A model generated the notes under the pieces. It was not told where the DNA came from. It saw only the letters and a program-made list of their open reading frames with translations, and made no database searches. This document shows positions 1 to 64,000 of a DNA stretch of 64,000 nucleotides, piece after piece; position 1 is the stretch's first letter; each line of letters begins with the position of its first letter. The translations under genes and the position numbers were made by a program. The DNA is taken from positions 1 through 64,000 of the forward strand of contig JAFUXI010000071.1 of assembly GCA_017470995.1 (NCBI GenBank), read 5' to 3'. This DNA comes from Spirochaetales bacterium (lineage in GTDB: Bacteria; Spirochaetota; Spirochaetia; Sphaerochaetales; Sphaerochaetaceae).

Positions 1-1246
1 GGCTATCTGCCCTGGTCATGAAAGTCTCGATTCCGATTGTCAGGATTCCGTTGTCATCACGTCTTGGTCTTGAAATATCGCCGACCACGACAATCTTCTT
101 GAATGAGTCCTTTATGGCGTTCAATGGACGCTTCTCTTGATATGCCTTTTCTGAGGTCGGCATTGAGAATGCGGACTGGATGTAGTAGCGGCGGTTCCCC
201 ATGTTGGCTACGAAATCGACTTCGGTGTTTATAGTCTTCCTCTTTCCCTCGGGATTCTTTTCGGATAACTCAACCGATCCGATATCCACGGAAAAGCCTC
301 TGTACCGGAGTTCGTTGAATATTATGTTCTCCATGACATGAGGAGTGTCATCTGTCTGTCTGAAGTTGAGTCTGGCATTCATAAGACCAACATCCTCGAA
401 ATAGTATTTTGAAGGTGTCCCGATATATCTCTTGCCCTTGATGTCATAGCGGATTGCCTTCTTGACTATGAATGCCTGCTCCAGATAATCAAGATAATTT
501 GAGATTGTCACCTGCGAAAGCTTGTTCCCTGTCACCGAGGTGAATGTGTTCTCAAGTTTTCTCGGATTGACCATGGATGCCGAGGACGAGGCAAGAACAT
601 CAATCAGCTCTCCAATTGCCTTTACCCCTTTAAGCCCGTTCCTCTCCATTATGTCCACAAGGTACAGCTCACTGAAGAGCCCTGACAGATATGAGATCTT
701 CTGTTCCTCGGTTTTCAGTTTCAGAACATTGGGCATGCCGCCATACAATGTGTAATCTTCCCACGCTTCTGCGAACGTGCCTCCATGTGCGGGGAAGTAC
801 TCCGAAAACGATAAAGGCATGATATGCACCTCGTCACCACGACCACGGAACTCTGTAATCACATCCGTTGAAAGGAACTTCGAGTTGCTTCCCGTGACAT
901 AGATATCAGTGTTGGGTTGTTTCATGTATCTGTTTAGGACACCTTCGAAGTCTTCAAGCAATTGAACTTCGTCAAGAAGGATGTAATGCATGTCGTCATC
1001 ATTAATCATGGAATCCAGATACCTGCACAGATCCTCAGCCTTCATCAGTTTTTTGTTCTGAGGTTCATCGAAAGAGACTTTGATGATATGCTTCTCGTCA
1101 ATTCCTGCTGCAATGAGATGCTTGTAGAAAAGGTTGAACAGAAGATACGATTTTCCGCACCGCCTAACCCCTGTTATCACCTTGACAAGTCCGTTGTGCT
1201 TCCGGTCAATCAACCTTTGCAGGTATATGTCCCTTTTTATGTCCAC
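1..1246 (-). CDS. AAA-family ATPase with C-terminal DUF4143-type domain (3' end beyond window)
   Basis: Reading the minus strand from a GTG at 1246 gives an open frame running off the left edge, about 415 residues. GAGGAG lies about 10 nt upstream of the GTG. Near the N-terminus is a Walker A GVRRCGKS. It is followed by a Walker B-like YILLDEVQ and a sensor-like VTGSNS. The C-terminal part (for example NTEVDFVANMGNRRYYIQ) is the nuclease-like portion typical of DUF4143 proteins. These ATPases are common single-gene accessory elements of unknown cellular role; a link to mobile DNA or toxin-like systems is speculative. The promoter and start region recur in decayed form at 1980-2058. Family assignment is firm; function is not known. 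Confidence 0.85.
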   Translation of the reverse strand, partial: MDIKRDIYLQRLIDRKHNGLVKVITGVRRCGKSYLLFNLFYKHLIAAGIDEKHIIKVSFDEPQNKKLMKAEDLCRYLDSMINDDDMHYILLDEVQLLEDFEGVLNRYMKQPNTDIYVTGSNSKFLSTDVITEFRGRGDEVHIMPLSFSEYFPAHGGTFAEAWEDYTLYGGMPNVLKLKTEEQKISYLSGLFSELYLVDIMERNGLKGVKAIGELIDVLASSSASMVNPRKLENTFTSVTGNKLSQVTISNYLDYLEQAFIVKKAIRYDIKGKRYIGTPSKYYFEDVGLMNARLNFRQTDDTPHVMENIIFNELRYRGFSVDIGSVELSEKNPEGKRKTINTEVDFVANMGNRRYYIQSAFSMPTSEKAYQEKRPLNAIKDSFKKIVVVGDISRPRRDDNGILTIGIETFMTRADS

Positions 1247-1312
1247 TATGTAAAGTCTCCTCAGTACACTTTATATTTTTCTGCATTTACAACGAAATGT
1301 AAAGTAGAAACT
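1232..1312 (-). repeat. 5' region of the ATPase gene, copy A of an imperfect direct repeat
   Basis: The start codon, Shine-Dalgarno and upstream AT-rich region of the ATPase gene match 1980-2058 at roughly three of four positions. The most conserved part is CGAAATGTAAAGTA, together with the CACTATGT-AAGTCTCCTCA block. In this copy the initiator GTG and following codons are intact. TTTAC and GTAAA half sites about 8 bp apart could form an operator, but this is inference. Confidence 0.6.
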
Positions 1313-1490
1313 TGTCCAAAGCTTGTCCGTCAGAGAATCAATATTGATCAATCATCACTTTTTCTGTCAGCTCGGGATTTGAGGAGGCTTCTTCTTTAAT
1401 AGTGCCATTATTAGTACCAAGCCTTGTCATCAGTGCTATGGCTTCTTTATTATTGAGGTTTTGCAAATGTCGCTTGAAGATGTTACTTGA

Positions 1491-1916
1491 ATGTCTCTTG
1501 AGATCCGGAAAGATATTGAAAACTATCGGTTTGAAGAGAACTACGAGGAAAGCAAAACCCCTGTATTCCGTTCGGACCCTTATGGTTTCAGTGTGACTCT
1601 CTATAACCTGAATTATGGGGTAAATGGTGATGATATTGGCGGTGAAACATCAGAAGAAGTTCGGGAAAAGTTCGGTAAAAGTTCGGTGAAAGTTCGGGAT
1701 AATCACGTTTCGAAGGCAAACAATACACAAAAAAGGATTCTTGATTATCTTGCATCCAATCCGAACATGACTGCAACAGATCTTTCTCTCAAAACTGGCT
1801 TATCGATCAGAGCCATTGAGAAGAACATCAAGAAACTCAAGGATTGTGGTCTGCTTGTCCGTCATGGATCAGCACGGGCAGGGTATTGGGAGGTTGTGTT
1901 AGACGAAAACAAATAA
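1491..1916 (+). pseudogene. C-terminal remnant of an AlbA_2/RecG-like winged-helix regulator
   Basis: The frame encodes about 141 residues and is preceded directly by a TGA in the same frame with no ribosome-binding site. The last 60 residues form a winged helix-turn-helix: LDYLASNPNMTATDLSLKTG, then recognition-helix-like SIRAIEKNIKKL and a wing ending RAGYWEVV. This is the usual C-terminus of AlbA_2 (divergent AAA-4) putative regulators of 400-500 residues. The N-terminal AlbA_2 domain is absent, so it is most likely a truncated relic. Its neighbours (a DUF4143 ATPase, a decayed repeat, a tRNA remnant) fit an eroded accessory island. A short DNA-binding protein could still be made, but nothing here shows that it is. 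Confidence 0.5.
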
Positions 1917-1979
1917 GAACTTGCATACAGCCGTTCTTGTCTCAAAGCCTTCTTATCACTAGTGAACCACGGGAACATA

Positions 1980-2058
1980 TCTCTCTATATGCCCACTATG
2001 TGAAGTCTCCTCAATGTATTTTATCTTTCTCCGCATTTGCGACGAAATGTAAAGTATT
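1980..2058 (-). pseudogene. Decayed second copy of the ATPase-gene start region
   Basis: This stretch repeats the leader and start of the ATPase gene at 1232-1312. Read on the minus strand, the codons after the GTG run V-G-I-stop-R-D-M, against V-D-I-K-R-D-I in the intact copy, so a Lys codon has become TAG. Similarity ends after about ten codons. It is probably what remains of a second DUF4143 ATPase gene deleted from the island. Confidence 0.5.
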
Positions 2059-2122
2059 GGAAGGAGCTTGCCCAGCATAGAATACGCTCCAATCAGTATG
2101 CTGAAACTGCTGTTTTGAAAAC

Positions 2123-2275
2123 TGTTACCAAAAATGTTACCAAAACAACGATGTCCTAGAAGGGCGAATAATGACAAACAGTGACAAGTAGGACTTTTGG
2201 AGAAGCGTTGCCAATTTGCCAGTAAAGCGTTAGAGTATAAGACGTAAAGTGACAACTGGTGACAATGGATGACAG
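2123..2275. repeat. Short direct repeats next to the tRNA remnant (TGTTACCAAAA x2, TGACA x5)
   Basis: TGTTACCAAAA occurs at 2123-2133 and again at 2135-2145. TGACAA/TGACAG occurs at 2172, 2182, 2250, 2260 and 2270, so members of each cluster are exactly 10 bp apart. No gene is visible between 1917 and 2311. The phasing and the position beside a tRNA fragment resemble arm-type sites of a tyrosine integrase, but no integrase gene is in the window. Confidence 0.55.
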
Positions 2276-2311
2276 TAGGGGTCAGGCCATCGTTTTGCGG
2301 ATTTGAAATGC

Positions 2312-2380
2312 TTTTCCCAAGTGGTCTAAGGGGGCGGTCTGCAAAACCGTTGTTCACCGGTTCAAATCCGGTCGGCACCT
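2312..2380 (+). pseudogene. tRNA-Cys(GCA) missing its 5' acceptor strand
   Basis: A D-arm (CCC, AAGTGGTCTAA, GGG), an anticodon arm GCGGT-CTGCAAA-ACCGT with anticodon GCA, a variable region, a T-arm ACCGG-TTCAAAT-CCGGT and the 3' acceptor strand CGGCACC plus T are all present. The expected 5' acceptor strand GGTGCCG is not. The bases in that place (around GAAATGC) do not pair with CGGCACC. No CCA is encoded. It is therefore a 3' tRNA fragment, as left when an element integrates into a tRNA gene and duplicates part of it, or a degraded gene. TGCGGATTTGAA flanks it at 2296-2307 and 2434-2445. Confidence 0.7.
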
Positions 2381-2421
2381 AAAACAGGAACGGAAGTCGA
2401 AAGGCTTCCGTTTTCTGTTTT
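2381..2421 (+). terminator. Hairpin after the tRNA-Cys remnant
   Basis: AAAACAG and GAACGGAAG pair with CTTCCGTT and CTGTTTT around a short TCGAAAG-type loop, giving a long stem ending in a T-rich tract. It suits intrinsic termination of the tRNA transcript and separates the island from nagA. Confidence 0.65.
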
Positions 2422-2523
2422 AATGAGCCAAAATGCGGATTTGAAGCCCTGAGGTGTTTTTCAATTGCCTGCTTCAAGAGAATGGTTCTAAACTGACAAT
2501 AGCAGGGAAAGGAGTTAGGGATT

Positions 2524-3663
2524 ATGAGATTCAAAGGTCTGAACGTACTTGAGAACAGGAGATGTTCCATCGTTGTCGAGGACGGTACTGTAAAAAGTAT
2601 AGATTCCGAAGACAGCGTCGATGACAATTTGTTCATATGCCCGGGAGGTCTGGTCGACACTCAGGTGAACGGATACTTGGGCTACGACTACTCCGAGAAG
2701 GCTTTTGAAAGTGAACATGCCCTGATTATTTCGGAGGCCCTGGAGAAGGCCGGAACACTTCAGCACTTCGCTACGATAGTTACTAGCCCGCAGGAGAGGA
2801 TCGTAAGGAATATCGACCTTATCGTAAAGGCCGTGGAAGAGTACGAACCGGTACGAAGAAGCCTTACGGGAATCCATGTCGAAGGCAACTTCATTTCACA
2901 TCTTGATGGCCCTAGAGGCGCACATGACCCGCTTTTTGTAAGAAAAGCCAGCATTGAGGAGTTCGATCAGTGGTATGATCACTCTAAAGGTCTGTTGAAA
3001 TACATCACGGTCGGAGCCGAAGCCGAGGATGTTATTCCTCTGATCAGGCATGCGGTGAAAAAGGGCGTGGTGGTATCGCTCGGGCATACCGGAGCTACGG
3101 CACAGCAGATAGACGAGGCCGTAGAGGCCGGAGCATCGGCCTGCACACATCTGGGAAACGGTACCTTCTCGGCCTTGGACAGATTCAACAACCCGCTTTG
3201 GCCGCAGATGAGAAACCAGGGTCTGACTGCAGGAATCATAGCCGACGGCTGTCACGTTGATCCTGACTTGCTCTGGATATTCTCGCGCTGCAAGGATCCG
3301 GACCACATCATCCTGGTGACGGACCTATCGCAGTGTGCGGGACTTCCCGTCGGAAGACGTATGTGGGGAAACATCCCCGTGGATATCGTGGAGGACGGTT
3401 CTGTCAGGCTGGCAGGGACTCCTTATCTTGCGGGTGCCGGGTCGCAGTTGCTGAGGGACGTATGGAACTATTCGCGTTTCACAAAAACGGACTTCGCATC
3501 TGCCTTCAGGCTGGCCACCGTCAACCCGATACGCATATACGGGCTTGACAGCTCACGTGCCAGAATCGAGAAAGGAAAGAAAGCTGAATTCATTGTGTTC
3601 GAGAAAACGGACAGCGGCTGTGTCCTGAAGGCGGTTTATGCCGACGGGCACAGGATCATATGA
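2524..3663 (+). CDS. nagA: N-acetylglucosamine-6-phosphate deacetylase (NagA family)
   Basis: The 379-residue protein is a normal-length cytoplasmic NagA of the amidohydrolase superfamily, converting GlcNAc-6-phosphate to glucosamine-6-phosphate and acetate. It shows the N-terminal GGLVDTQVNGYLG, the metal ligand Glu in HVEGNF (about residue 118), His in SLGHT and THLGNG, and the catalytic Asp in VTDLSQCAG. The context of the Glu (HVEGN rather than HLEGP) and of the Asp is somewhat divergent, so another N-acetylated sugar phosphate is possible. The start has AAGGAG about 9 nt upstream. An ABC sugar importer and a TIM-barrel isomerase follow on the same strand, suggesting amino-sugar salvage. 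Confidence 0.85.
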   Translation: MRFKGLNVLENRRCSIVVEDGTVKSIDSEDSVDDNLFICPGGLVDTQVNGYLGYDYSEKAFESEHALIISEALEKAGTLQHFATIVTSPQERIVRNIDLIVKAVEEYEPVRRSLTGIHVEGNFISHLDGPRGAHDPLFVRKASIEEFDQWYDHSKGLLKYITVGAEAEDVIPLIRHAVKKGVVVSLGHTGATAQQIDEAVEAGASACTHLGNGTFSALDRFNNPLWPQMRNQGLTAGIIADGCHVDPDLLWIFSRCKDPDHIILVTDLSQCAGLPVGRRMWGNIPVDIVEDGSVRLAGTPYLAGAGSQLLRDVWNYSRFTKTDFASAFRLATVNPIRIYGLDSSRARIEKGKKAEFIVFEKTDSGCVLKAVYADGHRII

Positions 3664-3744
3664 TGCCACGAAACTTTCTCTGGAATTGATATTTGCATTT
3701 AGTTGTGTTTACGTGACAATTCAAGGCTATATATACCTTTAGTC

Positions 3745-3800
3745 TATTTTTCAATATTTTTTTACCATTTTTTAGTAACCCAAGTTATAATTAACGCATC
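3745..3800 (+). promoter_or_regulatory. Probable promoter of the sugar ABC operon
   Basis: An AT-rich run upstream of the binding-protein gene contains TATAAT (inside GTTATAATTAA) with a weak TTACCA-like -35 about 18 bp upstream. AGGAGGAGG precedes the start of the binding-protein gene at 3827. The strong ribosome-binding site fits high expression of a periplasmic receptor. No operator is obvious. Confidence 0.5.
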
Positions 3801-3826
3801 ACAAAAAAGCAAAGGAGGAGGAACCT

Positions 3827-5137
3827 ATGAAGAGATTGTTTGCTGTTCTGCTGGTTCTTGTTGTTGCTGCGGCCATCGTGTCCGCTGCTGGAGCTCCTGA
3901 AGCCGCACCCAAGGCTGATGAGCCCATCACACTCAGATATTGGACCCATGAGGATGCCAATAGACAGGCATTCGAGGATGAGCTTATTGCCGAGTTCCAG
4001 AAGACTCACCCGAATGTTACGATCGAGCACACTGTTGTTCCTACAAAGAAGAGAGCCGAGTTGATTCAGACAGCTTTTGCTGCAAACAACGGACCGGATA
4101 TCTTCACGATGCCTATCGAGGATGCTTACCAGTACATTCTTGACGGCAGAGTCACTCCCGTTGACTATGCGGTCTTCGGAGCAAAGAACGCAACAGAGCT
4201 TGCCGACCAGTATCTCGGAACCACAATGTCTCCTGCTACAGTTGGCGGAGATATCTACGGTGTTCCTCTTGAGATCACGAACTATGGTCTCTATGTAAAT
4301 AAGAGAGTCTTCCGCGATGCCGGTCTCGATGCAGACAAGGATTATCCGAAGACATGGGAAGACCTGCTGACACTCAGTGAGAAGATCTGTAAGTATGACG
4401 GACAGATCCTCACAGTCAGAGCCGTTGACTTCAACTATGACCACTGTTTCGTCCAGTTCCAGTCTCTCATCGAGCAGATGGGCGGAAAGATCCTCAGCGA
4501 CGACGGCAAGGAAGCCATTGTCGGAGAAGAAGCATGGCTGAGATTCTTCAGAATGATGCATGAGTTCGGACCTGCCGGAAAGAACTATGCTTCACCGAGC
4601 TACACCTATGCAAGAAAGCTGTTCAATGCTGCAAACGGAGACATCGCAATGGCATTCATCGGACTGTATCAGGTACCGAGAATCCTCAACGACAACCCGG
4701 AGTTCTACAACAGCGGTGACTGGATGATCGTACCGTTCCCGAAGATGGCTGAGGCCAAGGAAAGCGATCCGAGAAGCTGCTATCTGTCACAGTACTACTA
4801 TGTGAATGCACAGTCCTCACCGGCAGCACAGAAGGCTGCTTGGGAGTTCCTCGCATTCTGCCAGAGCAAGCCGGAGGAGTATCTCGGAAGAGGTGGTTCA
4901 GTCATCCAGCCAAGAAAGTCTGTTCTCGAGAGCGCAGTTCTCGACACACTGCCGTATTCCGATGTCGTTCTTGATGGTCTTGCAGAGAGTAAGGCCAGCT
5001 ACTGTGAGGGTGGAGCCAAGGAGATCGAGGCTCTGTTCCTTGCTGCACTTACCGATGTCATGGACGTAGGAGTATCGCCGGAAGAGGCTTACAAGACTCT
5101 CAAGGAAGGTGCTCAGGCTGTCATTGACGAGCTTTGA
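3827..5137 (+). CDS. Sugar ABC transporter substrate-binding protein (family 1)
   Basis: This 436-residue protein starts with a basic residue pair, a hydrophobic core and an Ala-rich cleavage region (SAAGAPEAA). That is a Sec signal peptide without a lipobox Cys, a form frequent in spirochaetes. The mature part has the family-1 lay-out: ITLRYWTHEDANRQAFEDEL near the N-terminus, GPDIFTMP around residue 88 and repeated aromatic residues of the binding cleft. It delivers a sugar or oligosaccharide to the two permeases that follow. NagA upstream makes an amino sugar plausible, but the sequence does not fix the ligand. A strong hairpin directly after the stop probably keeps receptor mRNA above permease mRNA. 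Confidence 0.88.
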   Translation: MKRLFAVLLVLVVAAAIVSAAGAPEAAPKADEPITLRYWTHEDANRQAFEDELIAEFQKTHPNVTIEHTVVPTKKRAELIQTAFAANNGPDIFTMPIEDAYQYILDGRVTPVDYAVFGAKNATELADQYLGTTMSPATVGGDIYGVPLEITNYGLYVNKRVFRDAGLDADKDYPKTWEDLLTLSEKICKYDGQILTVRAVDFNYDHCFVQFQSLIEQMGGKILSDDGKEAIVGEEAWLRFFRMMHEFGPAGKNYASPSYTYARKLFNAANGDIAMAFIGLYQVPRILNDNPEFYNSGDWMIVPFPKMAEAKESDPRSCYLSQYYYVNAQSSPAAQKAAWEFLAFCQSKPEEYLGRGGSVIQPRKSVLESAVLDTLPYSDVVLDGLAESKASYCEGGAKEIEALFLAALTDVMDVGVSPEEAYKTLKEGAQAVIDEL

Positions 5138-5151
5138 TTTATAATCAGCGT

Positions 5152-5187
5152 CGGAACCGGTCAGTTTGGACCGGTTCCGCATTTTTG
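5152..5187 (+). terminator. Hairpin between binding protein and permease genes
   Basis: An 11-bp perfect stem (CGGAACCGGTC with GACCGGTTCCG), a 6-nt loop and a following CATTTTTG make a strong intrinsic terminator or mRNA-stabilising element. It lies inside the operon, so some read-through must feed the permease genes. Confidence 0.8.
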
Positions 5188-5213
5188 TTCTGAGGTTCAG
5201 GGGGTTATTCGAT

Positions 5214-6134
5214 ATGAGACAGAAAAAGTATAGGGGAATAGAGCGCAAGCTTGCTCTGTGGGGCTGGGGATTCAATATTCCGTCACTCGTATTCTTTGCA
5301 GTGTTCAGCTTCGCACCGATAATCTATGCCATATACACAAGTCTCTATGACAAGAGAGTTCTGTCCTTGAAGGCTCCCAACTTCGTAGGCCTCAAGAACT
5401 ACATCGATATTTTCACGAACAAAGGCATAGGCTTTTTGGATTCACTGAAGTCGTCTGCCATATTCTCGTTCGGAGCGTTTTTTCCGCTCGTAATCTTTTC
5501 GTTGTTGTTCTCCGTGCTTGTCTACAACAACTACAAGGCTTCGACCCAGCGTAAGTTCGAGATACTGTGGTATACGCCTGCAGTCATCTCGTCGGTTGTC
5601 GCAACTACAATCTGGATGCTGATCTTCGACCCGAGAGGTCTTGGAAACCAGGTTGTGAATTTCATTCTGAATACTCCCGGAGTCGACCACAGATGGACAT
5701 CGAATCCCTCAATGCTCAGGTTCGTCACCATCATGGTCTATTTCTGGAAATACATAGGATATTACATCGTTCTCTTCATAACGGGTCTCGGCACCATTCC
5801 GGGAACCCTCTATGAGGCTGCCAGAATAGACGGAGCTTCAAGGATGCAGTGCTTCAGGAGAATAACGCTTCCGCTTCTGAAACCCACTGTCTCTCTTGTC
5901 AGTGTCCTGTGTCTCATACACTGTCTGAAGACATTCAGCACCCAGTACATGTTCTACCAGAGCGGAGCTCCGCTGAAACCCATCAACGTCATTTCGCTTA
6001 GCATCTACACGACAGGTATCACGAACCAGAGGATCGGACGCGCTTGTGCCATGTCCATCATTCTGTTCGCTGCCATGATTATCCTCTCCATTGCACAGCT
6101 GAAGCTGATCAATGCTGATGACATCGATTATTGA
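5214..6134 (+). CDS. Sugar ABC transporter permease (MalF/UgpA type)
   Basis: The start at 5214 is used because a GTG/ATG further upstream would lie inside the terminator hairpin. It gives 306 residues with about six membrane segments. The cytoplasmic EAA loop EAARIDGASRMQCFRRITLP, which docks the ATPase, is present near residue 210. It pairs with the next gene to form the transmembrane channel. No ATP-binding subunit is encoded here, so a shared MsmK/UgpC-type ATPase elsewhere is expected, as is usual for family-1 sugar systems. Confidence 0.88.
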   Translation: MRQKKYRGIERKLALWGWGFNIPSLVFFAVFSFAPIIYAIYTSLYDKRVLSLKAPNFVGLKNYIDIFTNKGIGFLDSLKSSAIFSFGAFFPLVIFSLLFSVLVYNNYKASTQRKFEILWYTPAVISSVVATTIWMLIFDPRGLGNQVVNFILNTPGVDHRWTSNPSMLRFVTIMVYFWKYIGYYIVLFITGLGTIPGTLYEAARIDGASRMQCFRRITLPLLKPTVSLVSVLCLIHCLKTFSTQYMFYQSGAPLKPINVISLSIYTTGITNQRIGRACAMSIILFAAMIILSIAQLKLINADDIDY

Positions 6135-6142
6135 GGTGAGCC

Positions 6143-7000
6143 ATGAGCAGTGAAATCAAGAGTCCGGTCTACAAGATCTACAAGGTTCTCATCACAATAC
6201 TGTTGATTCTTCTGGTTCTGCTTACCGTAACACCGCTGGTGTTCATGGTCTGCGCCTCATTCATGACAAGCAAGCAGATTCTGGCTATTCCTTTCACATG
6301 GATTCCCAGACCGTTCCAGTTCAAGAACTTCTACAATGCTGTTGCAGGCACACTCCATACCTGGACATTCCCCAGGAACATGCTCAACAGCTTCATCGTC
6401 TCCGGAACCGTTACGCTGACCACGCTTCTTCTTGCGGGAATGTCAGGCTACGGATTGTCCAAGTTCAGATTCAAGGGTAAGAACTTCGTGTTCATCACTA
6501 TCATGAGTACGATGATGATTCCCTTCGAAGCCATCATGATTCCCATGTACATGATTGCCCAGAAGCTGAATCTGATGAACAGCTACAGAGGCCTGATCAT
6601 CCCTTATCTAGTTTCTGCTTTCGGTATCTTCCAGATGCGCCAGTATCTTCTGACCTTCCCAGGCGAATTCCTCGATGCTGCAAGAGTCGACGGAATGGGG
6701 GAGCTGGGCATCTTCTTCAAGCTGGTAATGCCTAACTCGGCTCCTGTTCTTGCAACATTGGCCATAACCACTTTCAGAAGCCAGTGGGATAACCTTCTGT
6801 GGCCCCTGCTTGTCACACAGAATGCAAAACTCAAGACGGTTCCGCTCTACATAACATCGTTCAGCGAAGAGAAGCATGCGGACGAAGGTGCCCTGATGGC
6901 CGTAGCCCTGCTTGCATCGCTGCCCATGCTGATTGCATTCTTCGCTCTGAGCAAGTACTTCATCGGCGGTTCGGAAGTCTACGAATCAAGGAAAGGCTGA
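6143..7000 (+). CDS. Sugar ABC transporter permease (MalG/UgpE type)
   Basis: This 285-residue second permease has about six membrane helices and the EAA motif in DAARVDGMGELGIFFKLVMP (about residue 180). It begins 8 nt after the first permease with GAGGTGAGCC as ribosome-binding region and ends one base before the next start, so the genes are translationally coupled. C-terminal GGSEVYESRKG is typical for the family. Confidence 0.88.
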   Translation: MSSEIKSPVYKIYKVLITILLILLVLLTVTPLVFMVCASFMTSKQILAIPFTWIPRPFQFKNFYNAVAGTLHTWTFPRNMLNSFIVSGTVTLTTLLLAGMSGYGLSKFRFKGKNFVFITIMSTMMIPFEAIMIPMYMIAQKLNLMNSYRGLIIPYLVSAFGIFQMRQYLLTFPGEFLDAARVDGMGELGIFFKLVMPNSAPVLATLAITTFRSQWDNLLWPLLVTQNAKLKTVPLYITSFSEEKHADEGALMAVALLASLPMLIAFFALSKYFIGGSEVYESRKG

Positions 7001-7001
7001 C

Positions 7002-7904
7002 ATGAAAGGAATATCTACCTCAATTTGCGCAGATTCGATCTGCTACCACAAGCGACCCATAGTCGTTGATGCAAAGACGGCAATCGCAAACTGCGTCAAA
7101 TCCGGCTTCAAGACGCTGGACTTCTCGTTCCACAACTATGCCCGTGACGGCCAGCCGATTTCCGAGGACAACTGGCAGGACTGGCTCAAAGAAATCCGTT
7201 CATACGCCGACAGCCTCGGGGTAGACTGGTACCAGGGCCATGCGTTCATCTATCCGAAAGACGGAAACTTCGACCAGCATAACGATACCTACGAGGAGCG
7301 CATCAGACGCTCGATAGTCGGATGCGGAATCATGGGTGTGAAGGTTCTGGTCCTTCATCCGAGAAACTTCTTCATAGACGATGACATCAACAAACCCTAT
7401 GATTTCATCAGAAGCAAGAGAGAGAATCTCAGGTATATCGCCGGTTATCTGAAGGAAGTCGAGAAGATTCCCGGACTGAAGCTGGCAATCGAGAACCTGT
7501 TCCTTCCTGCAACACCGCAGAAAGCCAACAGATACTGCTCCTGTGCAGACGAGCTGATAGATCTGGTCGATACCATCGGCAGCGACAGGGTAGGAATCTG
7601 CTGGGATTTCGGTCATGCGAACATTTCTGGCCAGAATCAGTGCGAGTCGCTCGAGAAGATCGGAGAGCGCCTGATAGCCACCCATGTACATGACAATGCA
7701 GGTACGATCGACGAGCATCTGGCTCCATTCTTCGGACGCATGGATTGGCCGCCGATTATCGCGAAGCTCAAGGAGATTGACTACAAGGGCTATTTCACTC
7801 TCGAGATCCAGCATTTTGCTGGAGGCCTTCCGCCGGTTCCCCAAATGAGGGATCAGGCCCTGAAGCTTTCACACGATATCGCTGAATATCTTTTTTCCCT
7901 GTAA
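7002..7904 (+). CDS. Sugar-phosphate isomerase/epimerase (xylose-isomerase-like TIM barrel)
   Basis: The 300-residue protein has the AP_endonuc_2 TIM-barrel pattern with metal ligands in LAIENLF, CWDFGHAN, THVHDN and FTLEIQHF. It is probably a cytoplasmic Mn- or Co-dependent epimerase or isomerase acting on the imported sugar. The start overlaps the permease stop region (TGACATG), so it belongs to the operon. It is not a close relative of the second TIM-barrel protein at 46144. The substrate cannot be assigned. Confidence 0.8.
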   Translation: MKGISTSICADSICYHKRPIVVDAKTAIANCVKSGFKTLDFSFHNYARDGQPISEDNWQDWLKEIRSYADSLGVDWYQGHAFIYPKDGNFDQHNDTYEERIRRSIVGCGIMGVKVLVLHPRNFFIDDDINKPYDFIRSKRENLRYIAGYLKEVEKIPGLKLAIENLFLPATPQKANRYCSCADELIDLVDTIGSDRVGICWDFGHANISGQNQCESLEKIGERLIATHVHDNAGTIDEHLAPFFGRMDWPPIIAKLKEIDYKGYFTLEIQHFAGGLPPVPQMRDQALKLSHDIAEYLFSL

Positions 7905-7911
7905 TTCGTGG

Positions 7912-7963
7912 TTGACACAATTCGGGAGAATGTGTAGAGTATAGATGGTTAGAGAACTCTAAC
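7912..7963 (+). promoter_or_regulatory. ZIP transporter promoter with TTAG-N6-CTAA operator
   Basis: TTGACA (7912-7917), a 17-bp spacer and TAGAGT (7935-7940) form a promoter. Nine bases downstream is the perfect inverted repeat GTTAGAGAACTCTAAC (7948-7963), which contains TTAG-N6-CTAA. That spacing is one dimer unit of the DtxR/IdeR operator. A bound regulator would sit on the transcription start. The same box recurs at the feo promoter (32046 and 32086). Confidence 0.7.
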
Positions 7964-8004
7964 TAAACATAGTCTCCTTTTGGAAGAAAATTCCTATTTA
8001 TTGC

Positions 8005-8031
8005 GGAGGGTTCCCTGCGGACCCTCCATTT
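8005..8031 (+). other. Hairpin in the leader of the ZIP transporter mRNA
   Basis: GGAGGGT pairs with ACCCTCC across a 9-nt loop. It is followed by ATTTAATTATT rather than a clean T run. It could terminate read-through from the sugar operon or act as a weak attenuator in the ZIP leader, since it lies between the promoter and the start codon. Confidence 0.5.
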
Positions 8032-8056
8032 AATTATTCATGAGGTTAGGTTTGAA

Positions 8057-8836
8057 ATGAGCACTGTAATTATTGGTCTTCTTATTCCGTTTCTGGGTAC
8101 TGCCGCAGGGGCAGCCTGCGTTTTCTTTCTGAAGAAGGATCTCAAAATATCGGTCCAGAGGGCCCTGACTGGATTTGCTGCAGGAGTCATGGTTGCAGCA
8201 TCCATATGGAGTCTCATCGTTCCTGCCATCGAGCAGAGTGAGCCCAAGGGACGGCTGGCCTTTCTTCCTGCCTTCATCGGTTTCTGGCTCGGAGTTCTGT
8301 TCCTGCTTCTGCTGGATGAGGTGATTCCGCACCTGCATGTCGGACTCAATCAGGCCGAAGGTCCCAAGAGCAAGGCAAGCAGGACATTGATGATGGTTCT
8401 GGCGGTAACGCTGCACAATATCCCGGAAGGAATGGCCGTCGGAGTAGTGTACGCCGGACTGGTCTCGGGCTCTGCCAACATAACGGCAGGTGGAGCCCTT
8501 GCATTGGCTCTCGGAATCGCAATCCAGAACTTCCCTGAAGGGGCAATCATCTCCATGCCGCTTTATGCGGAAGGTAAGAGCAAACCCAGATCGTTCTGGC
8601 TCGGGGTGCTCTCCGGAGCAGTCGAGCCCATTTTCGGGGCTCTGACCGTGCTCATTGCCGGTCTTGTGGTTCCTGCAATGCCGTACCTGCTGTCCTTTGC
8701 CGCAGGCGCAATGCTCTATGTGGTAGTTGAGGAGCTTATTCCGGAAATGTCGGTAGGCGAGCACTCCAACATCGGAGTCATCTCATTTGCCATCGGATTC
8801 AGTCTGATGATGGCATTGGATGTTGCTCTCGGATAA
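8057..8836 (+). CDS. ZIP-family divalent metal importer (ZupT-like)
   Basis: The 259-residue membrane protein has about eight helices. The two ZIP metal-site helices are clear: HNIPEGMAVGV (about residue 115) and AIQNFPEGA (about residue 155). The family imports Zn, Fe or Mn into the cytoplasm. A DtxR-like box overlapping its predicted transcription start argues for Fe or Mn control rather than Zn. A CDF exporter follows 40 bp later on the same strand. Confidence 0.85.
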   Translation: MSTVIIGLLIPFLGTAAGAACVFFLKKDLKISVQRALTGFAAGVMVAASIWSLIVPAIEQSEPKGRLAFLPAFIGFWLGVLFLLLLDEVIPHLHVGLNQAEGPKSKASRTLMMVLAVTLHNIPEGMAVGVVYAGLVSGSANITAGGALALALGIAIQNFPEGAIISMPLYAEGKSKPRSFWLGVLSGAVEPIFGALTVLIAGLVVPAMPYLLSFAAGAMLYVVVEELIPEMSVGEHSNIGVISFAIGFSLMMALDVALG

Positions 8837-8876
8837 GCGATGATTTTTATGCTATAATGTGTACTCGAGGGAGCAT

Positions 8877-10016
8877 ATGACTGAAAACGAGAAGGATATT
8901 GCAGTTCTGGCAGGTAATAGGGAAAAGACGATAGTAAAGACCAGCATCGTAGGGATTATCACCAATCTGTTTCTGGTCGGATTCAAGGCGTTCGTGGGAT
9001 TCCTTTCCAATTCGATTGCCGTCATCCTGGATGCCGTGAACAACCTTTCCGATGCCCTTTCCTCGGTGATTACGATCATCGGAGCCAAGCTCGGTTCCAG
9101 ACAGCCTGACAAGAAGCACCCGCTGGGGTACGGCAGAATCGAGTACCTCAGTTCTATGATAGTCGCCGCCATCGTTCTCTATGCAGGCCTTACCTCATGC
9201 GTTGAATCCGTAAAGAAGATAATCCATCCGGAGGCCGCCGAATACGGTGCTGTTTCAATCATCATCATCACAGTTGCCATTGTCGTGAAGCTTGTCCTCG
9301 GCATGTATGTGAAGAAGCAGGGCAAACGAGTCAATTCCGGAGCTCTGGTTGCCTCGGGTTCCGATGCGCTTTTCGATGCGATCCTTTCATCCTCGGTTCT
9401 GGTTTCCGCAGTGATCTTCCTCATCTGGGGAATCTCCCTTGAGGCCTATGTCGGAGTGATAATAGCCTGTTTCATCGTCAAGGCCGGCGTTGAGATGATG
9501 ATCGAGACGCTGAACGACATCATCGGGAAAAGAGAGGATGCCGAAACAAGCCAGGAGCTCAAGAGGATAATCTGTGAAGAGGAAGCGGTTCTCGGGGCAT
9601 ACGATGTGACGATATTCAACTATGGACCCAACAAGAACTATGCTTCGGTTCATATCGAGCTGCCGGATACTCTGAGCGTTGACGATGTGGACAAAATCAC
9701 CAGAAGAATTCAGGTGAACGTGTTCCGTGAGACAGGCATTGTTCTTACCGGTATCGGAGTCTACTCATACAACACCTCTGATGATGAGGCCGCAAGGATG
9801 CGCAATAGCATCCAGAAAGCTGTGCTGACCCACGACTGGGCCCTCCAGATGCACGGATTCTATGCCGATACCGAGAAGAAGACTCTGCGTTTCGACGTGG
9901 TCCTGAGTTTCGATGTAGAGCGCAAGGAAGCGCTGACTATCCTCTATGGAGAAATCAGCGCCCTCTATCCTGATTACGAGATCCTGATTGTTCCTGATGT
10001 GGATATAGCGGATTAA
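8877..10016 (+). CDS. Cation diffusion facilitator, Mn-type active site
   Basis: The ATG at 8877 is chosen because GAGGGAG lies 4 nt upstream, giving 379 residues. Six membrane helices precede a soluble C-terminal dimer domain, and an extra C-terminal stretch follows. The helix-2 site reads NNLSD (Asn and Asp) and the helix-5 site SDALFD (Asp and Asp), a quartet seen in Mn-exporting CDFs such as streptococcal MntE; Zn exporters usually have His there. It probably exports Mn(II) or Fe(II) using the proton gradient. TATAAT about 20 bp upstream of the start may provide its own promoter. Its stop codon overlaps that of the convergent peroxiredoxin gene. Confidence 0.85.
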   Translation: MTENEKDIAVLAGNREKTIVKTSIVGIITNLFLVGFKAFVGFLSNSIAVILDAVNNLSDALSSVITIIGAKLGSRQPDKKHPLGYGRIEYLSSMIVAAIVLYAGLTSCVESVKKIIHPEAAEYGAVSIIIITVAIVVKLVLGMYVKKQGKRVNSGALVASGSDALFDAILSSSVLVSAVIFLIWGISLEAYVGVIIACFIVKAGVEMMIETLNDIIGKREDAETSQELKRIICEEEAVLGAYDVTIFNYGPNKNYASVHIELPDTLSVDDVDKITRRIQVNVFRETGIVLTGIGVYSYNTSDDEAARMRNSIQKAVLTHDWALQMHGFYADTEKKTLRFDVVLSFDVERKEALTILYGEISALYPDYEILIVPDVDIAD

Positions 10017-10465
10017 AGCAGATCAAGCATCTGCTGGGGATTGTCCGCAGCCTTTACCGATCCCATTGCCTTGATTACCACTCCGTTCTCATCAATAAGG
10101 TATGTGGTTCGCACCACGCCCATGCTGACCTTGCCGTAGTTCTTCTTTTCCTGCCAGACACCGTAGGCCTTGATGACGTTGAGCTCAGGGTCCGAGAGAA
10201 TGGTGAAGCCCAGGCTGTAGTTCTGCTGGAATTTCTTGTGTGAGGCAACGCTGTCCTTGCTGATTCCCAGCACTACGGCTCCTTTTTCCCTGAACTGCGG
10301 TCCTCTTTCACTGAAGCCGCATGCCTGCTTGGTGCATCCCGGGGTGTTGTCCTTGGGGTAGAAATAGAGAATCACCTTCTTTCCGAGATAATCCGAGAGT
10401 CTGTGGGTCTTTCCGTCCTGGTCCTGGAGCTGGAAATCCGGGGCCTTTGTTCCGATTTCTATCAT
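10013..10465 (-). CDS. bcp: Thiol peroxidase of the BCP/PrxQ family
   Basis: The start at 10465 has GGAGG 5 nt upstream and gives 150 residues, the usual PrxQ size. The peroxidatic and resolving Cys lie in NTPGCTKQACGF, five residues apart as in atypical two-Cys PrxQ enzymes. The enzyme reduces hydrogen peroxide and organic peroxides in the cytoplasm with thioredoxin. It diverges from the esterase gene across a short 57-bp gap and overlaps the CDF stop by 4 nt. Confidence 0.92.
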   Translation of the reverse strand: MIEIGTKAPDFQLQDQDGKTHRLSDYLGKKVILYFYPKDNTPGCTKQACGFSERGPQFREKGAVVLGISKDSVASHKKFQQNYSLGFTILSDPELNVIKAYGVWQEKKNYGKVSMGVVRTTYLIDENGVVIKAMGSVKAADNPQQMLDLL

Positions 10466-10522
10466 GATTGCCTCCGAAAAATATGATAACACAGTCCACA
10501 AGGACAGGCAAATTCATATAGA

Positions 10523-11350
10523 ATGGACAAGGAGACTTTTATCGTGAAACTGAAAAGCCGGAGAATCAGAATCGAAACCGAAGAGGGCATCGTCAAAGCC
10601 ATTGTCCTGAAGCCCATGGCCTATGACAGGAAGGTTCCGGGAATCCTCTGGATCCACGGAGGCGGCTATATGACGGGTATGGCGGCAATGGTCCATGTCA
10701 CGGAGGGCAGGTCTCTGGCCAAACGCTATGGGGCGGTCGTGGTCTCCCCGGAATACCGTCTGGCAAAGAAGGCTCCTTATCCTGCCGCACTGAATGATTG
10801 CTTTGCGGCACTCAGATATATGTATGACAATTCAGAAGAACTGGGGATAGACAGAAGTCGCATCATTATCGGCGGGGAGAGTGCCGGAGGAGGGCTCACG
10901 GCTGCGCTCTGCATGTATGCCCGCGACAAGTCGGAGATCAAGGTCTTCATGCAGATTCCGCTCTATCCCATGCTGGACTGCTTCGACACCCCGTCATCAT
11001 CCGACAACCACGGTCTTTTCTGGGACACGAGGCGCAATCACTGGGGCTGGAGCCATTATCTAGGACCTCTGTACGGAAAGCCGGATATCCCGCAGTATGC
11101 CTCTCCTTCCAGGGAGACCGATTACAGCAATCTTCCTCCCGCATACACCTTCATTACAGACGGCGAGGCCTTCTATGACGAGACCATGACCTACATCAAG
11201 AATCTGAACGATGCCGGTATTCCTTCCCATGTTGATGTCTTTCACGGCAATTTCCATGCATTCGACTTCCTTTTCTGGACCAGGAACGCAAAAGAGGCAA
11301 GGCGCAGGCTTTATGATTATTACGGAAGGATGATGTCAGAGAGCAGGTAG
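10523..11350 (+). CDS. Alpha/beta hydrolase, acetyl-esterase type (HSL family)
   Basis: This 275-residue cytoplasmic protein has the oxyanion motif HGGGYM near residue 48, the nucleophile motif GESAGG near residue 115, and probable Asp (FITDGEAFYDE) and His (FHGNFHAFD) of the triad. It is an HSL-type carboxylesterase acting on short acyl esters, perhaps acetylated sugars. It converges with msrC with one base between the stops. Confidence 0.85.
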   Translation: MDKETFIVKLKSRRIRIETEEGIVKAIVLKPMAYDRKVPGILWIHGGGYMTGMAAMVHVTEGRSLAKRYGAVVVSPEYRLAKKAPYPAALNDCFAALRYMYDNSEELGIDRSRIIIGGESAGGGLTAALCMYARDKSEIKVFMQIPLYPMLDCFDTPSSSDNHGLFWDTRRNHWGWSHYLGPLYGKPDIPQYASPSRETDYSNLPPAYTFITDGEAFYDETMTYIKNLNDAGIPSHVDVFHGNFHAFDFLFWTRNAKEARRRLYDYYGRMMSESR

Positions 11351-11351
11351 C

Positions 11352-11804
11352 TCAATGTTCGAAGGATTTCTCGAGTATCCGTGCGAACTGCTCGAGTCCT
11401 TCCTTGTCCTGCTTTGAGAATCTGTCAAATAAAGGACTGTCTATGTCCAGCACGCCGAACACTGCATTGTTTCTGTGAAGGGGAATGACGATTTCCGAGT
11501 TGCTTGAACTGTCACAGGCGATATGTCCTGCGAATTTGTGGACGTCAGGCACAAGCTGTGTGCTGTCCGTTGCCGCCGCTGTACCGCAGACGCCCTTGCC
11601 GATGGGGATGATGGTGCATGCGACCTTGCCCTGGAACGGACCGAGCACGAGCTTCCCGTCCTTGATGGTATAGAATCCCACCCAGTTGATGTTCTCCAGC
11701 TTCTCGTTCAGAAGCGCAGAGGCATTTGCCAGATTGGTCATCGTGTAGGGGATGCCTTCGATGATGGAGGCGAGCATGGCATTGATTTCCGTGTAATCAG
11801 TCAT
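11352..11804 (-). CDS. msrC: Free methionine-(R)-sulfoxide reductase, GAF domain
   Basis: The 150-residue GAF-fold protein carries the three Cys of the fRMsr family: KVACTIIPIG, GKGVCGTAA and GHIACDSSSNSE. It reduces free methionine-R-sulfoxide in the cytoplasm. It is the last gene of a minus-strand run mgtE, membrane protein, msrC with gaps of about 10 nt, so probably co-transcribed with mgtE. Confidence 0.9.
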   Translation of the reverse strand: MTDYTEINAMLASIIEGIPYTMTNLANASALLNEKLENINWVGFYTIKDGKLVLGPFQGKVACTIIPIGKGVCGTAAATDSTQLVPDVHKFAGHIACDSSSNSEIVIPLHRNNAVFGVLDIDSPLFDRFSKQDKEGLEQFARILEKSFEH

Positions 11805-11813
11805 CGTAAACCT

Positions 11814-12506
11814 CTAGAAGTACTTTCTGAGCTTCAGGGCATCCCTGAACTCGAAAAAACGGTCGAAGAACCTGGAGCACAGGCCTATGATGGCTCCGTT
11901 GATCAGGGCGCAGACGATGGTGCCGACCTTGACCCCCTTGAAGACCCAGAGCCCGAAGAAACAGAAAGAAAGGATCACGCCGACAAGACAGCTGCAGATA
12001 TCGTAACCTGTCTTGAATCTATGGATCTCCACATTGAATTTTGCCGAGACCTCCTTTACGAAGAGCTCGTAGACCTCCGGCGCGATGTAGGTGTGGAAGA
12101 ACAGCGAGATCCCGATGGCGCACAGGAACATTCCCAGGGCGTAGTACAGGATTCGGGCAATCATGCTCTCTCTGGGAATACCGGCTACCGCTGCCATGCA
12201 GAGGTCAAGCACTATGCCGTAGATGAAGGCCGTGACGAATGAGAATAGGTAGCTGATCTTGAATCTGCGCAGCACCAGCATCATCACAACAAGCAGTACC
12301 GCCTGCAATGTGTATTCCGCCATTCCGAAGGAGAAGAAGCTCCAGGTCTGGACGAGCTTGAGGTGAAGGATGTATGCCGGAGCGACGACCATGGAGACTC
12401 CGAAGTCGACCATCTCCATGAAGGCGACTCCGAAGGCCACGAATACTATGCCTAAGATATAAGCAAGCTCTGAATAGAATATTTTCTTCTGCCTGTCTGT
12501 TTCCAA
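11814..12506 (-). CDS. YitT/YczE-like membrane protein
   Basis: The 230-residue protein has about five to six hydrophobic helices. It resembles YczE/YitT or DUF6198 membrane proteins, whose transport role is not established. It lies between mgtE and msrC with short gaps on both sides, hinting at co-expression with magnesium uptake. The sequence has no motif that fixes a substrate, so the family call is from overall pattern only. Confidence 0.6.
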   Translation of the reverse strand: METDRQKKIFYSELAYILGIVFVAFGVAFMEMVDFGVSMVVAPAYILHLKLVQTWSFFSFGMAEYTLQAVLLVVMMLVLRRFKISYLFSFVTAFIYGIVLDLCMAAVAGIPRESMIARILYYALGMFLCAIGISLFFHTYIAPEVYELFVKEVSAKFNVEIHRFKTGYDICSCLVGVILSFCFFGLWVFKGVKVGTIVCALINGAIIGLCSRFFDRFFEFRDALKLRKYF

Positions 12507-12516
12507 AACGGTGTCC

Positions 12517-13908
12517 TCAGAACAAAACTGCGGTAGCGATTTTCAGATAAACCAGAAGCGAGAGGGCGTCGACGATGGTTGTGATGAACGGACTTGCCAT
12601 CACGGCCGGGTCGAATCCGAGCTTCTTTGCCACAAGAGGCATGGTACATCCGATAAGCTTTGCCATGATGATGGTCAGCGACATTGTCAGGCTGACTACC
12701 AGAGCTACCAGCGGGAAGGAGTAGGTAGTCGCTTCGGCCAGATTTCCGAACAGAAGTCCGTCGATGAGCATGACCTTTCCGAAACAGACTGCGCCGAGGG
12801 CGAGGCCGCACATGAGGGCAGTTGAGAATTCTTTGAGAAGGACCTTTCCCAGATCCTTCACTTCAAGCTCTCCCAGCGATATCGCACGGATTACCGTGAC
12901 TGAGGACTGGGAACCGGAGTTTCCGCCGGTATCCATCAGCATCGGGATGAAGGCCGTAAGGATTACAAGCTGGGCAAGGGAGTTCTCGAAGCTCGTGATT
13001 ATCAGGCCGGTGAAGGTTGCCGAGATCATCAGCAGCATCAGCCAGGGGACTCTGTGCTTGAAGAGTTCCCACGGGGATGTTCGCAGGTAGGACTTCTCGT
13101 AAGGAGTCTGAGCGGACATGATCGTGATATCTTCGGTTGCCTCTTCTTCCATGACGTCCATGGCATCGTCGAATGTGATGATACCGACCATTCGGTTGTC
13201 CCTGTCCACGACGGGCAAGGCCAGGAAGTTGTATTTGGAGAGCTGCTTGGCAACCTCTTCCTGGTCCATCAGGGTGCTCACCGTGATTACGTTGGTGGTC
13301 ATCAGGGTTTCGACCGTGACGCTCTGGTCCTTGGCAAGCATCAGGTCCTTAGCCGATACAAGACCGAGGATGCGGTTGAAACGCGAGAGTACGTAGCAGG
13401 TGTAGATCGTCTCCTTGTCTACTCCGGTGTCGCGGATCTTCTGGAAGGCATCGCTGACTGTCATGTCGGCGGAGAGCGATACATACTCGGTGGTCATGAT
13501 CGATCCGGCCGAGTTCTCCGGGAACTGCAGGATCTCGTTGATTTCGCGCCTTCTGTCGGGTGTGACGTGTCTGAGGATTCTGGATACTACGTTTGCAGGC
13601 ATTTCCTCGACGATGTCCGCAGCATCATCTATATAGAGTTCATCGAGGACCTGCTTGAGCTCCGTGTCGGAGAATCCGCGGATCAGGATTTCCTGGTTGT
13701 CGGGTTCCATCTCGACGAAAGTATCCGCTGCCAATGCCTTCGGAAGCAGGCGGAACATGATGGGAAGCTGATCTTCCGGAAGCTCGTCGAAGATCGATGC
13801 GATATCCGACGGGTTCATTGTGATCAGAACATCCTTGACGGTTGAGTATTTCTTGTTTTCAACCAATACCTTCAATGTGTCTTCAACACTGACGTTATGC
13901 TGTGCCAT
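12517..13908 (-). CDS. mgtE: Magnesium transporter MgtE
   Basis: The 463-residue protein has the MgtE N domain with superhelical repeats (residues 1-130), two CBS domains (about 135-260) and five membrane helices. The pore signature PMLMDTGGNSGSQ lies near residue 320. MgtE is a homodimeric Mg(II) channel gated by Mg(II) bound to its cytosolic domains. A 26-codon leader ORF with a strong ribosome-binding site lies 67 nt upstream on the same strand. CTGAA and TTCAG form a small hairpin touching the mgtE ribosome-binding site. Regulation by leader translation is an inference from that layout. Confidence 0.93.
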   Translation of the reverse strand: MAQHNVSVEDTLKVLVENKKYSTVKDVLITMNPSDIASIFDELPEDQLPIMFRLLPKALAADTFVEMEPDNQEILIRGFSDTELKQVLDELYIDDAADIVEEMPANVVSRILRHVTPDRRREINEILQFPENSAGSIMTTEYVSLSADMTVSDAFQKIRDTGVDKETIYTCYVLSRFNRILGLVSAKDLMLAKDQSVTVETLMTTNVITVSTLMDQEEVAKQLSKYNFLALPVVDRDNRMVGIITFDDAMDVMEEEATEDITIMSAQTPYEKSYLRTSPWELFKHRVPWLMLLMISATFTGLIITSFENSLAQLVILTAFIPMLMDTGGNSGSQSSVTVIRAISLGELEVKDLGKVLLKEFSTALMCGLALGAVCFGKVMLIDGLLFGNLAEATTYSFPLVALVVSLTMSLTIIMAKLIGCTMPLVAKKLGFDPAVMASPFITTIVDALSLLVYLKIATAVLF

Positions 13909-13975
13909 AACAATATCTCCCTGAACTTTTCAGAGTTGACGAGTATTAGTGCAGATTAACCTTTGCTTGCCGGGT

Positions 13976-14056
13976 TCAGCGTTTGATAACGGAGGACTCC
14001 AGATCAGGCACAGGGTCGGAATCTGCGAATAATCTAGTACTACTGCCAGCTTCCAT
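13976..14056 (-). CDS. Putative mgtE leader peptide, Asp/Pro-rich, 26 residues
   Basis: An ATG at 14056 follows AAGGAGG with 7 nt spacing, one of the best ribosome-binding sites in the window, and the frame closes at a TGA 67 nt before mgtE. Residues 11-20 read ADSDPVPDLE, alternating acidic residues and Pro. Enterobacterial mgtL, which controls the Mg transporter gene mgtA, also encodes an acidic/Pro-rich leader, and such peptides destabilise ribosomes when Mg is low. There is no sequence kinship and no published case known to me for mgtE, so function is inferred from position, signal and composition. Confidence 0.6.
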   Translation of the reverse strand: MEAGSSTRLFADSDPVPDLESSVIKR

Positions 14057-14084
14057 GACAAGTCCTCCTTGAATTAGAAATAAC

Positions 14085-14133
14085 GGGCGTCTGCCCAAGA
14101 CTGAATTTTACCAGTTTGGCAGTCGGCTTTCAA
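14085..14133 (-). promoter_or_regulatory. Promoter and 5' hairpin of the mgtE leader transcript
   Basis: On the minus strand TTGAAA (14133-14128), a 17-bp spacer and TAAAAT (14110-14105) form a sigma-70-type promoter. The predicted transcript would start near 14098 and begin with a GGGC/GCCC hairpin (14096-14085), about 30 nt before the leader ATG. Confidence 0.6.
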
Positions 14134-14161
14134 TACTTTTCGGATTCTGTTTGGAAGACAG

Positions 14162-14214
14162 TTGACAAAAAAGCGGGTCTTGGTGTATGATATAACCAAG
14201 TAAACCAGTAGGTT
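14162..14214 (+). promoter_or_regulatory. cysK promoter with Rrf2-type operator
   Basis: TTGACA (14162-14167), an 18-bp spacer and TATGAT (14186-14191) are followed immediately by AACC-N13-GGTT (14194-14214) with GTAAA inside it. A matching AACC-TA-GTAAA-N5-GGTT arrangement precedes the Rrf2 regulator gene that ends 3 nt beyond cysK, so this is probably its operator. Confidence 0.65.
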
Positions 14215-14247
14215 TAATAGAGATTGAATTGGCCAAGGAGGTTTGTC

Positions 14248-15180
14248 ATGGCTAGAATTTATGAGAATATCACGGAACTTGTGGGCGGAACGCCCTTGGT
14301 CAAGGTCAGCAACTACTCGAAGGCGCACGGCCTAGAGGCTACGGTCCTTGTCAAGCTCGAGTACCTGAACCCGGCAGGCAGCGTAAAGGACAGAATCGCC
14401 AAGGCGATGATCGAAGATGCGGAGAAGAGGGGCCTTCTGAAGGAAGGGTCGGTTATCATAGAGCCGACCAGCGGCAACACCGGAATAGGACTCGCGGCAA
14501 TAGCGGCATCCAAGGGATACAGGGCAATCCTGACAAGGCCCGAGACGATGAGCGTCGAGAGAAGGAACCTTCTGAAGGCCTATGGAGCAGAAATTGTACT
14601 CACGGAAGGGGCAAAGGGCATGAAAGGAGCCATCGCAAAGGCCGATGAGCTTGCCAAGGAGATTCCCGACAGCTTCATCCCCGGTCAGTTCGTCAACCCG
14701 GCAAACCCGGCTGCACACAGGGCAACCACAGGACCTGAAATCTGGAACGATACCGATGGAAATGTCGATTTCTTCGTAGCAGGAGTAGGTACCGGCGGAA
14801 CGCTTTCCGGAGTCGGAGAGTTCCTGAAGTCCCAGAAGGCATCGGTCAAGGTCGTTGCCGTCGAGCCCGAGACATCGCCTGTTCTTTCAAAGGGCGTTGC
14901 GGGACCGCACAAGATCCAGGGAATAGGTGCAGGCTTTGTTCCCGACACGCTGAACACCTCTATCTACGATGAGATCATTCCTGTTTCCAACGAAGATGCC
15001 TTTGCAACAGGCAAGGAAGTCGCAAGACGCGACGGAGTTCTGGTAGGCATCTCCTCAGGAGCAGCCCTGTTTGCGGCAACACAACTTGCCAAGAGGCCTG
15101 AGAACAAGGGAAAGACGATAGTGGTTCTTCTGCCCGACACAGGCGATCGCTATCTTTCAACCCCGCTTTTCACTGACTGA
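14248..15180 (+). CDS. cysK: Cysteine synthase (O-acetylserine sulfhydrylase)
   Basis: The start at 14248 has AAGGAGG 7 nt upstream; the protein is 310 residues. The PLP Lys lies in NPAGSVKDR (about residue 43). The phosphate and substrate loops [11 protein letters not shown] and [10 protein letters not shown] are normal, and the C-terminus has the usual [10 protein letters not shown]. It makes cysteine from O-acetylserine and sulfide in the cytoplasm. Control by the adjacent Rrf2/CymR-like regulator is likely from the shared promoter site. Confidence 0.95.
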
Positions 15181-15182
15181 AT

Positions 15183-15611
15183 TCAGATACTGTAGTCGTA
15201 GCTTTCCATCTGGCGGTCAAGGATATCCTGCAGCGTGATGCCTTCGAGGTAATCGTTGACAACGGAGTACAGGCCCTGCCAGATGGGCAGAAGCTGAGCA
15301 TCGGCAGCCGCGGCAGCCTCGGAGGGATCGTCCAGATTCGGAATTGGCGCCAGGCTGCCTTCTGCTATCTTGAGGATTTCAGCTACGGTATAGGCTTCCG
15401 GGGCCCTTGCAAGCATATAGCCGCCCTGGGCTCCGCGTATTGTCTTCAGGATCTCCGGCCTGTTCAGAAGGGCCACAATCTGTTCGAGGTATTTCTTTGA
15501 GATATTCTGGCGTGAGGCGATGTCCTTGAGGGCGATATAGCCTTCCTGCCTGTGCTCGGCAAGGTCCACCATAACACATAGAGCATAGCGGCCTTTTGTG
15601 GAAATCTTCAT
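15183..15611 (-). CDS. Rrf2-family transcriptional regulator, CymR-like
   Basis: The 142-residue protein starts MKISTKGRYALCVMVDLA, the typical Rrf2 opening. A winged helix follows, with recognition helix NISKKYLEQIV and wing RGAQGGYMLAR. The three Cys that hold the Fe-S cluster in IscR/NsrR are missing; only one Cys near residue 12 is present. That favours a CymR-type sensor of sulfur status acting with CysK. Its own upstream region carries AACC-N12-GGTT, so autoregulation is expected. It converges with cysK. Confidence 0.88.
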   Translation of the reverse strand: MKISTKGRYALCVMVDLAEHRQEGYIALKDIASRQNISKKYLEQIVALLNRPEILKTIRGAQGGYMLARAPEAYTVAEILKIAEGSLAPIPNLDDPSEAAAAADAQLLPIWQGLYSVVNDYLEGITLQDILDRQMESYDYSI

Positions 15612-15644
15612 ATGAAAGCCTCCTTCAATTCCTATTGGAATAAT

Positions 15645-15664
15645 AACCTGTGATTTACTAGGTT
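15645..15664 (-). promoter_or_regulatory. Rrf2-type operator upstream of its regulator gene
   Basis: On the minus strand the site reads AACCTAGTAAATCACAGGTT, close to the cysK site but one base shorter between the arms. It lies about 35 nt upstream of the regulator start and probably mediates autoregulation. Confidence 0.55.
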
Positions 15665-15929
15665 TTCAAGTCCGTTGTGCGCGAAAAATCCTCATAATCC
15701 AATGCAAAAGCATGTTATTTGTAACAGTTAAAAAGAGTTGCGGATACATCAATTTCCCAAATACTGAATTGAGCTTGTCCTCAAACTGTATTTTTATAGG
15801 CTGACGATGCAAAAAAGCATTTGACAAATAATCACTTGCAATATATAAATATAAATGCTCTAAACCGTTTTTACTTGCTGTTGTTCTTCGTTGAGATAAT
15901 CCGTAAAGGATGCAATTGGGGGCATCCGG
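15665..15929. other. AT-rich intergenic region before the EAL gene
   Basis: No convincing gene is visible on either strand. Frames here are short, AT-rich and lack ribosome-binding sites. GGGGG about 10 nt before the EAL start (15930) is the likely ribosome-binding site, and the region presumably holds that gene's promoter. No clear operator or riboswitch is seen. Confidence 0.5.
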
Positions 15930-17519
15930 ATGAAAAAGACTCATCCTTCCTTGGCGTCTGGTTCCGATCTTCGTTGTTTTGTTCCTTATTTCCAGCCTCA
16001 GTTCAACTACGAGACCGGGAAGCTGATCGGTGCAGAGGTTCTTGCCAGACATGTGAAACCGGATGGCAGCATAGAAGGTCCGTCGGCGTTCATCCCTGCT
16101 TTCGAGCAAAGCGGATTCATCTATGAGATGGACAAACATATCTGGAACGAGGCCTGCAGGCATCTTTCCGGATGGGTGAAAGAGGGTTATCCGATCAGGT
16201 GTATCTCGGTGAACGTATCACGAGTGGACCTGTATCATGACGATATGGCAGATTATCTGAAAGGCGTGCTTGAAAGGTATGGTCTTGAGAGAAGCAACCT
16301 GCATCTGGAGATAACGGAGACGGCTTTTTCTGATAATCCGCAGCAGCTGGTCCAGATCCTTGAGATCCTAAGATCCGAAGGATTCACGATCGAGATGGAT
16401 GATTTCGGAAGCGGCTATTCTTCCCTCTGCTGGTTGAAAGACCTGCCGGTGGAAATCCTGAAGATGGATTCGGGATTTCTTTCTTCGACAGACCGGTCCC
16501 ATAGGGGAGGAAGGATCATCACGTCAATCATCCAGATGGCCCATGCCATTGACCTGCAGGTCATAGCAGAGGGCGTGGAGACCAAAAGCCAGGCGGATTT
16601 CCTCAAGTCCGTGGGATGCCTGAAACTGCAGGGCTATTATTTCGCCCAGCCGATGGATGCAGACAGCTTCGGAGTCCTTCTGAAAAATGAGAGCGAGAAG
16701 CCGGACCTGAGTTCGGAAGAGGAACGGGAAGTTCCCAATGTCATCGATTTCTTCGACATAGATTCCCAGTCCACGCTTGTCTTCAACAGCTATGTCGGAG
16801 GGGCCGCCATCTTGAGCAGGGGTTCCAACGGGAAGGTCTCCGCCATCCGTATCAACGACAAGTTCTTTGAAATAATAGGTGTCGACAGGGAGAAATACTC
16901 AAAGCGGCAGTATGACATTGTCTCGGGAATGACTGAAGCTTCAGCGACTGCCTTTATCGAAGCGCTGGACAGTGCGGCCAGAAGAGGAGAAGAGGCTTCC
17001 TGTGTAACCTTTTCCAAGGATATCGACGGTTCGGGAAGAGAGTTCTGGTGTTCATGCCGGGTCCGTTTTCTGGCCCGCAAGCGCGAATGCCAGCTTTTCT
17101 ACCTGAGCATAGAGGACATTACCGAGAAGACCAGACTGATGGAGAACAACAGGCAGCTTCTGAGCGCAATAGAGGAGCGTGAGGACATCTTCATGCATGC
17201 CGCCGAGCAGGTGAATATGTTCTTCTGGAAATATGATATCGCTGCCAAGACCATCTATCCTTGCTTCCGCTGCCAGATGATCCTTGGCCTGCCGGGAAAG
17301 CTGAACAACTATCCCGAATCCGCCATCGAGATGTGCATATTCCCAGAAGGAGACCGATACCGTGAGGTCATGAGAAAGGTCGATTCCGGTCAGGACATCG
17401 ATGAAATCATGCTGCTTACAAGCGAAAAGCTGCCTTTCAGAGTCAGATATACGGTTGAAAAGGACAAGGACGGAAAGCCCACCGTTGCCTACGCCACCGC
17501 CATTCCGGTGGTATCCTGA
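15930..17519 (+). CDS. EAL-domain c-di-GMP phosphodiesterase with C-terminal PAS-like regions
   Basis: The 529-residue protein has an N-terminal EAL domain (about 12-255). The signature is GAEVLAR (EVL in place of EAL). The active-site residues appear in SVNVSR, LEITETAF, MDDFGSGYSSL, ILKMDSGF and AEGVET, so it should hydrolyse c-di-GMP. Residues 275-400 and 405-529 look like degenerate PAS sensory folds, the reverse of the usual sensor-first order. There is no GGDEF domain and no membrane segment. The signal sensed is unknown. Confidence 0.87.
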   Translation: MKKTHPSLASGSDLRCFVPYFQPQFNYETGKLIGAEVLARHVKPDGSIEGPSAFIPAFEQSGFIYEMDKHIWNEACRHLSGWVKEGYPIRCISVNVSRVDLYHDDMADYLKGVLERYGLERSNLHLEITETAFSDNPQQLVQILEILRSEGFTIEMDDFGSGYSSLCWLKDLPVEILKMDSGFLSSTDRSHRGGRIITSIIQMAHAIDLQVIAEGVETKSQADFLKSVGCLKLQGYYFAQPMDADSFGVLLKNESEKPDLSSEEEREVPNVIDFFDIDSQSTLVFNSYVGGAAILSRGSNGKVSAIRINDKFFEIIGVDREKYSKRQYDIVSGMTEASATAFIEALDSAARRGEEASCVTFSKDIDGSGREFWCSCRVRFLARKRECQLFYLSIEDITEKTRLMENNRQLLSAIEEREDIFMHAAEQVNMFFWKYDIAAKTIYPCFRCQMILGLPGKLNNYPESAIEMCIFPEGDRYREVMRKVDSGQDIDEIMLLTSEKLPFRVRYTVEKDKDGKPTVAYATAIPVVS

Positions 17520-18077
17520 TCAGGCTCCCAACAGTTCTTTAAGCGACTCTTTGGTGTTCTCCAGGGCTTCTGAGTACTGCCCGTCCATCTTCTTCAGATT
17601 CTGGCTGATGATCTGGGAGTACTGTGCAGTGTTGACTCCCTCGGGGTTGTTCTCCATGGCCTGCTGGATCTGGGCTTTCATCCTGTCCACGAATGCGCTC
17701 TTTGCATCCAGATACTGCTTGAGGAAGTCCCCGATCTGATGCATGAGTCCATCGGCCTGCGGGTCTCCTGAGGTGACCAGATTCACGAGATCACAGGTGC
17801 GGTCGAAACGCATCTGATAGATGTCGTCGGAGGGCAGGCTGACATTGGAGAGGATTGTGCTGACCATTCCCGAGCGTACAAGGACGCGGTCCTCTTCACT
17901 GTAGGATGCAAACTTTGCAGCCACTTCATCCAGTTTCTGGTCGGTGTTGTTCAGATATCCTCCGGCAAGGGCCATGCCTTCCTTCGTGAGCTTGTCGGTT
18001 CTGTATTTTGTCTCGTCTATCTCAATATCCTGGGTCTTCTCAAGAGCGATTTCCCATGCCGATTTGATTCTTGCCAT
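17520..18077 (-). CDS. Conserved hypothetical protein, soluble, helical
   Basis: The ATG at 18077 with GGAGAAACAAC before it gives 185 residues; an upstream frame extension lacks a ribosome-binding site. The protein is rich in charged and helical segments, opening with RIKSAWEIALEKTQDIEID and ending in a likely coiled-coil (MDGQYSEALENTKESLKELL). There is no signal peptide or membrane segment. I do not recognise a characterised family. It diverges from alaX and converges with the EAL gene, with no intergenic base at that junction. Confidence 0.75.
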   Translation of the reverse strand: MARIKSAWEIALEKTQDIEIDETKYRTDKLTKEGMALAGGYLNNTDQKLDEVAAKFASYSEEDRVLVRSGMVSTILSNVSLPSDDIYQMRFDRTCDLVNLVTSGDPQADGLMHQIGDFLKQYLDAKSAFVDRMKAQIQQAMENNPEGVNTAQYSQIISQNLKKMDGQYSEALENTKESLKELLGA

Positions 18078-18118
18078 GTTGTTTCTCCTGCAAATGAAAG
18101 ATAATATAATCTGTGAAT

Positions 18119-19306
18119 ATGGACAAGCTTTACTACAGAGACACATACCTCAGGGAACTGGACTGCACCGTAGTGCAGGTCAACCGTACCGACAAGGCCA
18201 CCGAGGTCCTTACGGACAGGACCATCTTCTATCCCGAAAGCGGCGGACAGCCGGGAGACAGGGGAAAGCTGGGACAGTTCGATGTTCTTGATACTCAGAA
18301 ATCCGCTGACGGAGATTCTGTGCTGATTCTTGCCAAGGACTGTCCCGTAAGAGAGGGGGAGAAGCTCACCATGAAGCTGGACTGGAATCACAGATACAAG
18401 TTCATGGTCATGCATACTGCCCAGCACATGCTCTCCGGCCTGTTGTTCACCATGTATTCGATCGGAACCGTGGCAGTCCATCAGGGAGACGAGTACCTTA
18501 CGATCGAAACCAATCAGACAGAGATTGACCAGGAGAAGATTGATGGTCTGATTCTTGAGGCCAATGCTAAAATCCATGATAATCATGCAATACTGTACCA
18601 TGAAATGAGTCACTCCGATGCAGAAGCGCTTGGCCTTCGAAGGAGCATCAAGGTCGAGGGTGATGTGCGTATCGTGGAGATAGAAGACGTTGACCGCATC
18701 GCCTGCGGCGGGGTGCATGTTTCCCGTACTGGAGAAATAAGTCTTGTCTATTGCATAGGCCAGGAGCAGATCCGCGGCCATGTGCGCCTCTATTTCAAGT
18801 GCGGGCAGCAGGCCCTGCTCGAGAGCCTTGAGAACAACCGGATCATCCAGACCATGAGCCGGGATCTCAGCTGCAGACCCGACGAGCTTGCTGCCAAGGT
18901 GTCTTCGCTTCAAGGCGATCTTTCGCAGACAAAGAGTCGTTGTGAGCATGCCCTAAGGCTTCTTGCCTATCACGTTATAAAAGATAATATGGATAAAGAG
19001 GGCATCAGCATTCCTGATGGTGCAGACGGAGATCTTCAGGGTTATGCGAAGGCTACAGAACGCTTTGATAATCTGGCTCTATTTGCCATGGATATATCGG
19101 ATAATCAGAGACCAAAATGGCTGATTGTCCTCAAGGGCAGATATGAGAAGCTGGACTTCAATTCTTCGGTGCGTCCGCTGCTGGCAAAGATAAACGCCAA
19201 AGGCGGCGGCAGAAGCCCCGTATTCCAGGGCATGGCCGCCTGTGCGGACAAAGAGGCGATTGCAAGATTCAAAACGGATTTCAGAACAGCTTGCCTATCT
19301 CTATAG
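18119..19306 (+). CDS. Alanyl-tRNA editing protein (AlaX-type, long form)
   Basis: The roughly 395-residue protein matches the AlaRS editing domain. FYPESGGQPGDRG opens it, the first zinc motif is HTAQHMLSG (about residue 100), and the second Cys/His site is CGGVHVSRTGEI. The remaining 180 residues resemble the AlaRS C-terminal DHHA1 region. It deacylates Ser- or Gly-tRNA(Ala) in trans. No ribosome-binding site precedes the ATG, and TATAAT ends only 8 nt upstream, so the mRNA may be leaderless; a GTG two codons earlier is an alternative. The 3' end overlaps the opposite E1-beta gene by 26 nt. Confidence 0.85.
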   Translation: MDKLYYRDTYLRELDCTVVQVNRTDKATEVLTDRTIFYPESGGQPGDRGKLGQFDVLDTQKSADGDSVLILAKDCPVREGEKLTMKLDWNHRYKFMVMHTAQHMLSGLLFTMYSIGTVAVHQGDEYLTIETNQTEIDQEKIDGLILEANAKIHDNHAILYHEMSHSDAEALGLRRSIKVEGDVRIVEIEDVDRIACGGVHVSRTGEISLVYCIGQEQIRGHVRLYFKCGQQALLESLENNRIIQTMSRDLSCRPDELAAKVSSLQGDLSQTKSRCEHALRLLAYHVIKDNMDKEGISIPDGADGDLQGYAKATERFDNLALFAMDISDNQRPKWLIVLKGRYEKLDFNSSVRPLLAKINAKGGGRSPVFQGMAACADKEAIARFKTDFRTACLSL

Positions 19307-20240
19307 CAATCTTGTCGGCCTGAGGGATGGTCAGCCTTTCAAGGTCCTTGGAGAACGGAATGGGTGTATCCTTTCCGCTGAACTGCAGGACCTGGCACTT
19401 GAGCGAGGAGAAGGTCTCCCTGTCCTGACAGATTGATGCGCAGACCTGGGCCTCTATGCCGCCGATTCCGTTCGGATCCTGAATCAGGACGGCTCTGCCG
19501 GTTTTGCGGACCTGCTTGAATATGGTCTCCTTATCCAGCGGATTGAGGGTTCTCAGATCCACGACCGTGGCATTGATTCCCATTCCATGCAGAAGCTCTG
19601 CAGTCTCAAGGGCGGTTGATACCGCGTGCGAGTAAGCGATGATGGTCACATCCAGACCGTTTCCGATTACCTTGGCCTTACCGAGTTCTACAGGCTCAGG
19701 GGAAATCTCTCCGTCCATAGGGTAGAGGAGCTTGTGCTCGAAGAACAGGACCGGGTTGTTGTCCCGAATCGATGCCCTGAGAAGATGGTAGGCATCCGAA
19801 GGATTGGACGGGGCAACGATCTTGAGGCCGGTGCCGTTCATGAACAGGGCTTCGGGGCTCTGGGTGTGCTGGGCTCCGTGACCGGTTCCGCTGCCTTCGG
19901 GAAGACGCACCGTAATGGGGCAGCAGAACTGGCCGCCGCTCATGAAGTGTGTCTTTGCAGCATGGTTGACGATGGGGTCGAAGATCAGGGTGTAGAAATC
20001 GGCATACATTATTTCGATTATGGGTCTGAGCCCCATCATCGCAGCTCCTACGGCCATGCCGGTGAAGCCTTCCTCTGATACCGGGGTGTCTATGACCTGG
20101 TCCGGATGCTCCTTCCACAGGCCTTCGGTGACCTTGAAACAGCCTCCGTAGACGCCTACATCCTCACCGAAGAGAATTACATTCCTGTCGGCGGACATCT
20201 CGTCCGACATTGCCTTTCTGATTGCTTCGCGGAATGTCAT
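19281..20240 (-). CDS. 2-oxoacid dehydrogenase E1 beta subunit (PDH/acetoin type)
   Basis: The 319-residue protein has the transketolase pyrimidine-binding domain (FGEDVGVYGG, GFTGMAVGAAMMG) and the transketolase C domain (ALETAELL, VVDLRTLNPLDKETI). With the upstream alpha subunit it forms a thiamine-diphosphate E1 that decarboxylates pyruvate, acetoin or a branched 2-oxoacid. No E2 or E3 gene follows; the operon ends here. The GTG/ATG start overlaps the alpha gene by 4 nt. Confidence 0.88.
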   Translation of the reverse strand: MTFREAIRKAMSDEMSADRNVILFGEDVGVYGGCFKVTEGLWKEHPDQVIDTPVSEEGFTGMAVGAAMMGLRPIIEIMYADFYTLIFDPIVNHAAKTHFMSGGQFCCPITVRLPEGSGTGHGAQHTQSPEALFMNGTGLKIVAPSNPSDAYHLLRASIRDNNPVLFFEHKLLYPMDGEISPEPVELGKAKVIGNGLDVTIIAYSHAVSTALETAELLHGMGINATVVDLRTLNPLDKETIFKQVRKTGRAVLIQDPNGIGGIEAQVCASICQDRETFSSLKCQVLQFSGKDTPIPFSKDLERLTIPQADKIAIEIGKLF

Positions 20241-21280
20241 GACCTGTCCTCCCTGGTTGCATATACGAGATTCAGGACCTCGTCTTCGGTAAGTTTGTCG
20301 AAACTCTCCTTGAGGGCCGTTTCGGCCTGCAGGTCAATTCCTTTCCTGCACTCCTGCTCAATGCGATCAATCTCTTCCTTTGTAGCATAGCCGTTTTCGA
20401 TCATCTTCTGTTCGAACAGGATGATCGGGTCGCGCAGGAGCCACTGCTGCTCCTCATCGCTTGTACGGTAGAGTCTTCTGTCGCTCTTGGAGTGGCCCTT
20501 GAAGCGGTAGGTCATGACCTCGAGAAGGTATGGTCCGTTTCCGGCCTTTATGTAGGCACTTGCTTCCCTGACTGCCTCGTAGACTGCCTCGAAGTCATTG
20601 CCGTCAACGACCTTGCCCGGCATGTTGTAGGCAGATGCGCGTTCTGAGACCTTGTCTACGCTTATCATCTTGTCGCTCGGGGCGGACATTCCGTAACGGT
20701 TGTTCTCGCAATAGAAGAGAACCGGAAGCTTCCATATGGAGGCCAGGTTCATGGATTCATGCACGCTGCCTCTGCTCGAGGCTCCGTCGCCGAAGATTGC
20801 GACGCTGAGATTCTTGACAGGAACCGGAGGCAGCTCCTTCGGATTCTGTGTCGTTGATTTTGCAAAGGAAGCGCTTCCGAGGCTTTCGAACTTCTTATAG
20901 AAGGCAATGCCTGTCGCAAGCGGAACTCCGGAACCTACTACCGCCGATGAACCCAGGTTGCAGTTCTCCTTGTCCGGCATGTGCATGCTTCCGCCGAGGC
21001 CTTTTGCGAGGCCCTGACGTGAACCGAACATCTCGGCGAACATTGCAACAGGCCATGACCCCTTGCAGAGCGTAAATCCGTGGCATCGATGAGTGGGGAC
21101 AATCCAGTCCCCGTCATCAAGTGCCATGCACAGACCCGCCTGGGAAGCTTCCTGACCGTTGGCCAGGTGTGTGGTCCCGTGGATGAGTCCCGCCTTGAAC
21201 AGTTCTTCGGTCTTTTCCTCGAAGAACCTTGAATTCAGCATGATGCGGAGCGCATCGATGCTCAGGTTTTTGTCAATCAC
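20237..21280 (-). CDS. 2-oxoacid dehydrogenase E1 alpha subunit (PDH/acetoin type)
   Basis: The 347-residue protein has the ThDP motif FGDGASSRGSVHESMNLA through CENNRYG (about residues 170-205) and the conserved TYRFKGHSKSD region near residue 280. A roughly 20-residue insert with KSTTQNPKELPPVPVK sits before the ThDP motif and is unusual. It pairs with E1 beta. It overlaps the end of pheT by 4 nt, so the pair is translated from the phenylalanyl-tRNA synthetase operon, an arrangement with no obvious metabolic logic. Confidence 0.88.
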   Translation of the reverse strand: MIDKNLSIDALRIMLNSRFFEEKTEELFKAGLIHGTTHLANGQEASQAGLCMALDDGDWIVPTHRCHGFTLCKGSWPVAMFAEMFGSRQGLAKGLGGSMHMPDKENCNLGSSAVVGSGVPLATGIAFYKKFESLGSASFAKSTTQNPKELPPVPVKNLSVAIFGDGASSRGSVHESMNLASIWKLPVLFYCENNRYGMSAPSDKMISVDKVSERASAYNMPGKVVDGNDFEAVYEAVREASAYIKAGNGPYLLEVMTYRFKGHSKSDRRLYRTSDEEQQWLLRDPIILFEQKMIENGYATKEEIDRIEQECRKGIDLQAETALKESFDKLTEDEVLNLVYATREDRS

Positions 21281-22974
21281 AGCAAGCAGTCAAGATCGAC
21301 CTCTGCAACGACGGCAGGCATACCGCAGCCCCAGCTTTCCAGGACGGCAGGATGTACCTCGCCGAAGATTCCGATCTTCTTCCCCCCAACCATTATGTCT
21401 GCACAGCGTCCGGGGATGAATCTCGGATCATCTTCCGGAGCTGCCAGAGTGTACTCAACCCTAAGGAAGTACATCAGTGTATTAATGAAACTGTTCGCAT
21501 CGTTGAATGTTACAGAACCGTCTGCGCTCATGAAGCCCAGATAGTTTCTGGTTGCCGTTCCGCTGTTGTCGCTGGGCTCGAGGAATGCGACCTTGCCGAC
21601 CTCGAAGATCCTGTGCGGATAGGTGGCATGGCCGGAAACGCTCTCGCTCTCCAGCAGGGACGGAATGATGGACGGTCTTACCGCCTCGAAGTTCTCGCTC
21701 ATCGGGTTTGCAATCATGATGACCTTGTCGCCCTTGATGTGCATGTTGTCAACGTACTCGCGTCTGGAACCGAGGTAGTTGTAGATCATCTCCTGGAAGC
21801 CCATTCCGACCATGATGTCCTTGACCTTGCGTCCGAGTTCCTCGGCAGGGGTAAGGCGGCCAACGGTGAAATCGCGCGGGATGGTGGGCTCGAAGTTCTC
21901 CAGACCGTAGCCGATCATGACATCCTCGACCACATCCACCGGGTGCAGGAAGTCGTTTCTGTACTCGGGGCAGGTGATGTGGATGGTATCGCCCTCGCTG
22001 ACGCTGTAGACGCCCATTCTGAGAAGTGCATCCTTGGCTTCCTCGGCATCGATGTCCTCTCCGAGAACGTGCTTGATGTCCTCGATGGTGCAGCTCTGTG
22101 AATCCTGGAAGTAGTAGGGGACGGTGATCTCTTTCCCGAACTCAGTCTCATAGGGGTAGATGACCTTGACCGGTTCGATCTCGAAGCCCAGGTCGGCCAT
22201 GTCCACGGCCATGATGGATGCGCAGAGCAGGATGTCCTTGAGAATCGGGCCTGACATCTCGACGAACAGGTTGTTGTCACCGACCTCGACTGCACCTACG
22301 TAGGCGCTGTTGATCACAGGAGGCATGGACAGCGTCTCACCGCTGTCATCGTAGAGATATGGGTAGACCGGTTTGTCCTTGATGATGTAGCCGTATTCCT
22401 GTCCCTTGGGATGCTTCTCGAGTATTTCCCTGAGAGTCAGGTCTTCTTCCATGTGAAGGGGCACGAAGTGGGTTTTGTCCGGATCGGCTCCGTCATAGTG
22501 GATGGGATACTTGATCAGGTCGTTGCGGTAGATTCCCATGGCGATGGTCTTTCTCTTTCTTCCGAAGTTGAAGCAGAGCTTCTCCTGGCTCTGGATCAGG
22601 GTAAGGAGTATGTCCTCGTCAACGGTCTTGCCCTTGGCAACAAAGCCGCATGAAAACTCACGCACTTCCTTTGCCCTGGACCCTACGTGCAGCTCGCGGC
22701 CCTTGTTGTCGGCCGTGTAGCACTTGGAGGAGAAGAAATCATACTGCTTGATCTGAGGGTTCTCGTAGTTCTTTAGAAGTCTTGCAAGTCCCATTGCAGA
22801 CCAGAGGTCCGGTCTGTTGGTATCGTTGAGCTCGATCTTGAAGACTCCGTTCTCCTTGTCATGCTCGTCAAGCTCCGCCTTGGCGCGGGGGAATACCTGC
22901 TCGAGCTCGTCATCCGTATATTCTCTGCCGAGAAGATTGAAAAGGAATTTCTCTTTGGTCTCAAACTTAGGCAT
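21277..22974 (-). CDS. pheT: Phenylalanyl-tRNA synthetase beta subunit, archaeal type
   Basis: The 565-residue protein is the short archaeal/spirochaetal PheT with B3/B4 and B5 domains (DVVEDVMIGYG) and a C-terminal catalytic-like core (GMGFQEMIYNYLG). It lacks the N-terminal tRNA-binding module and C-terminal anticodon domain of ordinary bacterial PheT (about 800 residues). This form is a known trait of spirochaetes and supports the taxonomic call. It overlaps pheS by one base. Confidence 0.93.
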   Translation of the reverse strand: MPKFETKEKFLFNLLGREYTDDELEQVFPRAKAELDEHDKENGVFKIELNDTNRPDLWSAMGLARLLKNYENPQIKQYDFFSSKCYTADNKGRELHVGSRAKEVREFSCGFVAKGKTVDEDILLTLIQSQEKLCFNFGRKRKTIAMGIYRNDLIKYPIHYDGADPDKTHFVPLHMEEDLTLREILEKHPKGQEYGYIIKDKPVYPYLYDDSGETLSMPPVINSAYVGAVEVGDNNLFVEMSGPILKDILLCASIMAVDMADLGFEIEPVKVIYPYETEFGKEITVPYYFQDSQSCTIEDIKHVLGEDIDAEEAKDALLRMGVYSVSEGDTIHITCPEYRNDFLHPVDVVEDVMIGYGLENFEPTIPRDFTVGRLTPAEELGRKVKDIMVGMGFQEMIYNYLGSRREYVDNMHIKGDKVIMIANPMSENFEAVRPSIIPSLLESESVSGHATYPHRIFEVGKVAFLEPSDNSGTATRNYLGFMSADGSVTFNDANSFINTLMYFLRVEYTLAAPEDDPRFIPGRCADIMVGGKKIGIFGEVHPAVLESWGCGMPAVVAEVDLDCLL

Positions 22975-24512
22975 TAGTTACCCCTCCTTGTCCTGACGCT
23001 GTCGATGTTCGGTGAGAACAGGTCGCGGATATCGTTGATTCCGAGGTGCATCATGGCCATTCTGTCGATTCCCAGGCCCCATGCCAGAACCGGTTCGTCG
23101 ATTCCGAGGCTCTTGGTGACTTCAGGTCTGAAGATTCCGGATCCGCCCATCTCGAACCATCCGAGCACGGGGTGCTTGATGTGGATCTCGATCGAGGGCT
23201 CGGTGAAGGGGAAGTAGCCGGGCACATACTTGAAGTCAGTTGCGCCGGCAACCTCGACTGCGAACATCTTCAGCAGTCCCAGAAGGTCCTTGAGGTTGGC
23301 TTCCTTGCCGATGACGATTCCTTCGGTCTGGTAGAAATCCGCACCGTGCTTTGCATCGACTTCATCGAAGCGGAAGCAGCGGACGATACCGAAGTACTTT
23401 CCGGGGACCTTTGCCTTTGTAAGCTGGTGTGCGGAAAGGACTGTTCCCTGGCTTCTGAGAATCTGGCGCCTGGTGAACTCATGGTCGAACTTGTACTGCC
23501 ATCCGCGGGATCCCGTGTTGCCTCCGTTCTCGTGGGTTGCTGCCACGTTTGAGAGCCAGGGCTCCTCGATCTGCCTGCAGTGTCTGGGCTCCTTGACGTA
23601 GTAGACGTCGTGGATGTCACGTGCACTGTGGAACTGCGGCATGAAGAGGGCATCGCCGTTCCAGAACTCATTCTCTACAAGCGGTCCGTCGAATTCCTCG
23701 AAACCGAGGGAGGTGAGCTTGTCCTTGACCCACTGGATGTAGTTTGCATACGGGTTGTGGCGGCCGGGAATAAGTCTCTGCACGGGTGCATCAAGACCGT
23801 ACGGTCTGAAGCTTGCCGTCTTCCAGCTGCCGCTTGCGATGATCTGCGGGGTGAGAACTCCGATTTCCTCTCCGGTGATGTTGGCCTTCAGAAGTGCCTC
23901 CTTGGCCTCCTGTCCGACTTCTGTCATCTGATAGGTGACTTCCTCGCGTTCTGTCATCTTGTAGGGGCTGCCGGCTGCTCCGCGTTTCTTGGAGATGCGG
24001 CCCATCAGTGCTTTCTCGCGCTCTGTCATCGTAGCTTCGTCAATCGGACCTGAAAGGCCTTTTTTCAGAAGCTCTGCAGTCTCCGTTACGTCTGCCGGGA
24101 GCTGGTCATTCTTGACGAATGCCTTGTTCTCTGCGTTCATTGCGCAGGTGCCGGCCTTTGAGAGGCTGCCGTATGCCGAGCCGATGTCGCTCTTCTCAAG
24201 GCCCAGCTTCTCTGCAATCTCCGGCAGTGAAAGCGGCTCTCCGCCCTTGAGAAGATCGAAGATCCTCTGTGCGGGGGTGCCTTCGTTGGCCTGAGCCTGT
24301 CCGAGCTCGGTCAGTTCATATGTGACGATGGTCCTGCGGCCGGTCTCCTTGAGACAGCCCTTTGCGCACAGCCAGCTGAATGCCTGGTTGCACTGACCGA
24401 TCTTGTAATCCAGTTCTTTGACGATTCTCTCTGCCGAGATGTCTTCTCCGAGACCGACATGCCTCAGGAGCTTTACCTCCAGCGGGTGAAAGTTCTTTAC
24501 TTCAATGTCCAT
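22974..24512 (-). CDS. pheS: Phenylalanyl-tRNA synthetase alpha subunit, archaeal type
   Basis: The 512-residue protein has about 200 N-terminal residues of winged-helix repeats. The class II catalytic core follows from about residue 225, with motif 2 around FDEVDAKHGADFYQTEG and motif 3 in LAWGLGIDRMAMMHLGI. Length and N-terminal winged helices match the archaeal-type PheS of spirochaetes. It is the first gene of the pheS-pheT-E1 operon. The ATG follows GTGGAACT, a modest ribosome-binding site. Confidence 0.93.
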   Translation of the reverse strand: MDIEVKNFHPLEVKLLRHVGLGEDISAERIVKELDYKIGQCNQAFSWLCAKGCLKETGRRTIVTYELTELGQAQANEGTPAQRIFDLLKGGEPLSLPEIAEKLGLEKSDIGSAYGSLSKAGTCAMNAENKAFVKNDQLPADVTETAELLKKGLSGPIDEATMTEREKALMGRISKKRGAAGSPYKMTEREEVTYQMTEVGQEAKEALLKANITGEEIGVLTPQIIASGSWKTASFRPYGLDAPVQRLIPGRHNPYANYIQWVKDKLTSLGFEEFDGPLVENEFWNGDALFMPQFHSARDIHDVYYVKEPRHCRQIEEPWLSNVAATHENGGNTGSRGWQYKFDHEFTRRQILRSQGTVLSAHQLTKAKVPGKYFGIVRCFRFDEVDAKHGADFYQTEGIVIGKEANLKDLLGLLKMFAVEVAGATDFKYVPGYFPFTEPSIEIHIKHPVLGWFEMGGSGIFRPEVTKSLGIDEPVLAWGLGIDRMAMMHLGINDIRDLFSPNIDSVRTRRGN

Positions 24513-24581
24513 AGTTCCACCATTATGTTATAAAGTCACCATATCATATAACTACTATGGGAAAAAGAAAAGACACCCTTA

Positions 24582-24881
24582 ACCGGACCAGATAAGGCCG
24601 CTTATGCCGCAAAGGCATGTGCAGATTATGTGCTTGGGGATTTCGATGACTGGTTCCTGCCCAGCAAGGACGAGCTGAATCTTGTTTACACAAATCTCAG
24701 GGCCACCAGCCCTTCCGGTTTTCCCACTACTTTTTACTGGTCCTCCAGTGAGGATCCCAATACTGCATATCAGGCGTTGAAACAGTACTTCGGTGAAACT
24801 ACCCAGTACATAACAAGCGGTTCACAAGGGGGAGAAACCCGGTTCCACGAATATGGTGTCCGTCCGATCCGCTCTTTCTAA
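24582..24881 (+). pseudogene. DUF1566-type domain fragment
   Basis: The frame reads GPDKAAYAAKACADYVLG, DDWFLPSKDELNLVY, FYWSSSE and a final YGVRPIRSF, the hallmark C-terminal half of DUF1566 (FGE-sulfatase-like, C-lectin-related) surface proteins. No start codon with a ribosome-binding site precedes it, and the N-terminal signal and repeat region are gone. It is most likely a gene fragment left at this recombination-prone site. A GTG at 24630 could start an 83-residue product, but that is doubtful. Confidence 0.6.
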
Positions 24882-24898
24882 GCCATTTTCTGATTCAA

Positions 24899-24931
24899 TC
24901 AATGCACCTCGGAAACGGGGTGCATTTTTGT
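24899..24931 (+). terminator. Hairpin repeat, copy 1 (left of the toxin-antitoxin cassette)
   Basis: AATGCACC pairs with GGTGCATT around a loop containing GAAA, followed by a T tract. The 28 bp from 24899 to 24926 are identical to 25660-25687. It terminates the DUF1566 fragment frame and marks one edge of the inserted cassette. Confidence 0.75.
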
Positions 24932-24946
24932 ACAATCAAGTTAAGA

Positions 24947-24975
24947 TTGACATTATTCACTTAAGTGAATATTAT
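24947..24975 (+). promoter_or_regulatory. Toxin-antitoxin promoter with palindromic operator in the spacer
   Basis: TTGACA (24947-24952) and TATTAT (24970-24975) are 17 bp apart. The spacer and first base of the -10 hold the perfect 16-bp palindrome ATTCACTTAAGTGAAT (24955-24970). A dimeric antitoxin bound there would block RNA polymerase directly, as expected for autoregulated higBA-type operons. The toxin GTG at 24982 falls at about the transcription start. Confidence 0.75.
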
Positions 24976-24981
24976 TGAGTT

Positions 24982-25349
24982 GTGTGGTTGGTAAGTTCTT
25001 CTTCAGAATATGATGAATGGTTTTCCTCTCTGGACGAACAAAGCAAGGAAGCAGTTCTCGTAAAAGTTTATCTGCTTCAGGAGTTCGGACCAACTCTCGG
25101 GAGGCCATTTGTCGATACTCTTAAAGGAACGGAGAATCGTAGGAATATAAAGGAACTCAGATGTCAAAGCCCGGATCATGTATTGCGAATTGCCTTTTAT
25201 TTTGATCCGGAGAGGAGTGCTTTCCTTTTGATTGGTGGTGACAAGAAAGGAAAAACGAAGATAGGTTCTATAGGGACCTGATTAGCAAGGCAGAAGCTAT
25301 TATCAAGCAACATGAGAAGGAATTAGGGGAAAATGAAGAACGCAATTAA
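24982..25349 (+). pseudogene. HigB/RelE-superfamily toxin with an apparent -1 frameshift
   Basis: The first frame (24982-25281, 99 residues) has the family core, including PFVDTLKGT, RNIKELRCQS and LLIGGDKKGK. It then runs into a foreign tail and stop. Shifting by -1 at the A run near 25255 restores the expected end: NEDRFYRDLISKAEAII, then a helical tail stopping at 25349, 17 nt inside the antitoxin gene. Phage Gp49-like HigB toxins are mRNA interferases and normally end that way. The cause may be mutation, a sequencing error in the A tract, or slippage on AAA. GTG is the probable start. Confidence 0.75.
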
Positions 25350-25638
25350 AAGTATGGAAGCCAGTATGTCGGAAGAGTCTGTCAGAAGAGCCAAAATCAA
25401 GGCGGAGCAGGAGATTCTTGCTATGAGGCTTTATCTTCTCCGAGAAGAGCAAGGAGTGAAGCAATCAGAGATGAGGAATTTCAATCAGGCGTCTGTTTCA
25501 AAAATAGAAAAGAGAAAAGACATGAAAATATCAACGCTTTTGGATTATCTGGACAGTCTGGATTTAGATCTTGAAATTGCCGTATATCCACGGGATGATT
25601 ATTCGGATGAGTCCAGAAGGGTTCTATTGAGGGTATAA
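25333..25638 (+). CDS. HTH-type antitoxin (HigA/XRE-like)
   Basis: The 101-residue protein has an N-terminal helical segment (MEASMSEESVRRAKIKAEQEI). An XRE-type helix-turn-helix follows: LREEQGVKQSEMRNFNQASVSKIEKR. It ends with a segment like HigA partners of HigB toxins (LDYLDSLDLDLEIAVYP). It should neutralise the toxin and repress the operon at the 24955-24970 palindrome. AGGGGAAA precedes the start, and the toxin frame overlaps it. Confidence 0.82.
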   Translation: MKNAIKSMEASMSEESVRRAKIKAEQEILAMRLYLLREEQGVKQSEMRNFNQASVSKIEKRKDMKISTLLDYLDSLDLDLEIAVYPRDDYSDESRRVLLRV

Positions 25639-25659
25639 TTTAAGATTTCTTGCGTGATT

Positions 25660-25695
25660 TCAATGCACCTCGGAAACGGGGTGCATTGTTTTTTT
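25660..25695 (+). terminator. Hairpin repeat, copy 2 (right of the toxin-antitoxin cassette)
   Basis: Same 28-bp sequence as at 24899-24926, followed by TGTTTTTTT. It is an intrinsic terminator after the antitoxin gene. The identical pair brackets a 733-bp unit containing only the toxin-antitoxin genes. Confidence 0.8.
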
Positions 25696-25802
25696 CTTCA
25701 TTGATGCAAAATCCGATTGATGTTTTTTAAAAAATATAATAGGTTACTAACGTTTTTAGAGATAAGGAATTTGAGAAAAGAAGATTGAGGTTTTAGAAGA
25801 AA

Positions 25803-27914
25803 ATGGCAATTGAACTGTCAAAGATGAGAAACATTGGAATCAGTGCACATATCGATTCCGGAAAAACCACCCTCAGCGAGAGAATCCTCTACTACTGCAA
25901 CAGGATTCACGCAATCCACGAAGTCCACGGAAAGGACGGCGTCGGAGCAACCATGGACAGCATGGAGCTTGAGCGCGAGAGAGGAATAACCATAGCCAGC
26001 GCAGCCACCAGCGTCAACTGGAAGGGCTACGAGATAAACGTCATCGACACTCCGGGTCACGTCGACTTCACCATCGAGGTCGAGAGATCGCTGCGTGTTT
26101 TGGACGGTGCCATCCTGGTGCTGTGCTCCGTCGGCGGAGTCCAGAGCCAGAGCATCACAGTCGACAGGCAGATGGACCGCTACAAGGTTCCCAGAATCGC
26201 TTTCATCAACAAGTGCGACCGTGTCGGCGCAAACCCGATCAGAGTCGTAGGTCAGATGCGCGAGAAGCTTCATCTGAATGCAGTGCTCGTAGAGCTGCCC
26301 ATCGGACTTGAGGACAGACTCGAGGGCGTCGTGGATCTTATCCGCATGAAAGCCATCTACTTCGACGGCCCCAACGGCAACATCCTGCGCGAGGAAGATG
26401 TTCCCGAGGCAATGATGGAAGAGGCTCTCTCAAAGCGCGAGGAGCTCATCGAGGCAGCTTCCGATTTCGATGACGAACTGATGAACATGATCCTTGAAGG
26501 CGAGGAGCCCTCGATCGAGATGGTCGAAGCTGCAATCAGACGCGGCACGCTGTCTCTGAAGATGTGCCCGGTCTTCGTGGGATCGGCCCATAAGAACAAG
26601 GGTATCCAGCCTCTTCTGGACGGCGTTACAAAGTATCTGCCCGAGCCGAGGGATGTCGAGAACAGGGCTCTGGATCTGGACAACAACGAGGCCGAGGTGC
26701 TTCTCGAGGCCGATGACAAGAAGATCCCCGTGGTCCTTGCCTTCAAGCTCGAGGACGGCCGCTACGGTCAGCTGACCTACATCCGTGTCTATCAGGGCAA
26801 GCTGAGAAAGGGTGATGAGCTGATCAACACCAGAACCGGCAAGCGCGTCAGAGTCGGAAGACTGATCAAGATGCATGCATCCGAGATGGAGGATATCTCC
26901 GAGTGCGGTTCAGGCGAGATCGCCGCTCTGTTCGGCATCGACTGTGCAAGCGGAGACACCTTCTGCGGTGCAGGCCTCAACTATGCCATGACAAGCATGT
27001 TTGTCCCCAATCCCGTCATCTCCCTGGCAATCCTCCCGAAGGACAAGAAGAGCCAGGACAACATGAGCAAGGCAATCAACCGCTTCATGAAGGAAGACCC
27101 GACCTTCCAGTGCTACGTTGATCCCGAGAGCAACCAGACCATCATCAAGGGTATGGGAGAGCTCCATCTTGATGTCTACGTCGAGCGCATGAGACGTGAG
27201 TACAACTGTGAAGTCACTGTCGGTGCTCCCGAGGTTGCCTACCGCGAAGCCATTTCCCAGAGGGCAGAGTTCAACTACACCCACAAGAAGCAGACAGGCG
27301 GAAGCGGACAGTTCGCACGTGTTGCCGGCTACATCGAGCCGATTCTGCGCGATCCTGCATCCGAAGAGGAGCCCAAGGACTTCGAGTTCGTCAACGAGGT
27401 CAAGGGCGGAGTCATTCCGACCGAGTTCATTCCTTCCTGCGAGAAGGGCTTCATGACAGCCATGAAGAAGGGCCCGCAGCTGGAGTTCCCGATTGTCGGT
27501 GTGCGCGTAGTTATCAACGACGGTGCCTTTCACCCGGTCGATTCCTCCGATATGGCTTTCCAGACTGCTGCAATCGCAGCTTTCAAGGAAGCTTTCGCAA
27601 AGGCAAAGCCTGCTATCCTCGAGCCCATCATGAAGGTCGAGATCGAAGGTCCCTCCGAGTTCCAGGGAGCTATCTTCGGAACAGTCAACCAGAGACGCGG
27701 CATGATCGTCAGCTCAACCGAGGACGGAAACAACTGTACCGTTGATGCAGAAGTACCTCTTGCAGAGATGTTCGGATACTCCACGGTCCTGAGATCCATG
27801 ACTCAGGGCAAGGCCGAGTTCTCCATGGAAGTCTGCCGCTATGCCAAGGTGCCGCAGTCGATTTCCGAGGAACTGAAGGCCAAGAAGGAAGAAAAAGATA
27901 AGAAGAAAGCTTGA
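25803..27914 (+). CDS. fusA: Translation elongation factor G
   Basis: The 703-residue GTPase has G1 [10 protein letters not shown]3 DTPGHVDF and G4 NKCD. The EF-G domain II, the ribosomal S5-like domain IV ([16 protein letters not shown]) and domain V ([21 protein letters not shown]) are all present. It drives tRNA translocation. Length and domains are normal. The last ten residues are a Lys-rich tail ([10 protein letters not shown]). It stands alone rather than in the str operon, so it may be one of two EF-G copies; that cannot be decided here. Confidence 0.93.
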
Positions 27915-28018
27915 ATTCATCCCGGATTCCGGCATCTCGCATCGAAGCCGTTTCCAGGCGAATTGAAGCTTTCTAGATGGGTTGAACCATGTTATCATGG
28001 TGATATAAGGAATTTGAA

Positions 28019-28726
28019 ATGGAAGTAGCAGAACTGATTAAGAAAAGTCCTATAAGAGTATTTGAGAGTTCGATCGACGGTGGCCTCGGCCGCGGAAACC
28101 TCGGAGTTCTTGCCTCCCAGCACGGAGTAGGCAAGACTGCATGCATGGTCCATCTGGCAATCGACAAGATCCTGCGCGGTCTGAACGTCATCCATGTCTC
28201 GTTCGGCGCCAACGTGGAGCACATCATGAACTGGTACAAGGAGGCCTTCCGTGAGATCTCCGAATTCCGCAGTCTGGATGATGCCTTCGATGTCTATCAG
28301 ACCATCAGAAGCAACCGCGTCATGATGAACTTCTCCCAGGAGGGAGTAGGTGTGGACAAAATCCTCTCAAGCCTCGAGACCCTGATCAACCAGGGATCGT
28401 TCAAGGCCGATGCAGTCTTCTTCGACGGTTACAAGCTGACTATGGCTTCCGATGACGATGTCAAGAAGATCAAGGCATTCGCCCAGAAGATGAACATCGA
28501 GGTCTGGTTCTGCGTTTCACCTGCAAGACCCAACGTCGAGTTCACCGAGTACGGAGTGCCCGTGACAATGGATCCTTACCTTGAGATGATCGATGTGCTT
28601 GTAGGTCTTCACTACAACGACGAGAAGAGCAGGGTCATCATGACTGTTGTCAAGGATCACGGCAAGAGCATCCCGCATCCGGCAGGAGTTGCTCTCGATC
28701 CCAACACAATGCTCATCAGCGAGTAA
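28019..28726 (+). CDS. RecA/KaiC-like P-loop ATPase, function unknown
   Basis: The 235-residue soluble protein has a Walker A-like ASQHGVGKTA near residue 35 and a Walker B-like DAVFFDGYKL near residue 140, in a RecA-fold order. There is no DNA-binding or membrane domain. A -35/-10 pair (TTGAAC, 16 bp, TATAAG) upstream and GGAATTTGAA before the ATG suggest independent expression. I do not recognise a characterised orthologue; it may be a KaiC-like regulator or a helicase-loader-like ATPase. Confidence 0.7.
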   Translation: MEVAELIKKSPIRVFESSIDGGLGRGNLGVLASQHGVGKTACMVHLAIDKILRGLNVIHVSFGANVEHIMNWYKEAFREISEFRSLDDAFDVYQTIRSNRVMMNFSQEGVGVDKILSSLETLINQGSFKADAVFFDGYKLTMASDDDVKKIKAFAQKMNIEVWFCVSPARPNVEFTEYGVPVTMDPYLEMIDVLVGLHYNDEKSRVIMTVVKDHGKSIPHPAGVALDPNTMLISE

Positions 28727-28758
28727 TCCGTAGCGGTCGTTGCAAACATCATTCATTG

Positions 28759-28836
28759 TTAGTACAGAAGAGAGTCTAGGTTGATTCTGTACTAACTTCT
28801 TAGTACAAACCGGACCTTGATTCTGATTTGTACTAA
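28759..28836 (+). promoter_or_regulatory. Two tandem stem-loops upstream of the iron-type ABC operon
   Basis: TTAGTACAGAA (28759-28769) is the exact complement of TTCTGTACTAA (28785-28795). TTAGTACAAA (28800-28809) is the complement of TTTGTACTAA (28827-28836). The two units repeat with a 41-bp period and both contain TTGATTCTG. The inner arms also match each other (GTACTAA-N4-TTAGTAC), so an alternative fold is possible. Either operator DNA or a two-state leader RNA would explain it. The start of the first gene is 142 bp further on. Confidence 0.6.
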
Positions 28837-28977
28837 CTTTCTGGCCGGCGCATCAGGCCGACCTGATAGGATTTCCGCTTTCCCTGTTGCGAGAAAGCCG
28901 CATTTCCTTTATCATCAAGACAACTCGTCCATGAAGGGCGCATCAGAAGCAGAAGTTTCGGTCTCCATAGCAATAGG
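28837..28977 (+). other. Long leader of the iron-type ABC operon
   Basis: No gene is visible. The segment contains the hairpin ATCAGG-CCGA-CCTGAT (28852-28867), a GCTTTC/GAAAGC hairpin (about 28874-28895), and GGCGCATCAG twice (near 28848 and 28938). No B12-box, so a cobalamin riboswitch is not supported. Confidence 0.4.
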
Positions 28978-30033
28978 TTGGTGCGTCCTGTGATTTCAGA
29001 TTCAGGCAAGAAAAGAACAATTACTCTTATCATGCTTCTGGCAGTCCTCGGCATGGCATTTGTCTGTCTGTTCGTGGGTTCCTCGCACATGTCCTTTTCC
29101 GAGTGCATTCAGGCTTTGCTGAACAGAAGTACTGCGGCAAACAACAGAATTATATGGAAAATCCGCATGCCCAGAGTGATTGCGGCCATCATTGCCGGAG
29201 CAGGGCTCTCTGTGTCAGGTCTGATAATGCAGACGAATCTGAACAACAGCATGGCAAGTCCTTCAACGTTGGGCGTGTCGAACGCCGCAGTCTTCGGGGC
29301 CAATCTCTCGATAATTGCTTTTGCCGGAGGCTTTCTGGACACGGGGAGCCATCTGGCTAACTTCGATGTCGGCGCAAACCCTTATTCGACTTCGCTGATG
29401 GCTTTCGTGTTCTCGGTGGTATCGATCCTGTTGATTCTCTTCCTGTGCGGGACAAGAAGTTTCTCTCCCAATGTGGTGGTCCTTGCGGGAATCGCCATCG
29501 GCTCGGTGTGGACGGCGGCTACCACGATTCTGCAGTTCTATGCCACGGATGTGGGGCTTTCCGCGGCGGTGGTGTGGAATTTCGGAGATCTGGGCAGGGC
29601 TACCTACAGAACCGACCTGATAATGCTTGTAACCGTCGGGGTAGGTTTGGTTTTCTTCCTTTTCATGTCCAGACGCTTCGATGCGCTCTTGAGCGGGGAT
29701 GCCGTAGCTGTTTCGGTGGGCGTGAATGTTAAGGCTCTTCGTTTCGTGTCGATGCTGCTTGCATCCATGATCACTGCCGTTTGCGTGTCGTTCCTGGGGA
29801 TTATCGGATTTGTCGGAATCATCTGTCCCCATATCGTGAAGAAGTTCTTCGGGCAGGAGCATTTCTGGTCCATCAGCGCATCCGCGTTGTGCGGAAGCCT
29901 GCTGCTTCTGGTTGCAGATACGCTTTCCCGAAGCATGGGAAGCGGGTCGGCACTGCCGGTCGGAGCAATCACGTCCATGCTGGGAGCTCCGTTCTTCATT
30001 GCAATCATCTTCTCAAAAGGGAGGCGCCGCTGA
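28978..30033 (+). CDS. Iron-complex/cobalamin-type ABC transporter permease (FecCD family)
   Basis: The 351-residue protein has about ten membrane helices and FecCD motifs: RMPRVIAAIIAGAGLSVSGLIMQ (split by the usual turn), FSPNVVVLAGIAIG, and the coupling region GFVGIICPHIVKKFFG. It forms the channel for siderophore, haem or cobalamin import. The start is uncertain: TTG at 28978, GTG at 28981 or GTG at 28990, none with a good ribosome-binding site. The stop overlaps the ATPase start. Confidence 0.87.
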   Translation: MVRPVISDSGKKRTITLIMLLAVLGMAFVCLFVGSSHMSFSECIQALLNRSTAANNRIIWKIRMPRVIAAIIAGAGLSVSGLIMQTNLNNSMASPSTLGVSNAAVFGANLSIIAFAGGFLDTGSHLANFDVGANPYSTSLMAFVFSVVSILLILFLCGTRSFSPNVVVLAGIAIGSVWTAATTILQFYATDVGLSAAVVWNFGDLGRATYRTDLIMLVTVGVGLVFFLFMSRRFDALLSGDAVAVSVGVNVKALRFVSMLLASMITAVCVSFLGIIGFVGIICPHIVKKFFGQEHFWSISASALCGSLLLLVADTLSRSMGSGSALPVGAITSMLGAPFFIAIIFSKGRRR

Positions 30034-30803
30034 TGCTTGAAATCAAGGGTCTTTCTTTTGCATATGAAAATGACAGGCCGGTATTGAAGGGTGTTGATAT
30101 GGCGCTCGAAGACGGACAGGTCGGGATTCTGCTCGGACGCAACGGAGCAGGAAAGAGCACTCTTCTGAAGATAATCACGGGCGTTCTGAAGCCTTCGGGC
30201 GGTTCGGTTCTCTTCAACGGGCAGGACCTTCTTGCCATGACAAGGCGCGAGAGGGCGGCCTTGGTGGCCTATGTGCCGCAACAGATCGATTTCGGAGATC
30301 TGACCGTGTACCAGACGGTGCTTACCGGTCGGGTTTCCTATTACAGCATAAAGCCGTCGAAGTCCGATCTGGATGTAGTAGGGCGGGTGATAGCCGAGAT
30401 GGACCTCTCCGATGTCTCTTGCCGCAACGTGCAGGAACTATCCGGCGGAGAGAGACAGAAGGTGGCAATCGCCAGGGCGCTTGCACAGGAACCAAAGGTA
30501 CTGGTGTTCGATGAACCTACTGGGAATCTGGATATAGCCAATGAGCTGCTGATTATAAAGGAAGCGAAAAAGATAGCTTGTTCCAAGAACATTACCGTGT
30601 TTTCTTCAATACATGACTTGAATCAGGCTATGTATTTCGGTGATAAGTTCTTCTTCATGAAGGATGGTTCAATCAAGTATACGGGAAACTCTGAGGTTTT
30701 TTCTCCTGAGATTATCAGGGATGTCTATGGTGTTGAAGCTTCTTTGGTCGGTGACCGGGGAGAAAAATATATCAATTATTACAAGGAGCTGAGGAATGAT
30801 TAA
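30033..30803 (+). CDS. Iron-complex/cobalamin-type ABC transporter ATP-binding protein
   Basis: Starting at the ATG that overlaps the permease stop, the 256-residue protein has Walker A GRNGAGKST, Q-loop VPQQIDFG, signature LSGGERQKVAIARAL and Walker B VLVFDEPTGNLD. It powers uptake with the FecCD permease. The gene overlaps the following receptor gene by 8 nt, so the three are one operon. Confidence 0.93.
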   Translation: MLEIKGLSFAYENDRPVLKGVDMALEDGQVGILLGRNGAGKSTLLKIITGVLKPSGGSVLFNGQDLLAMTRRERAALVAYVPQQIDFGDLTVYQTVLTGRVSYYSIKPSKSDLDVVGRVIAEMDLSDVSCRNVQELSGGERQKVAIARALAQEPKVLVFDEPTGNLDIANELLIIKEAKKIACSKNITVFSSIHDLNQAMYFGDKFFFMKDGSIKYTGNSEVFSPEIIRDVYGVEASLVGDRGEKYINYYKELRND

Positions 30804-31950
30804 GAGATTATTGATGCTGTTTGCCGTGGCAATGGTTGTTTTCGGTGTTTTTGCTGCGTCGGTTTCGGAGAGTTCTGCGCCGGCCAAGGGTCAGAGTGTC
30901 GTAGTGACCGACATGGTCGGAAGACAGGTGGAGATTGTTCCGGGAAGCTATACCAGAGTAGTGTGCATCGGTGCCGGAGCTCTGAGGCTTTATTCCTATA
31001 TCAACGGATCGGATCTGCTCTGCGGAGTGGAAGACATAGAGAACAAGACACTGCAGAACAGACCCAAGATGTTCGATTCGGTCGCTCTGCCGTATCACAT
31101 TGCCTATGGTTCGGATTTTGAGAAGCTTCCGTCCTGCGGAGTAGGCGGACCCCAGGCACAGACTGCAGAAGCGGAGAAGATTCTTTCCTGCAATCCCGAC
31201 ATCGTCATTTCAGAATATGAGGATGTGGACAAGTCAAATGCCCTGCAGGAGCAGCTGGGCGTGCCCGTAATCACCCTGAAACCGGGACAGAGCGTGTTTG
31301 CCGATCCGTTCAAGGACACATTGCGCCTTCTGGGCAAGGTTTTCTGCAGGGAAGAGAGGGCCGAAGAAATCGTTTCCTTCGTAGAGGCGGAGACTCAGGC
31401 TATCAGAACCCGTGTCGAGGCTATTGCGGAAGCAGACAAGCCATCAGTCTACATCTGCGGACTCGGCAACTGGGGAACCACCAACCATCTGATGACCAGC
31501 CCCAACTTCCCGCTGTTCGAGGCTGCCAACGTGAAGAATGTCCTTTCTGGCCTTGCGACCAAGGGAAACCAGAGCATCGAGAAGGAGAAGTTCGTTGCCA
31601 TCGGCTCGGATATCGATATCATGATCATCGATGCAGCCGCAGTGAAGAACATCCGACCGCTCTATGCCGAGGATCCGACGATGTTCGATTCCGTCAAGGC
31701 CTGGAAAGAAGGAGAAGTCTATCTGCAGCTGGCATTCAATGCCTACTATACCAACTATGAGCTGGCTCTGGCAGATACATGGTTCATTGCCAAGAGCGTG
31801 TATCCGCAGCTGTTCGAGGACATCGACATGAATGCGAAGCTGGACGAGATAACCACGCTTTTCCTCGGGCAGGAGATGTCTGAGCAGATTTTTGCCTTCC
31901 CGACAAGCAAAGGTGCCTGCGGAAGGATCGGTTCCGAGTTCTTCAAATAA
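30796..31950 (+). CDS. Iron-complex/cobalamin-type ABC substrate-binding protein
   Basis: The 384-residue protein has a signal peptide (LLMLFAVAMVVFGVFAAS) without a lipobox Cys and a two-lobe FecB/BtuF fold: VTDMVGRQVEIVPGSYTRVV at the start, EAEKILSCNPDIVIS in lobe one, and a long helix linking to lobe two. Ligand could be a ferric siderophore, haem or cobalamin; gene order and the nearby Feo system favour iron. Receptor last in the operon is less common than receptor first. Confidence 0.87.
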   Translation: MIKRLLMLFAVAMVVFGVFAASVSESSAPAKGQSVVVTDMVGRQVEIVPGSYTRVVCIGAGALRLYSYINGSDLLCGVEDIENKTLQNRPKMFDSVALPYHIAYGSDFEKLPSCGVGGPQAQTAEAEKILSCNPDIVISEYEDVDKSNALQEQLGVPVITLKPGQSVFADPFKDTLRLLGKVFCREERAEEIVSFVEAETQAIRTRVEAIAEADKPSVYICGLGNWGTTNHLMTSPNFPLFEAANVKNVLSGLATKGNQSIEKEKFVAIGSDIDIMIIDAAAVKNIRPLYAEDPTMFDSVKAWKEGEVYLQLAFNAYYTNYELALADTWFIAKSVYPQLFEDIDMNAKLDEITTLFLGQEMSEQIFAFPTSKGACGRIGSEFFK

Positions 31951-31978
31951 ATAGTCACTATTTTTACAGCGAATTGAA

Positions 31979-32003
31979 GGCGGGAGAAATCCCGCCGTTT
32001 TAG
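31979..32003 (+). terminator. Terminator of the iron-type ABC operon
   Basis: GGCGGGA pairs with TCCCGCC around GAAA and is followed by GTTTTAG. It separates the ABC operon from the feo promoter that begins 5 bp later. Confidence 0.8.
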
Positions 32004-32007
32004 TCTA

Positions 32008-32099
32008 TTGACAAGTTAATTGCCTCTAACTATACTGCAGATTGGTTAGATGTGACTAATCAGTATTAGATATAACAAATTTTGATTAGCTGAATCTAA
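32008..32099 (+). promoter_or_regulatory. feo promoter with phased TTAG-N6-CTAA boxes
   Basis: TTGACA (32008-32013), 17 bp and TATACT (32031-32036) form a near-consensus promoter. Perfect TTAG-N6-CTAA boxes lie at 32046-32059 and 32086-32099. TTAG-N6-CAAA (32066-32079) sits midway, so three boxes are exactly 20 bp apart. A fourth near-match TTAA-N6-CTAA (32016-32029) lies in the spacer. The box is the half-unit of the DtxR/IdeR palindrome, so Fe(II)- or Mn(II)-dependent repression is likely. Confidence 0.75.
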
Positions 32100-32114
32100 T
32101 GGGAGGAGGTTTTC

Positions 32115-32327
32115 ATGATGCCTTTGACATTTGCAGATGTAGAAGAGGACAACATCATCAAGAGAATAGGCGGGACGCCGGAAGTGAAGAAACACCTGGA
32201 GAACCTGGGTTTCGTGGTAGGCGGAAACGTCAAGGTCGTGAACAGGATGGGGAACAACATCATAGTCAACGTCAAGGAAGCCCGTATCGCCATCAGCGAA
32301 GGCATGGCGAACAAGATCATGGTCTGA
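32115..32327 (+). CDS. feoA: FeoA-domain protein (first copy)
   Basis: This 70-residue SH3-like FeoA protein follows GGGAGGAGG. Features are the start TFADVEEDNIIKRIGGTP, a hydrophobic LGFVVGGNVKVVNRMG and the final EARIAISEGMANKIMV. FeoA assists ferrous iron uptake through FeoB. This copy is closer to the regulatory-type FeoA than the second copy. Confidence 0.88.
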   Translation: MMPLTFADVEEDNIIKRIGGTPEVKKHLENLGFVVGGNVKVVNRMGNNIIVNVKEARIAISEGMANKIMV

Positions 32328-32343
32328 TATAGGAGAAAAGTAT

Positions 32344-32565
32344 ATGAAAACACTGAGAGATGCCGCTATCGGCAGCACCGTCAAGGTTGTCAGAATCAAC
32401 GGTGAAGGCGCCATCAAGCGCAGGATCATGGACATGGGAATCACCCGTGGCATTGAAATCTACGTCCGCAAGGTTGCTCCGCTCGGAGACCCTGTTGAGG
32501 TTACGGTCCGCGGATACGAACTTTCCATCAGAAAGGCCGATGCCGAGATGGTTGAGGTGGAGTGA
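32344..32565 (+). CDS. FeoA-domain protein (second copy)
   Basis: This 73-residue FeoA has the classical pattern: VVRINGEGAIKRRIMDMGIT, then VRKVAPLGDPVEVTVRGYELSIRKADAEMVEVE. It starts 16 nt after the first copy, with AGGAGAAAAGT before the ATG, and ends 10 nt before feoB. Tandem feoA-feoA-feoB is a known Feo layout in several anaerobes. Confidence 0.9.
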   Translation: MKTLRDAAIGSTVKVVRINGEGAIKRRIMDMGITRGIEIYVRKVAPLGDPVEVTVRGYELSIRKADAEMVEVE

Positions 32566-32575
32566 GGAGGCAGAT

Positions 32576-34981
32576 ATGAAGATAGCACTTGCAGGAAACC
32601 CCAACAGCGGAAAGACTACACTGTTCAATGCCCTTACCGGTGCCAACCAGTTCGTCGGAAACTGGCCCGGAGTAACGGTCGAGAAGAAAGAGGGAAAGCT
32701 CAAGAAGCATGATGACGTGATCATCACGGACCTTCCCGGAATCTACTCCCTCTCTCCATATACCTTGGAAGAGGTTGTCGCCAGAAACTATCTGGTAGGC
32801 GAAAGGCCGAATGCAATCCTCAACATCGTCGACGGTACGAACCTCGAGAGAAACCTCTACCTGACAACACAGCTCGTCGAGCTCGGAATTCCCGTTGTAG
32901 TTGCCATCAACATGATGGATCTGGTTCGCAAGAACGGCGACAAGCTCAATACCGCCGAGCTGGCAAAGGAACTGGGGTGCGAGGTCGTAGAAATCTCTGC
33001 ACTGAAGGGTACCGGAGTCCAGGAGGCCGCCCAGGCTGCAATCGCTGCGGCAAACAAAGGCAACAAGGTCCCGATGCATACCTTCTCAGGTCCCGTCGAG
33101 CACGCACTTGCCCACATCGAGGAAGCAGTTGTCCACAACATGGAAGAGGACATGCAGAGATGGTATGCCATCAAGGTCTTCGAGCGTGACAAGAAAGTAA
33201 TCGAGCAGCTCGGTCTCAAGCCCGAGACACTGGCTCATGTCGAGAACGATATCAAGGCAGCAGAGAAAGAGCTCGATGACGATTCCGAAGCCATCATAAC
33301 CAATGAGAGATATGTCTATATCGCTCAGGTGATCAAGGCCTGCTACAAGAAGCACAACGCCGGAAAGCTTTCCACATCAGATAAGATTGACCGCGTGGTC
33401 ACCAACCGCTGGCTGGGTCTTCCGATCTTTGCCGTAATCATGTTCCTGGTGTACTACATTGCTATGGTTACGGTCGGAACAGCCGCCACAGACTGGGCAA
33501 ACGATGGCCTGTTCGGTGATGGTTATCATCTTTTCGGCATAGGAAGCGGAAAATACGGCGATGCTTCGGATGAATACACCGAGGCAGCCAACGTCCTGGA
33601 TGCCTTTGTGGGTCTGGACGAGGAAGCCGAGTACGCCGATGTCCTGGCATCTGCCAAGGCCGTCAAGAGCGGAAGCACCGCAGACTATACTCTGGTCGAT
33701 GAAGAAACCCTGGCTCCGGAAGAAGTCACCTATACTTATGAAGACCTGCAGAATGCAATCGAAGTCTATCAGAACTATGAAGGCGAAGAGCCCGATCCGG
33801 CCGATTACGGAGTATGGGTTCCCGGAGTTCCTGCTCTTGTCGAGAGCGGTCTTGATGCAATCGGTTGCGCGGACTGGCTCAAGGGCCTGATCCTTGACGG
33901 TATTGTCGCCGGAGTAGGTGCAGTTCTGGGATTCGTGCCTCAGATGCTGGTTCTCTTCTTCATGCTGGCAATTCTCGAAGGATGCGGCTACATGGCCAGA
34001 ATCGCCTTCGTGCTTGACAGGATCTTCCGCAAGTTCGGCCTTTCCGGAAAGTCTTTCATCCCAATCCTGATCGGAACAGGATGCGGAATTCCCGGCATCA
34101 TGGCTTCCAGAACCATCGAGAACGAGCGTGACAGAAGAATGACCATCATGACGACCACGTTCATTCCCTGCGGCGCAAAGCTTCCGTTCATCTCAATGGT
34201 CGCCGGTGCAATCTTCGGCGGCTCTGCAATCATCGCTACATCGTCATACTTCGTCGGAATGGCAGCAATCATCATCAGCGGTATCATCCTCAAGAAGACG
34301 AAGATGTTCTCCGGTGACCCGGCTCCGTTCGTGATGGAACTTCCCGCCTACCATATCCCGACGGCAGGTTCGGTTCTCAGACTCACATGGGAGCGCGGCT
34401 GGTCGTTCATCAAGAAGGCCGGAACAATCATCCTGCTTTCGACTATCGTCATCTGGTTCCTGACATACTTCGGATTTACCGCAGACGGATTCAGGATGCT
34501 CTCCGAGGACGAGCTTGACCTCAGCATCCTTGCCAGGATAGGCTCCGTGCTGGCCTTCATCTTCAAGCCGCTCGGATTCGGAAACTGGCAGGCAACGGTT
34601 GCCTCCATCACAGGACTTGTAGCAAAGGAGAACATCGTCGGAACCATGGGTGTCGTCTATGGCTCCAACGGACTTGCCCAGGTCTATTCGACTCTTGCAG
34701 CTTCCTTCACGAAGGTCGCAGGATACTCCTTCCTGATCTTCAACCTCCTGTGCGCCCCGTGCTTCGCCGCAATGGGAGCAATCAAGCGTGAGATGAACAG
34801 CCGCAAGTGGACATGGTTCGCAATCGGCTATGAGTGCGGTTTTGCTTATCTGATTGCATTCGCCATCTACCAGATCGGAGCTATGTTCGCAGGTTACGGC
34901 AATGTCTTCGGTTTCATCCTCGGTCTTGCCGTGGTTGCTTTCGGAGTCTACATGCTCGTAAGGCGTCCCAAGGAGAACTGA
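32576..34981 (+). CDS. feoB: Ferrous iron transporter FeoB
   Basis: The ATG at 32576 follows GGAGG and gives 801 residues. The N-terminal G domain has G1 GNPNSGKTT, G3 DLPGIY and G4 NMMD. The membrane part has two Gate motifs, with GTGCGIPG and the Cys in FIPCGAKLP. An acidic loop of about 100 residues, roughly residues 305-415 and rich in Glu and Asp, lies between the first membrane helix and the first Gate repeat. This is longer than in the second FeoB of the window and may lie on the outer face. It imports Fe(II). Confidence 0.93.
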   Translation: MKIALAGNPNSGKTTLFNALTGANQFVGNWPGVTVEKKEGKLKKHDDVIITDLPGIYSLSPYTLEEVVARNYLVGERPNAILNIVDGTNLERNLYLTTQLVELGIPVVVAINMMDLVRKNGDKLNTAELAKELGCEVVEISALKGTGVQEAAQAAIAAANKGNKVPMHTFSGPVEHALAHIEEAVVHNMEEDMQRWYAIKVFERDKKVIEQLGLKPETLAHVENDIKAAEKELDDDSEAIITNERYVYIAQVIKACYKKHNAGKLSTSDKIDRVVTNRWLGLPIFAVIMFLVYYIAMVTVGTAATDWANDGLFGDGYHLFGIGSGKYGDASDEYTEAANVLDAFVGLDEEAEYADVLASAKAVKSGSTADYTLVDEETLAPEEVTYTYEDLQNAIEVYQNYEGEEPDPADYGVWVPGVPALVESGLDAIGCADWLKGLILDGIVAGVGAVLGFVPQMLVLFFMLAILEGCGYMARIAFVLDRIFRKFGLSGKSFIPILIGTGCGIPGIMASRTIENERDRRMTIMTTTFIPCGAKLPFISMVAGAIFGGSAIIATSSYFVGMAAIIISGIILKKTKMFSGDPAPFVMELPAYHIPTAGSVLRLTWERGWSFIKKAGTIILLSTIVIWFLTYFGFTADGFRMLSEDELDLSILARIGSVLAFIFKPLGFGNWQATVASITGLVAKENIVGTMGVVYGSNGLAQVYSTLAASFTKVAGYSFLIFNLLCAPCFAAMGAIKREMNSRKWTWFAIGYECGFAYLIAFAIYQIGAMFAGYGNVFGFILGLAVVAFGVYMLVRRPKEN

Positions 34982-34982
34982 T

Positions 34983-35138
34983 ATGGGAACGGCAATTGTC
35001 CTTCTTGTGCTTGCAGCGCTTCTTTCCCTGATTGTCCTGTCGATGGTCAGGGACAGGAAGGCGGGCAAAAACAGCTGCGGGCATAAATGCGGCTGCTGCC
35101 CCATGGCAGGGCAATGCCATAAATATAAGAAGAATTGA
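34983..35138 (+). CDS. FeoB-associated Cys-rich membrane protein
   Basis: A 51-residue frame begins one base after the feoB stop. An N-terminal helix (TAIVLLVLAALLSLIVLSMV) is followed by a basic segment and the Cys/His tail CGHKCGCCPMAGQCHKYKK. Small proteins of this kind regularly follow feoB and are annotated as FeoB-associated; an iron-handling or FeoC-like role is assumed, not shown. A similar protein follows the second FeoB at 41912-42067. Confidence 0.85.
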   Translation: MGTAIVLLVLAALLSLIVLSMVRDRKAGKNSCGHKCGCCPMAGQCHKYKKN

Positions 35139-35155
35139 ATTCCGTTGAACCGGAT

Positions 35156-35188
35156 ACCCCGAGCTTTTTGCCCGGGGTGCTTTTTATA
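35156..35188 (+). terminator. Terminator of the feo operon
   Basis: ACCCCG pairs with CGGGGT around a T-rich loop and is followed by GCTTTTTAT. Confidence 0.7.
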
Positions 35189-35207
35189 AAATAAATCCCT
35201 CAAAGTA

Positions 35208-35236
35208 TTGACCCTTACCCCCTTAGGGGGTATGGT
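35208..35236 (+). promoter_or_regulatory. Amino-acid ABC promoter with CsoR/CstR-like operator
   Basis: TTGACC (35208-35213) and TATGGT (35231-35236) are 17 bp apart. The spacer carries the G/C-tract inverted repeat TACCCCC-TTA-GGGGGTA (35216-35232). Such C-tract/G-tract palindromes are typical targets of CsoR-family regulators (Cu, Ni, formaldehyde or persulfide sensors). No regulator of that family is in the window. Confidence 0.6.
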
Positions 35237-35307
35237 GGGCCTTGTAAAATGCGGGGACCAACTATATCCAAGAATCCCCACCGTCACGGGCACAAACAAT
35301 GCATGTG

Positions 35308-35366
35308 GTGTTACCCTAGTCAAGAAAGACACGCCTGTGACGAATTGCATTTTACTAGGGTTACGC
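35308..35366 (+). ncRNA. Structured 5' leader that sequesters the ribosome-binding site of the ABC ATPase gene
   Basis: GTTACCCTAGT (35310-35320) is the exact complement of ACTAGGGTTAC (35354-35364), extendable by two more pairs. The AGGG that would serve as ribosome-binding site for the ATG at 35369 lies within the 3' arm. Upstream in the same leader (TSS about 35243) GGGGA/TCCCC can form a second hairpin. I cannot match it to a known riboswitch class by eye. It could be a translational riboswitch, a thermometer or a protein-binding leader. Confidence 0.55.
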
Positions 35367-35368
35367 AA

Positions 35369-36481
35369 ATGATTGAGATTCGTCATTTGAGAAAGGAGTT
35401 TGATGATAACACCATCCCCCTGAAGGATATAAACGTTACCATCAACAACGGGGATGTGATAAGCATCATCGGACCTTCTGGCACGGGCAAATCCACATTG
35501 CTCAGATGCATCAACATGCTGACCGAACCGACCAGCGGACAGATCATTGTTGATGGCCAGGACATCACAGAGAGAGGTTGCAACCTCAACGAAGTGAGAA
35601 AGAAGATGGGGATGGTATTCCAGTCTTTCAACCTCTTCGGTCATCTCACAGTAATCGAGAACATCATGAATCCTCAGATCACGCTCCTGGGCAGAAGCAG
35701 GCAGGAGGCCTTCGACAAGGCCATGTACCTTCTGACACAGGTCGGTCTGGCAACCAAGGTGTTCTCCTATCCCGACGAGCTGTCGGGCGGTCAGCAGCAG
35801 AGAATCGCCATCGCAAGGACTCTGGCAATGGATCCGGACATCATCCTGTTCGACGAGCCTACCAGCGCACTGGACCCGAGTATGATCGGTGAGGTCCAGT
35901 CGGTCATCAAGCTTCTTGCCAAGACGGGCAGAACCATGATGATAGTCACCCACGAGATGGACTTCGCACGCAAGATTTCCAACCGTGTGCTTTTCATGGC
36001 AGACGGCGTCATCTATGAGGAAGGCACCCCGAAGGAGATCTTCGATCATCCGAAGAAGGAGCTTACCAGAAAGTTCGTCCAGCGCCTTACGACACTCAGC
36101 TACAAGATCGATTCCACTGAGTTCGATTTCGAGGCCATGAACGAAGAGCTCCAGCTCTACGGTGAGAAGCTCCTCATCGAGGCAGAGCGTCTCACGAAGC
36201 TTTCCATCGCAATCGAGGAAATCTGTATCAACAACATCGCCAACTATTCGGAGAATCCGTTCATCCTGGTTAAGATCGAGTATTCCGAGAAGCAGGATAC
36301 CCTGTACCTCTCAGTCAAGTACAAGGCAGAAGAGCACTTCACTCCGAGGGAGTCGGAGAGTAAACTCTTCCTCCTGTTGCTTGATGAGCCCACAACATCC
36401 GTCAGCGAGAAGAAGCTCTCCGATGACCCGGATGGATGTGAATATCAGATCGACATGAGCTTCAAGTGGGTGGAGGAGTGA
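35369..36481 (+). CDS. Polar amino-acid ABC transporter ATPase with C-terminal GHKL-like domain
   Basis: The 370-residue protein has an ABC domain (about 1-245): Walker A GPSGTGKST, Q-loop VFQSFNLFG, signature LSGGQQQRIAIARTL and Walker B IILFDEPTSALDP. An extra 125 residues follow. Within them KLSIAIEEICINNIANYS matches the N-box helix of RsbW/SpoIIAB-type GHKL ATPases, followed by beta strands ILVKIEYSEKQDTLYLSVKY. Later G boxes are poorly conserved, so this may be a non-enzymatic regulatory domain. It is coupled to the receptor-permease gene. Expression is probably set by the leader structure and the CsoR-like operator. Confidence 0.85.
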   Translation: MIEIRHLRKEFDDNTIPLKDINVTINNGDVISIIGPSGTGKSTLLRCINMLTEPTSGQIIVDGQDITERGCNLNEVRKKMGMVFQSFNLFGHLTVIENIMNPQITLLGRSRQEAFDKAMYLLTQVGLATKVFSYPDELSGGQQQRIAIARTLAMDPDIILFDEPTSALDPSMIGEVQSVIKLLAKTGRTMMIVTHEMDFARKISNRVLFMADGVIYEEGTPKEIFDHPKKELTRKFVQRLTTLSYKIDSTEFDFEAMNEELQLYGEKLLIEAERLTKLSIAIEEICINNIANYSENPFILVKIEYSEKQDTLYLSVKYKAEEHFTPRESESKLFLLLLDEPTTSVSEKKLSDDPDGCEYQIDMSFKWVEE

Positions 36482-36483
36482 TC

Positions 36484-38817
36484 ATGAAGAAAGCATTTGT
36501 AATTCTTGCAGTCATGCTCTTCCTCTGCGCAACTCTGTTTGCCGCAACCGTCGACACAAGCAAGTTCGAGAAGATTGAGGATTTCAACGGGCTTCCCATC
36601 GGAGTCCAGACGGCTGTTCTTTATGAGGAGCTGATCCAGGACCGTGTTCCGGATACCGAGTTCGCTTACTTCACGATGCCCACCGACATGATCCTTGCCC
36701 TCAAGTCGGGCAAGGTTGCAGCCTATCTTGTAGAGGCTGTCGGTTACGGCGTTCACAAGGCAAACCATCCCGAGCTCGATGTATTCAAGGAAGTTCCGGG
36801 CTATATCAGCGCCAGCAACATCATCGGCAACAACGACAAGCAGGAACGCCTTCTGCGTGAGATGAACGAGTTCATCAGAAACGGCTATCAGAACGGCCTT
36901 CTGGGTGATGACGGCTCGCTTTATCAGTACTGGATTGCTGATTTCGACCCGCTGACAGACAACGTGGGCGTCAAGGACTTTGAGTTCACCGGTGAGAACG
37001 GAACCCTCAATGTCGCGGTCGAGGGCGGCTATGAACCGTTCAGTTTCGTCAGCGACGGGAACCTCGCGGGCTTTGATGTCGAATTCGTCTGCCGTTTCTG
37101 CGTGGAGTATGGCTATACCCCGATCTTCAACGAGATTCCGTTCGAGTCCATCGCACCGGGCGTCGAGACAGGAAAGTTCGACATCGGAATGAACATCGTC
37201 GTTAGCGAAGAGCGCAACGAGACCGGAACACTGTCGGACATCTACTACACATGTCCCGTCTATATGGTCGTGCTCGGCGCAGACAATGCCGCTGCAGCTT
37301 CGACATCTTCAGCCGGCCAATACAACAGGATCGAGGACCTGGACGGTCTTCCGATCGGAGTACAGACAGCCGTTCTCTATGAAGAGCTGATTCAGGACCG
37401 TGTGCCGAACACCGAGTTCGCTTACTTCACTATGCCCACCGACATGATTCTTGCCCTCAAGTCAGGCAAGATCGCAGCATACCTTGTGGAGGGTGTCGGC
37501 TATGGAGTGCATAAGGCAAACCATCCGGAACTTGATACATTCAAGGAGATTCCCGGCTACATCAGTGCCAGCAACATCATCGGTAACAACGACAAGCAGG
37601 AGCGCCTCCTGCGTGAGATGAACGAGTTCATCGATAACGGCTACAAGAACGGTCTTCTGGGTGACGAAGGTTCCCTGTACCAGTACTGGATTGCGGATTT
37701 CGACCCTGCAACGGACAATGTCGGAGTCAAGGACTTCCAGTTTACAGGAGAGAACGGAACGATCAACGTCGCAGTCGAGGGCGGCTATGAGCCGTTCAGC
37801 TTCGTCAGCGACGGGAACCTCGCGGGCTTTGACGTCGAGTTCGTCTGCCGCTTCTGTGTGGAGTACGGCTATACCCCGATCTTCAACGAGATTCCGTTCG
37901 AGTCCATCGCGCCGGGCGTCGAGACCGGTAAGTTCGATATCGGAATGAACATCGTCGTCAGCGAAGAGCGCAACGAGACCGGAACGCTTTCGGACGTGTA
38001 CTACACATGTCCTGTCTATCTGGTCATCCTGGGCGATTCCCCGTACGCTTCGGCTGCCACTCAGTCAACGACAGTTGCCAAGGTCGGATTCTTTGAGAAG
38101 CTGCAGACCAGCTTCTACAAGACCTTCATCAGGGAAAACAGATGGAAGCTGTTCGTCTCAGGTGCCGGGGTTACGACACTGATCACGATCTGCTCGATTG
38201 TCATCGGAACGATCCTCGGATTTGCGGTCTATATGGCCTGCAGACACGGCAATGTGTTTGCGAACAAGACTACCAACTTCTTCATGTGGCTGATTCACGG
38301 AATGCCGACCGTCCTGTTCCTGATGATTCTGTATTACGTGATCTTCGGATCCTCAAGGCTTCCGGGAATGTGGATTTCGGTAGTCGGATTCTCGCTGATC
38401 TTCGCATGCTCGATGATCGACATGCTCAGAGTCGGATACAACGCCATCGGACGCGGACAGTACGAAGCTTCCACGGCAATGGGATACTCGGACAGCCAGA
38501 GTTTCTTCAGGATACTGCTTCCGCAGGCAGCCCATCACTTCCTGCCGATCTACAGCAACGAAGTCGTCACCCTCATCAAGGAGACTTCGGTCGTAGGTTA
38601 CATCGCGGTTCTTGATCTGACCAAGATAAGCGACCTTGTCAGAAGCAGAACATACGAAGCATTCTTCGCATTGATTCTCACTGCAGTCGTCTATTTCGTC
38701 ATCCAGGAGATCATGATCAGGATAGTAAAGGCTATCCAGAAGAAAATCGATCCGCGCAGAAGATCCAACAAGAAGATCCTTGAAGGAATCGACATCAAGG
38801 ATTGGGATCTGTTCTGA
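36484..38817 (+). CDS. Amino-acid ABC receptor-permease fusion with duplicated receptor unit
   Basis: The ATG at 36484 (GGAGGAG upstream) gives 777 residues: signal peptide (1-21), receptor unit 1 (about 24-270), receptor unit 2 (about 282-530) and a HisM/GlnP-type permease (about 550-777). The permease has an EAA-like loop in GQYEASTAMGYSDSQSFFRI. The units are over 90% identical; for example GLPIGVQTAVLYEELIQDRV and EGGYEPFSFVSDGNLAGFD occur in both. Each unit runs lobe 2 then lobe 1 of the SBP_bac_3 fold, so the middle lobe-1/lobe-2 pair has the canonical order. It imports a polar amino acid, identity unknown. Two receptors per chain would raise local ligand concentration. Confidence 0.88.
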   Translation: MKKAFVILAVMLFLCATLFAATVDTSKFEKIEDFNGLPIGVQTAVLYEELIQDRVPDTEFAYFTMPTDMILALKSGKVAAYLVEAVGYGVHKANHPELDVFKEVPGYISASNIIGNNDKQERLLREMNEFIRNGYQNGLLGDDGSLYQYWIADFDPLTDNVGVKDFEFTGENGTLNVAVEGGYEPFSFVSDGNLAGFDVEFVCRFCVEYGYTPIFNEIPFESIAPGVETGKFDIGMNIVVSEERNETGTLSDIYYTCPVYMVVLGADNAAAASTSSAGQYNRIEDLDGLPIGVQTAVLYEELIQDRVPNTEFAYFTMPTDMILALKSGKIAAYLVEGVGYGVHKANHPELDTFKEIPGYISASNIIGNNDKQERLLREMNEFIDNGYKNGLLGDEGSLYQYWIADFDPATDNVGVKDFQFTGENGTINVAVEGGYEPFSFVSDGNLAGFDVEFVCRFCVEYGYTPIFNEIPFESIAPGVETGKFDIGMNIVVSEERNETGTLSDVYYTCPVYLVILGDSPYASAATQSTTVAKVGFFEKLQTSFYKTFIRENRWKLFVSGAGVTTLITICSIVIGTILGFAVYMACRHGNVFANKTTNFFMWLIHGMPTVLFLMILYYVIFGSSRLPGMWISVVGFSLIFACSMIDMLRVGYNAIGRGQYEASTAMGYSDSQSFFRILLPQAAHHFLPIYSNEVVTLIKETSVVGYIAVLDLTKISDLVRSRTYEAFFALILTAVVYFVIQEIMIRIVKAIQKKIDPRRRSNKKILEGIDIKDWDLF

Positions 38818-38841
38818 CAGACGGATACAGCAAGGTAAACG

Positions 38842-38870
38842 GACCCCGGGCGAAAGGCTCGGGGTCTTTG
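38842..38870. terminator. Bidirectional terminator
   Basis: GACCCCG pairs with CGGGGTC around GGCGAAAGGCT, followed by TTTGTTT on the plus strand. It ends the ABC operon and lies a few bases beyond the stop of the convergent decarboxylase gene. Confidence 0.75.
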
Positions 38871-38872
38871 TT

Positions 38873-40303
38873 TCAACGCAGGGCTTTGATGCGGTCGATG
38901 ACCTTGTCTATATGGTCGTGGGTGAGGGCGGGGTTCAGCAGGGTGAACTTCAGCATCACCTTGCCGTCCTTGGAGGTCTGCCCGATTACTGTGCCTTCAT
39001 CCATAAGGCGCTTGCGTATATTCTTGTTTGCCTCATCACCGTCGATTACGGCAAAGACGACCGAGCTGATTTCAGGTTTCACCGGTGCAATGAAGACCGG
39101 GTCTGCAATCAGACGGCTGTAGAAATAGTCGGCATTCTCCACGGCCGTGTCTATGATTGAGGCAAAGCCGTCCTTCCCGCGGGTGCGGAAGGACATGAAG
39201 ACCTTGAGGGCATCGAACCTTCTGGTTGTCTGAAGGCTCTTGTCCACGAGGTTGATGTAGCCTTCCTCCTCATCCTCTTCGCGGTTGAGGTAATCGGCAT
39301 GGAGCTCGAAGCATTCCTGCATGCTCTTTTCCCGGAAGAGAACAACGGAGCAGGAGATCGGCAGAAGGAACATCTTGTGGAAATCCACGGTGACGCTGTC
39401 GCAAAGGCTCAGGTCTCCCATGCGGCTTCTGTAGCGGCTGCTCATTACAAGGCCGCTGCCATAGGAAGCGTCTGCATGGAGGAACATCCCGTACTTGTCG
39501 CAGATGCGCCTCATTGCTGCAACGTCATCGATCGAACCGTAGTCGGTTGTTCCGATGGTTGCAACTGCACAGAATGGAATAAGGCCGTCATCGATGTCCT
39601 GTTTTACCATCTCTTCGAACTTTTCAATATCAACCTTGCATCTGGAGTCTATCGGAAGCTTTCTGACCGAATTGTAGCCCAAACCCATGACGTGGCAGGT
39701 CTTGTCCATCGAGAAGTGCGAGACTTCGGATGTATACAGACGAAGCTTGCCATAGCAGGAGGGAAGCCCGTTGAGCTTCACATCCCAGTTCAGGTGTTTT
39801 TTGCAGAACCAGTCACGGCCGGCGATTATGGCGGCCATGTTGGACTGGGTTCCTCCTGATGTGAAGGTTCCGTCAGCCTCGGGGCCGAACCCGAAGAGCT
39901 TTACCAGACCGTGAATCATGTTCTCCTCGATCTCGGTAGCTGCAGGGCCCTGGTCCCAGCTGTCCATGCTGTCGTTGAAAGTGCCGATTATAAGCTCGGA
40001 GGCGATTGTCTCGGTGAGGGCAGGGGCATGCAGGTGGGGCATGTACATGGTGGACCATGTCCTCAGAAGATGGGGCATGATGTCCTTCTCGACGGTACTG
40101 AGGGTCTCTTCGAACCCCGTACCTTTTTCAGGAAGAAATCCCAGACGGTTGAGGTCTTCCCTGAGTTTGTAGACGTCCTTGCCGGAATAGGCAGTATTGT
40201 CGTCGTAGGATCTGATGATTGCATCCGCCGTGTCTGCAATCATCCTGCGGAATACTTCCTTGGTTTCAGCGTCAGCTGACAGGATTACAGGTGTTTTTCC
40301 CAT
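38873..40303 (-). CDS. PLP-dependent group II amino-acid decarboxylase
   Basis: The 476-residue protein has the group II decarboxylase fold: GTFTSGGTQSNMAAI near residue 135, the PLP-binding DASYGSG near residue 265, and the Schiff-base Lys in TVDFHKMFLLP near residue 310. Relatives act on glutamate, aspartate, tyrosine or diaminobutyrate. The neighbouring polar amino-acid importer and AGCS symporter make an acidic or aliphatic amino acid plausible. No antiporter is adjacent. Start is ATG at 40303 after a spaced GGAGTCGACGG. Confidence 0.87.
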   Translation of the reverse strand: MGKTPVILSADAETKEVFRRMIADTADAIIRSYDDNTAYSGKDVYKLREDLNRLGFLPEKGTGFEETLSTVEKDIMPHLLRTWSTMYMPHLHAPALTETIASELIIGTFNDSMDSWDQGPAATEIEENMIHGLVKLFGFGPEADGTFTSGGTQSNMAAIIAGRDWFCKKHLNWDVKLNGLPSCYGKLRLYTSEVSHFSMDKTCHVMGLGYNSVRKLPIDSRCKVDIEKFEEMVKQDIDDGLIPFCAVATIGTTDYGSIDDVAAMRRICDKYGMFLHADASYGSGLVMSSRYRSRMGDLSLCDSVTVDFHKMFLLPISCSVVLFREKSMQECFELHADYLNREEDEEEGYINLVDKSLQTTRRFDALKVFMSFRTRGKDGFASIIDTAVENADYFYSRLIADPVFIAPVKPEISSVVFAVIDGDEANKNIRKRLMDEGTVIGQTSKDGKVMLKFTLLNPALTHDHIDKVIDRIKALR

Positions 40304-40397
40304 GCCGTCGACTCCTTTTTGGAATGTTCTGCAACCTGATGCAAGATAGATAATAGCAGTAATTCCGCCACGGGGCCACTAAAATTTATTTTTTTGT

Positions 40398-40426
40398 TTG
40401 ACCCCTGTCTGATATGCCTTTATAGT
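40398..40426 (+). promoter_or_regulatory. Promoter of the AGCS symporter gene
   Basis: TTGACC (40398-40403), a 17-bp spacer and TATAGT (40421-40426). The predicted leader is about 57 nt with no clear structure. Confidence 0.65.
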
Positions 40427-40489
40427 GGGGCTTGAAGATGCACGATCACACGGTTCATCTTGGTTTACCGAGGTAAAGGGGGTACGGCT

Positions 40490-41848
40490 ATGGATTTCAT
40501 TGTAAAGGTCAATGATTTTGTCAATGGCATTGTATGGGGAGTACCGATTCTGGTGCTTATTCTCGCTACTGGTTTGTTCTTCACCATCAGGTTGGGATTC
40601 TTCCAGTTCACACATTTCGGATTCCTGTTCAAGGACACCATCGTCAAGGCGTTCAAGAAGAAGGATGAGGAGAAACCGGCAAAGGGAGAGCTTACTTCCT
40701 TCCAGGCCGCAATGACCAGCGTTTCCGCCATCGTAGGTTCCGGAAACATCGCCGGTGTTGCTACCGCCATAGTCGTCGGAGGTCCCGGAGCACTTTTCTG
40801 GATGATCATAGCAGCCATCTTCGGTATGGCATCCAAGTTCGCCGAAATCACACTCGGAATCAAGTACCGCAAATTCAATGAGGACGGATCTGTCCGCGGC
40901 GGTGCCATGTACTACCTGGCAGACGGACTCAAGCAGAAATGGCTCGGAATTCTTTTCTCCATCCTGGTCATTCCGTTTGCATTCGTCATAAGCGGCATTG
41001 TCGATACCAACACGATCGCAACCACGCTGTTCGATGAGTTCAAGATTCCGACAATCGCAACCGGAATAGTGCTTGCGGTGATTACGGGAATCATCGTTCT
41101 CGGCGGTGCAAAGAGAGTCGGTTATGTCTGTGCCGTCATCGCCCCGTTCATGGGCGGTGCATATCTGCTTGCAGGACTGTTCATCATTATCCTGAACATC
41201 GGTCAGGTTCCTTCAGCACTGGGAACAATCATCAAGGCCGCATTCAATCCTTCTGCTGCGACCGGAGGTGTGATCGGATCGATTCTGGTTACCATGAAGA
41301 TGGGTGTTGCAAGAGGCATGTACTCCAACGAAGCAGGTCTTGGAACCGCCGCAATGGTTCACTCGCCGGCTAAGGTCGGCACTCCTTCGGAGCAGGGTGT
41401 CTGGGGTCCGATCGAGGTTTTCCTTGATACGATCGTCGTATGTACCATCACGGCTCTGGCAATCGTCATGTCGGGTCTCTGGACCACCGGTCTTGACGGT
41501 GCGACGCTTACGGTCAACGCATTCAAGGTCATGCTTCCCGGCAATGTGGGTTATTGGATTGCCATCGGTTCCGTCATCCTGTTCGGCTTCAGCTGCCTCA
41601 TCAGCTACTTCGACTATGCCACGCAGGCCGCCGAATACCTATTCGGTGAGAAGAGCAAGATTGTCGTCAAGATCCTGTGGGTGGTTGCCATCGTAGTAGG
41701 AAGCCAGACGACACTTGGCTTCGTCTGGGATCTTGCGGACACCTTCAACGGTCTTATGATCATCCCGAACCTTATCGGACTTCTGATTCTGAGCAACGAG
41801 GTCGTCAAGGAGAAGAAGGCCTATTTCGAGGCCAACGGTATCAAATAG
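40490..41848 (+). CDS. Sodium/alanine-glycine symporter (AGCS family)
   Basis: The ATG at 40490 follows AAAGGGGG and gives 452 residues with about eleven helices. Family signatures include TSFQAAMTSVSAIVGSGNIA and GGPGALFWMIIAA (about 75-110), and the ligand-site region MYSNEAGLGTAAMVHSPA (about 275). It takes up Ala or Gly with Na+. A bidirectional terminator separates it from the second feo operon. Confidence 0.93.
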   Translation: MDFIVKVNDFVNGIVWGVPILVLILATGLFFTIRLGFFQFTHFGFLFKDTIVKAFKKKDEEKPAKGELTSFQAAMTSVSAIVGSGNIAGVATAIVVGGPGALFWMIIAAIFGMASKFAEITLGIKYRKFNEDGSVRGGAMYYLADGLKQKWLGILFSILVIPFAFVISGIVDTNTIATTLFDEFKIPTIATGIVLAVITGIIVLGGAKRVGYVCAVIAPFMGGAYLLAGLFIIILNIGQVPSALGTIIKAAFNPSAATGGVIGSILVTMKMGVARGMYSNEAGLGTAAMVHSPAKVGTPSEQGVWGPIEVFLDTIVVCTITALAIVMSGLWTTGLDGATLTVNAFKVMLPGNVGYWIAIGSVILFGFSCLISYFDYATQAAEYLFGEKSKIVVKILWVVAIVVGSQTTLGFVWDLADTFNGLMIIPNLIGLLILSNEVVKEKKAYFEANGIK

Positions 41849-41875
41849 GGTATAGACCGATACCGCCGATTGCAG

Positions 41876-41910
41876 AAGAGGCAGCTTGCAATGCAGGCTG
41901 CCTCTTTCAT
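41876..41910. terminator. Bidirectional terminator between AGCS and second feo operon
   Basis: AAGAGGCAGC (41876-41885) pairs with GCTGCCTCTT (41897-41906). A-rich and T-rich flanks suit termination in both directions. A smaller GGTAT/ATACC hairpin lies just upstream. Confidence 0.8.
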
Positions 41911-41911
41911 T

Positions 41912-42067
41912 TCAGACTTGTTTCTTTTTTCTGCCGTCACATTCCTTGGTACAGCCTTCACAGCCGCAACCGCAGCCGCCTTTCTTCTTCCGCCCCCTTG
42001 CGAGTCTGAAGGCGAAGAAGAGGAGGGCCAGAACTGCAGCGATAATCAGAAAGTCCCAGATGTTCAT
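41912..42067 (-). CDS. FeoB-associated Cys-rich membrane protein (second copy)
   Basis: A 51-residue frame begins 10 nt after the FeoAB stop. It opens with MNIWDFLIIAAVLALLFFAF as membrane anchor, then RLARGRKKKGGCGCGCEGC and a further Cys. Same layout as the protein after the first FeoB: a short anchor, a basic stretch and a Cys cluster. Metal chaperone or FeoC-like function is assumed from position. Confidence 0.85.
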   Translation of the reverse strand: MNIWDFLIIAAVLALLFFAFRLARGRKKKGGCGCGCEGCTKECDGRKKKQV

Positions 42068-42077
42068 GCTTTAGGCC

Positions 42078-44417
42078 TCAGAACAGCGAACCTATGACAT
42101 TGACCAGCATGGCGAAGAACCAGGCGATTGCACACTGCCACAGCACGACACCAAGGGCCCACCATCTGCCGAGTTCTCTTTTGATTGCAGCGACAGAGGC
42201 CACGCACGGTGTGTACAGAAGGCTGAAGACCAGCATGCAGGAAGCGGTGAGGGTTCCTATTATGGTCGAGATTCCTCCGTGGGCGGTAAAGAGTAGTTCC
42301 ATGATGGAAACCACACTCTCCTTGGCCATGAAGCCGCTGATAAGCGATGTCACCAGACGCCAGTCACCCAGCCCGGCAGGTTTCATTATAGGCACCAGAA
42401 GACCTGCAATGGCGGCAAGGATGCTGTCTTGGGAATTCGTCACCAGATTGAATTGGAAGTCAAAGCTCTTGAGGAACCATACGATTATAGTTGCGATCAG
42501 AATCACGGAAAAGGCCCTCTGCAAAAAGTCCTTTGCCTTTTCCCACAGAAGCTGCAGTACGTTGCGGGCATTGGGGAAACGGTAGTTGGGAAGTTCCATT
42601 ACAAACGGTACGGCCTCTCCCTTGAAGATGGTCTTCTTGAACAGCATGGCCATGAGAATTGCAGTCAGAATCCCGAACAGGTACAGGGCAGTTATGATGA
42701 TCCAGCTGATGTCCGGGAAGAAGGCGGTTGCGAAGAAGCCGTAGATCGGGAGCTTTGCGGTACAGGACATGAACGGAGTAAGAAGGATCGTCATCTTCCT
42801 GTCCCGTTCACTGGGAAGGGTTCTTGTGGACATCACCGCCGGAACGGTACAGCCGAAACCGATGAGCATCGGGACTATGCTTCTTCCGGAGAGGCCTATC
42901 TTTCTCAGAAGCTTGTCCATCACGAAGGCCACACGGGCGATGTATCCGCTGTCTTCAAGCAGAGACAGGAAGAGGAACATAGTCACGATGATTGGCATGA
43001 AGCTCAACACGCTTCCGACTCCTTCGAAAATACCGTCGAGCACCAGGCTCTTTATCGCAGGGTTCACGCCTCCCTTTTCCATGGTACTCCGGACAATGCC
43101 TTTCAGTGCATCTATTCCCATGGCAAGTAGGTCCTGCAAAAACGGACCGATGAGGCTGAAGGTGAGAAAGAACACTGCCGCCATTATCAGGATGAACATG
43201 GGAATTGCAGTGAATCTACCGGTCAGCACTGAGTCTATGCGCTGGCTTCGGATTCTCTGTTCGCTGTGCTGGGGCTTTGTTACGCATTCGGAACTGACTT
43301 TGCTGATGTATGCAAAGCGCATGTCTGCCATGGCAGCACTGCGGTCAAGACCGCGTTCCGTTTCCATCTGGATTACGATGTGCTCCAGCATCTCGGTCTC
43401 GTTCTGATCCAGATGCAGCTGGTCCTGTATGAGCTTGTCGCCTCCGATTATCTTGCTTGCTGCGAACCTCACCGGAAGGCCTGCTGCCTTTGCATGGTCA
43501 TCGATAAGGTGGATGACCGCATGAAGACACCTGTGGACGGCACCGCCGTGGTCGTTCTCATCACAGAAGTCCTGTCTCAGAGGTCCTTCCTGGTAGATGG
43601 CCACATGCATCGCATGTCTTATAAGTTCATCGACGCCCTGGTTCTTCGCTGCAGAGATGGGGACTACCGGAACACCGAGCATGTTCTCCATTGCGTTGAT
43701 GTCGACGCTTCCGCCGTTCGAGGTCATCTCGTCCATCATATTTAGGGCAACGACCATCGGCATGCCCAGTTCCAGAAGCTGCATCGTGAGATACAGACTC
43801 CTGTCGATGCTGGTGACGTCGACTATATTGATTATGCAGTGGGGTTTATGATGAAGGACGAAGTTCCTGGAGACGATTTCCTCGCTTGAATAGGGGGACA
43901 TCGAGTAGATGCCGGGAAGGTCCGTGACAGTGGTATTTGCCTGTCCCCTGAGCTGGCCGTCCTTTCTGTCTACGGTGACTCCGGGGAAGTTCCCGACATG
44001 CTGGTTCGAGCCGGTAAGCTGATTGAACAGGGTGGTCTTTCCGCTGTTCTGGTTTCCGACCAGGGCGAATCTGAGCTTAGTGTCTTCGGGAAGGGGATTC
44101 TCGTTTGTAGGATCGTGGTACTTTCCTTCCTCTCCCAGGCCGGGGTGTTCTATGTCCTTTTTCTTGGGTTTCAGCGTGTTATCCTGCTGTTTGTCGATAA
44201 TCCGGACATCGATATTCGCTGCATCGGCAAGCCTGAGGGTAAGCTCATAGCCATGGATGCGCAGTTCCATCGGGTCGCCCATTGGTGCCAGTTTGATCAA
44301 TGTTACTTCAGCTCCCGGAATCATTCCCATGTCCAGGAAATGCTGTCTCAGCTCACCATGTCCGCCGACAGCTTCTATCAGGGCACTCTGCCCGGGCTTG
44401 AGTTCTCTAAGTTCCAT
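42078..44417 (-). CDS. feoB: FeoA-FeoB fusion ferrous iron transporter
   Basis: The 779-residue protein has an N-terminal FeoA domain (1-75, LRELKPGQSALIEAVGG to LTLRLADAANIDVR), a linker, and the FeoB G domain (G1 GNQNSGKTT at about 122, G3 DLPGIY, G4 NMMD). The membrane part has Gate motifs around FGCTVPAVMSTR and FMSCTAKLPIYG. It imports Fe(II) and is the second complete Feo system of the window. No ribosome-binding site precedes the ATG; a promoter whose -10 ends 7 nt upstream suggests a leaderless message. It also follows the aldo/keto reductase gene by 40 nt. Confidence 0.92.
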   Translation of the reverse strand: MELRELKPGQSALIEAVGGHGELRQHFLDMGMIPGAEVTLIKLAPMGDPMELRIHGYELTLRLADAANIDVRIIDKQQDNTLKPKKKDIEHPGLGEEGKYHDPTNENPLPEDTKLRFALVGNQNSGKTTLFNQLTGSNQHVGNFPGVTVDRKDGQLRGQANTTVTDLPGIYSMSPYSSEEIVSRNFVLHHKPHCIINIVDVTSIDRSLYLTMQLLELGMPMVVALNMMDEMTSNGGSVDINAMENMLGVPVVPISAAKNQGVDELIRHAMHVAIYQEGPLRQDFCDENDHGGAVHRCLHAVIHLIDDHAKAAGLPVRFAASKIIGGDKLIQDQLHLDQNETEMLEHIVIQMETERGLDRSAAMADMRFAYISKVSSECVTKPQHSEQRIRSQRIDSVLTGRFTAIPMFILIMAAVFFLTFSLIGPFLQDLLAMGIDALKGIVRSTMEKGGVNPAIKSLVLDGIFEGVGSVLSFMPIIVTMFLFLSLLEDSGYIARVAFVMDKLLRKIGLSGRSIVPMLIGFGCTVPAVMSTRTLPSERDRKMTILLTPFMSCTAKLPIYGFFATAFFPDISWIIITALYLFGILTAILMAMLFKKTIFKGEAVPFVMELPNYRFPNARNVLQLLWEKAKDFLQRAFSVILIATIIVWFLKSFDFQFNLVTNSQDSILAAIAGLLVPIMKPAGLGDWRLVTSLISGFMAKESVVSIMELLFTAHGGISTIIGTLTASCMLVFSLLYTPCVASVAAIKRELGRWWALGVVLWQCAIAWFFAMLVNVIGSLF

Positions 44418-44424
44418 GAGGGTT

Positions 44425-44454
44425 ATACTAAAACAATTAAGCCTGATGTTTCAA
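44425..44454 (-). promoter_or_regulatory. Candidate promoter of feoAB
   Basis: On the minus strand TTGAAA (44454-44449), 18 bp and TAGTAT (44430-44425). The -10 ends 7 nt before the ATG at 44417, so transcription would begin at or next to the start codon. No TTAG-N6-CTAA box is present here, unlike at the first feo operon. Confidence 0.5.
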
Positions 44455-44457
44455 TGA

Positions 44458-45498
44458 TTACGGACGGCGATTGACGGACCTTTCTCCCGAAAGAATCATC
44501 TCGTAGTCCTCGAGGTTCTTCTTTAGAAGGACAGGCGTGTTGAGTTCATAAGGGCATTTGGATTTGCAGAGGCCGCAGTCCACGCACTCATTTATCTTAC
44601 GCATCTTTGCAATCCATTCCTCGGTGAGGAACTTGGCGCTGGGGTTTCTCCTTATCAGCTGGATCATGCGGGCGCAGTCCTTGATGTCTATGCCGACGGT
44701 GCAGGGCATGCAGTAACCGCAGCTTCTGCAGAACTCGCCGCACAGCTCCTCGCGGTCCTTGTCGATTATCTGCTGCATCTCCGCTGTCATTGCCGGAGGA
44801 TTGTCTATGCAGCTGATCCACTGATCCAGCTCTTCCTCCCTCTGGATGCCCCAGATGGGAATCACGTTGTCGAACTGGGCTTCGAAGGCGTAGCAGGCCT
44901 TGTAGTTCGTCAGAAGTCCGCCGGAAAGGCCCTTCATGGCTATGAATCCCATATTATGCTGACGGCATTTCTCCACAAGCTCCAGCTCCTGCTTTCCGCT
45001 GACATAGCTGAAGGGGAACTGCAGTGTTTCGTAAAGGCCGCTGTCTATGGCCGTGTGTGCCACATGCAGACGGTGGTTGGTTATTCCGATGTGCCTGACC
45101 TTGCCGCTCTGCTTTGCTTCGAGGATGGCCTCGTAGAGACCGGTTCCGTCACCCGGAAGAGGGCAGAAGGTCGGATTGTGGAACTGATAGATGTCCACAT
45201 AGTCGGTCTTAAGCATCTCGAGTGTGGTTTTCAGGTCTTCCCTGAGCTGGTCTCCGGTCTGGGCTCCTGTCTTGGTCGCAATGTAATAGCTGTCCCGGGG
45301 GATGCCCTCGAAGGCAATGCCCAGCTTCTTCTCGCTATCGGTATACTTGCGTGATGTGTCGAAGAACCTGAATCCCGCATCGAATGCCCGCCTAACGAGT
45401 CTGACTGCAGCTTCCTCGGATATTCTCTGGATCGGCAAGGCTCCGAATCCGTTCTTGCAGACTTTTATTCCCGTACCTCCGAGTGTGGCGTAATCCAT
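44458..45498 (-). CDS. Aldo/keto reductase with C-terminal ferredoxin-type domain
   Basis: The 346-residue protein has the AKR catalytic tetrad in FDTSRKYTDSEKKLG (Asp, Tyr), IATKTG (Lys) and DIYQFHN (His). Near the C-terminus are two Cys clusters: CRSCGYCMPC (about 270) and CVDCGLCKSKCP (about 310), the latter a 4Fe-4S pattern. This AKR-ferredoxin type is common in anaerobes; the substrate is unknown. Its ATG overlaps the stop of the upstream gene, and feoAB follows on the same strand, so an Fe link is possible. Confidence 0.87.
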   Translation of the reverse strand: MDYATLGGTGIKVCKNGFGALPIQRISEEAAVRLVRRAFDAGFRFFDTSRKYTDSEKKLGIAFEGIPRDSYYIATKTGAQTGDQLREDLKTTLEMLKTDYVDIYQFHNPTFCPLPGDGTGLYEAILEAKQSGKVRHIGITNHRLHVAHTAIDSGLYETLQFPFSYVSGKQELELVEKCRQHNMGFIAMKGLSGGLLTNYKACYAFEAQFDNVIPIWGIQREEELDQWISCIDNPPAMTAEMQQIIDKDREELCGEFCRSCGYCMPCTVGIDIKDCARMIQLIRRNPSAKFLTEEWIAKMRKINECVDCGLCKSKCPYELNTPVLLKKNLEDYEMILSGERSVNRRP

Positions 45499-45986
45499 TA
45501 TTCTCCCCCTTCGATGTAGGCCTTCAGTTCGTTGGCATCACTTAGAATGAACTTTCCCATGAAGCCTTTTGCCCTATGTTTCTTGCCCGCCAGATTGATT
45601 GTGTAATTAACCGATGGATCTGCGCAGCTGATGACGCATTTTATGCTGTTGATGTATTTGCCATCTCTTTCAATGATGATCTCGCATGACTTCTTTGATT
45701 GATATTTCATGTCAATGATGTCTTCATAGGATATTATTGTCATGATATCCTTTTCCTTGCTCATGCAGAGCAGATAGCCGTTGTTGCCATCGGTCATGTA
45801 GGGAACGAACTGCATGGTCTCACACTTGTGGCTTCCGAAATGCTCTACTGCCTTGTCCTTCAGCGCACCGAATATGTCCTTGTTCTTCTGGCTGGCTTTT
45901 GCACGGATTTTCTTGCCCACGGTCAGGTTGTAGATGCAGAGCACCCCGATTATACCGAAGATTATGAATATGACGATGTTCTGCAC
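45498..45986 (-). CDS. Membrane-anchored hypothetical protein
   Basis: A GTG at 45986 with GGGAGG 6 nt upstream is preferred to a TTG 48 nt further up, giving 162 residues. One N-terminal helix (NIVIFIIFGIIGVLCIYNL) is followed by a basic stretch and a mainly beta soluble domain, perhaps PH-like. No motif is recognised. It is translationally coupled to the aldo/keto reductase gene. Confidence 0.65.
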   Translation of the reverse strand: MQNIVIFIIFGIIGVLCIYNLTVGKKIRAKASQKNKDIFGALKDKAVEHFGSHKCETMQFVPYMTDGNNGYLLCMSKEKDIMTIISYEDIIDMKYQSKKSCEIIIERDGKYINSIKCVISCADPSVNYTINLAGKKHRAKGFMGKFILSDANELKAYIEGGE

Positions 45987-46143
45987 GGAAAACCTCCCGA
46001 AATAAATATGCCCGAAGTCTGCAACTTTATTCAAACTTTATATCGAAAACGGCAGATAAGTAAATATTTTCATTGATTTAGTGTTTTGGGCAGTCATAAA
46101 CTAGCATTAGTATGATATATCACCTGAAAAGAGGTTCCACTAT

Positions 46144-46974
46144 ATGAAATACGCACTTTGCATCACCAGCCCGGAGATTGACAAGCCGTTCGTTTTCTCC
46201 ATGATGGCAGGCTCATTCGAAAAAAAGCTCTCGGATATGGCCGCTTTCGGGTACAGCGGCATAGAGCTTCTCTGCGGATGGCCTAAACTCTGTGACTACA
46301 AGAGGGTGTTGCAGGTCTGTGCTGAAAACCATCTGGAAATCTCGGATATCTCCAGCGGAGCCATCTTCTCCACGACCGGACTTACCTTGCTCGGGACGGA
46401 CAGGCAGAAAATGCGTGACTGCGCCAAGCTTTTCTCGGATATGATCGAGCTTACTGCAAGGTTGGGAAACCATATTGTCACCATCGGTGCATTCCGTGGA
46501 TGGGCAAAGGATGTCGGCTCGGTAGGTATTGCAGAGGAAATACTTGCGGATATGTTCAATAAGCTTGATCCCAAGCTTTCGGAATATGGGATCAAGGTGG
46601 CAATCGAGCCCGTGAACAGGGGGCAGACCGATATCTTCAACACCTGTACGGAGACACTGTCGTTCATCGAGAGGGTCGGAAGTCCCAATCTAGGCGTGCT
46701 GTTCGATACCTACAACGGAAATGCCACAGAGGACAACCCGCTTGCGGCCCTTGAGAATGCCATAAAGGCCGGAAAGCTTCTGCATTTCCACATCGCAGAT
46801 ACCGACCGTCTGGTTCCCGGAGATGGAAAGATAGACTTCACCGCACACCTCAGGGTTCTGAAGGCCTGTGGTTACCAAGGCTATCTTTCCGGAGAACTGA
46901 AGAGCGGAGACGATCCCACTGAGACCGGTCGCCGGATCATAGAAAACATGAAAGGCTTCGAGAAATGTATCTGA
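46144..46974 (+). CDS. Sugar-phosphate isomerase/epimerase of the sigma-54 catabolic locus
   Basis: The 276-residue AP_endonuc_2-type TIM barrel has metal ligands in VAIEPVNRG, VLFDTYNG, HFHIADTDR and LSGEL. It is related to ketose 3-epimerases and hydroxypyruvate-isomerase-like proteins. AAGAGG precedes the start. Its 3' end overlaps the activator gene by 10 nt, so the two are co-transcribed and probably serve the same substrate pathway as the transporter operon downstream. Confidence 0.82.
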   Translation: MKYALCITSPEIDKPFVFSMMAGSFEKKLSDMAAFGYSGIELLCGWPKLCDYKRVLQVCAENHLEISDISSGAIFSTTGLTLLGTDRQKMRDCAKLFSDMIELTARLGNHIVTIGAFRGWAKDVGSVGIAEEILADMFNKLDPKLSEYGIKVAIEPVNRGQTDIFNTCTETLSFIERVGSPNLGVLFDTYNGNATEDNPLAALENAIKAGKLLHFHIADTDRLVPGDGKIDFTAHLRVLKACGYQGYLSGELKSGDDPTETGRRIIENMKGFEKCI

Positions 46975-48824
46975 TTGACTGTATCGTTCCGTATCCGAAC
47001 CTTCTCGAAGTGGTTACCGAAGTCTGGGCCGAGCATCCCTACAGGGATAAGGTCGAGTTCCGTTCGCACCCGAAGGCTGTCTATGAGATTCCAGACTACA
47101 AGCTCTACGGGGATATAGCTATTGCGCGCGGAATGAGCGTGCAGTTTCTCAAGACCCACTATCCGGAGATGCCCATAGTTGAGATTCCGATGAGTGTCTA
47201 TGACATACTCATGGCCTTCAACGAGGCGCAGAAAAGCCATCCGAACCATGTTGCGCTCATTGCCTTGCCCAATGCCACGTACGGTGTGGATGAGCTGGGA
47301 AAGAGCCTGTTTGCCAATTTCAGCATCTACGAGCTTTATAGGGATATGAATTACGGCAATGTTGTTGGCAGGGCAATCCAGGACGGTGCCGATTTTATTG
47401 TCGGCGGTAATGCCGTGGTCGAGTATGCCCGCAGGATGGGAGTTCCATGTTCCCTGATCACAACCAGCAAGGCCAGCGTCAGACAGGCCATCGATGAAGC
47501 GATATCGCTTCTGGAATTCTCCACGGACCAGAGGGCCAAGGCAGAGAGACTTCAGACCATCCTGGACAACATCTCGGAAGGTGTCATTTCCATAGATGCC
47601 GAGAAGCGCATCTCCGTTTTCAATGCCGATGCCTGCAAGTTCTTCGGAATCAGGGAGAACTATGCCATCGGGAAAAGAATCGACGAGATTCTGCCCGGGT
47701 TGGACAATCCCGATCTGTCTACCATGCTGGGCTCCACCTTCGGAAGTGTCGTGAAAATCAACGACAAGGATTACTCGATAAACAAGTTCCCCATAAGAAT
47801 CGACGGCAACTTCAGCGGTGCTATCATGATTATCCAGAAGGTCAATGTCATCAGGGACCTCGAGACCAAGATAAGACAGACGGCCTATTCCAAGGGATTC
47901 GTTGCAAAGTACGGCTTTGACGACATCGTCGGCAAGAGCAAACCGCTAGTTCAGGCCAAGGAACTTGCCCTCAAATACAGCAAAGTCAACTCTAGCATCC
48001 TTCTCGTGGGTGAGACGGGAACAGGAAAGGAGCTCTTTGCGCAGAGCATACATAAGGCCAGCGACCGGAGAAACGGGCCGTTCGTGGCAATCAACTGTGC
48101 GGCCCTGCCGGAGAACCTTCTGGAAAGCGAACTCTTCGGTTATGCGGCCGGAGCCTTCACCGGAGCCTCTAAAAGCGGAAAGACCGGACTGTTCGAGCTT
48201 GCACACAACGGCACAATCTTCCTGGATGAAGTATCCGAGATGAGCCTGTCGCTTCAGGGAAGACTGCTGAGGGTCCTTGCCGAGCACTCTATCATGCGAC
48301 TCGGTGACGATGCGGTCATCCCCGTGGATGTCAGGATTATTTCCGCGACAAACAGGGACATAGAAAACGAGGTGAAGGAGGGTAGGTTCCGCAGGGATCT
48401 CTTCTTCCGCCTCAATGTTCTCAGAATAGATGTCCCGCCGCTCAGGGAAAGGGGAAGCGATATCATCATGCTCGCCAAGTTCTTCCTGGAACTGTATGAC
48501 AGAAAACTCGGAAGCATTTCACATGAATTCGCCCCTGAATGCTACTCTTATCTTCTTTCCTATGGCTATGAGGGAAATGTCAGGGAGCTGGGCAACATGT
48601 GCGAAAGGCTCTCCGTCGTCATAGAGGATAAGGTCATCACACTCGATGATCTGATTGCCCTGTTCGGCAGGGCCGATTCGGACCCCGAAGAGGATGTCAG
48701 CGAGAAGAAGCGCATTCAGAATGCCCTGGATAGCTTCAAGAGCAAATCAGAGGCCGCCAGAGCCCTCAATATGGATCGCAGTACCCTCTACAGAAAGATG
48801 AACAAGTACGGTATTCCGGATTAA
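46965..48824 (+). CDS. Sigma-54-dependent activator with PrpR-type N-terminal sensor
   Basis: The 619-residue protein has a PrpR_N-like ligand domain (about 1-175), a PAS domain (about 190-300) and an AAA+ domain (about 320-555). The AAA+ domain has Walker A GETGTGKE, the sigma-54 contact loop GAFTGA and Walker B FLDEVSEM. A Fis-type helix-turn-helix closes it (SKSEAARALNMDRSTLYRKM). PrpR_N domains sense small organic acids or their CoA/acyl products. It should bind the two TGTTGCA-N4-TGCAACA sites just after its own stop codon and activate the -24/-12 promoter of the transporter operon. Confidence 0.92.
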   Translation: MYLIDCIVPYPNLLEVVTEVWAEHPYRDKVEFRSHPKAVYEIPDYKLYGDIAIARGMSVQFLKTHYPEMPIVEIPMSVYDILMAFNEAQKSHPNHVALIALPNATYGVDELGKSLFANFSIYELYRDMNYGNVVGRAIQDGADFIVGGNAVVEYARRMGVPCSLITTSKASVRQAIDEAISLLEFSTDQRAKAERLQTILDNISEGVISIDAEKRISVFNADACKFFGIRENYAIGKRIDEILPGLDNPDLSTMLGSTFGSVVKINDKDYSINKFPIRIDGNFSGAIMIIQKVNVIRDLETKIRQTAYSKGFVAKYGFDDIVGKSKPLVQAKELALKYSKVNSSILLVGETGTGKELFAQSIHKASDRRNGPFVAINCAALPENLLESELFGYAAGAFTGASKSGKTGLFELAHNGTIFLDEVSEMSLSLQGRLLRVLAEHSIMRLGDDAVIPVDVRIISATNRDIENEVKEGRFRRDLFFRLNVLRIDVPPLRERGSDIIMLAKFFLELYDRKLGSISHEFAPECYSYLLSYGYEGNVRELGNMCERLSVVIEDKVITLDDLIALFGRADSDPEEDVSEKKRIQNALDSFKSKSEAARALNMDRSTLYRKMNKYGIPD

Positions 48825-48825
48825 G

Positions 48826-48864
48826 TGTTGCATTTGTGCAACACACTGTTGCAGTTTTGCAACA
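48826..48864 (+). promoter_or_regulatory. Pair of activator-binding sites (upstream activating sequences)
   Basis: Two perfect inverted repeats TGTTGCA-N4-TGCAACA lie at 48826-48843 and 48847-48864, centres 21 bp apart (two helical turns). They are 45-83 bp upstream of the -24 element, a typical enhancer position for the PrpR-like protein whose gene ends 1 nt before. Confidence 0.85.
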
Positions 48865-48907
48865 GTTAGATAAAATTAACTTTTTGATTTCCTGCCTCCA
48901 AACCGCT

Positions 48908-48923
48908 TGGCACGGTATTTGCT
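48908..48923 (+). promoter_or_regulatory. Sigma-54 (-24/-12) promoter of the TTT operon
   Basis: TGGCACG-GTAT-TTGCT matches the consensus TGGCACG-N4-TTGCW at every defined position, with GG-N10-GC spacing. It drives the binding-protein gene at 48980. Confidence 0.9.
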
Positions 48924-48979
48924 TTATAGAAAACGTCGGCGAATAGCCGTCTTTCATTAGTCCAAAAGGAGGAACAACA

Positions 48980-49942
48980 ATGAAACGTTTCGTTATTTTT
49001 GCTCTTGTGCTCATCAGCGCAATGACCTTCGTGTTTGCCAACGCAGCAGGTGAGGCAACATATCCTTCACAGTCAATCGAGCTGGTCATCCCGGCATCGG
49101 CAGGCGGCGGAAGCGACATCATGGGTCGCCTTCTCATTGAGATCATCCAGGACCTCAAGCTTACTGACCAGACCATCGTTCCCGTCAACAAGGGCGGCGG
49201 ATCCGGTTCTGTCGGACAGGCTTATGTCAATTCCAAGTCCGATCCCAACTACACCATCTTCACAATCAACGATGGTCACACAGTCGGCGGAAACAAGGCC
49301 GGTACAATCCCCAAGGACAACTTCACAATGCTCGCTTCTGTCGGCGTTGACAACGTTCTTTTCGTAACAAAGGCTGACAGCCCGTACCAGACCTATGAGC
49401 AGGCTCTCGAGGCTTCAAAGGCCAACCCCGGCAAGCTCACAGTCGGTTGTGCAGACGACATCGACAAGGTTTGTGTCTACAATATCAACACAGAGTCCGG
49501 TGCACAGTTCAACACGGTTTACTTCAACAGTGCAGGAGAGATCGCTACAGCTATCCTCGGCGGCCACATCGAGTTCGGTATGTTCAACCCGTCGGAGTGT
49601 GCAGGTCTTGTCGAGGGCGGACAGCTCAAGGCTATCGCAACAATGGCTGAGAAGAGACTCGGTGCTCCGTTTGCAGATGCTCCTACCTTCGTCGAGATGG
49701 GCTTCACGAATCTGGTCTACTACTTCTCACGCGGAATGCTCGCAGGTGCAGGCATGAGCAGAGAAGCTCAGCTCTGGTGGTCAGATGCATTTGCAAAGGT
49801 CTGTGCTTCAGAGAAGTGGCAGAACTACTGCAACCAGAACGGAATTGAGAACCGCTACATGAACTGCGATGACTACAGAACATTCTATCTCGAGAACGAG
49901 AAGATGCTTCTTGATACCGCCAAGAAAGCCGGTGCTCTCTGA
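48980..49942 (+). CDS. tctC: Tripartite tricarboxylate transporter binding protein (TctC/Bug family)
   Basis: The 320-residue protein has a signal peptide (VIFALVLISAMTFVFANAAGE) and the Bug-family fold: YPSQSIELVIPASAGGGSDI at the start, then KGGGSGSVGQAYV. This periplasmic receptor captures carboxylates, often sugar acids or di- and tricarboxylates. AGGAGG precedes it. It is first in a sigma-54-controlled operon and is separated from tctB by a strong hairpin. Confidence 0.92.
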   Translation: MKRFVIFALVLISAMTFVFANAAGEATYPSQSIELVIPASAGGGSDIMGRLLIEIIQDLKLTDQTIVPVNKGGGSGSVGQAYVNSKSDPNYTIFTINDGHTVGGNKAGTIPKDNFTMLASVGVDNVLFVTKADSPYQTYEQALEASKANPGKLTVGCADDIDKVCVYNINTESGAQFNTVYFNSAGEIATAILGGHIEFGMFNPSECAGLVEGGQLKAIATMAEKRLGAPFADAPTFVEMGFTNLVYYFSRGMLAGAGMSREAQLWWSDAFAKVCASEKWQNYCNQNGIENRYMNCDDYRTFYLENEKMLLDTAKKAGAL

Positions 49943-49959
49943 TAAGTCTTGAAAACACA

Positions 49960-49990
49960 ATGCCGCTGCCCTAAAAGCAGCGGCATTTTT
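49960..49990 (+). terminator. Hairpin between tctC and tctB
   Basis: A 10-bp perfect stem (ATGCCGCTGC with GCAGCGGCAT) with a 7-nt loop and a T run. Like the hairpin at 5152-5187, it sits between receptor and membrane-component genes and would favour receptor expression. Confidence 0.82.
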
Positions 49991-50005
49991 GAAATGGGGT
50001 ATTCC

Positions 50006-50488
50006 ATGCTTAGAATCATTATTTCAGTGATTTTGATAATCATATCATGCGTATGGATGTTCATGGGAATCAATGAATACGGTATGTGGATTCCCGGTGT
50101 CTCCGCAGATACCGGATTCATTCCCACGGTATTCGGCGCCATAGTGCTTCTGTTCTCAGTGGTGAAGCTCGTAAAGGACATCAAGACCTATGTGGCATCA
50201 CGCCAGGGGGAAGCTACAGTCGAGAAGAGTGCAGTCTCCTTCAAGGACGTGCTTGTCAAACTCAAGCCGCTGCTTCCCGCAGTGACTGCAATCCTTGCAA
50301 TTCTTCTGATAAAGTTCCTCGGAATGGTCATCGGAACATATCTTTCGCTCTTCTTCTATATGAAGGTCGTCAACAATGACAAGTGGATCAAATCCCTCTG
50401 GGTTACCGCTGTCATAACACTGTTCTTCTATGCAGTGTTCGTATTTTGGCTCAAGGTTCCGTTCCCGCGCGGGATCTTCGGAATCTGA
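50006..50488 (+). CDS. tctB: Tripartite tricarboxylate transporter small membrane subunit (TctB)
   Basis: From the ATG at 50006 (GGGG 6 nt upstream; ATG at 49994 is an alternative) the protein has 160 residues and four membrane helices, with a basic cytoplasmic loop in the middle. This is the normal size and topology of TctB. It works with TctA and the TctC receptor in Na+- or H+-driven uptake. Confidence 0.87.
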   Translation: MLRIIISVILIIISCVWMFMGINEYGMWIPGVSADTGFIPTVFGAIVLLFSVVKLVKDIKTYVASRQGEATVEKSAVSFKDVLVKLKPLLPAVTAILAILLIKFLGMVIGTYLSLFFYMKVVNNDKWIKSLWVTAVITLFFYAVFVFWLKVPFPRGIFGI

Positions 50489-50499
50489 GGAGGTGACGC

Positions 50500-52011
50500 A
50501 TGTCTAACTTTGCTTTACTTGCACAGGGTTTTGTCACTGCAATCAGCCCGATGAACCTTTTTGCCTGCCTTATCGGAGGCATCATCGGAATTCTTGTCGG
50601 CGCCATGCCTGGAATCGGAGCAGTCGCAGGCTGTTCTCTGCTTCTGCCTATGACCTACAAGATGAATCCGACAACCGGAATAATCATGCTCGCCGGAATC
50701 TACTATGGAAATATGTTCGGCGGAGCTTACAGCGCAATTCTTCTGAACATCCCCGGAGACAGCTCGGCTGTCATGACAAGCCTTGACGGATATCCTCTGA
50801 CAAGGAAAGGCCATGCCGGACAGGCTCTGTTCAACGCCAACATCTCATCGTTCGTGGGTGGATTCATCGGAATCCTGTTCCTCACGGCAATGGGCCCGAC
50901 CCTTGCCAAGGTCGGCCTGAAGTTCGGTCCTGCCGAGCTTGCATCCCTGGTTTTCATGGCACTGACATCAATAGGCTGGCTCCTCGGTGATGACCCGATC
51001 ACATGTCTGATTGCCACGGGAATAGGAGTCTTGCTCTCTACAATCGGTATTGACCAGAGCTCCAACCACTTCAGGTACACATTCGGATCCATGAAGCTCC
51101 TGGCCGGAATCAACTTCATCCCGCTTGTAATCGGAATGTTCGGTCTGAGCCAGGTCATGGAGATGCTTGAGCCGGAAGATCCGGACAAGAAGGGTCATGA
51201 TTATGCCGGAAAACTCAGAATCAAGGACAGCTTCTACAGCTTCAAGCGCTTTTTGCAGCTTCTGCCTGTCATGATCAGAAGTGCAGTTTTGGGTATGTTC
51301 GTCGGCTTCCTTCCCGGAGCAGGCGGAACAACGGGTGCATTCCTCTCATATATCCTTGAGAAGAAAATCGGACGGCATAAGAAGGAAATGGGAACAGGAG
51401 TCCTTGAGGGTGTCTCTGCATCCGAAGCCGCAAACAACGCAGCTGCAGCAGGTGCATTTGTTCCTCTCCTTGCCCTCGGTATTCCCGGATCATCGACAAC
51501 CGCTGTTCTTCTGGGAGGACTTCAGGCATGGGGTCTCAAGCCCGGACCGCTTCTCTATGAACAGGAAGCCGAGTTCGTCTGGGGTATGACCGCATCGATG
51601 TACATCGGAAACATAATGTGCGTCATTGCAGGTATTCTTGTCATCCCGATTCTGATGAGAATCCTCAAGGTTCCCAAGAAGATTCTTGCACCGATCATCA
51701 TCGGAGTCTGTGTCATCGGTTCCTATTCGGTCGGAAACAGCATCTTCGATGTCGAGGTCATGATCATTGCCGGTATTGCCGCCTACTACATGAAGAAGAG
51801 CGGTTATCCGATGGCACCTATAGTGCTTGCCTTCGTCCTCGGACCGATTTTCGAGCTCAAGGCCCGCCAGGCACTGGAAATATCGAACTGCAACCTTCTG
51901 ATCTTCGTCCAGAAGCCGATTTCGGCAGTGTTCCTCGGAATCACCGTGATCCTCTGCCTTGCTCCGGTTGTCATGAACATCGTCAAGAAGGCAAAGGCAA
52001 AGAAAGCCTGA
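50500..52011 (+). CDS. tctA: Tripartite tricarboxylate transporter large membrane subunit (TctA)
   Basis: The 503-residue protein has about twelve helices and TctA signatures: GGIIGILVGAMPGIGAVAG near residue 25, GGAYSAILLNIPGDSSAVMT near residue 75, and LALGIPGSSTTAVLLGGL near 325. GAGGTGACGC precedes the ATG. It is the translocation subunit and lies between tctB and the dehydrogenase gene with 11-nt gaps. Confidence 0.94.
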   Translation: MSNFALLAQGFVTAISPMNLFACLIGGIIGILVGAMPGIGAVAGCSLLLPMTYKMNPTTGIIMLAGIYYGNMFGGAYSAILLNIPGDSSAVMTSLDGYPLTRKGHAGQALFNANISSFVGGFIGILFLTAMGPTLAKVGLKFGPAELASLVFMALTSIGWLLGDDPITCLIATGIGVLLSTIGIDQSSNHFRYTFGSMKLLAGINFIPLVIGMFGLSQVMEMLEPEDPDKKGHDYAGKLRIKDSFYSFKRFLQLLPVMIRSAVLGMFVGFLPGAGGTTGAFLSYILEKKIGRHKKEMGTGVLEGVSASEAANNAAAAGAFVPLLALGIPGSSTTAVLLGGLQAWGLKPGPLLYEQEAEFVWGMTASMYIGNIMCVIAGILVIPILMRILKVPKKILAPIIIGVCVIGSYSVGNSIFDVEVMIIAGIAAYYMKKSGYPMAPIVLAFVLGPIFELKARQALEISNCNLLIFVQKPISAVFLGITVILCLAPVVMNIVKKAKAKKA

Positions 52012-52022
52012 TCGGAGGGAAA

Positions 52023-53396
52023 ATGGATTATTCATACTTTGAAGACAAATTCGCCGGCCAGAAGACAAAGGTCGGAATCATCGGAGCCACCAGAGGCTAC
52101 GGATATACAATCGTCGTCCAGCTTCTCTACACTCCGCAGTGCTCGCTCCGCCTTATCTGCTCCAGACATCCCGATGAGTGTGTTGATGTCCTGAAAAAGG
52201 TCGGATACAACGAAAAACTCATTAAAGTCTGCGCTACAGGCGATGATGTCAAGGCTTGCGGACCGGATGATATCCTTGTTGTAAGTGACTACAGGCTCAT
52301 CGTCGGCGCCGGACTGAACACAGTTGTCGAGTGCACCGGAAAGGTTGACCTCAGTTCCTCTGCGGCAGCATTGGCAATCGAGAACGGAATCAACGTCTGC
52401 ATGGTCTCGAAGGAGACAGACAGCGTCTGCGGACCATATCTGACCAAGCTGGCACAGGAGAAGGGTGTCATCTACACTCTGGCCAACGGTGACCAGCCCA
52501 GGAATCTTGCAGATCTGTGCTCTTGGGCAAGGGCTCTGGGTCTTGAAATCGTCTGCGCAGGAAAATCCAGCGAGAACGATATCATCTACAACCCCGAGAC
52601 ATCGGAAATCACCTATCTGGAGGCTACCCCGTCTGCAGTGATTCCCGAGCTAGCCAAGTACAGGGAGTTCAAGGGAGTCGAGACCCTCAAGGCCAGATAT
52701 GAGCTTCTCAAGTCGATGCTCGGACCCATTTCCGCGGACCTCTGCGAGATGAACCTGGTTTCCAACGTAACCGGCCTCAAGCCTGCTGCAATCGAGCTCA
52801 ACTATCCGGTTGCAAGGATTACCGAGCTTGCAGACATCTTCATTCCCGAAGAGGACGGCGGAATCCTCAAGGAGACCGGTGTCGTGGACGTCTTCTATGA
52901 CTATAGGTATACCGATGAGGTAAGCTTCGGCGGCGGTGAGTTCGTCATCGTGAAATGCAACGATGAGCAGACCTGGGAGCTTCTCAGAGGCAAGGGACAC
53001 GTTGTCGGAAAGAGCGGCAAATATGCCTGCATCTACTGGCCGTATCACTTCCTCGGAGTCGAGACCCCTGCATCTATCCTTCTAATGGATTTCCTCGGCG
53101 TAGGTCTTCACAAGAACTGCCGCCAGGTTTCCGTCATGGTCGGAAAGGTCGAGGCAGACTTCAAGAAGGGTTCCACTCTCAAGGTCGAGGGACATCATCA
53201 CACGATCGAGAATGTCACCCCGCAGCTCTACGAGAAGGATAAGGTTCCCGCAGGTGTTCTTCCGTTCTATCTGCTCAACTGGGCAGAGGTCACGGCTGAC
53301 ATCAAGAAGGGTGATTTCATTACAGAAGATAAGGTTCGCATAGACCCGGCGCTTTCGGATGCCTATGAGTTCTTCACAAAGGGACTGCAGCTTTGA
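52023..53396 (+). CDS. Homoserine-dehydrogenase-like oxidoreductase with SAF domain
   Basis: The ATG at 52023 (CGGAGGGAA upstream) gives 457 residues. The N-terminal Rossmann fold shows VGIIGATRGYGYTIV and VVECTGKVDLSSSAA, as in homoserine-dehydrogenase-like proteins. The C-terminal 100 residues include an SAF-type segment (VPAGVLPFYLLNWAEVTADIKKGDFITEDKV). Proteins of this architecture are NAD(P)-dependent and often encoded with sugar-acid catabolism genes, but the exact reaction is not known to me. Its place in the TTT operon suggests oxidation or reduction of the imported compound. Confidence 0.75.
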   Translation: MDYSYFEDKFAGQKTKVGIIGATRGYGYTIVVQLLYTPQCSLRLICSRHPDECVDVLKKVGYNEKLIKVCATGDDVKACGPDDILVVSDYRLIVGAGLNTVVECTGKVDLSSSAAALAIENGINVCMVSKETDSVCGPYLTKLAQEKGVIYTLANGDQPRNLADLCSWARALGLEIVCAGKSSENDIIYNPETSEITYLEATPSAVIPELAKYREFKGVETLKARYELLKSMLGPISADLCEMNLVSNVTGLKPAAIELNYPVARITELADIFIPEEDGGILKETGVVDVFYDYRYTDEVSFGGGEFVIVKCNDEQTWELLRGKGHVVGKSGKYACIYWPYHFLGVETPASILLMDFLGVGLHKNCRQVSVMVGKVEADFKKGSTLKVEGHHHTIENVTPQLYEKDKVPAGVLPFYLLNWAEVTADIKKGDFITEDKVRIDPALSDAYEFFTKGLQL

Positions 53397-53421
53397 TGCA
53401 GCAAAGATATAGGAGTAAATA

Positions 53422-54468
53422 ATGGCAGATTATTTCAAAAGAGTTGCGGCTATGACGCCGACACAGTTCTGGATCAACAACGTCACGGAGGAAGAGGCCC
53501 ACATGGCAATCGAGGCCGGTGCAGTGGGATGCACACAGAATCCGTCGTTCGCATACAAGATGCTTGTTCACCCGACAAAGAGTGAAGAGGCCCGCAAAGT
53601 CCTGCGCAACATCCTCAAGGAAGAGAAGGATGATGCAATGGTAGAGGTCAAGCTCCAGAGAGAGCTGGTTTCCAAGATCGCAAAGATCTTCTATCCCATC
53701 TACGAAGCCACGAACTGAGAGCTCGGCTATGTCAGCATCCAGGGCGATCCGTATGACGAGAGCTATGAGACCATTATGAAGCTTGCCCACTTCAACCGCG
53801 AGGCAGGACCCAACATCATGATCAAGATCCCTGCAACCGATGACGGTATCAGAGCCATCGAGCAGTGTGCTGCAGAGGGAATCCCCCTCAACTGCACTGA
53901 GGTCATGAGCATGGACCAGACCATCGATGTCCTGAATGCCTATGAGAGAGGTGTTGCAAGAGGATGCGGAAAGGCTCCCGTGACCTACATCTCACACATT
54001 GCAGGTATTTTCGACGAGTATCTCGGAAAGGTCGTCAAGGCAGAGAACATCGACATCTCACCCGATGCCCTCTATCTTGCAGGAAAGGCCTGCGCACAGA
54101 AGGTCAGATACTATATGGATCTCCGCGGCGGCAAGGTCAAGCTGATCAACGGCGGCGCAAGAGGCCTCCAGCACTTCACGGAGTGGGTCGGCGGCGATGT
54201 CTCCAACACGATCAACTGGCTCGGCACAGCTGACAAGCTCATCGAGAATGATGCTCCTGTAGTTCCGTGCTTCAACAATCCCGTTCCGCTCGATGTCATC
54301 GACGAGCTGGTCAAGAAGCTTCCCGACTTCAGAAAGGGTTATTTCACCGGTTCACTCAAGCCGGAAGAGTATCATGACTACGGTCCGGTCGAGCTGTTCT
54401 GCTCAAGCTTCCGCAAGAACTGGAAGCAGGCCCTGGACATCATCGCCGAAGAGAGAAAAAGCCTGTAA
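53422..54468 (+). pseudogene. Transaldolase interrupted by one in-frame TGA
   Basis: The two halves (53422-53715 and 53719-54468) are in one frame, separated only by TGA at 53716-53718. Together they give 348 codons, the size of a transaldolase/fructose-6-phosphate-aldolase-like TIM barrel. The first half has GCTQNPSFAYKM. The second begins ELGYVSIQGDP and carries the Schiff-base Lys in MIKIPATDDG and the HFTEWVGGD region. Relatives usually have Gly or a polar residue at the stop position (ATN-x-ELGYVSIQ), so GGA to TGA is the simplest change. The second half has no ribosome-binding site. Read-through, a sequence error or a true nonsense mutation are the options. Confidence 0.8.
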
Positions 54469-54480
54469 GGGAGGGTTTCA

Positions 54481-55470
54481 ATGGAGAGATTCACAACCAG
54501 AGCTGCAAGGCTCAACGGTCCTTATGACATCGAACTTATCGAGAGAGATCTGGTCTGCGGAGAGAACGACATAATCGTCAAGAACCACCTCTGCGGTGTC
54601 TGTGGCTCGGATAAGAGCTTCTACCGCGGATTCATGCCGCCTCAGACTGCAGAATTCCGCCAGCCGCCTGAGTTCCCGTTCCTTCTCGGACATGAGAGCG
54701 GCGGAACAGTCGTTGCTGTCGGAAGCAGAGTCGCCGACTACAAGGTCGGTGATGAGGTCATCTCATTCGGTTGGAACAACAACTATGCGGATTACTTCAA
54801 GGCCGAGGCTTTCCAGCTCCAGCCGGCTCCCAAGGGACTGGAGAAGGATTTCGCAGCCCTCGGAGAGCCCATCGCCTGCGGTATGTTCAGCGGAATGAAC
54901 ACCGGTGTCCAGCTGGGAGATACGGTCGTTGTCATGGGCGGAGGTTTTGCCGGTCAGATCATCGCACAGTGCTCCAAGCTCAAGGGTGCCCATCAGGTTA
55001 TCGTCGTCGATCCTCTTGAGGGTAAGCTCAACCTTGCCAAGGAGCTCGGAGCCGATGTGGTCCTGAACCCCAAGGAGCAGGATGTTGTAGCAGCAGTCAA
55101 GAAACTCACGGGCGGAGTTGGTGCCGATGTCGTTGTCGAAGCCGCCGGAAGCGCCGAGTCCTTCAATGCCGCTTCAGCAATGATCAAGCACAACGGAAAG
55201 TTCGTCTTCTACAGCTGGGTGACCACCCCGATCACACTGAACATCAGCCGCTGGCACGATGACGGACTTGAGTTCGTCAACACATGCCTCGTGCACCACA
55301 CCTGGCAGCAGCGCTATGTCTGGTTCCCCGAGGTCATGAGACCCATCATCCAGGGCAGCGTGAAGATCAGACCTCTGATCAACGCAGAGTTCAAGCTTGC
55401 TGACCTCAAGGAAGGTTTCGACTACGTTGACAAGGACGATACTGCAATCAAGGTCATCTTCAGACCGTAA
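54481..55470 (+). CDS. Zinc-dependent medium-chain dehydrogenase (sorbitol/threonine dehydrogenase-like)
   Basis: The 329-residue protein has the catalytic-zinc motif CGVCGSDKSF and GHESGGTVVAVG near residues 40-85, and a Rossmann motif VVMGGGFAGQIIAQ near 150. The four-Cys structural zinc loop of classical alcohol dehydrogenases is absent. It probably oxidises a polyol or sugar acid with NAD. GGGAGGG precedes the ATG; it is the last gene of the sigma-54 operon. Confidence 0.87.
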   Translation: MERFTTRAARLNGPYDIELIERDLVCGENDIIVKNHLCGVCGSDKSFYRGFMPPQTAEFRQPPEFPFLLGHESGGTVVAVGSRVADYKVGDEVISFGWNNNYADYFKAEAFQLQPAPKGLEKDFAALGEPIACGMFSGMNTGVQLGDTVVVMGGGFAGQIIAQCSKLKGAHQVIVVDPLEGKLNLAKELGADVVLNPKEQDVVAAVKKLTGGVGADVVVEAAGSAESFNAASAMIKHNGKFVFYSWVTTPITLNISRWHDDGLEFVNTCLVHHTWQQRYVWFPEVMRPIIQGSVKIRPLINAEFKLADLKEGFDYVDKDDTAIKVIFRP

Positions 55471-55495
55471 GTAAGATTCATCAATTGTGAAAATG

Positions 55496-55536
55496 TAAGC
55501 CTGGGATGCCGGAAGATTCGGCTCTCAGGCTTATTT
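55496..55536. terminator. Terminator ending the TTT operon
   Basis: TAAGCCTG (55496-55503) pairs with CAGGCTTA (55526-55533), with a smaller GCCG/CGGC stem inside, then TTTTG. It overlaps the stop codon of the convergent DUF4129 gene and may serve both strands. Confidence 0.75.
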
Positions 55537-56715
55537 TGTTCCTGAGTAGAACTGCCTTTCCAGTTCATCTGCCAGGCTCGGGAGGTTCTCCTTCGGATAG
55601 GAAGGGGAGAGTCGCCTTAGGAAGGCATGCGGGGTCTCGTAGGCCGGTCTTCTGATTCCGATTCTCCTCATCCTGCGTTCGAAGCGTATGAATCTTCCAG
55701 CTGCGGAATTCCTGTTTCTCAGATAACGGAAATAAAAGAGAAGGGGACCGAACAGTTTCCTTCTGAATCCGGAGAGCCTGCCGGTACGGATTCTTGTTCT
55801 GGTCTCCCCGTTTTCAGCGACCTTTGCCTTTCCCATCCTTCTTTTCCTGTACCTGATCAGGATTGAAATACCCACAACCACAAGAATCGCAATCACAACC
55901 GGAATAAGCCAGGAAACATCCTTGTATTCCCTGAAAATCTCGGAGCCCACTCGCTGACTGTATACGGATGCATCGAAGTCATAGACATAACTGACCCCGA
56001 AAAGCGAAGACAGCCATCTGAAGAAGGCTTCCGCGATTCTTCCGAGGAAAGAGGTGATTTTTCCGAAGAGGCCGGAGAGGAAAGCCACCAGTGAGGAAGA
56101 GACGGCTTCCATGTCTCTAAGAGACAGGAATGCCAGAAGCCCCAGAACTGCAATGATGGCAGCCAGCACCGTTATTCCCGCAATTGATTTCCCTTGGGAA
56201 TCTTTCCGGGGCCTGAGGCGCTGCAGCGTCAGGGCTACAAGCAAGGAAAGAGACGAAACAAAGCCCCATATGATGAACTGTGCCGGATTTTTAAACATAT
56301 CAGTGCCGGATAAGGCCATCAAAGTACCTTCGAGGATTATCGATAGGTCAAACATGAACAGTACTTCGGATCGCTTGGGACTTCTGTTGGAGGTGATTGC
56401 CGTATCCACGAAGAGAACAAGGAGCATGGCGCTGAAAATGATATGTGTGACAACAGACCTGCCGGACAGGACCAGACTTCTCTGGATCAGGAAGGTTGCG
56501 CCGGCGGCAGTGATTGCATTGAAGACGGCAAAAACCGGGAGCAGGACCTTTTTGCCGATCATTATCGTGTCAGCCAACAACAGAAGCGTCATTGCAATCG
56601 ATACAGGCAGCAAGGGGACGGACAGTACCAGATTTCTGGTCTGAAGCATGCACCAGATGCTCAGGAGAATGACTTCATGGGAGCAGAGGATGCTCCATCT
56701 GTCAGCTTCCTTCAT
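55531..56715 (-). CDS. Membrane protein with C-terminal DUF4129-type segment
   Basis: The 394-residue protein has about six N-terminal membrane helices, a loop, another helix (VSWLIPVVIAILVVVGISIL) and a basic cytoplasmic tail ending PHAFLRRLSPSYPKENLPSL, the DUF4129 hallmark. It is the third gene of a MoxR-DUF58-DUF4129 module, overlapping the DUF58 gene by 14 nt. These modules are thought to help assemble or quality-control envelope or metal-containing proteins; the client here is unknown. No transglutaminase domain is present. Confidence 0.75.
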   Translation of the reverse strand: MKEADRWSILCSHEVILLSIWCMLQTRNLVLSVPLLPVSIAMTLLLLADTIMIGKKVLLPVFAVFNAITAAGATFLIQRSLVLSGRSVVTHIIFSAMLLVLFVDTAITSNRSPKRSEVLFMFDLSIILEGTLMALSGTDMFKNPAQFIIWGFVSSLSLLVALTLQRLRPRKDSQGKSIAGITVLAAIIAVLGLLAFLSLRDMEAVSSSLVAFLSGLFGKITSFLGRIAEAFFRWLSSLFGVSYVYDFDASVYSQRVGSEIFREYKDVSWLIPVVIAILVVVGISILIRYRKRRMGKAKVAENGETRTRIRTGRLSGFRRKLFGPLLFYFRYLRNRNSAAGRFIRFERRMRRIGIRRPAYETPHAFLRRLSPSYPKENLPSLADELERQFYSGTK

Positions 56716-57916
56716 GGGACCTCCTGAGCCGGTCTAATGCAATAATGCGCCTGCCGTTGCCATCCGAAGCGGCCGTCCGTACGATTGCCGATGCTCCGGG
56801 TACTTCACAGTCGAGCTGCTTGGACGGGTTGTCGTCCTTGCAGACAAGGTGGATCTGTCCCATGCCGAAAGACGCCCTGGCTAGGCCCTGGAAGAAACAC
56901 TCTTCTCCATTGTATTCAAGGCCCGCCAGTTCGGTCAGAAGCAACGGGACCTGTTCCTCCCGGCCGTTGCCTTCGACTATGTGAAGGTCTTTTCCTCCGA
57001 AAGCAGGCAGCACCAGGGTGCAGCAGACCTTCTTACGTGTTAGTGAAAGGATGCAGGAGGCGGTAAGGCTTATCATGTCCTCGAGCTCCTGTGTGAAGAC
57101 ATGGTCCAGGACCATGCTCACTCCGGCATTGTTGACTTCCTCCCTCCAGCTGGTGAATGACATCAGGTCAAGAACGAAGGTAACGAGTCTCGGGACTACA
57201 GGCTGGTATTCGTTTACGGCAAGCTTTCCCTGTGCGGCCAGAACTCTCCAGTTTATGTTTCTGGTGCTGTCGCCATAGTGGTAGTCATGGATTCCCTTGA
57301 AGAACGTATTGTCCTCCATGCAGCCCTGATCCGAAGCAAGGAGTCCGGAGTTCATTCTTATCAGCGGATCGGTATCAACTGCAAAGACCCTTGGATAGAC
57401 CACTATCATGGCCGGTTCGGACAGCGCATATTCTCGAGTTTCGGAACAGAGTCCGAACCCGTCTCCTGAAGTTGCCATGACCGACTGCATGACGGAAACT
57501 CCGCGGGAGTGGGCTCTGAATTCAGCGGTCCATGATGCACTCTGTTTCGGAAGAAGCCATGTGACATGTCGGGTCAACTCAACATCATCCGCCAGGAAAT
57601 TGGGTTTTTCATCGAAATAACGGATATCTATCCAGAGAACGGGGAGGACCTTTCCGTTCGAAGCTTCAAGCCGGAACTGTATGTTTTCATCCGGGAAGAC
57701 ATTGCAGGATATGGAATGGACATCCACTTCGACGGACCTGAGGGATAGCTTCCCCCAGATAAAAGACAGAATCCCTATGGCAAGTACTGCAAGGAGGAAA
57801 ACCGTCAGGTTGATGAATCGGAAATAGGCCGAAAGTATGCTGAGGACCGTTAGGATCAGTATTCCCGCAAGGCTTGAGAAGTAGCTTCTCGACCCGCTGT
57901 TCCCATCCTGTTTCAA
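56702..57916 (-). CDS. DUF58 domain protein (MoxR-associated, vWA-like)
   Basis: The 404-residue protein has two N-terminal helices, a beta-rich region, and the DUF58 motif around FFKGIHDYHYGDSTRNINWRVLAAQGKLAVNEY (about residue 215, here cited in part). A degenerate vWA fold follows (VTFVLDLMSF). It overlaps the moxR gene by 4 nt. In such modules it is the adaptor between MoxR ATPase and membrane partners. Confidence 0.85.
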   Translation of the reverse strand: MKQDGNSGSRSYFSSLAGILILTVLSILSAYFRFINLTVFLLAVLAIGILSFIWGKLSLRSVEVDVHSISCNVFPDENIQFRLEASNGKVLPVLWIDIRYFDEKPNFLADDVELTRHVTWLLPKQSASWTAEFRAHSRGVSVMQSVMATSGDGFGLCSETREYALSEPAMIVVYPRVFAVDTDPLIRMNSGLLASDQGCMEDNTFFKGIHDYHYGDSTRNINWRVLAAQGKLAVNEYQPVVPRLVTFVLDLMSFTSWREEVNNAGVSMVLDHVFTQELEDMISLTASCILSLTRKKVCCTLVLPAFGGKDLHIVEGNGREEQVPLLLTELAGLEYNGEECFFQGLARASFGMGQIHLVCKDDNPSKQLDCEVPGASAIVRTAASDGNGRRIIALDRLRRSHEGS

Positions 57917-58875
57917 AGCATCTTTTCCTTCTGAGGCGGAACCGGCTCGGATTTGATTATCTCTTCAAGCGTGGACAAAACGCCGATGTTCCTGTACGAG
58001 GCCTGGGCGGAAAGCTCCACCCTGTGGCTGAGAACCGGAATGAAGAGCTGCTGAACATCTTCGGGTATCACATAATCCCTGCCTTCTATGGCGGCAAGGG
58101 CCTTGGAACCCTGGTAGAGGCATCTGCTTGCACGCGGGCTTGCGCCGAGTCTCAGGTTGCCGTGGCTTCGTGTCTTCTGGACTATCCTTACTATGTAGTC
58201 CTTGATGTCCTCGCTTACGAATACCGTTTTTGCGCTTTCACGCATCCGGATCAGGTCTTCGGGTCTGGAAATCGCCTTCAGTTCTCCGAACGGGATATCG
58301 TCTCCGACTCTGGAAAGCATGGAGATTTCCTGGTCCTTATCCAGATAACCTAGGGAGATCTTGAGGAAGAACCTGTCCAGCTGGGCTGCCGGAAGAGGGA
58401 AGGTACTGTCTTTCTCAATGGGGTTCTGCGTTGCCATCACGAAGAACGGATCGGGAAGGGCAAAGGTCTTGCCGTCGATCGTGACCTGCCTTTCCTCCAT
58501 GGCTTCCAGAAGGGCTGCCTGTGTCCTAGGGATTGCCCTGTTGATCTCATCTGCCAGAAGCAGATTGGTGTTCACCGGTCCGAGAATGGTCTGGAACTCC
58601 GTTGTCTTCTGGTTGAATACCGTGGTTCCCACTACATCCGAAGGAAGCAGGTCCGGGGTGAACTGGATTCTGGTCTGAGTGCATCCCAAGGCAATGGAGA
58701 GAGCCTTTACAAGGGTTGTCTTTCCCGAACCCGGCAGGTCTTCCAGCAGAACGTGTCCGTTGCAGATCAATGCCGCGAAGACCAGTCGGAGTTGTTCGCG
58801 CTTGCCGATGATTATCTTCTCCACCTCGTCGATGAGGCGGTTTACCGTTTCCTGTACACTATTCGTTTCAGACAT
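57913..58875 (-). CDS. MoxR-family AAA+ ATPase
   Basis: The 320-residue protein has Walker A LPGSGKTTLV, Walker B LLLADEINRA with the following PRTQAALLEAMEERQV, and sensor motifs GASPRASRCLYQGSKALAA. It is a cytoplasmic chaperone-like ATPase of the MoxR group. It leads the minus-strand module and diverges from pgsB across 98 bp that contain a 30-bp inverted repeat. Confidence 0.93.
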   Translation of the reverse strand: MSETNSVQETVNRLIDEVEKIIIGKREQLRLVFAALICNGHVLLEDLPGSGKTTLVKALSIALGCTQTRIQFTPDLLPSDVVGTTVFNQKTTEFQTILGPVNTNLLLADEINRAIPRTQAALLEAMEERQVTIDGKTFALPDPFFVMATQNPIEKDSTFPLPAAQLDRFFLKISLGYLDKDQEISMLSRVGDDIPFGELKAISRPEDLIRMRESAKTVFVSEDIKDYIVRIVQKTRSHGNLRLGASPRASRCLYQGSKALAAIEGRDYVIPEDVQQLFIPVLSHRVELSAQASYRNIGVLSTLEEIIKSEPVPPQKEKML

Positions 58876-58905
58876 GGACGTCCTCCATCAGTTAAAGGAT
58901 AGGAG

Positions 58906-58967
58906 CCGATTGTTGAACTGTCAACTTACAATCGGGGCTTGCCCTGTGCGCTTTTCTGACGGATAAT
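58906..58967 (+). promoter_or_regulatory. Inverted repeat and promoter upstream of pgsB
   Basis: CCGATTGT (58906-58913) pairs with ACAATCGG (58928-58935), with TTGA/TCAA inside: a probable operator in the moxR-pgsB divergent region. TTGCCC (58939-58944), 17 bp and GATAAT (58962-58967) form a promoter whose -10 ends 6 nt before the pgsB ATG, so transcription would start at the initiator codon. Confidence 0.55.
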
Positions 58968-58973
58968 CGCAGT

Positions 58974-60089
58974 ATGTGGTTCGTGCTTGTGCTCTTTATC
59001 GCTATCCTCATTCTGGGTGTTGTCGAAGACTCGATACTCAAAAAGCGCATAAAAAGCATTCCCGTGAGAATACTGGTCAACGGGACAAGGGGAAAGAGCA
59101 GTGTCGCAAGAATGCTGGTCGCTGCTCTCAACGGGTGTGGAATCAGAACATTCGGCAAGACCACCGGTTCGGTCGCAAGATTCATTCTTCCTGATCTCTC
59201 GGAAGAGGATGTGCCTCGCAAGAAAGGAACAAGAATAGTCAGAGAACACGATTTGCTGTTTAAAAAAGCAGTAGAGAATGAATGTCAGGCTATTGTTTGT
59301 GAGTGCATGGCAATCCGTGAAGAGAACCAGAGAATCATCGGAGACAAGCTTGTAATGCCTACGGCTGTGGTCATAACCAATGCCAGGGTAGACCACGTTG
59401 ACCAGATGGGCAGTACCGAGGAAGACACGGCACAGGTCCTGGTCCAGAGCATCGGAAAAGCCGCGGATATCTTCACGGCCGATTCCAAGGTAGATGCTGC
59501 ATTGAAGCAGTTGCACGGGACGGGGAATATCCACCTTGTGGGGCCGCTTGCGGAGCAGTATGAACCTTATCTTCAGAAGTTCAGCTTTCCCGTATACGCC
59601 GAGAACCTCTCGGTCGTGCTCGAGGTCTGCAGAAGCCTCGGTCTCAGAGACGAGGATGTGCTTGAAGCCGTTGTGAAGACAGTCCCTGATTTCGGAATGA
59701 AGGGCAGTGTTCAGGTCGACGGACATCTGATCGTAAACGGGTTTGCGTCCAATGATTCGAGAAGTGCGCAAAGACTTCTGGAAGGAAGGGACATGGGAAG
59801 TGTTTCAATTATCTATAATAATAGAAACGACAGGGAGTTCCGCCTGAAGATGTTTGCACAGCTCTTCAAGGATGCCGGGGTGTCCGACCTGGTGGTCGTA
59901 GGCGACAATCAGGTCAAATGCAGGAGACTCTTTGCAAAATATCTCGGAGAGCTAGCCGTCAGGAGCACGGATCCCTCTCCCGAAAAGATCATAGGTCAAT
60001 GCAGAAGCACGGTTATCTGCATGGGGAATATAAAAGGCGCCGGCCATGCGCTTCTGGATTATTGTACCGGCCATCTGACGGAGGCATAA
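58974..60089 (+). CDS. pgsB: Poly-gamma-glutamate synthase subunit PgsB/CapB
   Basis: The 371-residue protein has an N-terminal membrane helix (FVLVLFIAILILGVVEDSIL) and the Mur-ligase-like P-loop NGTRGKSSVARML near residue 37. Further features are CECMAIREENQ and TNARVDHVDQMG near 110-140. It is the ATP-dependent amide ligase that polymerises glutamate at the membrane with PgsC. There is no ribosome-binding site before the ATG. The stop overlaps the pgsC start. Glutamate or another gamma-linked amino acid is the expected monomer. Confidence 0.92.
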   Translation: MWFVLVLFIAILILGVVEDSILKKRIKSIPVRILVNGTRGKSSVARMLVAALNGCGIRTFGKTTGSVARFILPDLSEEDVPRKKGTRIVREHDLLFKKAVENECQAIVCECMAIREENQRIIGDKLVMPTAVVITNARVDHVDQMGSTEEDTAQVLVQSIGKAADIFTADSKVDAALKQLHGTGNIHLVGPLAEQYEPYLQKFSFPVYAENLSVVLEVCRSLGLRDEDVLEAVVKTVPDFGMKGSVQVDGHLIVNGFASNDSRSAQRLLEGRDMGSVSIIYNNRNDREFRLKMFAQLFKDAGVSDLVVVGDNQVKCRRLFAKYLGELAVRSTDPSPEKIIGQCRSTVICMGNIKGAGHALLDYCTGHLTEA

Positions 60090-60523
60090 TGCTACATACG
60101 GCAATCGGAATAAGCATAGTTCTCGGATTCCTGTTTTCCGAGTTTCTCGGCATTTTCACCGGAGGGCTTGTTTCTGCAGGCTATCTGGCCTTCTACATGG
60201 AACAGCCCTGGCGTCTGGTAAGCACCATTGTCCTTGCCATCGTCATCTACCTTGCCACCAAGGGCCTGCAGAAGTTCATAATCATTTATGGAAGAAGGCG
60301 TTTCATGGTCGTGGTTCTCCTTTCTCTGATCGGAACATGGCTTGTGGAGCAAAGGTTGTATTATTATCTGCGCTTTGTCGAACAGGACATCAGAGTGGTG
60401 GGATACATCATTCCCGGATTGATTGCAAACGACATGTTCAAGCAGGGAATTATACGTACAGTTCTTGCCGTATCTATACTTGCCATAGTGATTAGGCTTG
60501 TTCTCATGCTCGGAATCCTCTAA
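60089..60523 (+). CDS. pgsC: Poly-gamma-glutamate synthesis membrane protein PgsC/CapC
   Basis: The 144-residue protein has four to five helices with the family pattern LHTAIGISIVLGFLFSEFLG, GGLVSAGYLAF and YIIPGLIANDM. GGAGGCATA precedes the ATG, which overlaps the pgsB stop. It partners PgsB in the synthase complex. The canonical PgsA/CapA and CapD genes are not next to it; a different set of genes follows instead. Confidence 0.92.
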   Translation: MLHTAIGISIVLGFLFSEFLGIFTGGLVSAGYLAFYMEQPWRLVSTIVLAIVIYLATKGLQKFIIIYGRRRFMVVVLLSLIGTWLVEQRLYYYLRFVEQDIRVVGYIIPGLIANDMFKQGIIRTVLAVSILAIVIRLVLMLGIL

Positions 60524-60583
60524 GTCGAAAACTGCGGAATACGTAAAAATAAAACAAATAAATTGCGGATTTGCATAATTTGC

Positions 60584-60598
60584 AACACAATTTGTGTT
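60584..60598. promoter_or_regulatory. Palindrome between pgsC and the next gene
   Basis: AACACAA-T-TTGTGTT, 7-bp perfect arms around one base, lies in an AT-rich 193-bp gap. A weak promoter (TTGTAA, 16 bp, TAATAT around 60650-60675) follows. It may be an operator for the downstream genes. No gene lies in the gap. Confidence 0.45.
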
Positions 60599-60716
60599 TT
60601 CAGTTACAAAATGCGGGTAAATATTCCTTGCGTTTGCTCGTATGCAGTTGTAAAATGGTTTTGTACGGATAATATCCGGCACTCTGCCGATATTGATTAG
60701 TCAATTGGAGGATATT

Positions 60717-61334
60717 ATGAAGAAAGTTGTTTTGGCATTTGTTCTTGCCATCATGCTCCTGGCTGTTCCGGCATGCCTTTTCGCCGACATCACGGGAGAT
60801 CCGCTTCAGGCATTCAACTGCCCGTTCCTGCTCACATCCGGTGGTCAGGGAGCAGGTTCCAAGATGCTCAGACTCCTGATCAACCAGTCCAAGAAGTTCA
60901 CCCTCGGAGAGGATGCGGACTTCTGGCTTGAGGACGAGACTCCTGAGAGATATGCCTACATCGACTCCGGAAGATATACCACTCTCGTGATTGTCATAAG
61001 CGTCACGGAGAAGGGTCTCGGTGCATCCGGAATCACAATCGAGGATGAAATCGGATTCCTCAAGGAGGTCCTTGCAAAGGCCAAGGCCCAGAACATGAAG
61101 ATCGTAGCCGTCAGCATGGAGGCCGATGCCCGCGCACCCAAGCTTCCCACAAACGGAAACGAGAGAATCATCGATCTTGTCTGCCCGCAGTCCGACTGGA
61201 TGATTTCAATCAAGGCAAACAATGCCGATGACAGATTCACCAAGATCAGTCAGCAGTACGGCATTCCTCTTACAATCATCGACAAACCCATGGACCTTGT
61301 TAAGGCCGCTCCGGACATCTTCATCAAGAAGTGA
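60717..61334 (+). CDS. Exported protein of the poly-gamma-glutamate locus (DUF6305-like)
   Basis: The ATG at 60717 with GGAGG upstream gives 205 residues with a cleavable signal peptide (VVLAFVLAIMLLAVPACLFA). The Cys lies before the probable Ala cleavage site, so it is not a clear lipoprotein. The mature part is a small alpha/beta domain of flavodoxin-like order, starting DPLQAFNCPFLLTSGGQGAGS and including MKIVAVSMEADARAP. Similar proteins called DUF6305 occur beside PgsBC in other anaerobes; its biochemical role is unknown. I place the family name from pattern and context. Confidence 0.65.
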   Translation: MKKVVLAFVLAIMLLAVPACLFADITGDPLQAFNCPFLLTSGGQGAGSKMLRLLINQSKKFTLGEDADFWLEDETPERYAYIDSGRYTTLVIVISVTEKGLGASGITIEDEIGFLKEVLAKAKAQNMKIVAVSMEADARAPKLPTNGNERIIDLVCPQSDWMISIKANNADDRFTKISQQYGIPLTIIDKPMDLVKAAPDIFIKK

Positions 61335-61341
61335 GGTCTGA

Positions 61342-62649
61342 ATGACAACAACTACCTTGACGCTTATTCTGCTGCTGATAATGATTGCGGCCTTCGTGCT
61401 CAGCAGCATCAAGCTTAAATCACCTGATATTTCCATGGCTGTTGCAGCAGTGGTTCTTGCAATTGCAGGAACCATAGCCGTCCCGGCCCTCGGAAGCCCT
61501 GTCAGGTATCTGGTGGAAGGCTTGTTCGTGAACTTGGATCTGGCTCTGCTGTTCATTGCCGCATCCATCTTCGTGAACATCTATTCACATAGCGGAGCAA
61601 TCGCAGCCATCACAAGGACCGTTGTGGAAAAGGTCAACAACAAGTGGATTCTTCTTTCCATCATGGGTGTCCTGATGCTGATCCCCGGAGCCCTTACCGG
61701 TGCCGGTTCGGTTGCAATCTTCGTTCTCGGCGGACTGGTGAACACTGTTCTGGAGTACCTGGGAATAACACAGAGAAAGAGAACGGTCTTCATCTGCTTC
61801 TTCGCCATGCTTTCGGCAGCATGTCCTCCGATCAACCTCTGGACCATGCTGATGACAGCTCAGGCCAACATGCCTTATGTCGGATTCACATGGCTGCTGC
61901 TCATCCCGATCGTCATTGCCGGCGCATTCACCATCGTCTATGTAGGATGGGGTGCAAAGCCGCAGGACAAGGAAGAGACACTTGCCAAGTTCCCGCCCAA
62001 GGATCCCAAGCTCACATGGTGGAGAATCGTACTTCCGTTCGTGGCCATCATCGCACTGTTCCTGCTGGCTCTCTATGATCCGTGGGGACTTCCGGTTCTG
62101 GGTCTTCCTCTCATGTTCCTTATCGCTGCCGTCGTTGCCTTCCTCTGCAACCCGAAGAAGACAACCTTCAAGCAGTATCTCGGAATCCTTGACGATACCA
62201 TGGAGCAGGTCTTCCCGCTGGTTGCCAACGTGCTTTCCATCGGAGTCCTGCAGAGCGCCATGGCAGCAACCGGAGTCAGAGGTCTTATCGGATCCACATG
62301 TGTCGGCTTGCCGCTCGTGCTGATCTACTCGCTGATTTTGATTGTCGGTCCTATCTGCCAGGGATGCTTCAACTACGGTGTTTCCATCGTTCTCGGCGGA
62401 CCGCTGATCTTTATGTTCAATACTCTCGGTATGGACGTAACCGTCATCTGTGCAGCGCTGTCACTGATCTTCCCGCTCGGTGATACTCTGCCGCCATCGA
62501 GGATTGTCGGAAGACTCGCCTGCGAGGAGACGGGGTACAAGGAGTCGTACATCAGCTTCTTCAAGTCCCTTCTTCTTCCGATGCTTGTGCTTGGAGCCAT
62601 GGCTGTAATCATGATCATCAAGCCTGCGTCGTTCGCATTCTTGTACTAA
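61342..62649 (+). CDS. IT-superfamily/TRAP-large-subunit-like transporter
   Basis: The 435-residue membrane protein has about twelve helices with a duplicated layout. Helix-turn motifs in each half are LTGAGSVAIFVLGGLVNTV and CQGCFNYGVSIVLGG, followed by FPLGDTLPPSR. This resembles DctM/CitT-type (IT superfamily) carboxylate transporters without TRAP receptor or DctQ partners. In this operon it might move glutamate, a polymer fragment or a counter-ion, which is inference. It starts 7 nt after the exported-protein gene with GAGGTCTGA before the ATG. Confidence 0.75.
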   Translation: MTTTTLTLILLLIMIAAFVLSSIKLKSPDISMAVAAVVLAIAGTIAVPALGSPVRYLVEGLFVNLDLALLFIAASIFVNIYSHSGAIAAITRTVVEKVNNKWILLSIMGVLMLIPGALTGAGSVAIFVLGGLVNTVLEYLGITQRKRTVFICFFAMLSAACPPINLWTMLMTAQANMPYVGFTWLLLIPIVIAGAFTIVYVGWGAKPQDKEETLAKFPPKDPKLTWWRIVLPFVAIIALFLLALYDPWGLPVLGLPLMFLIAAVVAFLCNPKKTTFKQYLGILDDTMEQVFPLVANVLSIGVLQSAMAATGVRGLIGSTCVGLPLVLIYSLILIVGPICQGCFNYGVSIVLGGPLIFMFNTLGMDVTVICAALSLIFPLGDTLPPSRIVGRLACEETGYKESYISFFKSLLLPMLVLGAMAVIMIIKPASFAFLY

Positions 62650-62664
62650 GGAGGATATGGAAGA

Positions 62665-62838
62665 ATGATATTTTTCGAGAATCTTATTCATATTCTTTAT
62701 TTCGTAATGGCAGGTCTTGTCCTTCTGAGCATGCTCAAGAGCCTTTTCAAGAGGAAAAAGAACAAGGGCGTGGTGTTCGACATCATGTATGCATACTGCC
62801 TGATTCCGTTCCTTCTTAGGATTCTGTACATCAAGTGA
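62665..62838 (+). CDS. Small membrane protein of the poly-gamma-glutamate locus
   Basis: A 57-residue frame with AAGGAGG about 10 nt upstream. It has a first helix (LIHILYFVMAGLVLLSML), a basic turn (KSLFKRKKNKG) and a second hydrophobic segment (YAYCLIPFLLRILYI). An ATG 8 nt earlier opens a three-codon frame only. No family is recognised; size and position suggest an accessory subunit like PgsE, without sequence proof. Confidence 0.65.
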   Translation: MIFFENLIHILYFVMAGLVLLSMLKSLFKRKKNKGVVFDIMYAYCLIPFLLRILYIK

Positions 62839-62849
62839 GGAGGGCGGAC

Positions 62850-64000
62850 ATGGAAAAGAAATCATTGATTGTAAAGATTGTGGTTCTGGTCATTGCCCTC
62901 GTGCTTGCACTGCTGTCCGGTATCGAATTCTGGCAGCTCAGGCATTACAAGGAGACCATCGTGGCCTCCGAGGACCTCACTGAGGTCAAGTGGTTCAGTG
63001 ACTATGTGCCGTCTTTGAAGAACACCTGGATGGATACCCCGGTTTTCATCTTTGATTCCGGAGTCGAGGGCGGAACGGTTTTCGTCTGCGGATGTCCTCA
63101 CCCGTACGAGCCGGCATCGACGATGGCCGCCTATCTGATGATAGAGAACCTGAAGGTCACCAAGGGTAGAATCATCATCGTGCCAAGAGCCAACTACTCC
63201 GGTTCCACGGAAGGAATGGTCGGTGATGCATATCCCATGTTCTTCCATGTCAGTTCGGACTGGGGAATCTCACAGTACCGCATCGGAGACAGATACACCA
63301 ACCCGCTGGACCAGTGGCCTGATCCGTTTACTTACGTGAACTATCCTTCGGGACAGAATCTGGCATATCAGGACATCAGAAACCTGAACAGAACCTATCC
63401 CGGACGTGAGAACGGAACCCTCACGGAGAGAGCCGCCTATGCAGTCATGGAAATCATCAGACAGGAACATGTCGATATGGCCATCGATATGCATGAGGCA
63501 GAAATCCTTTACCCGGTCACATCCACTTACGTCGCTCCGTCAAAGGTTCTCGACCGCGAGAAGTTCCTGGCAACCGGAGAAATGGAATACTACGAGCCGG
63601 AAAAGAGCTCTCTGGACGTCGCAATGATGGCAGGAATGAACCTTTCCGACCAGTTCCTGATGAAGAGTGCTTCTTCGCCGAACACCCTGCACGGACTGAG
63701 CCACAGAGAGTGGGCGGACTGGTCAGACAGCCTTACATTCCTGATGGAGACTCCCGAGATCTTCATCGATAAGATCACAGGACCCAGAACCGAGGCTCTG
63801 ATGACGGAAGGTAAGGATGAATTCCTGCAGAAGGTCACCGACAAGGGTCTGACATACTTCCCGTACGACATGGAGTTCGGAACTCCGATGTGGTACAGGA
63901 CCGGTCGTCACCTCACAGGCGCTCTTGAGGTTGTCTACTGGGCAAGTTTCTTCTATCCGGAGATGGAGGTCGAGGTCACATGGCCGACCTACCTCGAGAT
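62850..64000 (+). CDS. Zinc carboxypeptidase/aspartoacylase-like protein (3' end beyond window)
   Basis: At least 383 residues are visible. There is an N-terminal membrane anchor (LIVKIVVLVIALVLALLSG), then an M14/succinylglutamate-desuccinylase-like core. The metal motif is CPHPYEPAST (His and Glu, HxxE), a later ligand is in AIDMHEAEI, and NRTYPG lies between. The catalytic domain should face the periplasm. Beside PgsBC it may cut or release gamma-linked polymer, replacing PgsS or CapD. Start has GAGGAGGG. Confidence 0.75.
   Translation, partial: MEKKSLIVKIVVLVIALVLALLSGIEFWQLRHYKETIVASEDLTEVKWFSDYVPSLKNTWMDTPVFIFDSGVEGGTVFVCGCPHPYEPASTMAAYLMIENLKVTKGRIIIVPRANYSGSTEGMVGDAYPMFFHVSSDWGISQYRIGDRYTNPLDQWPDPFTYVNYPSGQNLAYQDIRNLNRTYPGRENGTLTERAAYAVMEIIRQEHVDMAIDMHEAEILYPVTSTYVAPSKVLDREKFLATGEMEYYEPEKSSLDVAMMAGMNLSDQFLMKSASSPNTLHGLSHREWADWSDSLTFLMETPEIFIDKITGPRTEALMTEGKDEFLQKVTDKGLTYFPYDMEFGTPMWYRTGRHLTGALEVVYWASFFYPEMEVEVTWPTYLE

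Follow-up and report, generated by a model that had tools for sequence, protein, structure and literature searches.

A short open reading frame and alternative RNA pairings upstream of mgtE in gut spirochaetes and Clostridia: a candidate translational attenuator

The RNA leader of the magnesium transporter gene mgtE carries a conserved short upstream open reading frame (uORF) and, on the basis of its predicted pairings and of accessibility modelling, we favour the reading, at a probability of roughly 0.55, that it acts as a translational attenuator of mgtE coupled to translation of the uORF, low intracellular Mg2+ being the likely signal. Sequence comparison indicates that this RNA element recurs upstream of mgtE in gut spirochaetes and in Clostridia without an M-box. 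Its main feature, which goes beyond the account given in the initial annotation of the locus, is a set of alternative base-pairings that involve the uORF.

Organization of the mgtE leader

Within the window, by which we mean the whole 64,000-nt stretch of DNA that was analysed, mgtE occupies positions 12517..13908 of the minus strand, the strand on which all of the leader features lie. The gene, which we propose to be the regulated one, encodes a complete MgtE protein of 463 aa, with an MgtE_N domain, two CBS stretches and the MgtE channel domain recognized by Pfam. Upstream, a putative sigma-70-type promoter can be read at 14105..14133, with a -35 element TTGAAA (14133-14128) and a -10 element TAAAAT (14110-14105) separated by a 17-nt spacer; the pattern is recognizable in several congeners, and transcription would be expected to start near 14098. 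At the 5' end expected for the transcript lies a small hairpin, P0 (TGGGC-AGAC-GCCCG; 14084..14097), followed by a Shine-Dalgarno sequence, AAGGAGGAC (14062..14070, with AAGGAGG at 14070-14064), and by the uORF itself (13976..14056; MEAGSSTRLFADSDPVPDLESSVIKR), whose 26 codons run from an ATG at 14056 to a TGA stop at 13978-13976. The uORF begins some 40 nt past the promoter behind a strong Shine-Dalgarno, and its stop codon is separated from the mgtE ATG (13908) by 67 nt. Direct reading of the minus strand confirms the initial annotation in this respect, which had placed a 26-codon ORF with AAGGAGG between a promoter and mgtE, 67 nt ahead of the latter.

Directly 3' of mgtE, and on the same strand, a gene with a TTG start (11814-12506) encodes a DUF6198 membrane protein and is probably cotranscribed with mgtE. 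On the other side, a cysK-like gene (14248-15180, plus strand; Pfam PALP) is divergent from mgtE, and behind it lies the gene for an Rrf2-family regulator (15183-15611, minus strand). Upstream of cysK, the sequence TTAAACCTACTGGTTTACTTGGTTATA (window 14180-14230) is kept in two congeners (G008 and G006) and looks like a candidate Rrf2/CymR/IscR-type operator.

Conservation of the leader ORF within Sphaerochaeta

MgtE is present in all 11 genomes of the congener set, 10 of which, including the genome from which the window is taken, also have the leader DNA. The comparison with relatives that had been put forward with the initial annotation gave a positive outcome: the start, the frame and the segment MEAGSS..FAD[SP]DPVP are kept in the ten Sphaerochaeta genomes. 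Both the alignment and the codon table of the congeners reveal codons 1-17 to be almost fixed, as MEAGSS(x)RLFAD[SP]DPVP, the changes including synonymous ones (GTG/GTT, CCT/CCG and GAT/GAC), gaps of one codon and an exchange of ATG for GTG at the start. The centre reads D[SP]DPVP or DPDPVP in 10/10, and the most divergent congener retains MEAGSSSLFADPDPVP. Given that D[SP]DPVP is kept while synonymous changes occur, the peptide probably matters in Sphaerochaeta. The second (C-terminal) half of the uORF drifts even inside the genus.

Three of the congeneric loci (L086, L087 and L088, from G005, G007 and G009, respectively) have about 100 additional bases separating the 5' hairpin (GGGC..GCCC) from the Shine-Dalgarno of the uORF. 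These bases hold a conserved sequence, ATTCGAGCAAGCTTTAGTTCGATGCCGAATTG, and are possibly a further leader element.

Distribution beyond the genus

Other genomes, for the most part of Clostridia with MgtE 60-68% identical, supplied 80 mgtE loci, and counterpart uORFs were found at about 74 of these. They have strong Shine-Dalgarno sequences and lie 116-300 nt upstream of mgtE, and typical peptides are MDAGSSSGTPVGRS.., MDGGSTSGTAGRSFDAE.. and MDYRSSNTDAGADRT... In other spirochaete genera, the uORFs encode MESADPGPSRNAFLRKAF, MDSSDPGPGRQSFLRNAC, MKPSSRSSNLDYHLCGFPHI and MDKCGRCSSVSEDPLSSRSFLQFS.., and also MPDGSSGNPASGQSLNAVPPPVNF; overall, the promoter-proximal uORFs range from 18 to 36 codons in length. 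The Clostridia share the codons GGC CGA AGT, which are in frame 0 in 52/53 leaders even though they stand nearer to or farther from the start by whole codons, and this is more than pairing alone would demand. Moreover, 83 of 84 leader ORFs have an acidic residue at position 2-3, versus 42 of the 295 further ORFs that these leaders contain, a comparison in which the Clostridia count is biased upward by a uORF finder that scored D/E at position 2, and in which the Sphaerochaeta leaders were not so selected. The rule did not prevent the finding of Treponema-type leaders whose acid is at position 3 (MGDGSS and MPDGNS).

As short ORFs are common, one might suspect that this one arose by chance in a 5' untranslated region of the ordinary kind, but frame, peptide and helices are conserved across two phyla. 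Since start, frame and peptide are kept in ten congeners, and the architecture recurs in other genera and in the Clostridia, we regard this explanation as excluded.

The element is not coextensive with the gene. No leader was seen at the loci read for Treponema-type mgtE with MgtE 41-51% identical, and it is missing, too, from some members of the family whose MgtE is 61-66% identical; relatives as close as the latter imply that the element has been gained and lost. When 36 carrier genomes were searched with a covariance model, strong, full-length matches lay only upstream of mgtE, the remaining ones being weak and covering short fragments. What looked like a second copy (L163; G086 contig 35, 1-104) was discarded, as it is a piece at a contig end and a near-exact match to the leader of another species (L042); the contig is probably a stray one in a metagenome-assembled genome.

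The MgtE proteins of the spirochaete carriers are 60-68% identical to those of gut Clostridia and 41-51% identical to those of several other spirochaetes. Judging from these identities, mgtE and its leader have probably been exchanged between phyla in animal guts.

Alternative pairings of the leader RNA

Three pairings can be drawn downstream of P0. The first, H1, joins the Shine-Dalgarno region of the uORF to the 3' end of the same uORF: in the window, strand a, GGAGGAC (14068-14062), which is part of the Shine-Dalgarno, pairs with strand c, GTCCTCC (13991..13997), within the end of the ORF. The equivalent strands are GGAAACG/CGTTTCC in Clostridia, and GGGAACG/CGTTCCC, CGCACAAG/CTTGTGCG, CACACAAG/CTTGTGTG and GGAGGAATGA/TCATTCCTCC in others. 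H2 is formed between the 5' half of the uORF (strand b, 14020..14048, including TGGC at 14048-14045 and GCAGATT at 14026-14020) and a block past its stop codon (strand d, 13935..13957, including AATCTGC at 13957-13951 and TACTCGTCA at 13945-13937), and it reaches 24 bp in Oscillospiraceae-type leaders. H1 and H2 cross, giving a pseudoknot topology. H3, which is an alternative to H2, pairs the mgtE Shine-Dalgarno with the H2 block or its edge; in the window it is a hairpin, CTCTGAA/TTCAGGG (13919..13935), apparent both on direct reading and in the minimum-energy fold, and strand d continues into its 5' arm. A hairpin touching the ribosome-binding site of mgtE had been described in the initial annotation as CTGAA/TTCAG; it is indeed present, but is larger, comprising 7 bp and covering the GGG of the mgtE Shine-Dalgarno, GGGAG (13921-13917). 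At least 4 nt are common to the best duplexes of H2 and H3 in 70/89 leaders, and 5 nt in the window.

In a partner-swap test on 89 leaders, each leader's own pairing was the stronger for H1 (z -12.1), H2 (z -13.2) and H3 (z -6.1), versus z values of -2.3, -0.2 and 1.6 for three control pairings; such tests remove relatedness only partly, and the control pairs, under equal relatedness, are mostly near zero. An earlier swap test on 82 leaders agrees with this result. Across 31 aligned Oscillospiraceae-type leaders, 86.7% of the cells are paired (84-91% for the H2 helices), as against 35-50% when the strands are slid. Both partners have changed in 15 of the 32 pairs, as against 5.5 in shuffles. 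Within the genus, 95.7% of the cells are paired overall (H1, 100%; H3, 95.6%), and there are too few changes for any covariation to have been seen inside Sphaerochaeta; as the helices hardly vary there, the support for the window's own helices comes from the comparison with other genera. The P0 region, too, is more stable than shuffles (88 leaders; mean z -1.18, p 2.6e-9), and the relatives have hairpins of differing sequence in the same place.

These observations bear on two alternative explanations. The conserved N-terminal residues and the strong Shine-Dalgarno might point to a free small protein with MgtE or something else as its target, the helices being incidental. However, the C-terminal half is unconserved even in the genus, the uORF always adjoins mgtE, in cis, and the reading frame of the Clostridia uORFs slips relative to strand c of H1, which falls in frames 2, 0 and 1 in 32, 5 and 3 leaders, respectively. 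On account of the drifting C-terminal half and the slipping frame, we reject this explanation as very improbable. Alternatively, the H1/H2 pseudoknot could itself be a Mg2+-binding riboswitch that controls either mgtE or the uORF, the latter being secondary. An elaborate, covarying RNA of pseudoknot topology in front of a Mg transporter gene, and where the M-box is missing, is what such a switch might look like, and the Mycobacterium M-box that controls a uORF offers a precedent (PMC12810186). Against this, the conserved residues are in codons and helices, with no shared unpaired core and with loops that differ between lineages, and the 5' half of the uORF keeps its reading frame; moreover, under the logic of H2 and H3, a pseudoknot stabilized by Mg2+ would activate the importer when Mg2+ is high, which is the wrong sign. 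We, therefore, consider a riboswitch unlikely.

Predicted coupling of uORF translation to mgtE

Over 82 leaders, modelling a ribosome on codons 6-14 of the uORF takes the predicted accessibility of the mgtE Shine-Dalgarno from 0.35 down to about 0.22; the value is lower in 43-46 of these leaders and higher in 1-3. Blocking the 5' half of the uORF also frees other strands, and so the 5' strand of H2 was shuffled as a second test; accessibility then went down in 44/89 leaders and up in 12/89 (p 1.6e-5). The shift appears in 5-6 of eight congeners; for the window sequence, the predicted accessibility is unchanged, at 0.21 when free, 0.21 with strand b blocked and 0.21 with strand b shuffled.

In the attenuator that we propose, the start, body and end of the uORF would all be wired into competing RNA helices. 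Efficient translation of the uORF would place ribosomes over its 5' half and block H2, such that H3 would shut the mgtE start (OFF). Were initiation or early elongation to fail, H2 would form and take the anti-Shine-Dalgarno strand, and mgtE would be translated (ON). Low intracellular Mg2+ would be felt by ribosomes on the N-terminal segment, with its early acidic residue; in Sphaerochaeta, this sensing segment would also include AD[SP]DPVP. Additionally, H1 would keep the uORF start closed between rounds, thereby favouring the ON state.

A variant that places control at transcription would have translation of the uORF decide whether Rho, or a pausing polymerase, brings about a stop in the spacer before mgtE, the helices exposing or hiding a Rho site. 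No intrinsic terminator (a stem followed by a T-run) was recognized on reading the leaders, and so this would need Rho, for which there is both the mgtL-mgtA precedent of Salmonella and Escherichia coli (PMC11282234) and, in the window, a C-rich spacer past the uORF stop. It does not, however, require H3, yet the H3 pairing is conserved (z -6.1), and the spacer is short, at 67 nt in the window. Transcription attenuation of this kind strikes us as rather unlikely.

The signal and the acidic/proline centre

That the attenuator would respond to Mg2+ is suggested by analogy, from the identity of the downstream gene and the mgtL and mgtQ precedents. It is suggested further by the confinement of strong full-length matches to mgtE and by the absence of the M-box from 42/42 genomes of the carrier lineages (11/11 congeners and 31/31 other carriers).

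The peptide itself gives a mixed picture. The initial annotation had drawn attention to the alternation of acidic residues and proline in ADSDPVPDLE, and this centre, besides being kept in all ten congeners, has an echo in several other spirochaete genera, where DP recurs (MESADPGP, MDSSDPGP and SEDPLSS). It is absent, however, from most of the Clostridia carriers (MDAGSSSGTPVGRS...) and from the spirochaete genus with MKPSSRSSNLDYHL, and, as a universal feature of the leader, it was rejected on the basis of the former. Most Clostridia peptides are rich in Gly, Ser and Thr and have just one acidic residue, close to the start; the Gly/Ser-rich ones do not look ribosome-destabilizing. Destabilization by acidic residues and proline is, therefore, not a general principle of the leader, unless an acidic residue close to the N-terminus is enough for it. 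It may be how spirochaetes meet a wider requirement for early translation of the uORF to be fragile; alternatively, the signal may differ between lineages.

A uORF attenuator could also have a signal different from Mg2+, for instance charged tRNA for CGA or AGT, translation capacity, or another ligand that arrests the nascent chain. It is common for leader peptides to sense amino acids or drugs; in the Clostridia group, moreover, the codons CGA AGT never vary, and the peptide there is Gly/Ser-rich rather than acidic and proline-containing. On the other hand, CGA AGT also lies inside H2, so that pairing can keep these codons; they are missing from the Sphaerochaeta leaders; and mgtE is the only gene found behind the element. 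We accord a signal other than Mg2+ a low probability, and retain the Mg2+-responsive attenuator as the preferred reading.

Implications and comparison with known systems

Many gut Clostridia and spirochaetes have mgtE without an M-box; how such bacteria match Mg2+ uptake to need is a matter on which we found no description in the literature searched. If our reading is right, a widespread leader-peptide attenuator of the MgtE transporter would provide a ribosome-based alternative to the M-box. It would also offer a natural test of whether the use of the ribosome as a Mg2+ sensor arose repeatedly with different peptides, and the enterobacterial Mg leader peptides would be one of several independent solutions and not a peculiarity of a single order. 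As Rfam contains neither the uORFs nor the helices, they form a new element to annotate.

The M-box (ykoK, RF00380) is a leader RNA found upstream of mgtE-type Mg2+ transporter genes in Bacillota. Unlike it, the present leader is without the conserved M-box core and has a uORF; neither the window nor 13 sampled leader loci gave a match to RF00380 above the gathering score. Among the families of Rfam 15, none scored above this level in the leader, the best sub-threshold match being of 14 nt and at chance level. In Mycobacterium tuberculosis, an M-box controls the uORF rv1805A (PMC12810186), and the two cases are alike in having a leader RNA associated with Mg2+ homeostasis and a small uORF with structure at its ribosome-binding site; they differ in that the sensor is an aptamer in the mycobacterial case, whereas none is recognizable in the mgtE leader. 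A further structured leader candidate, the Thioalkalivibrio mgtE motif (SRC-65-1), places the mgtE start in its P4 stem and is reported only in Thioalkalivibrio, with no mention of a uORF in the passage that describes it (PMC11109978), again unlike the leader described here. Other leader peptides or uORFs of mgtE were not found in the literature, and, with subscription journals and preprints outside the scope, this is a provisional result; the sequence and structure family is apparently undescribed before.

Parallels are found also in enterobacteria, and the reading given in the initial annotation, supported in part as a whole, holds as regards a leader in front of a different transporter family: the gene is for MgtE and not for MgtA or MgtB, and the ORF looks translated and under selection. 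The mgtL leader brings about Rho-dependent termination before mgtA (PMC11282234). Like this leader of Salmonella and E. coli, with its EPDP peptide, the mgtE uORF is promoter-proximal and precedes a Mg2+ transporter gene; the Sphaerochaeta version has a D/P-rich segment and, in the model, finished translation would likewise mean OFF. The mgtE uORF differs from mgtL in that there is no peptide similarity, the acidic/proline motif is missing in most carriers, and there is pairing with the Shine-Dalgarno of mgtE.

The Salmonella mgtQ ORF encodes 8 aa before mgtB, inside the mgtCBR operon, and acts at translation through alternative stems and acidic codons (Asp2 and Glu5) (PMC8092293). Here too, albeit in predicted pairings, a short ORF overlaps stem-loops that are alternatives to one another, and a Mg2+ transporter gene has its ribosome-binding site hidden in one of them. 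Whereas mgtQ has 8 codons and precedes a gene for a P-type ATPase, the ORF before mgtE is promoter-proximal and has 18-36 codons, its own Shine-Dalgarno pairs with its 3' end, and long-range base-pairing between ORF and spacer gives a pseudoknot topology. The polarity also differs: in mgtQ, the ribosome on the ORF helps to open the ribosome-binding site, whereas in our model it would close it. Taken as modelled, the leader would, nevertheless, work like the known uORF attenuators of Mg2+ transporters. Tentatively, and at slightly less than even odds, we suggest that it represents an undescribed class of Mg2+-responsive leader-peptide attenuator, spanning Spirochaetota and Bacillota/Clostridia, which would replace the M-box before mgtE and would sense Mg2+ via the ribosome on a short ORF.
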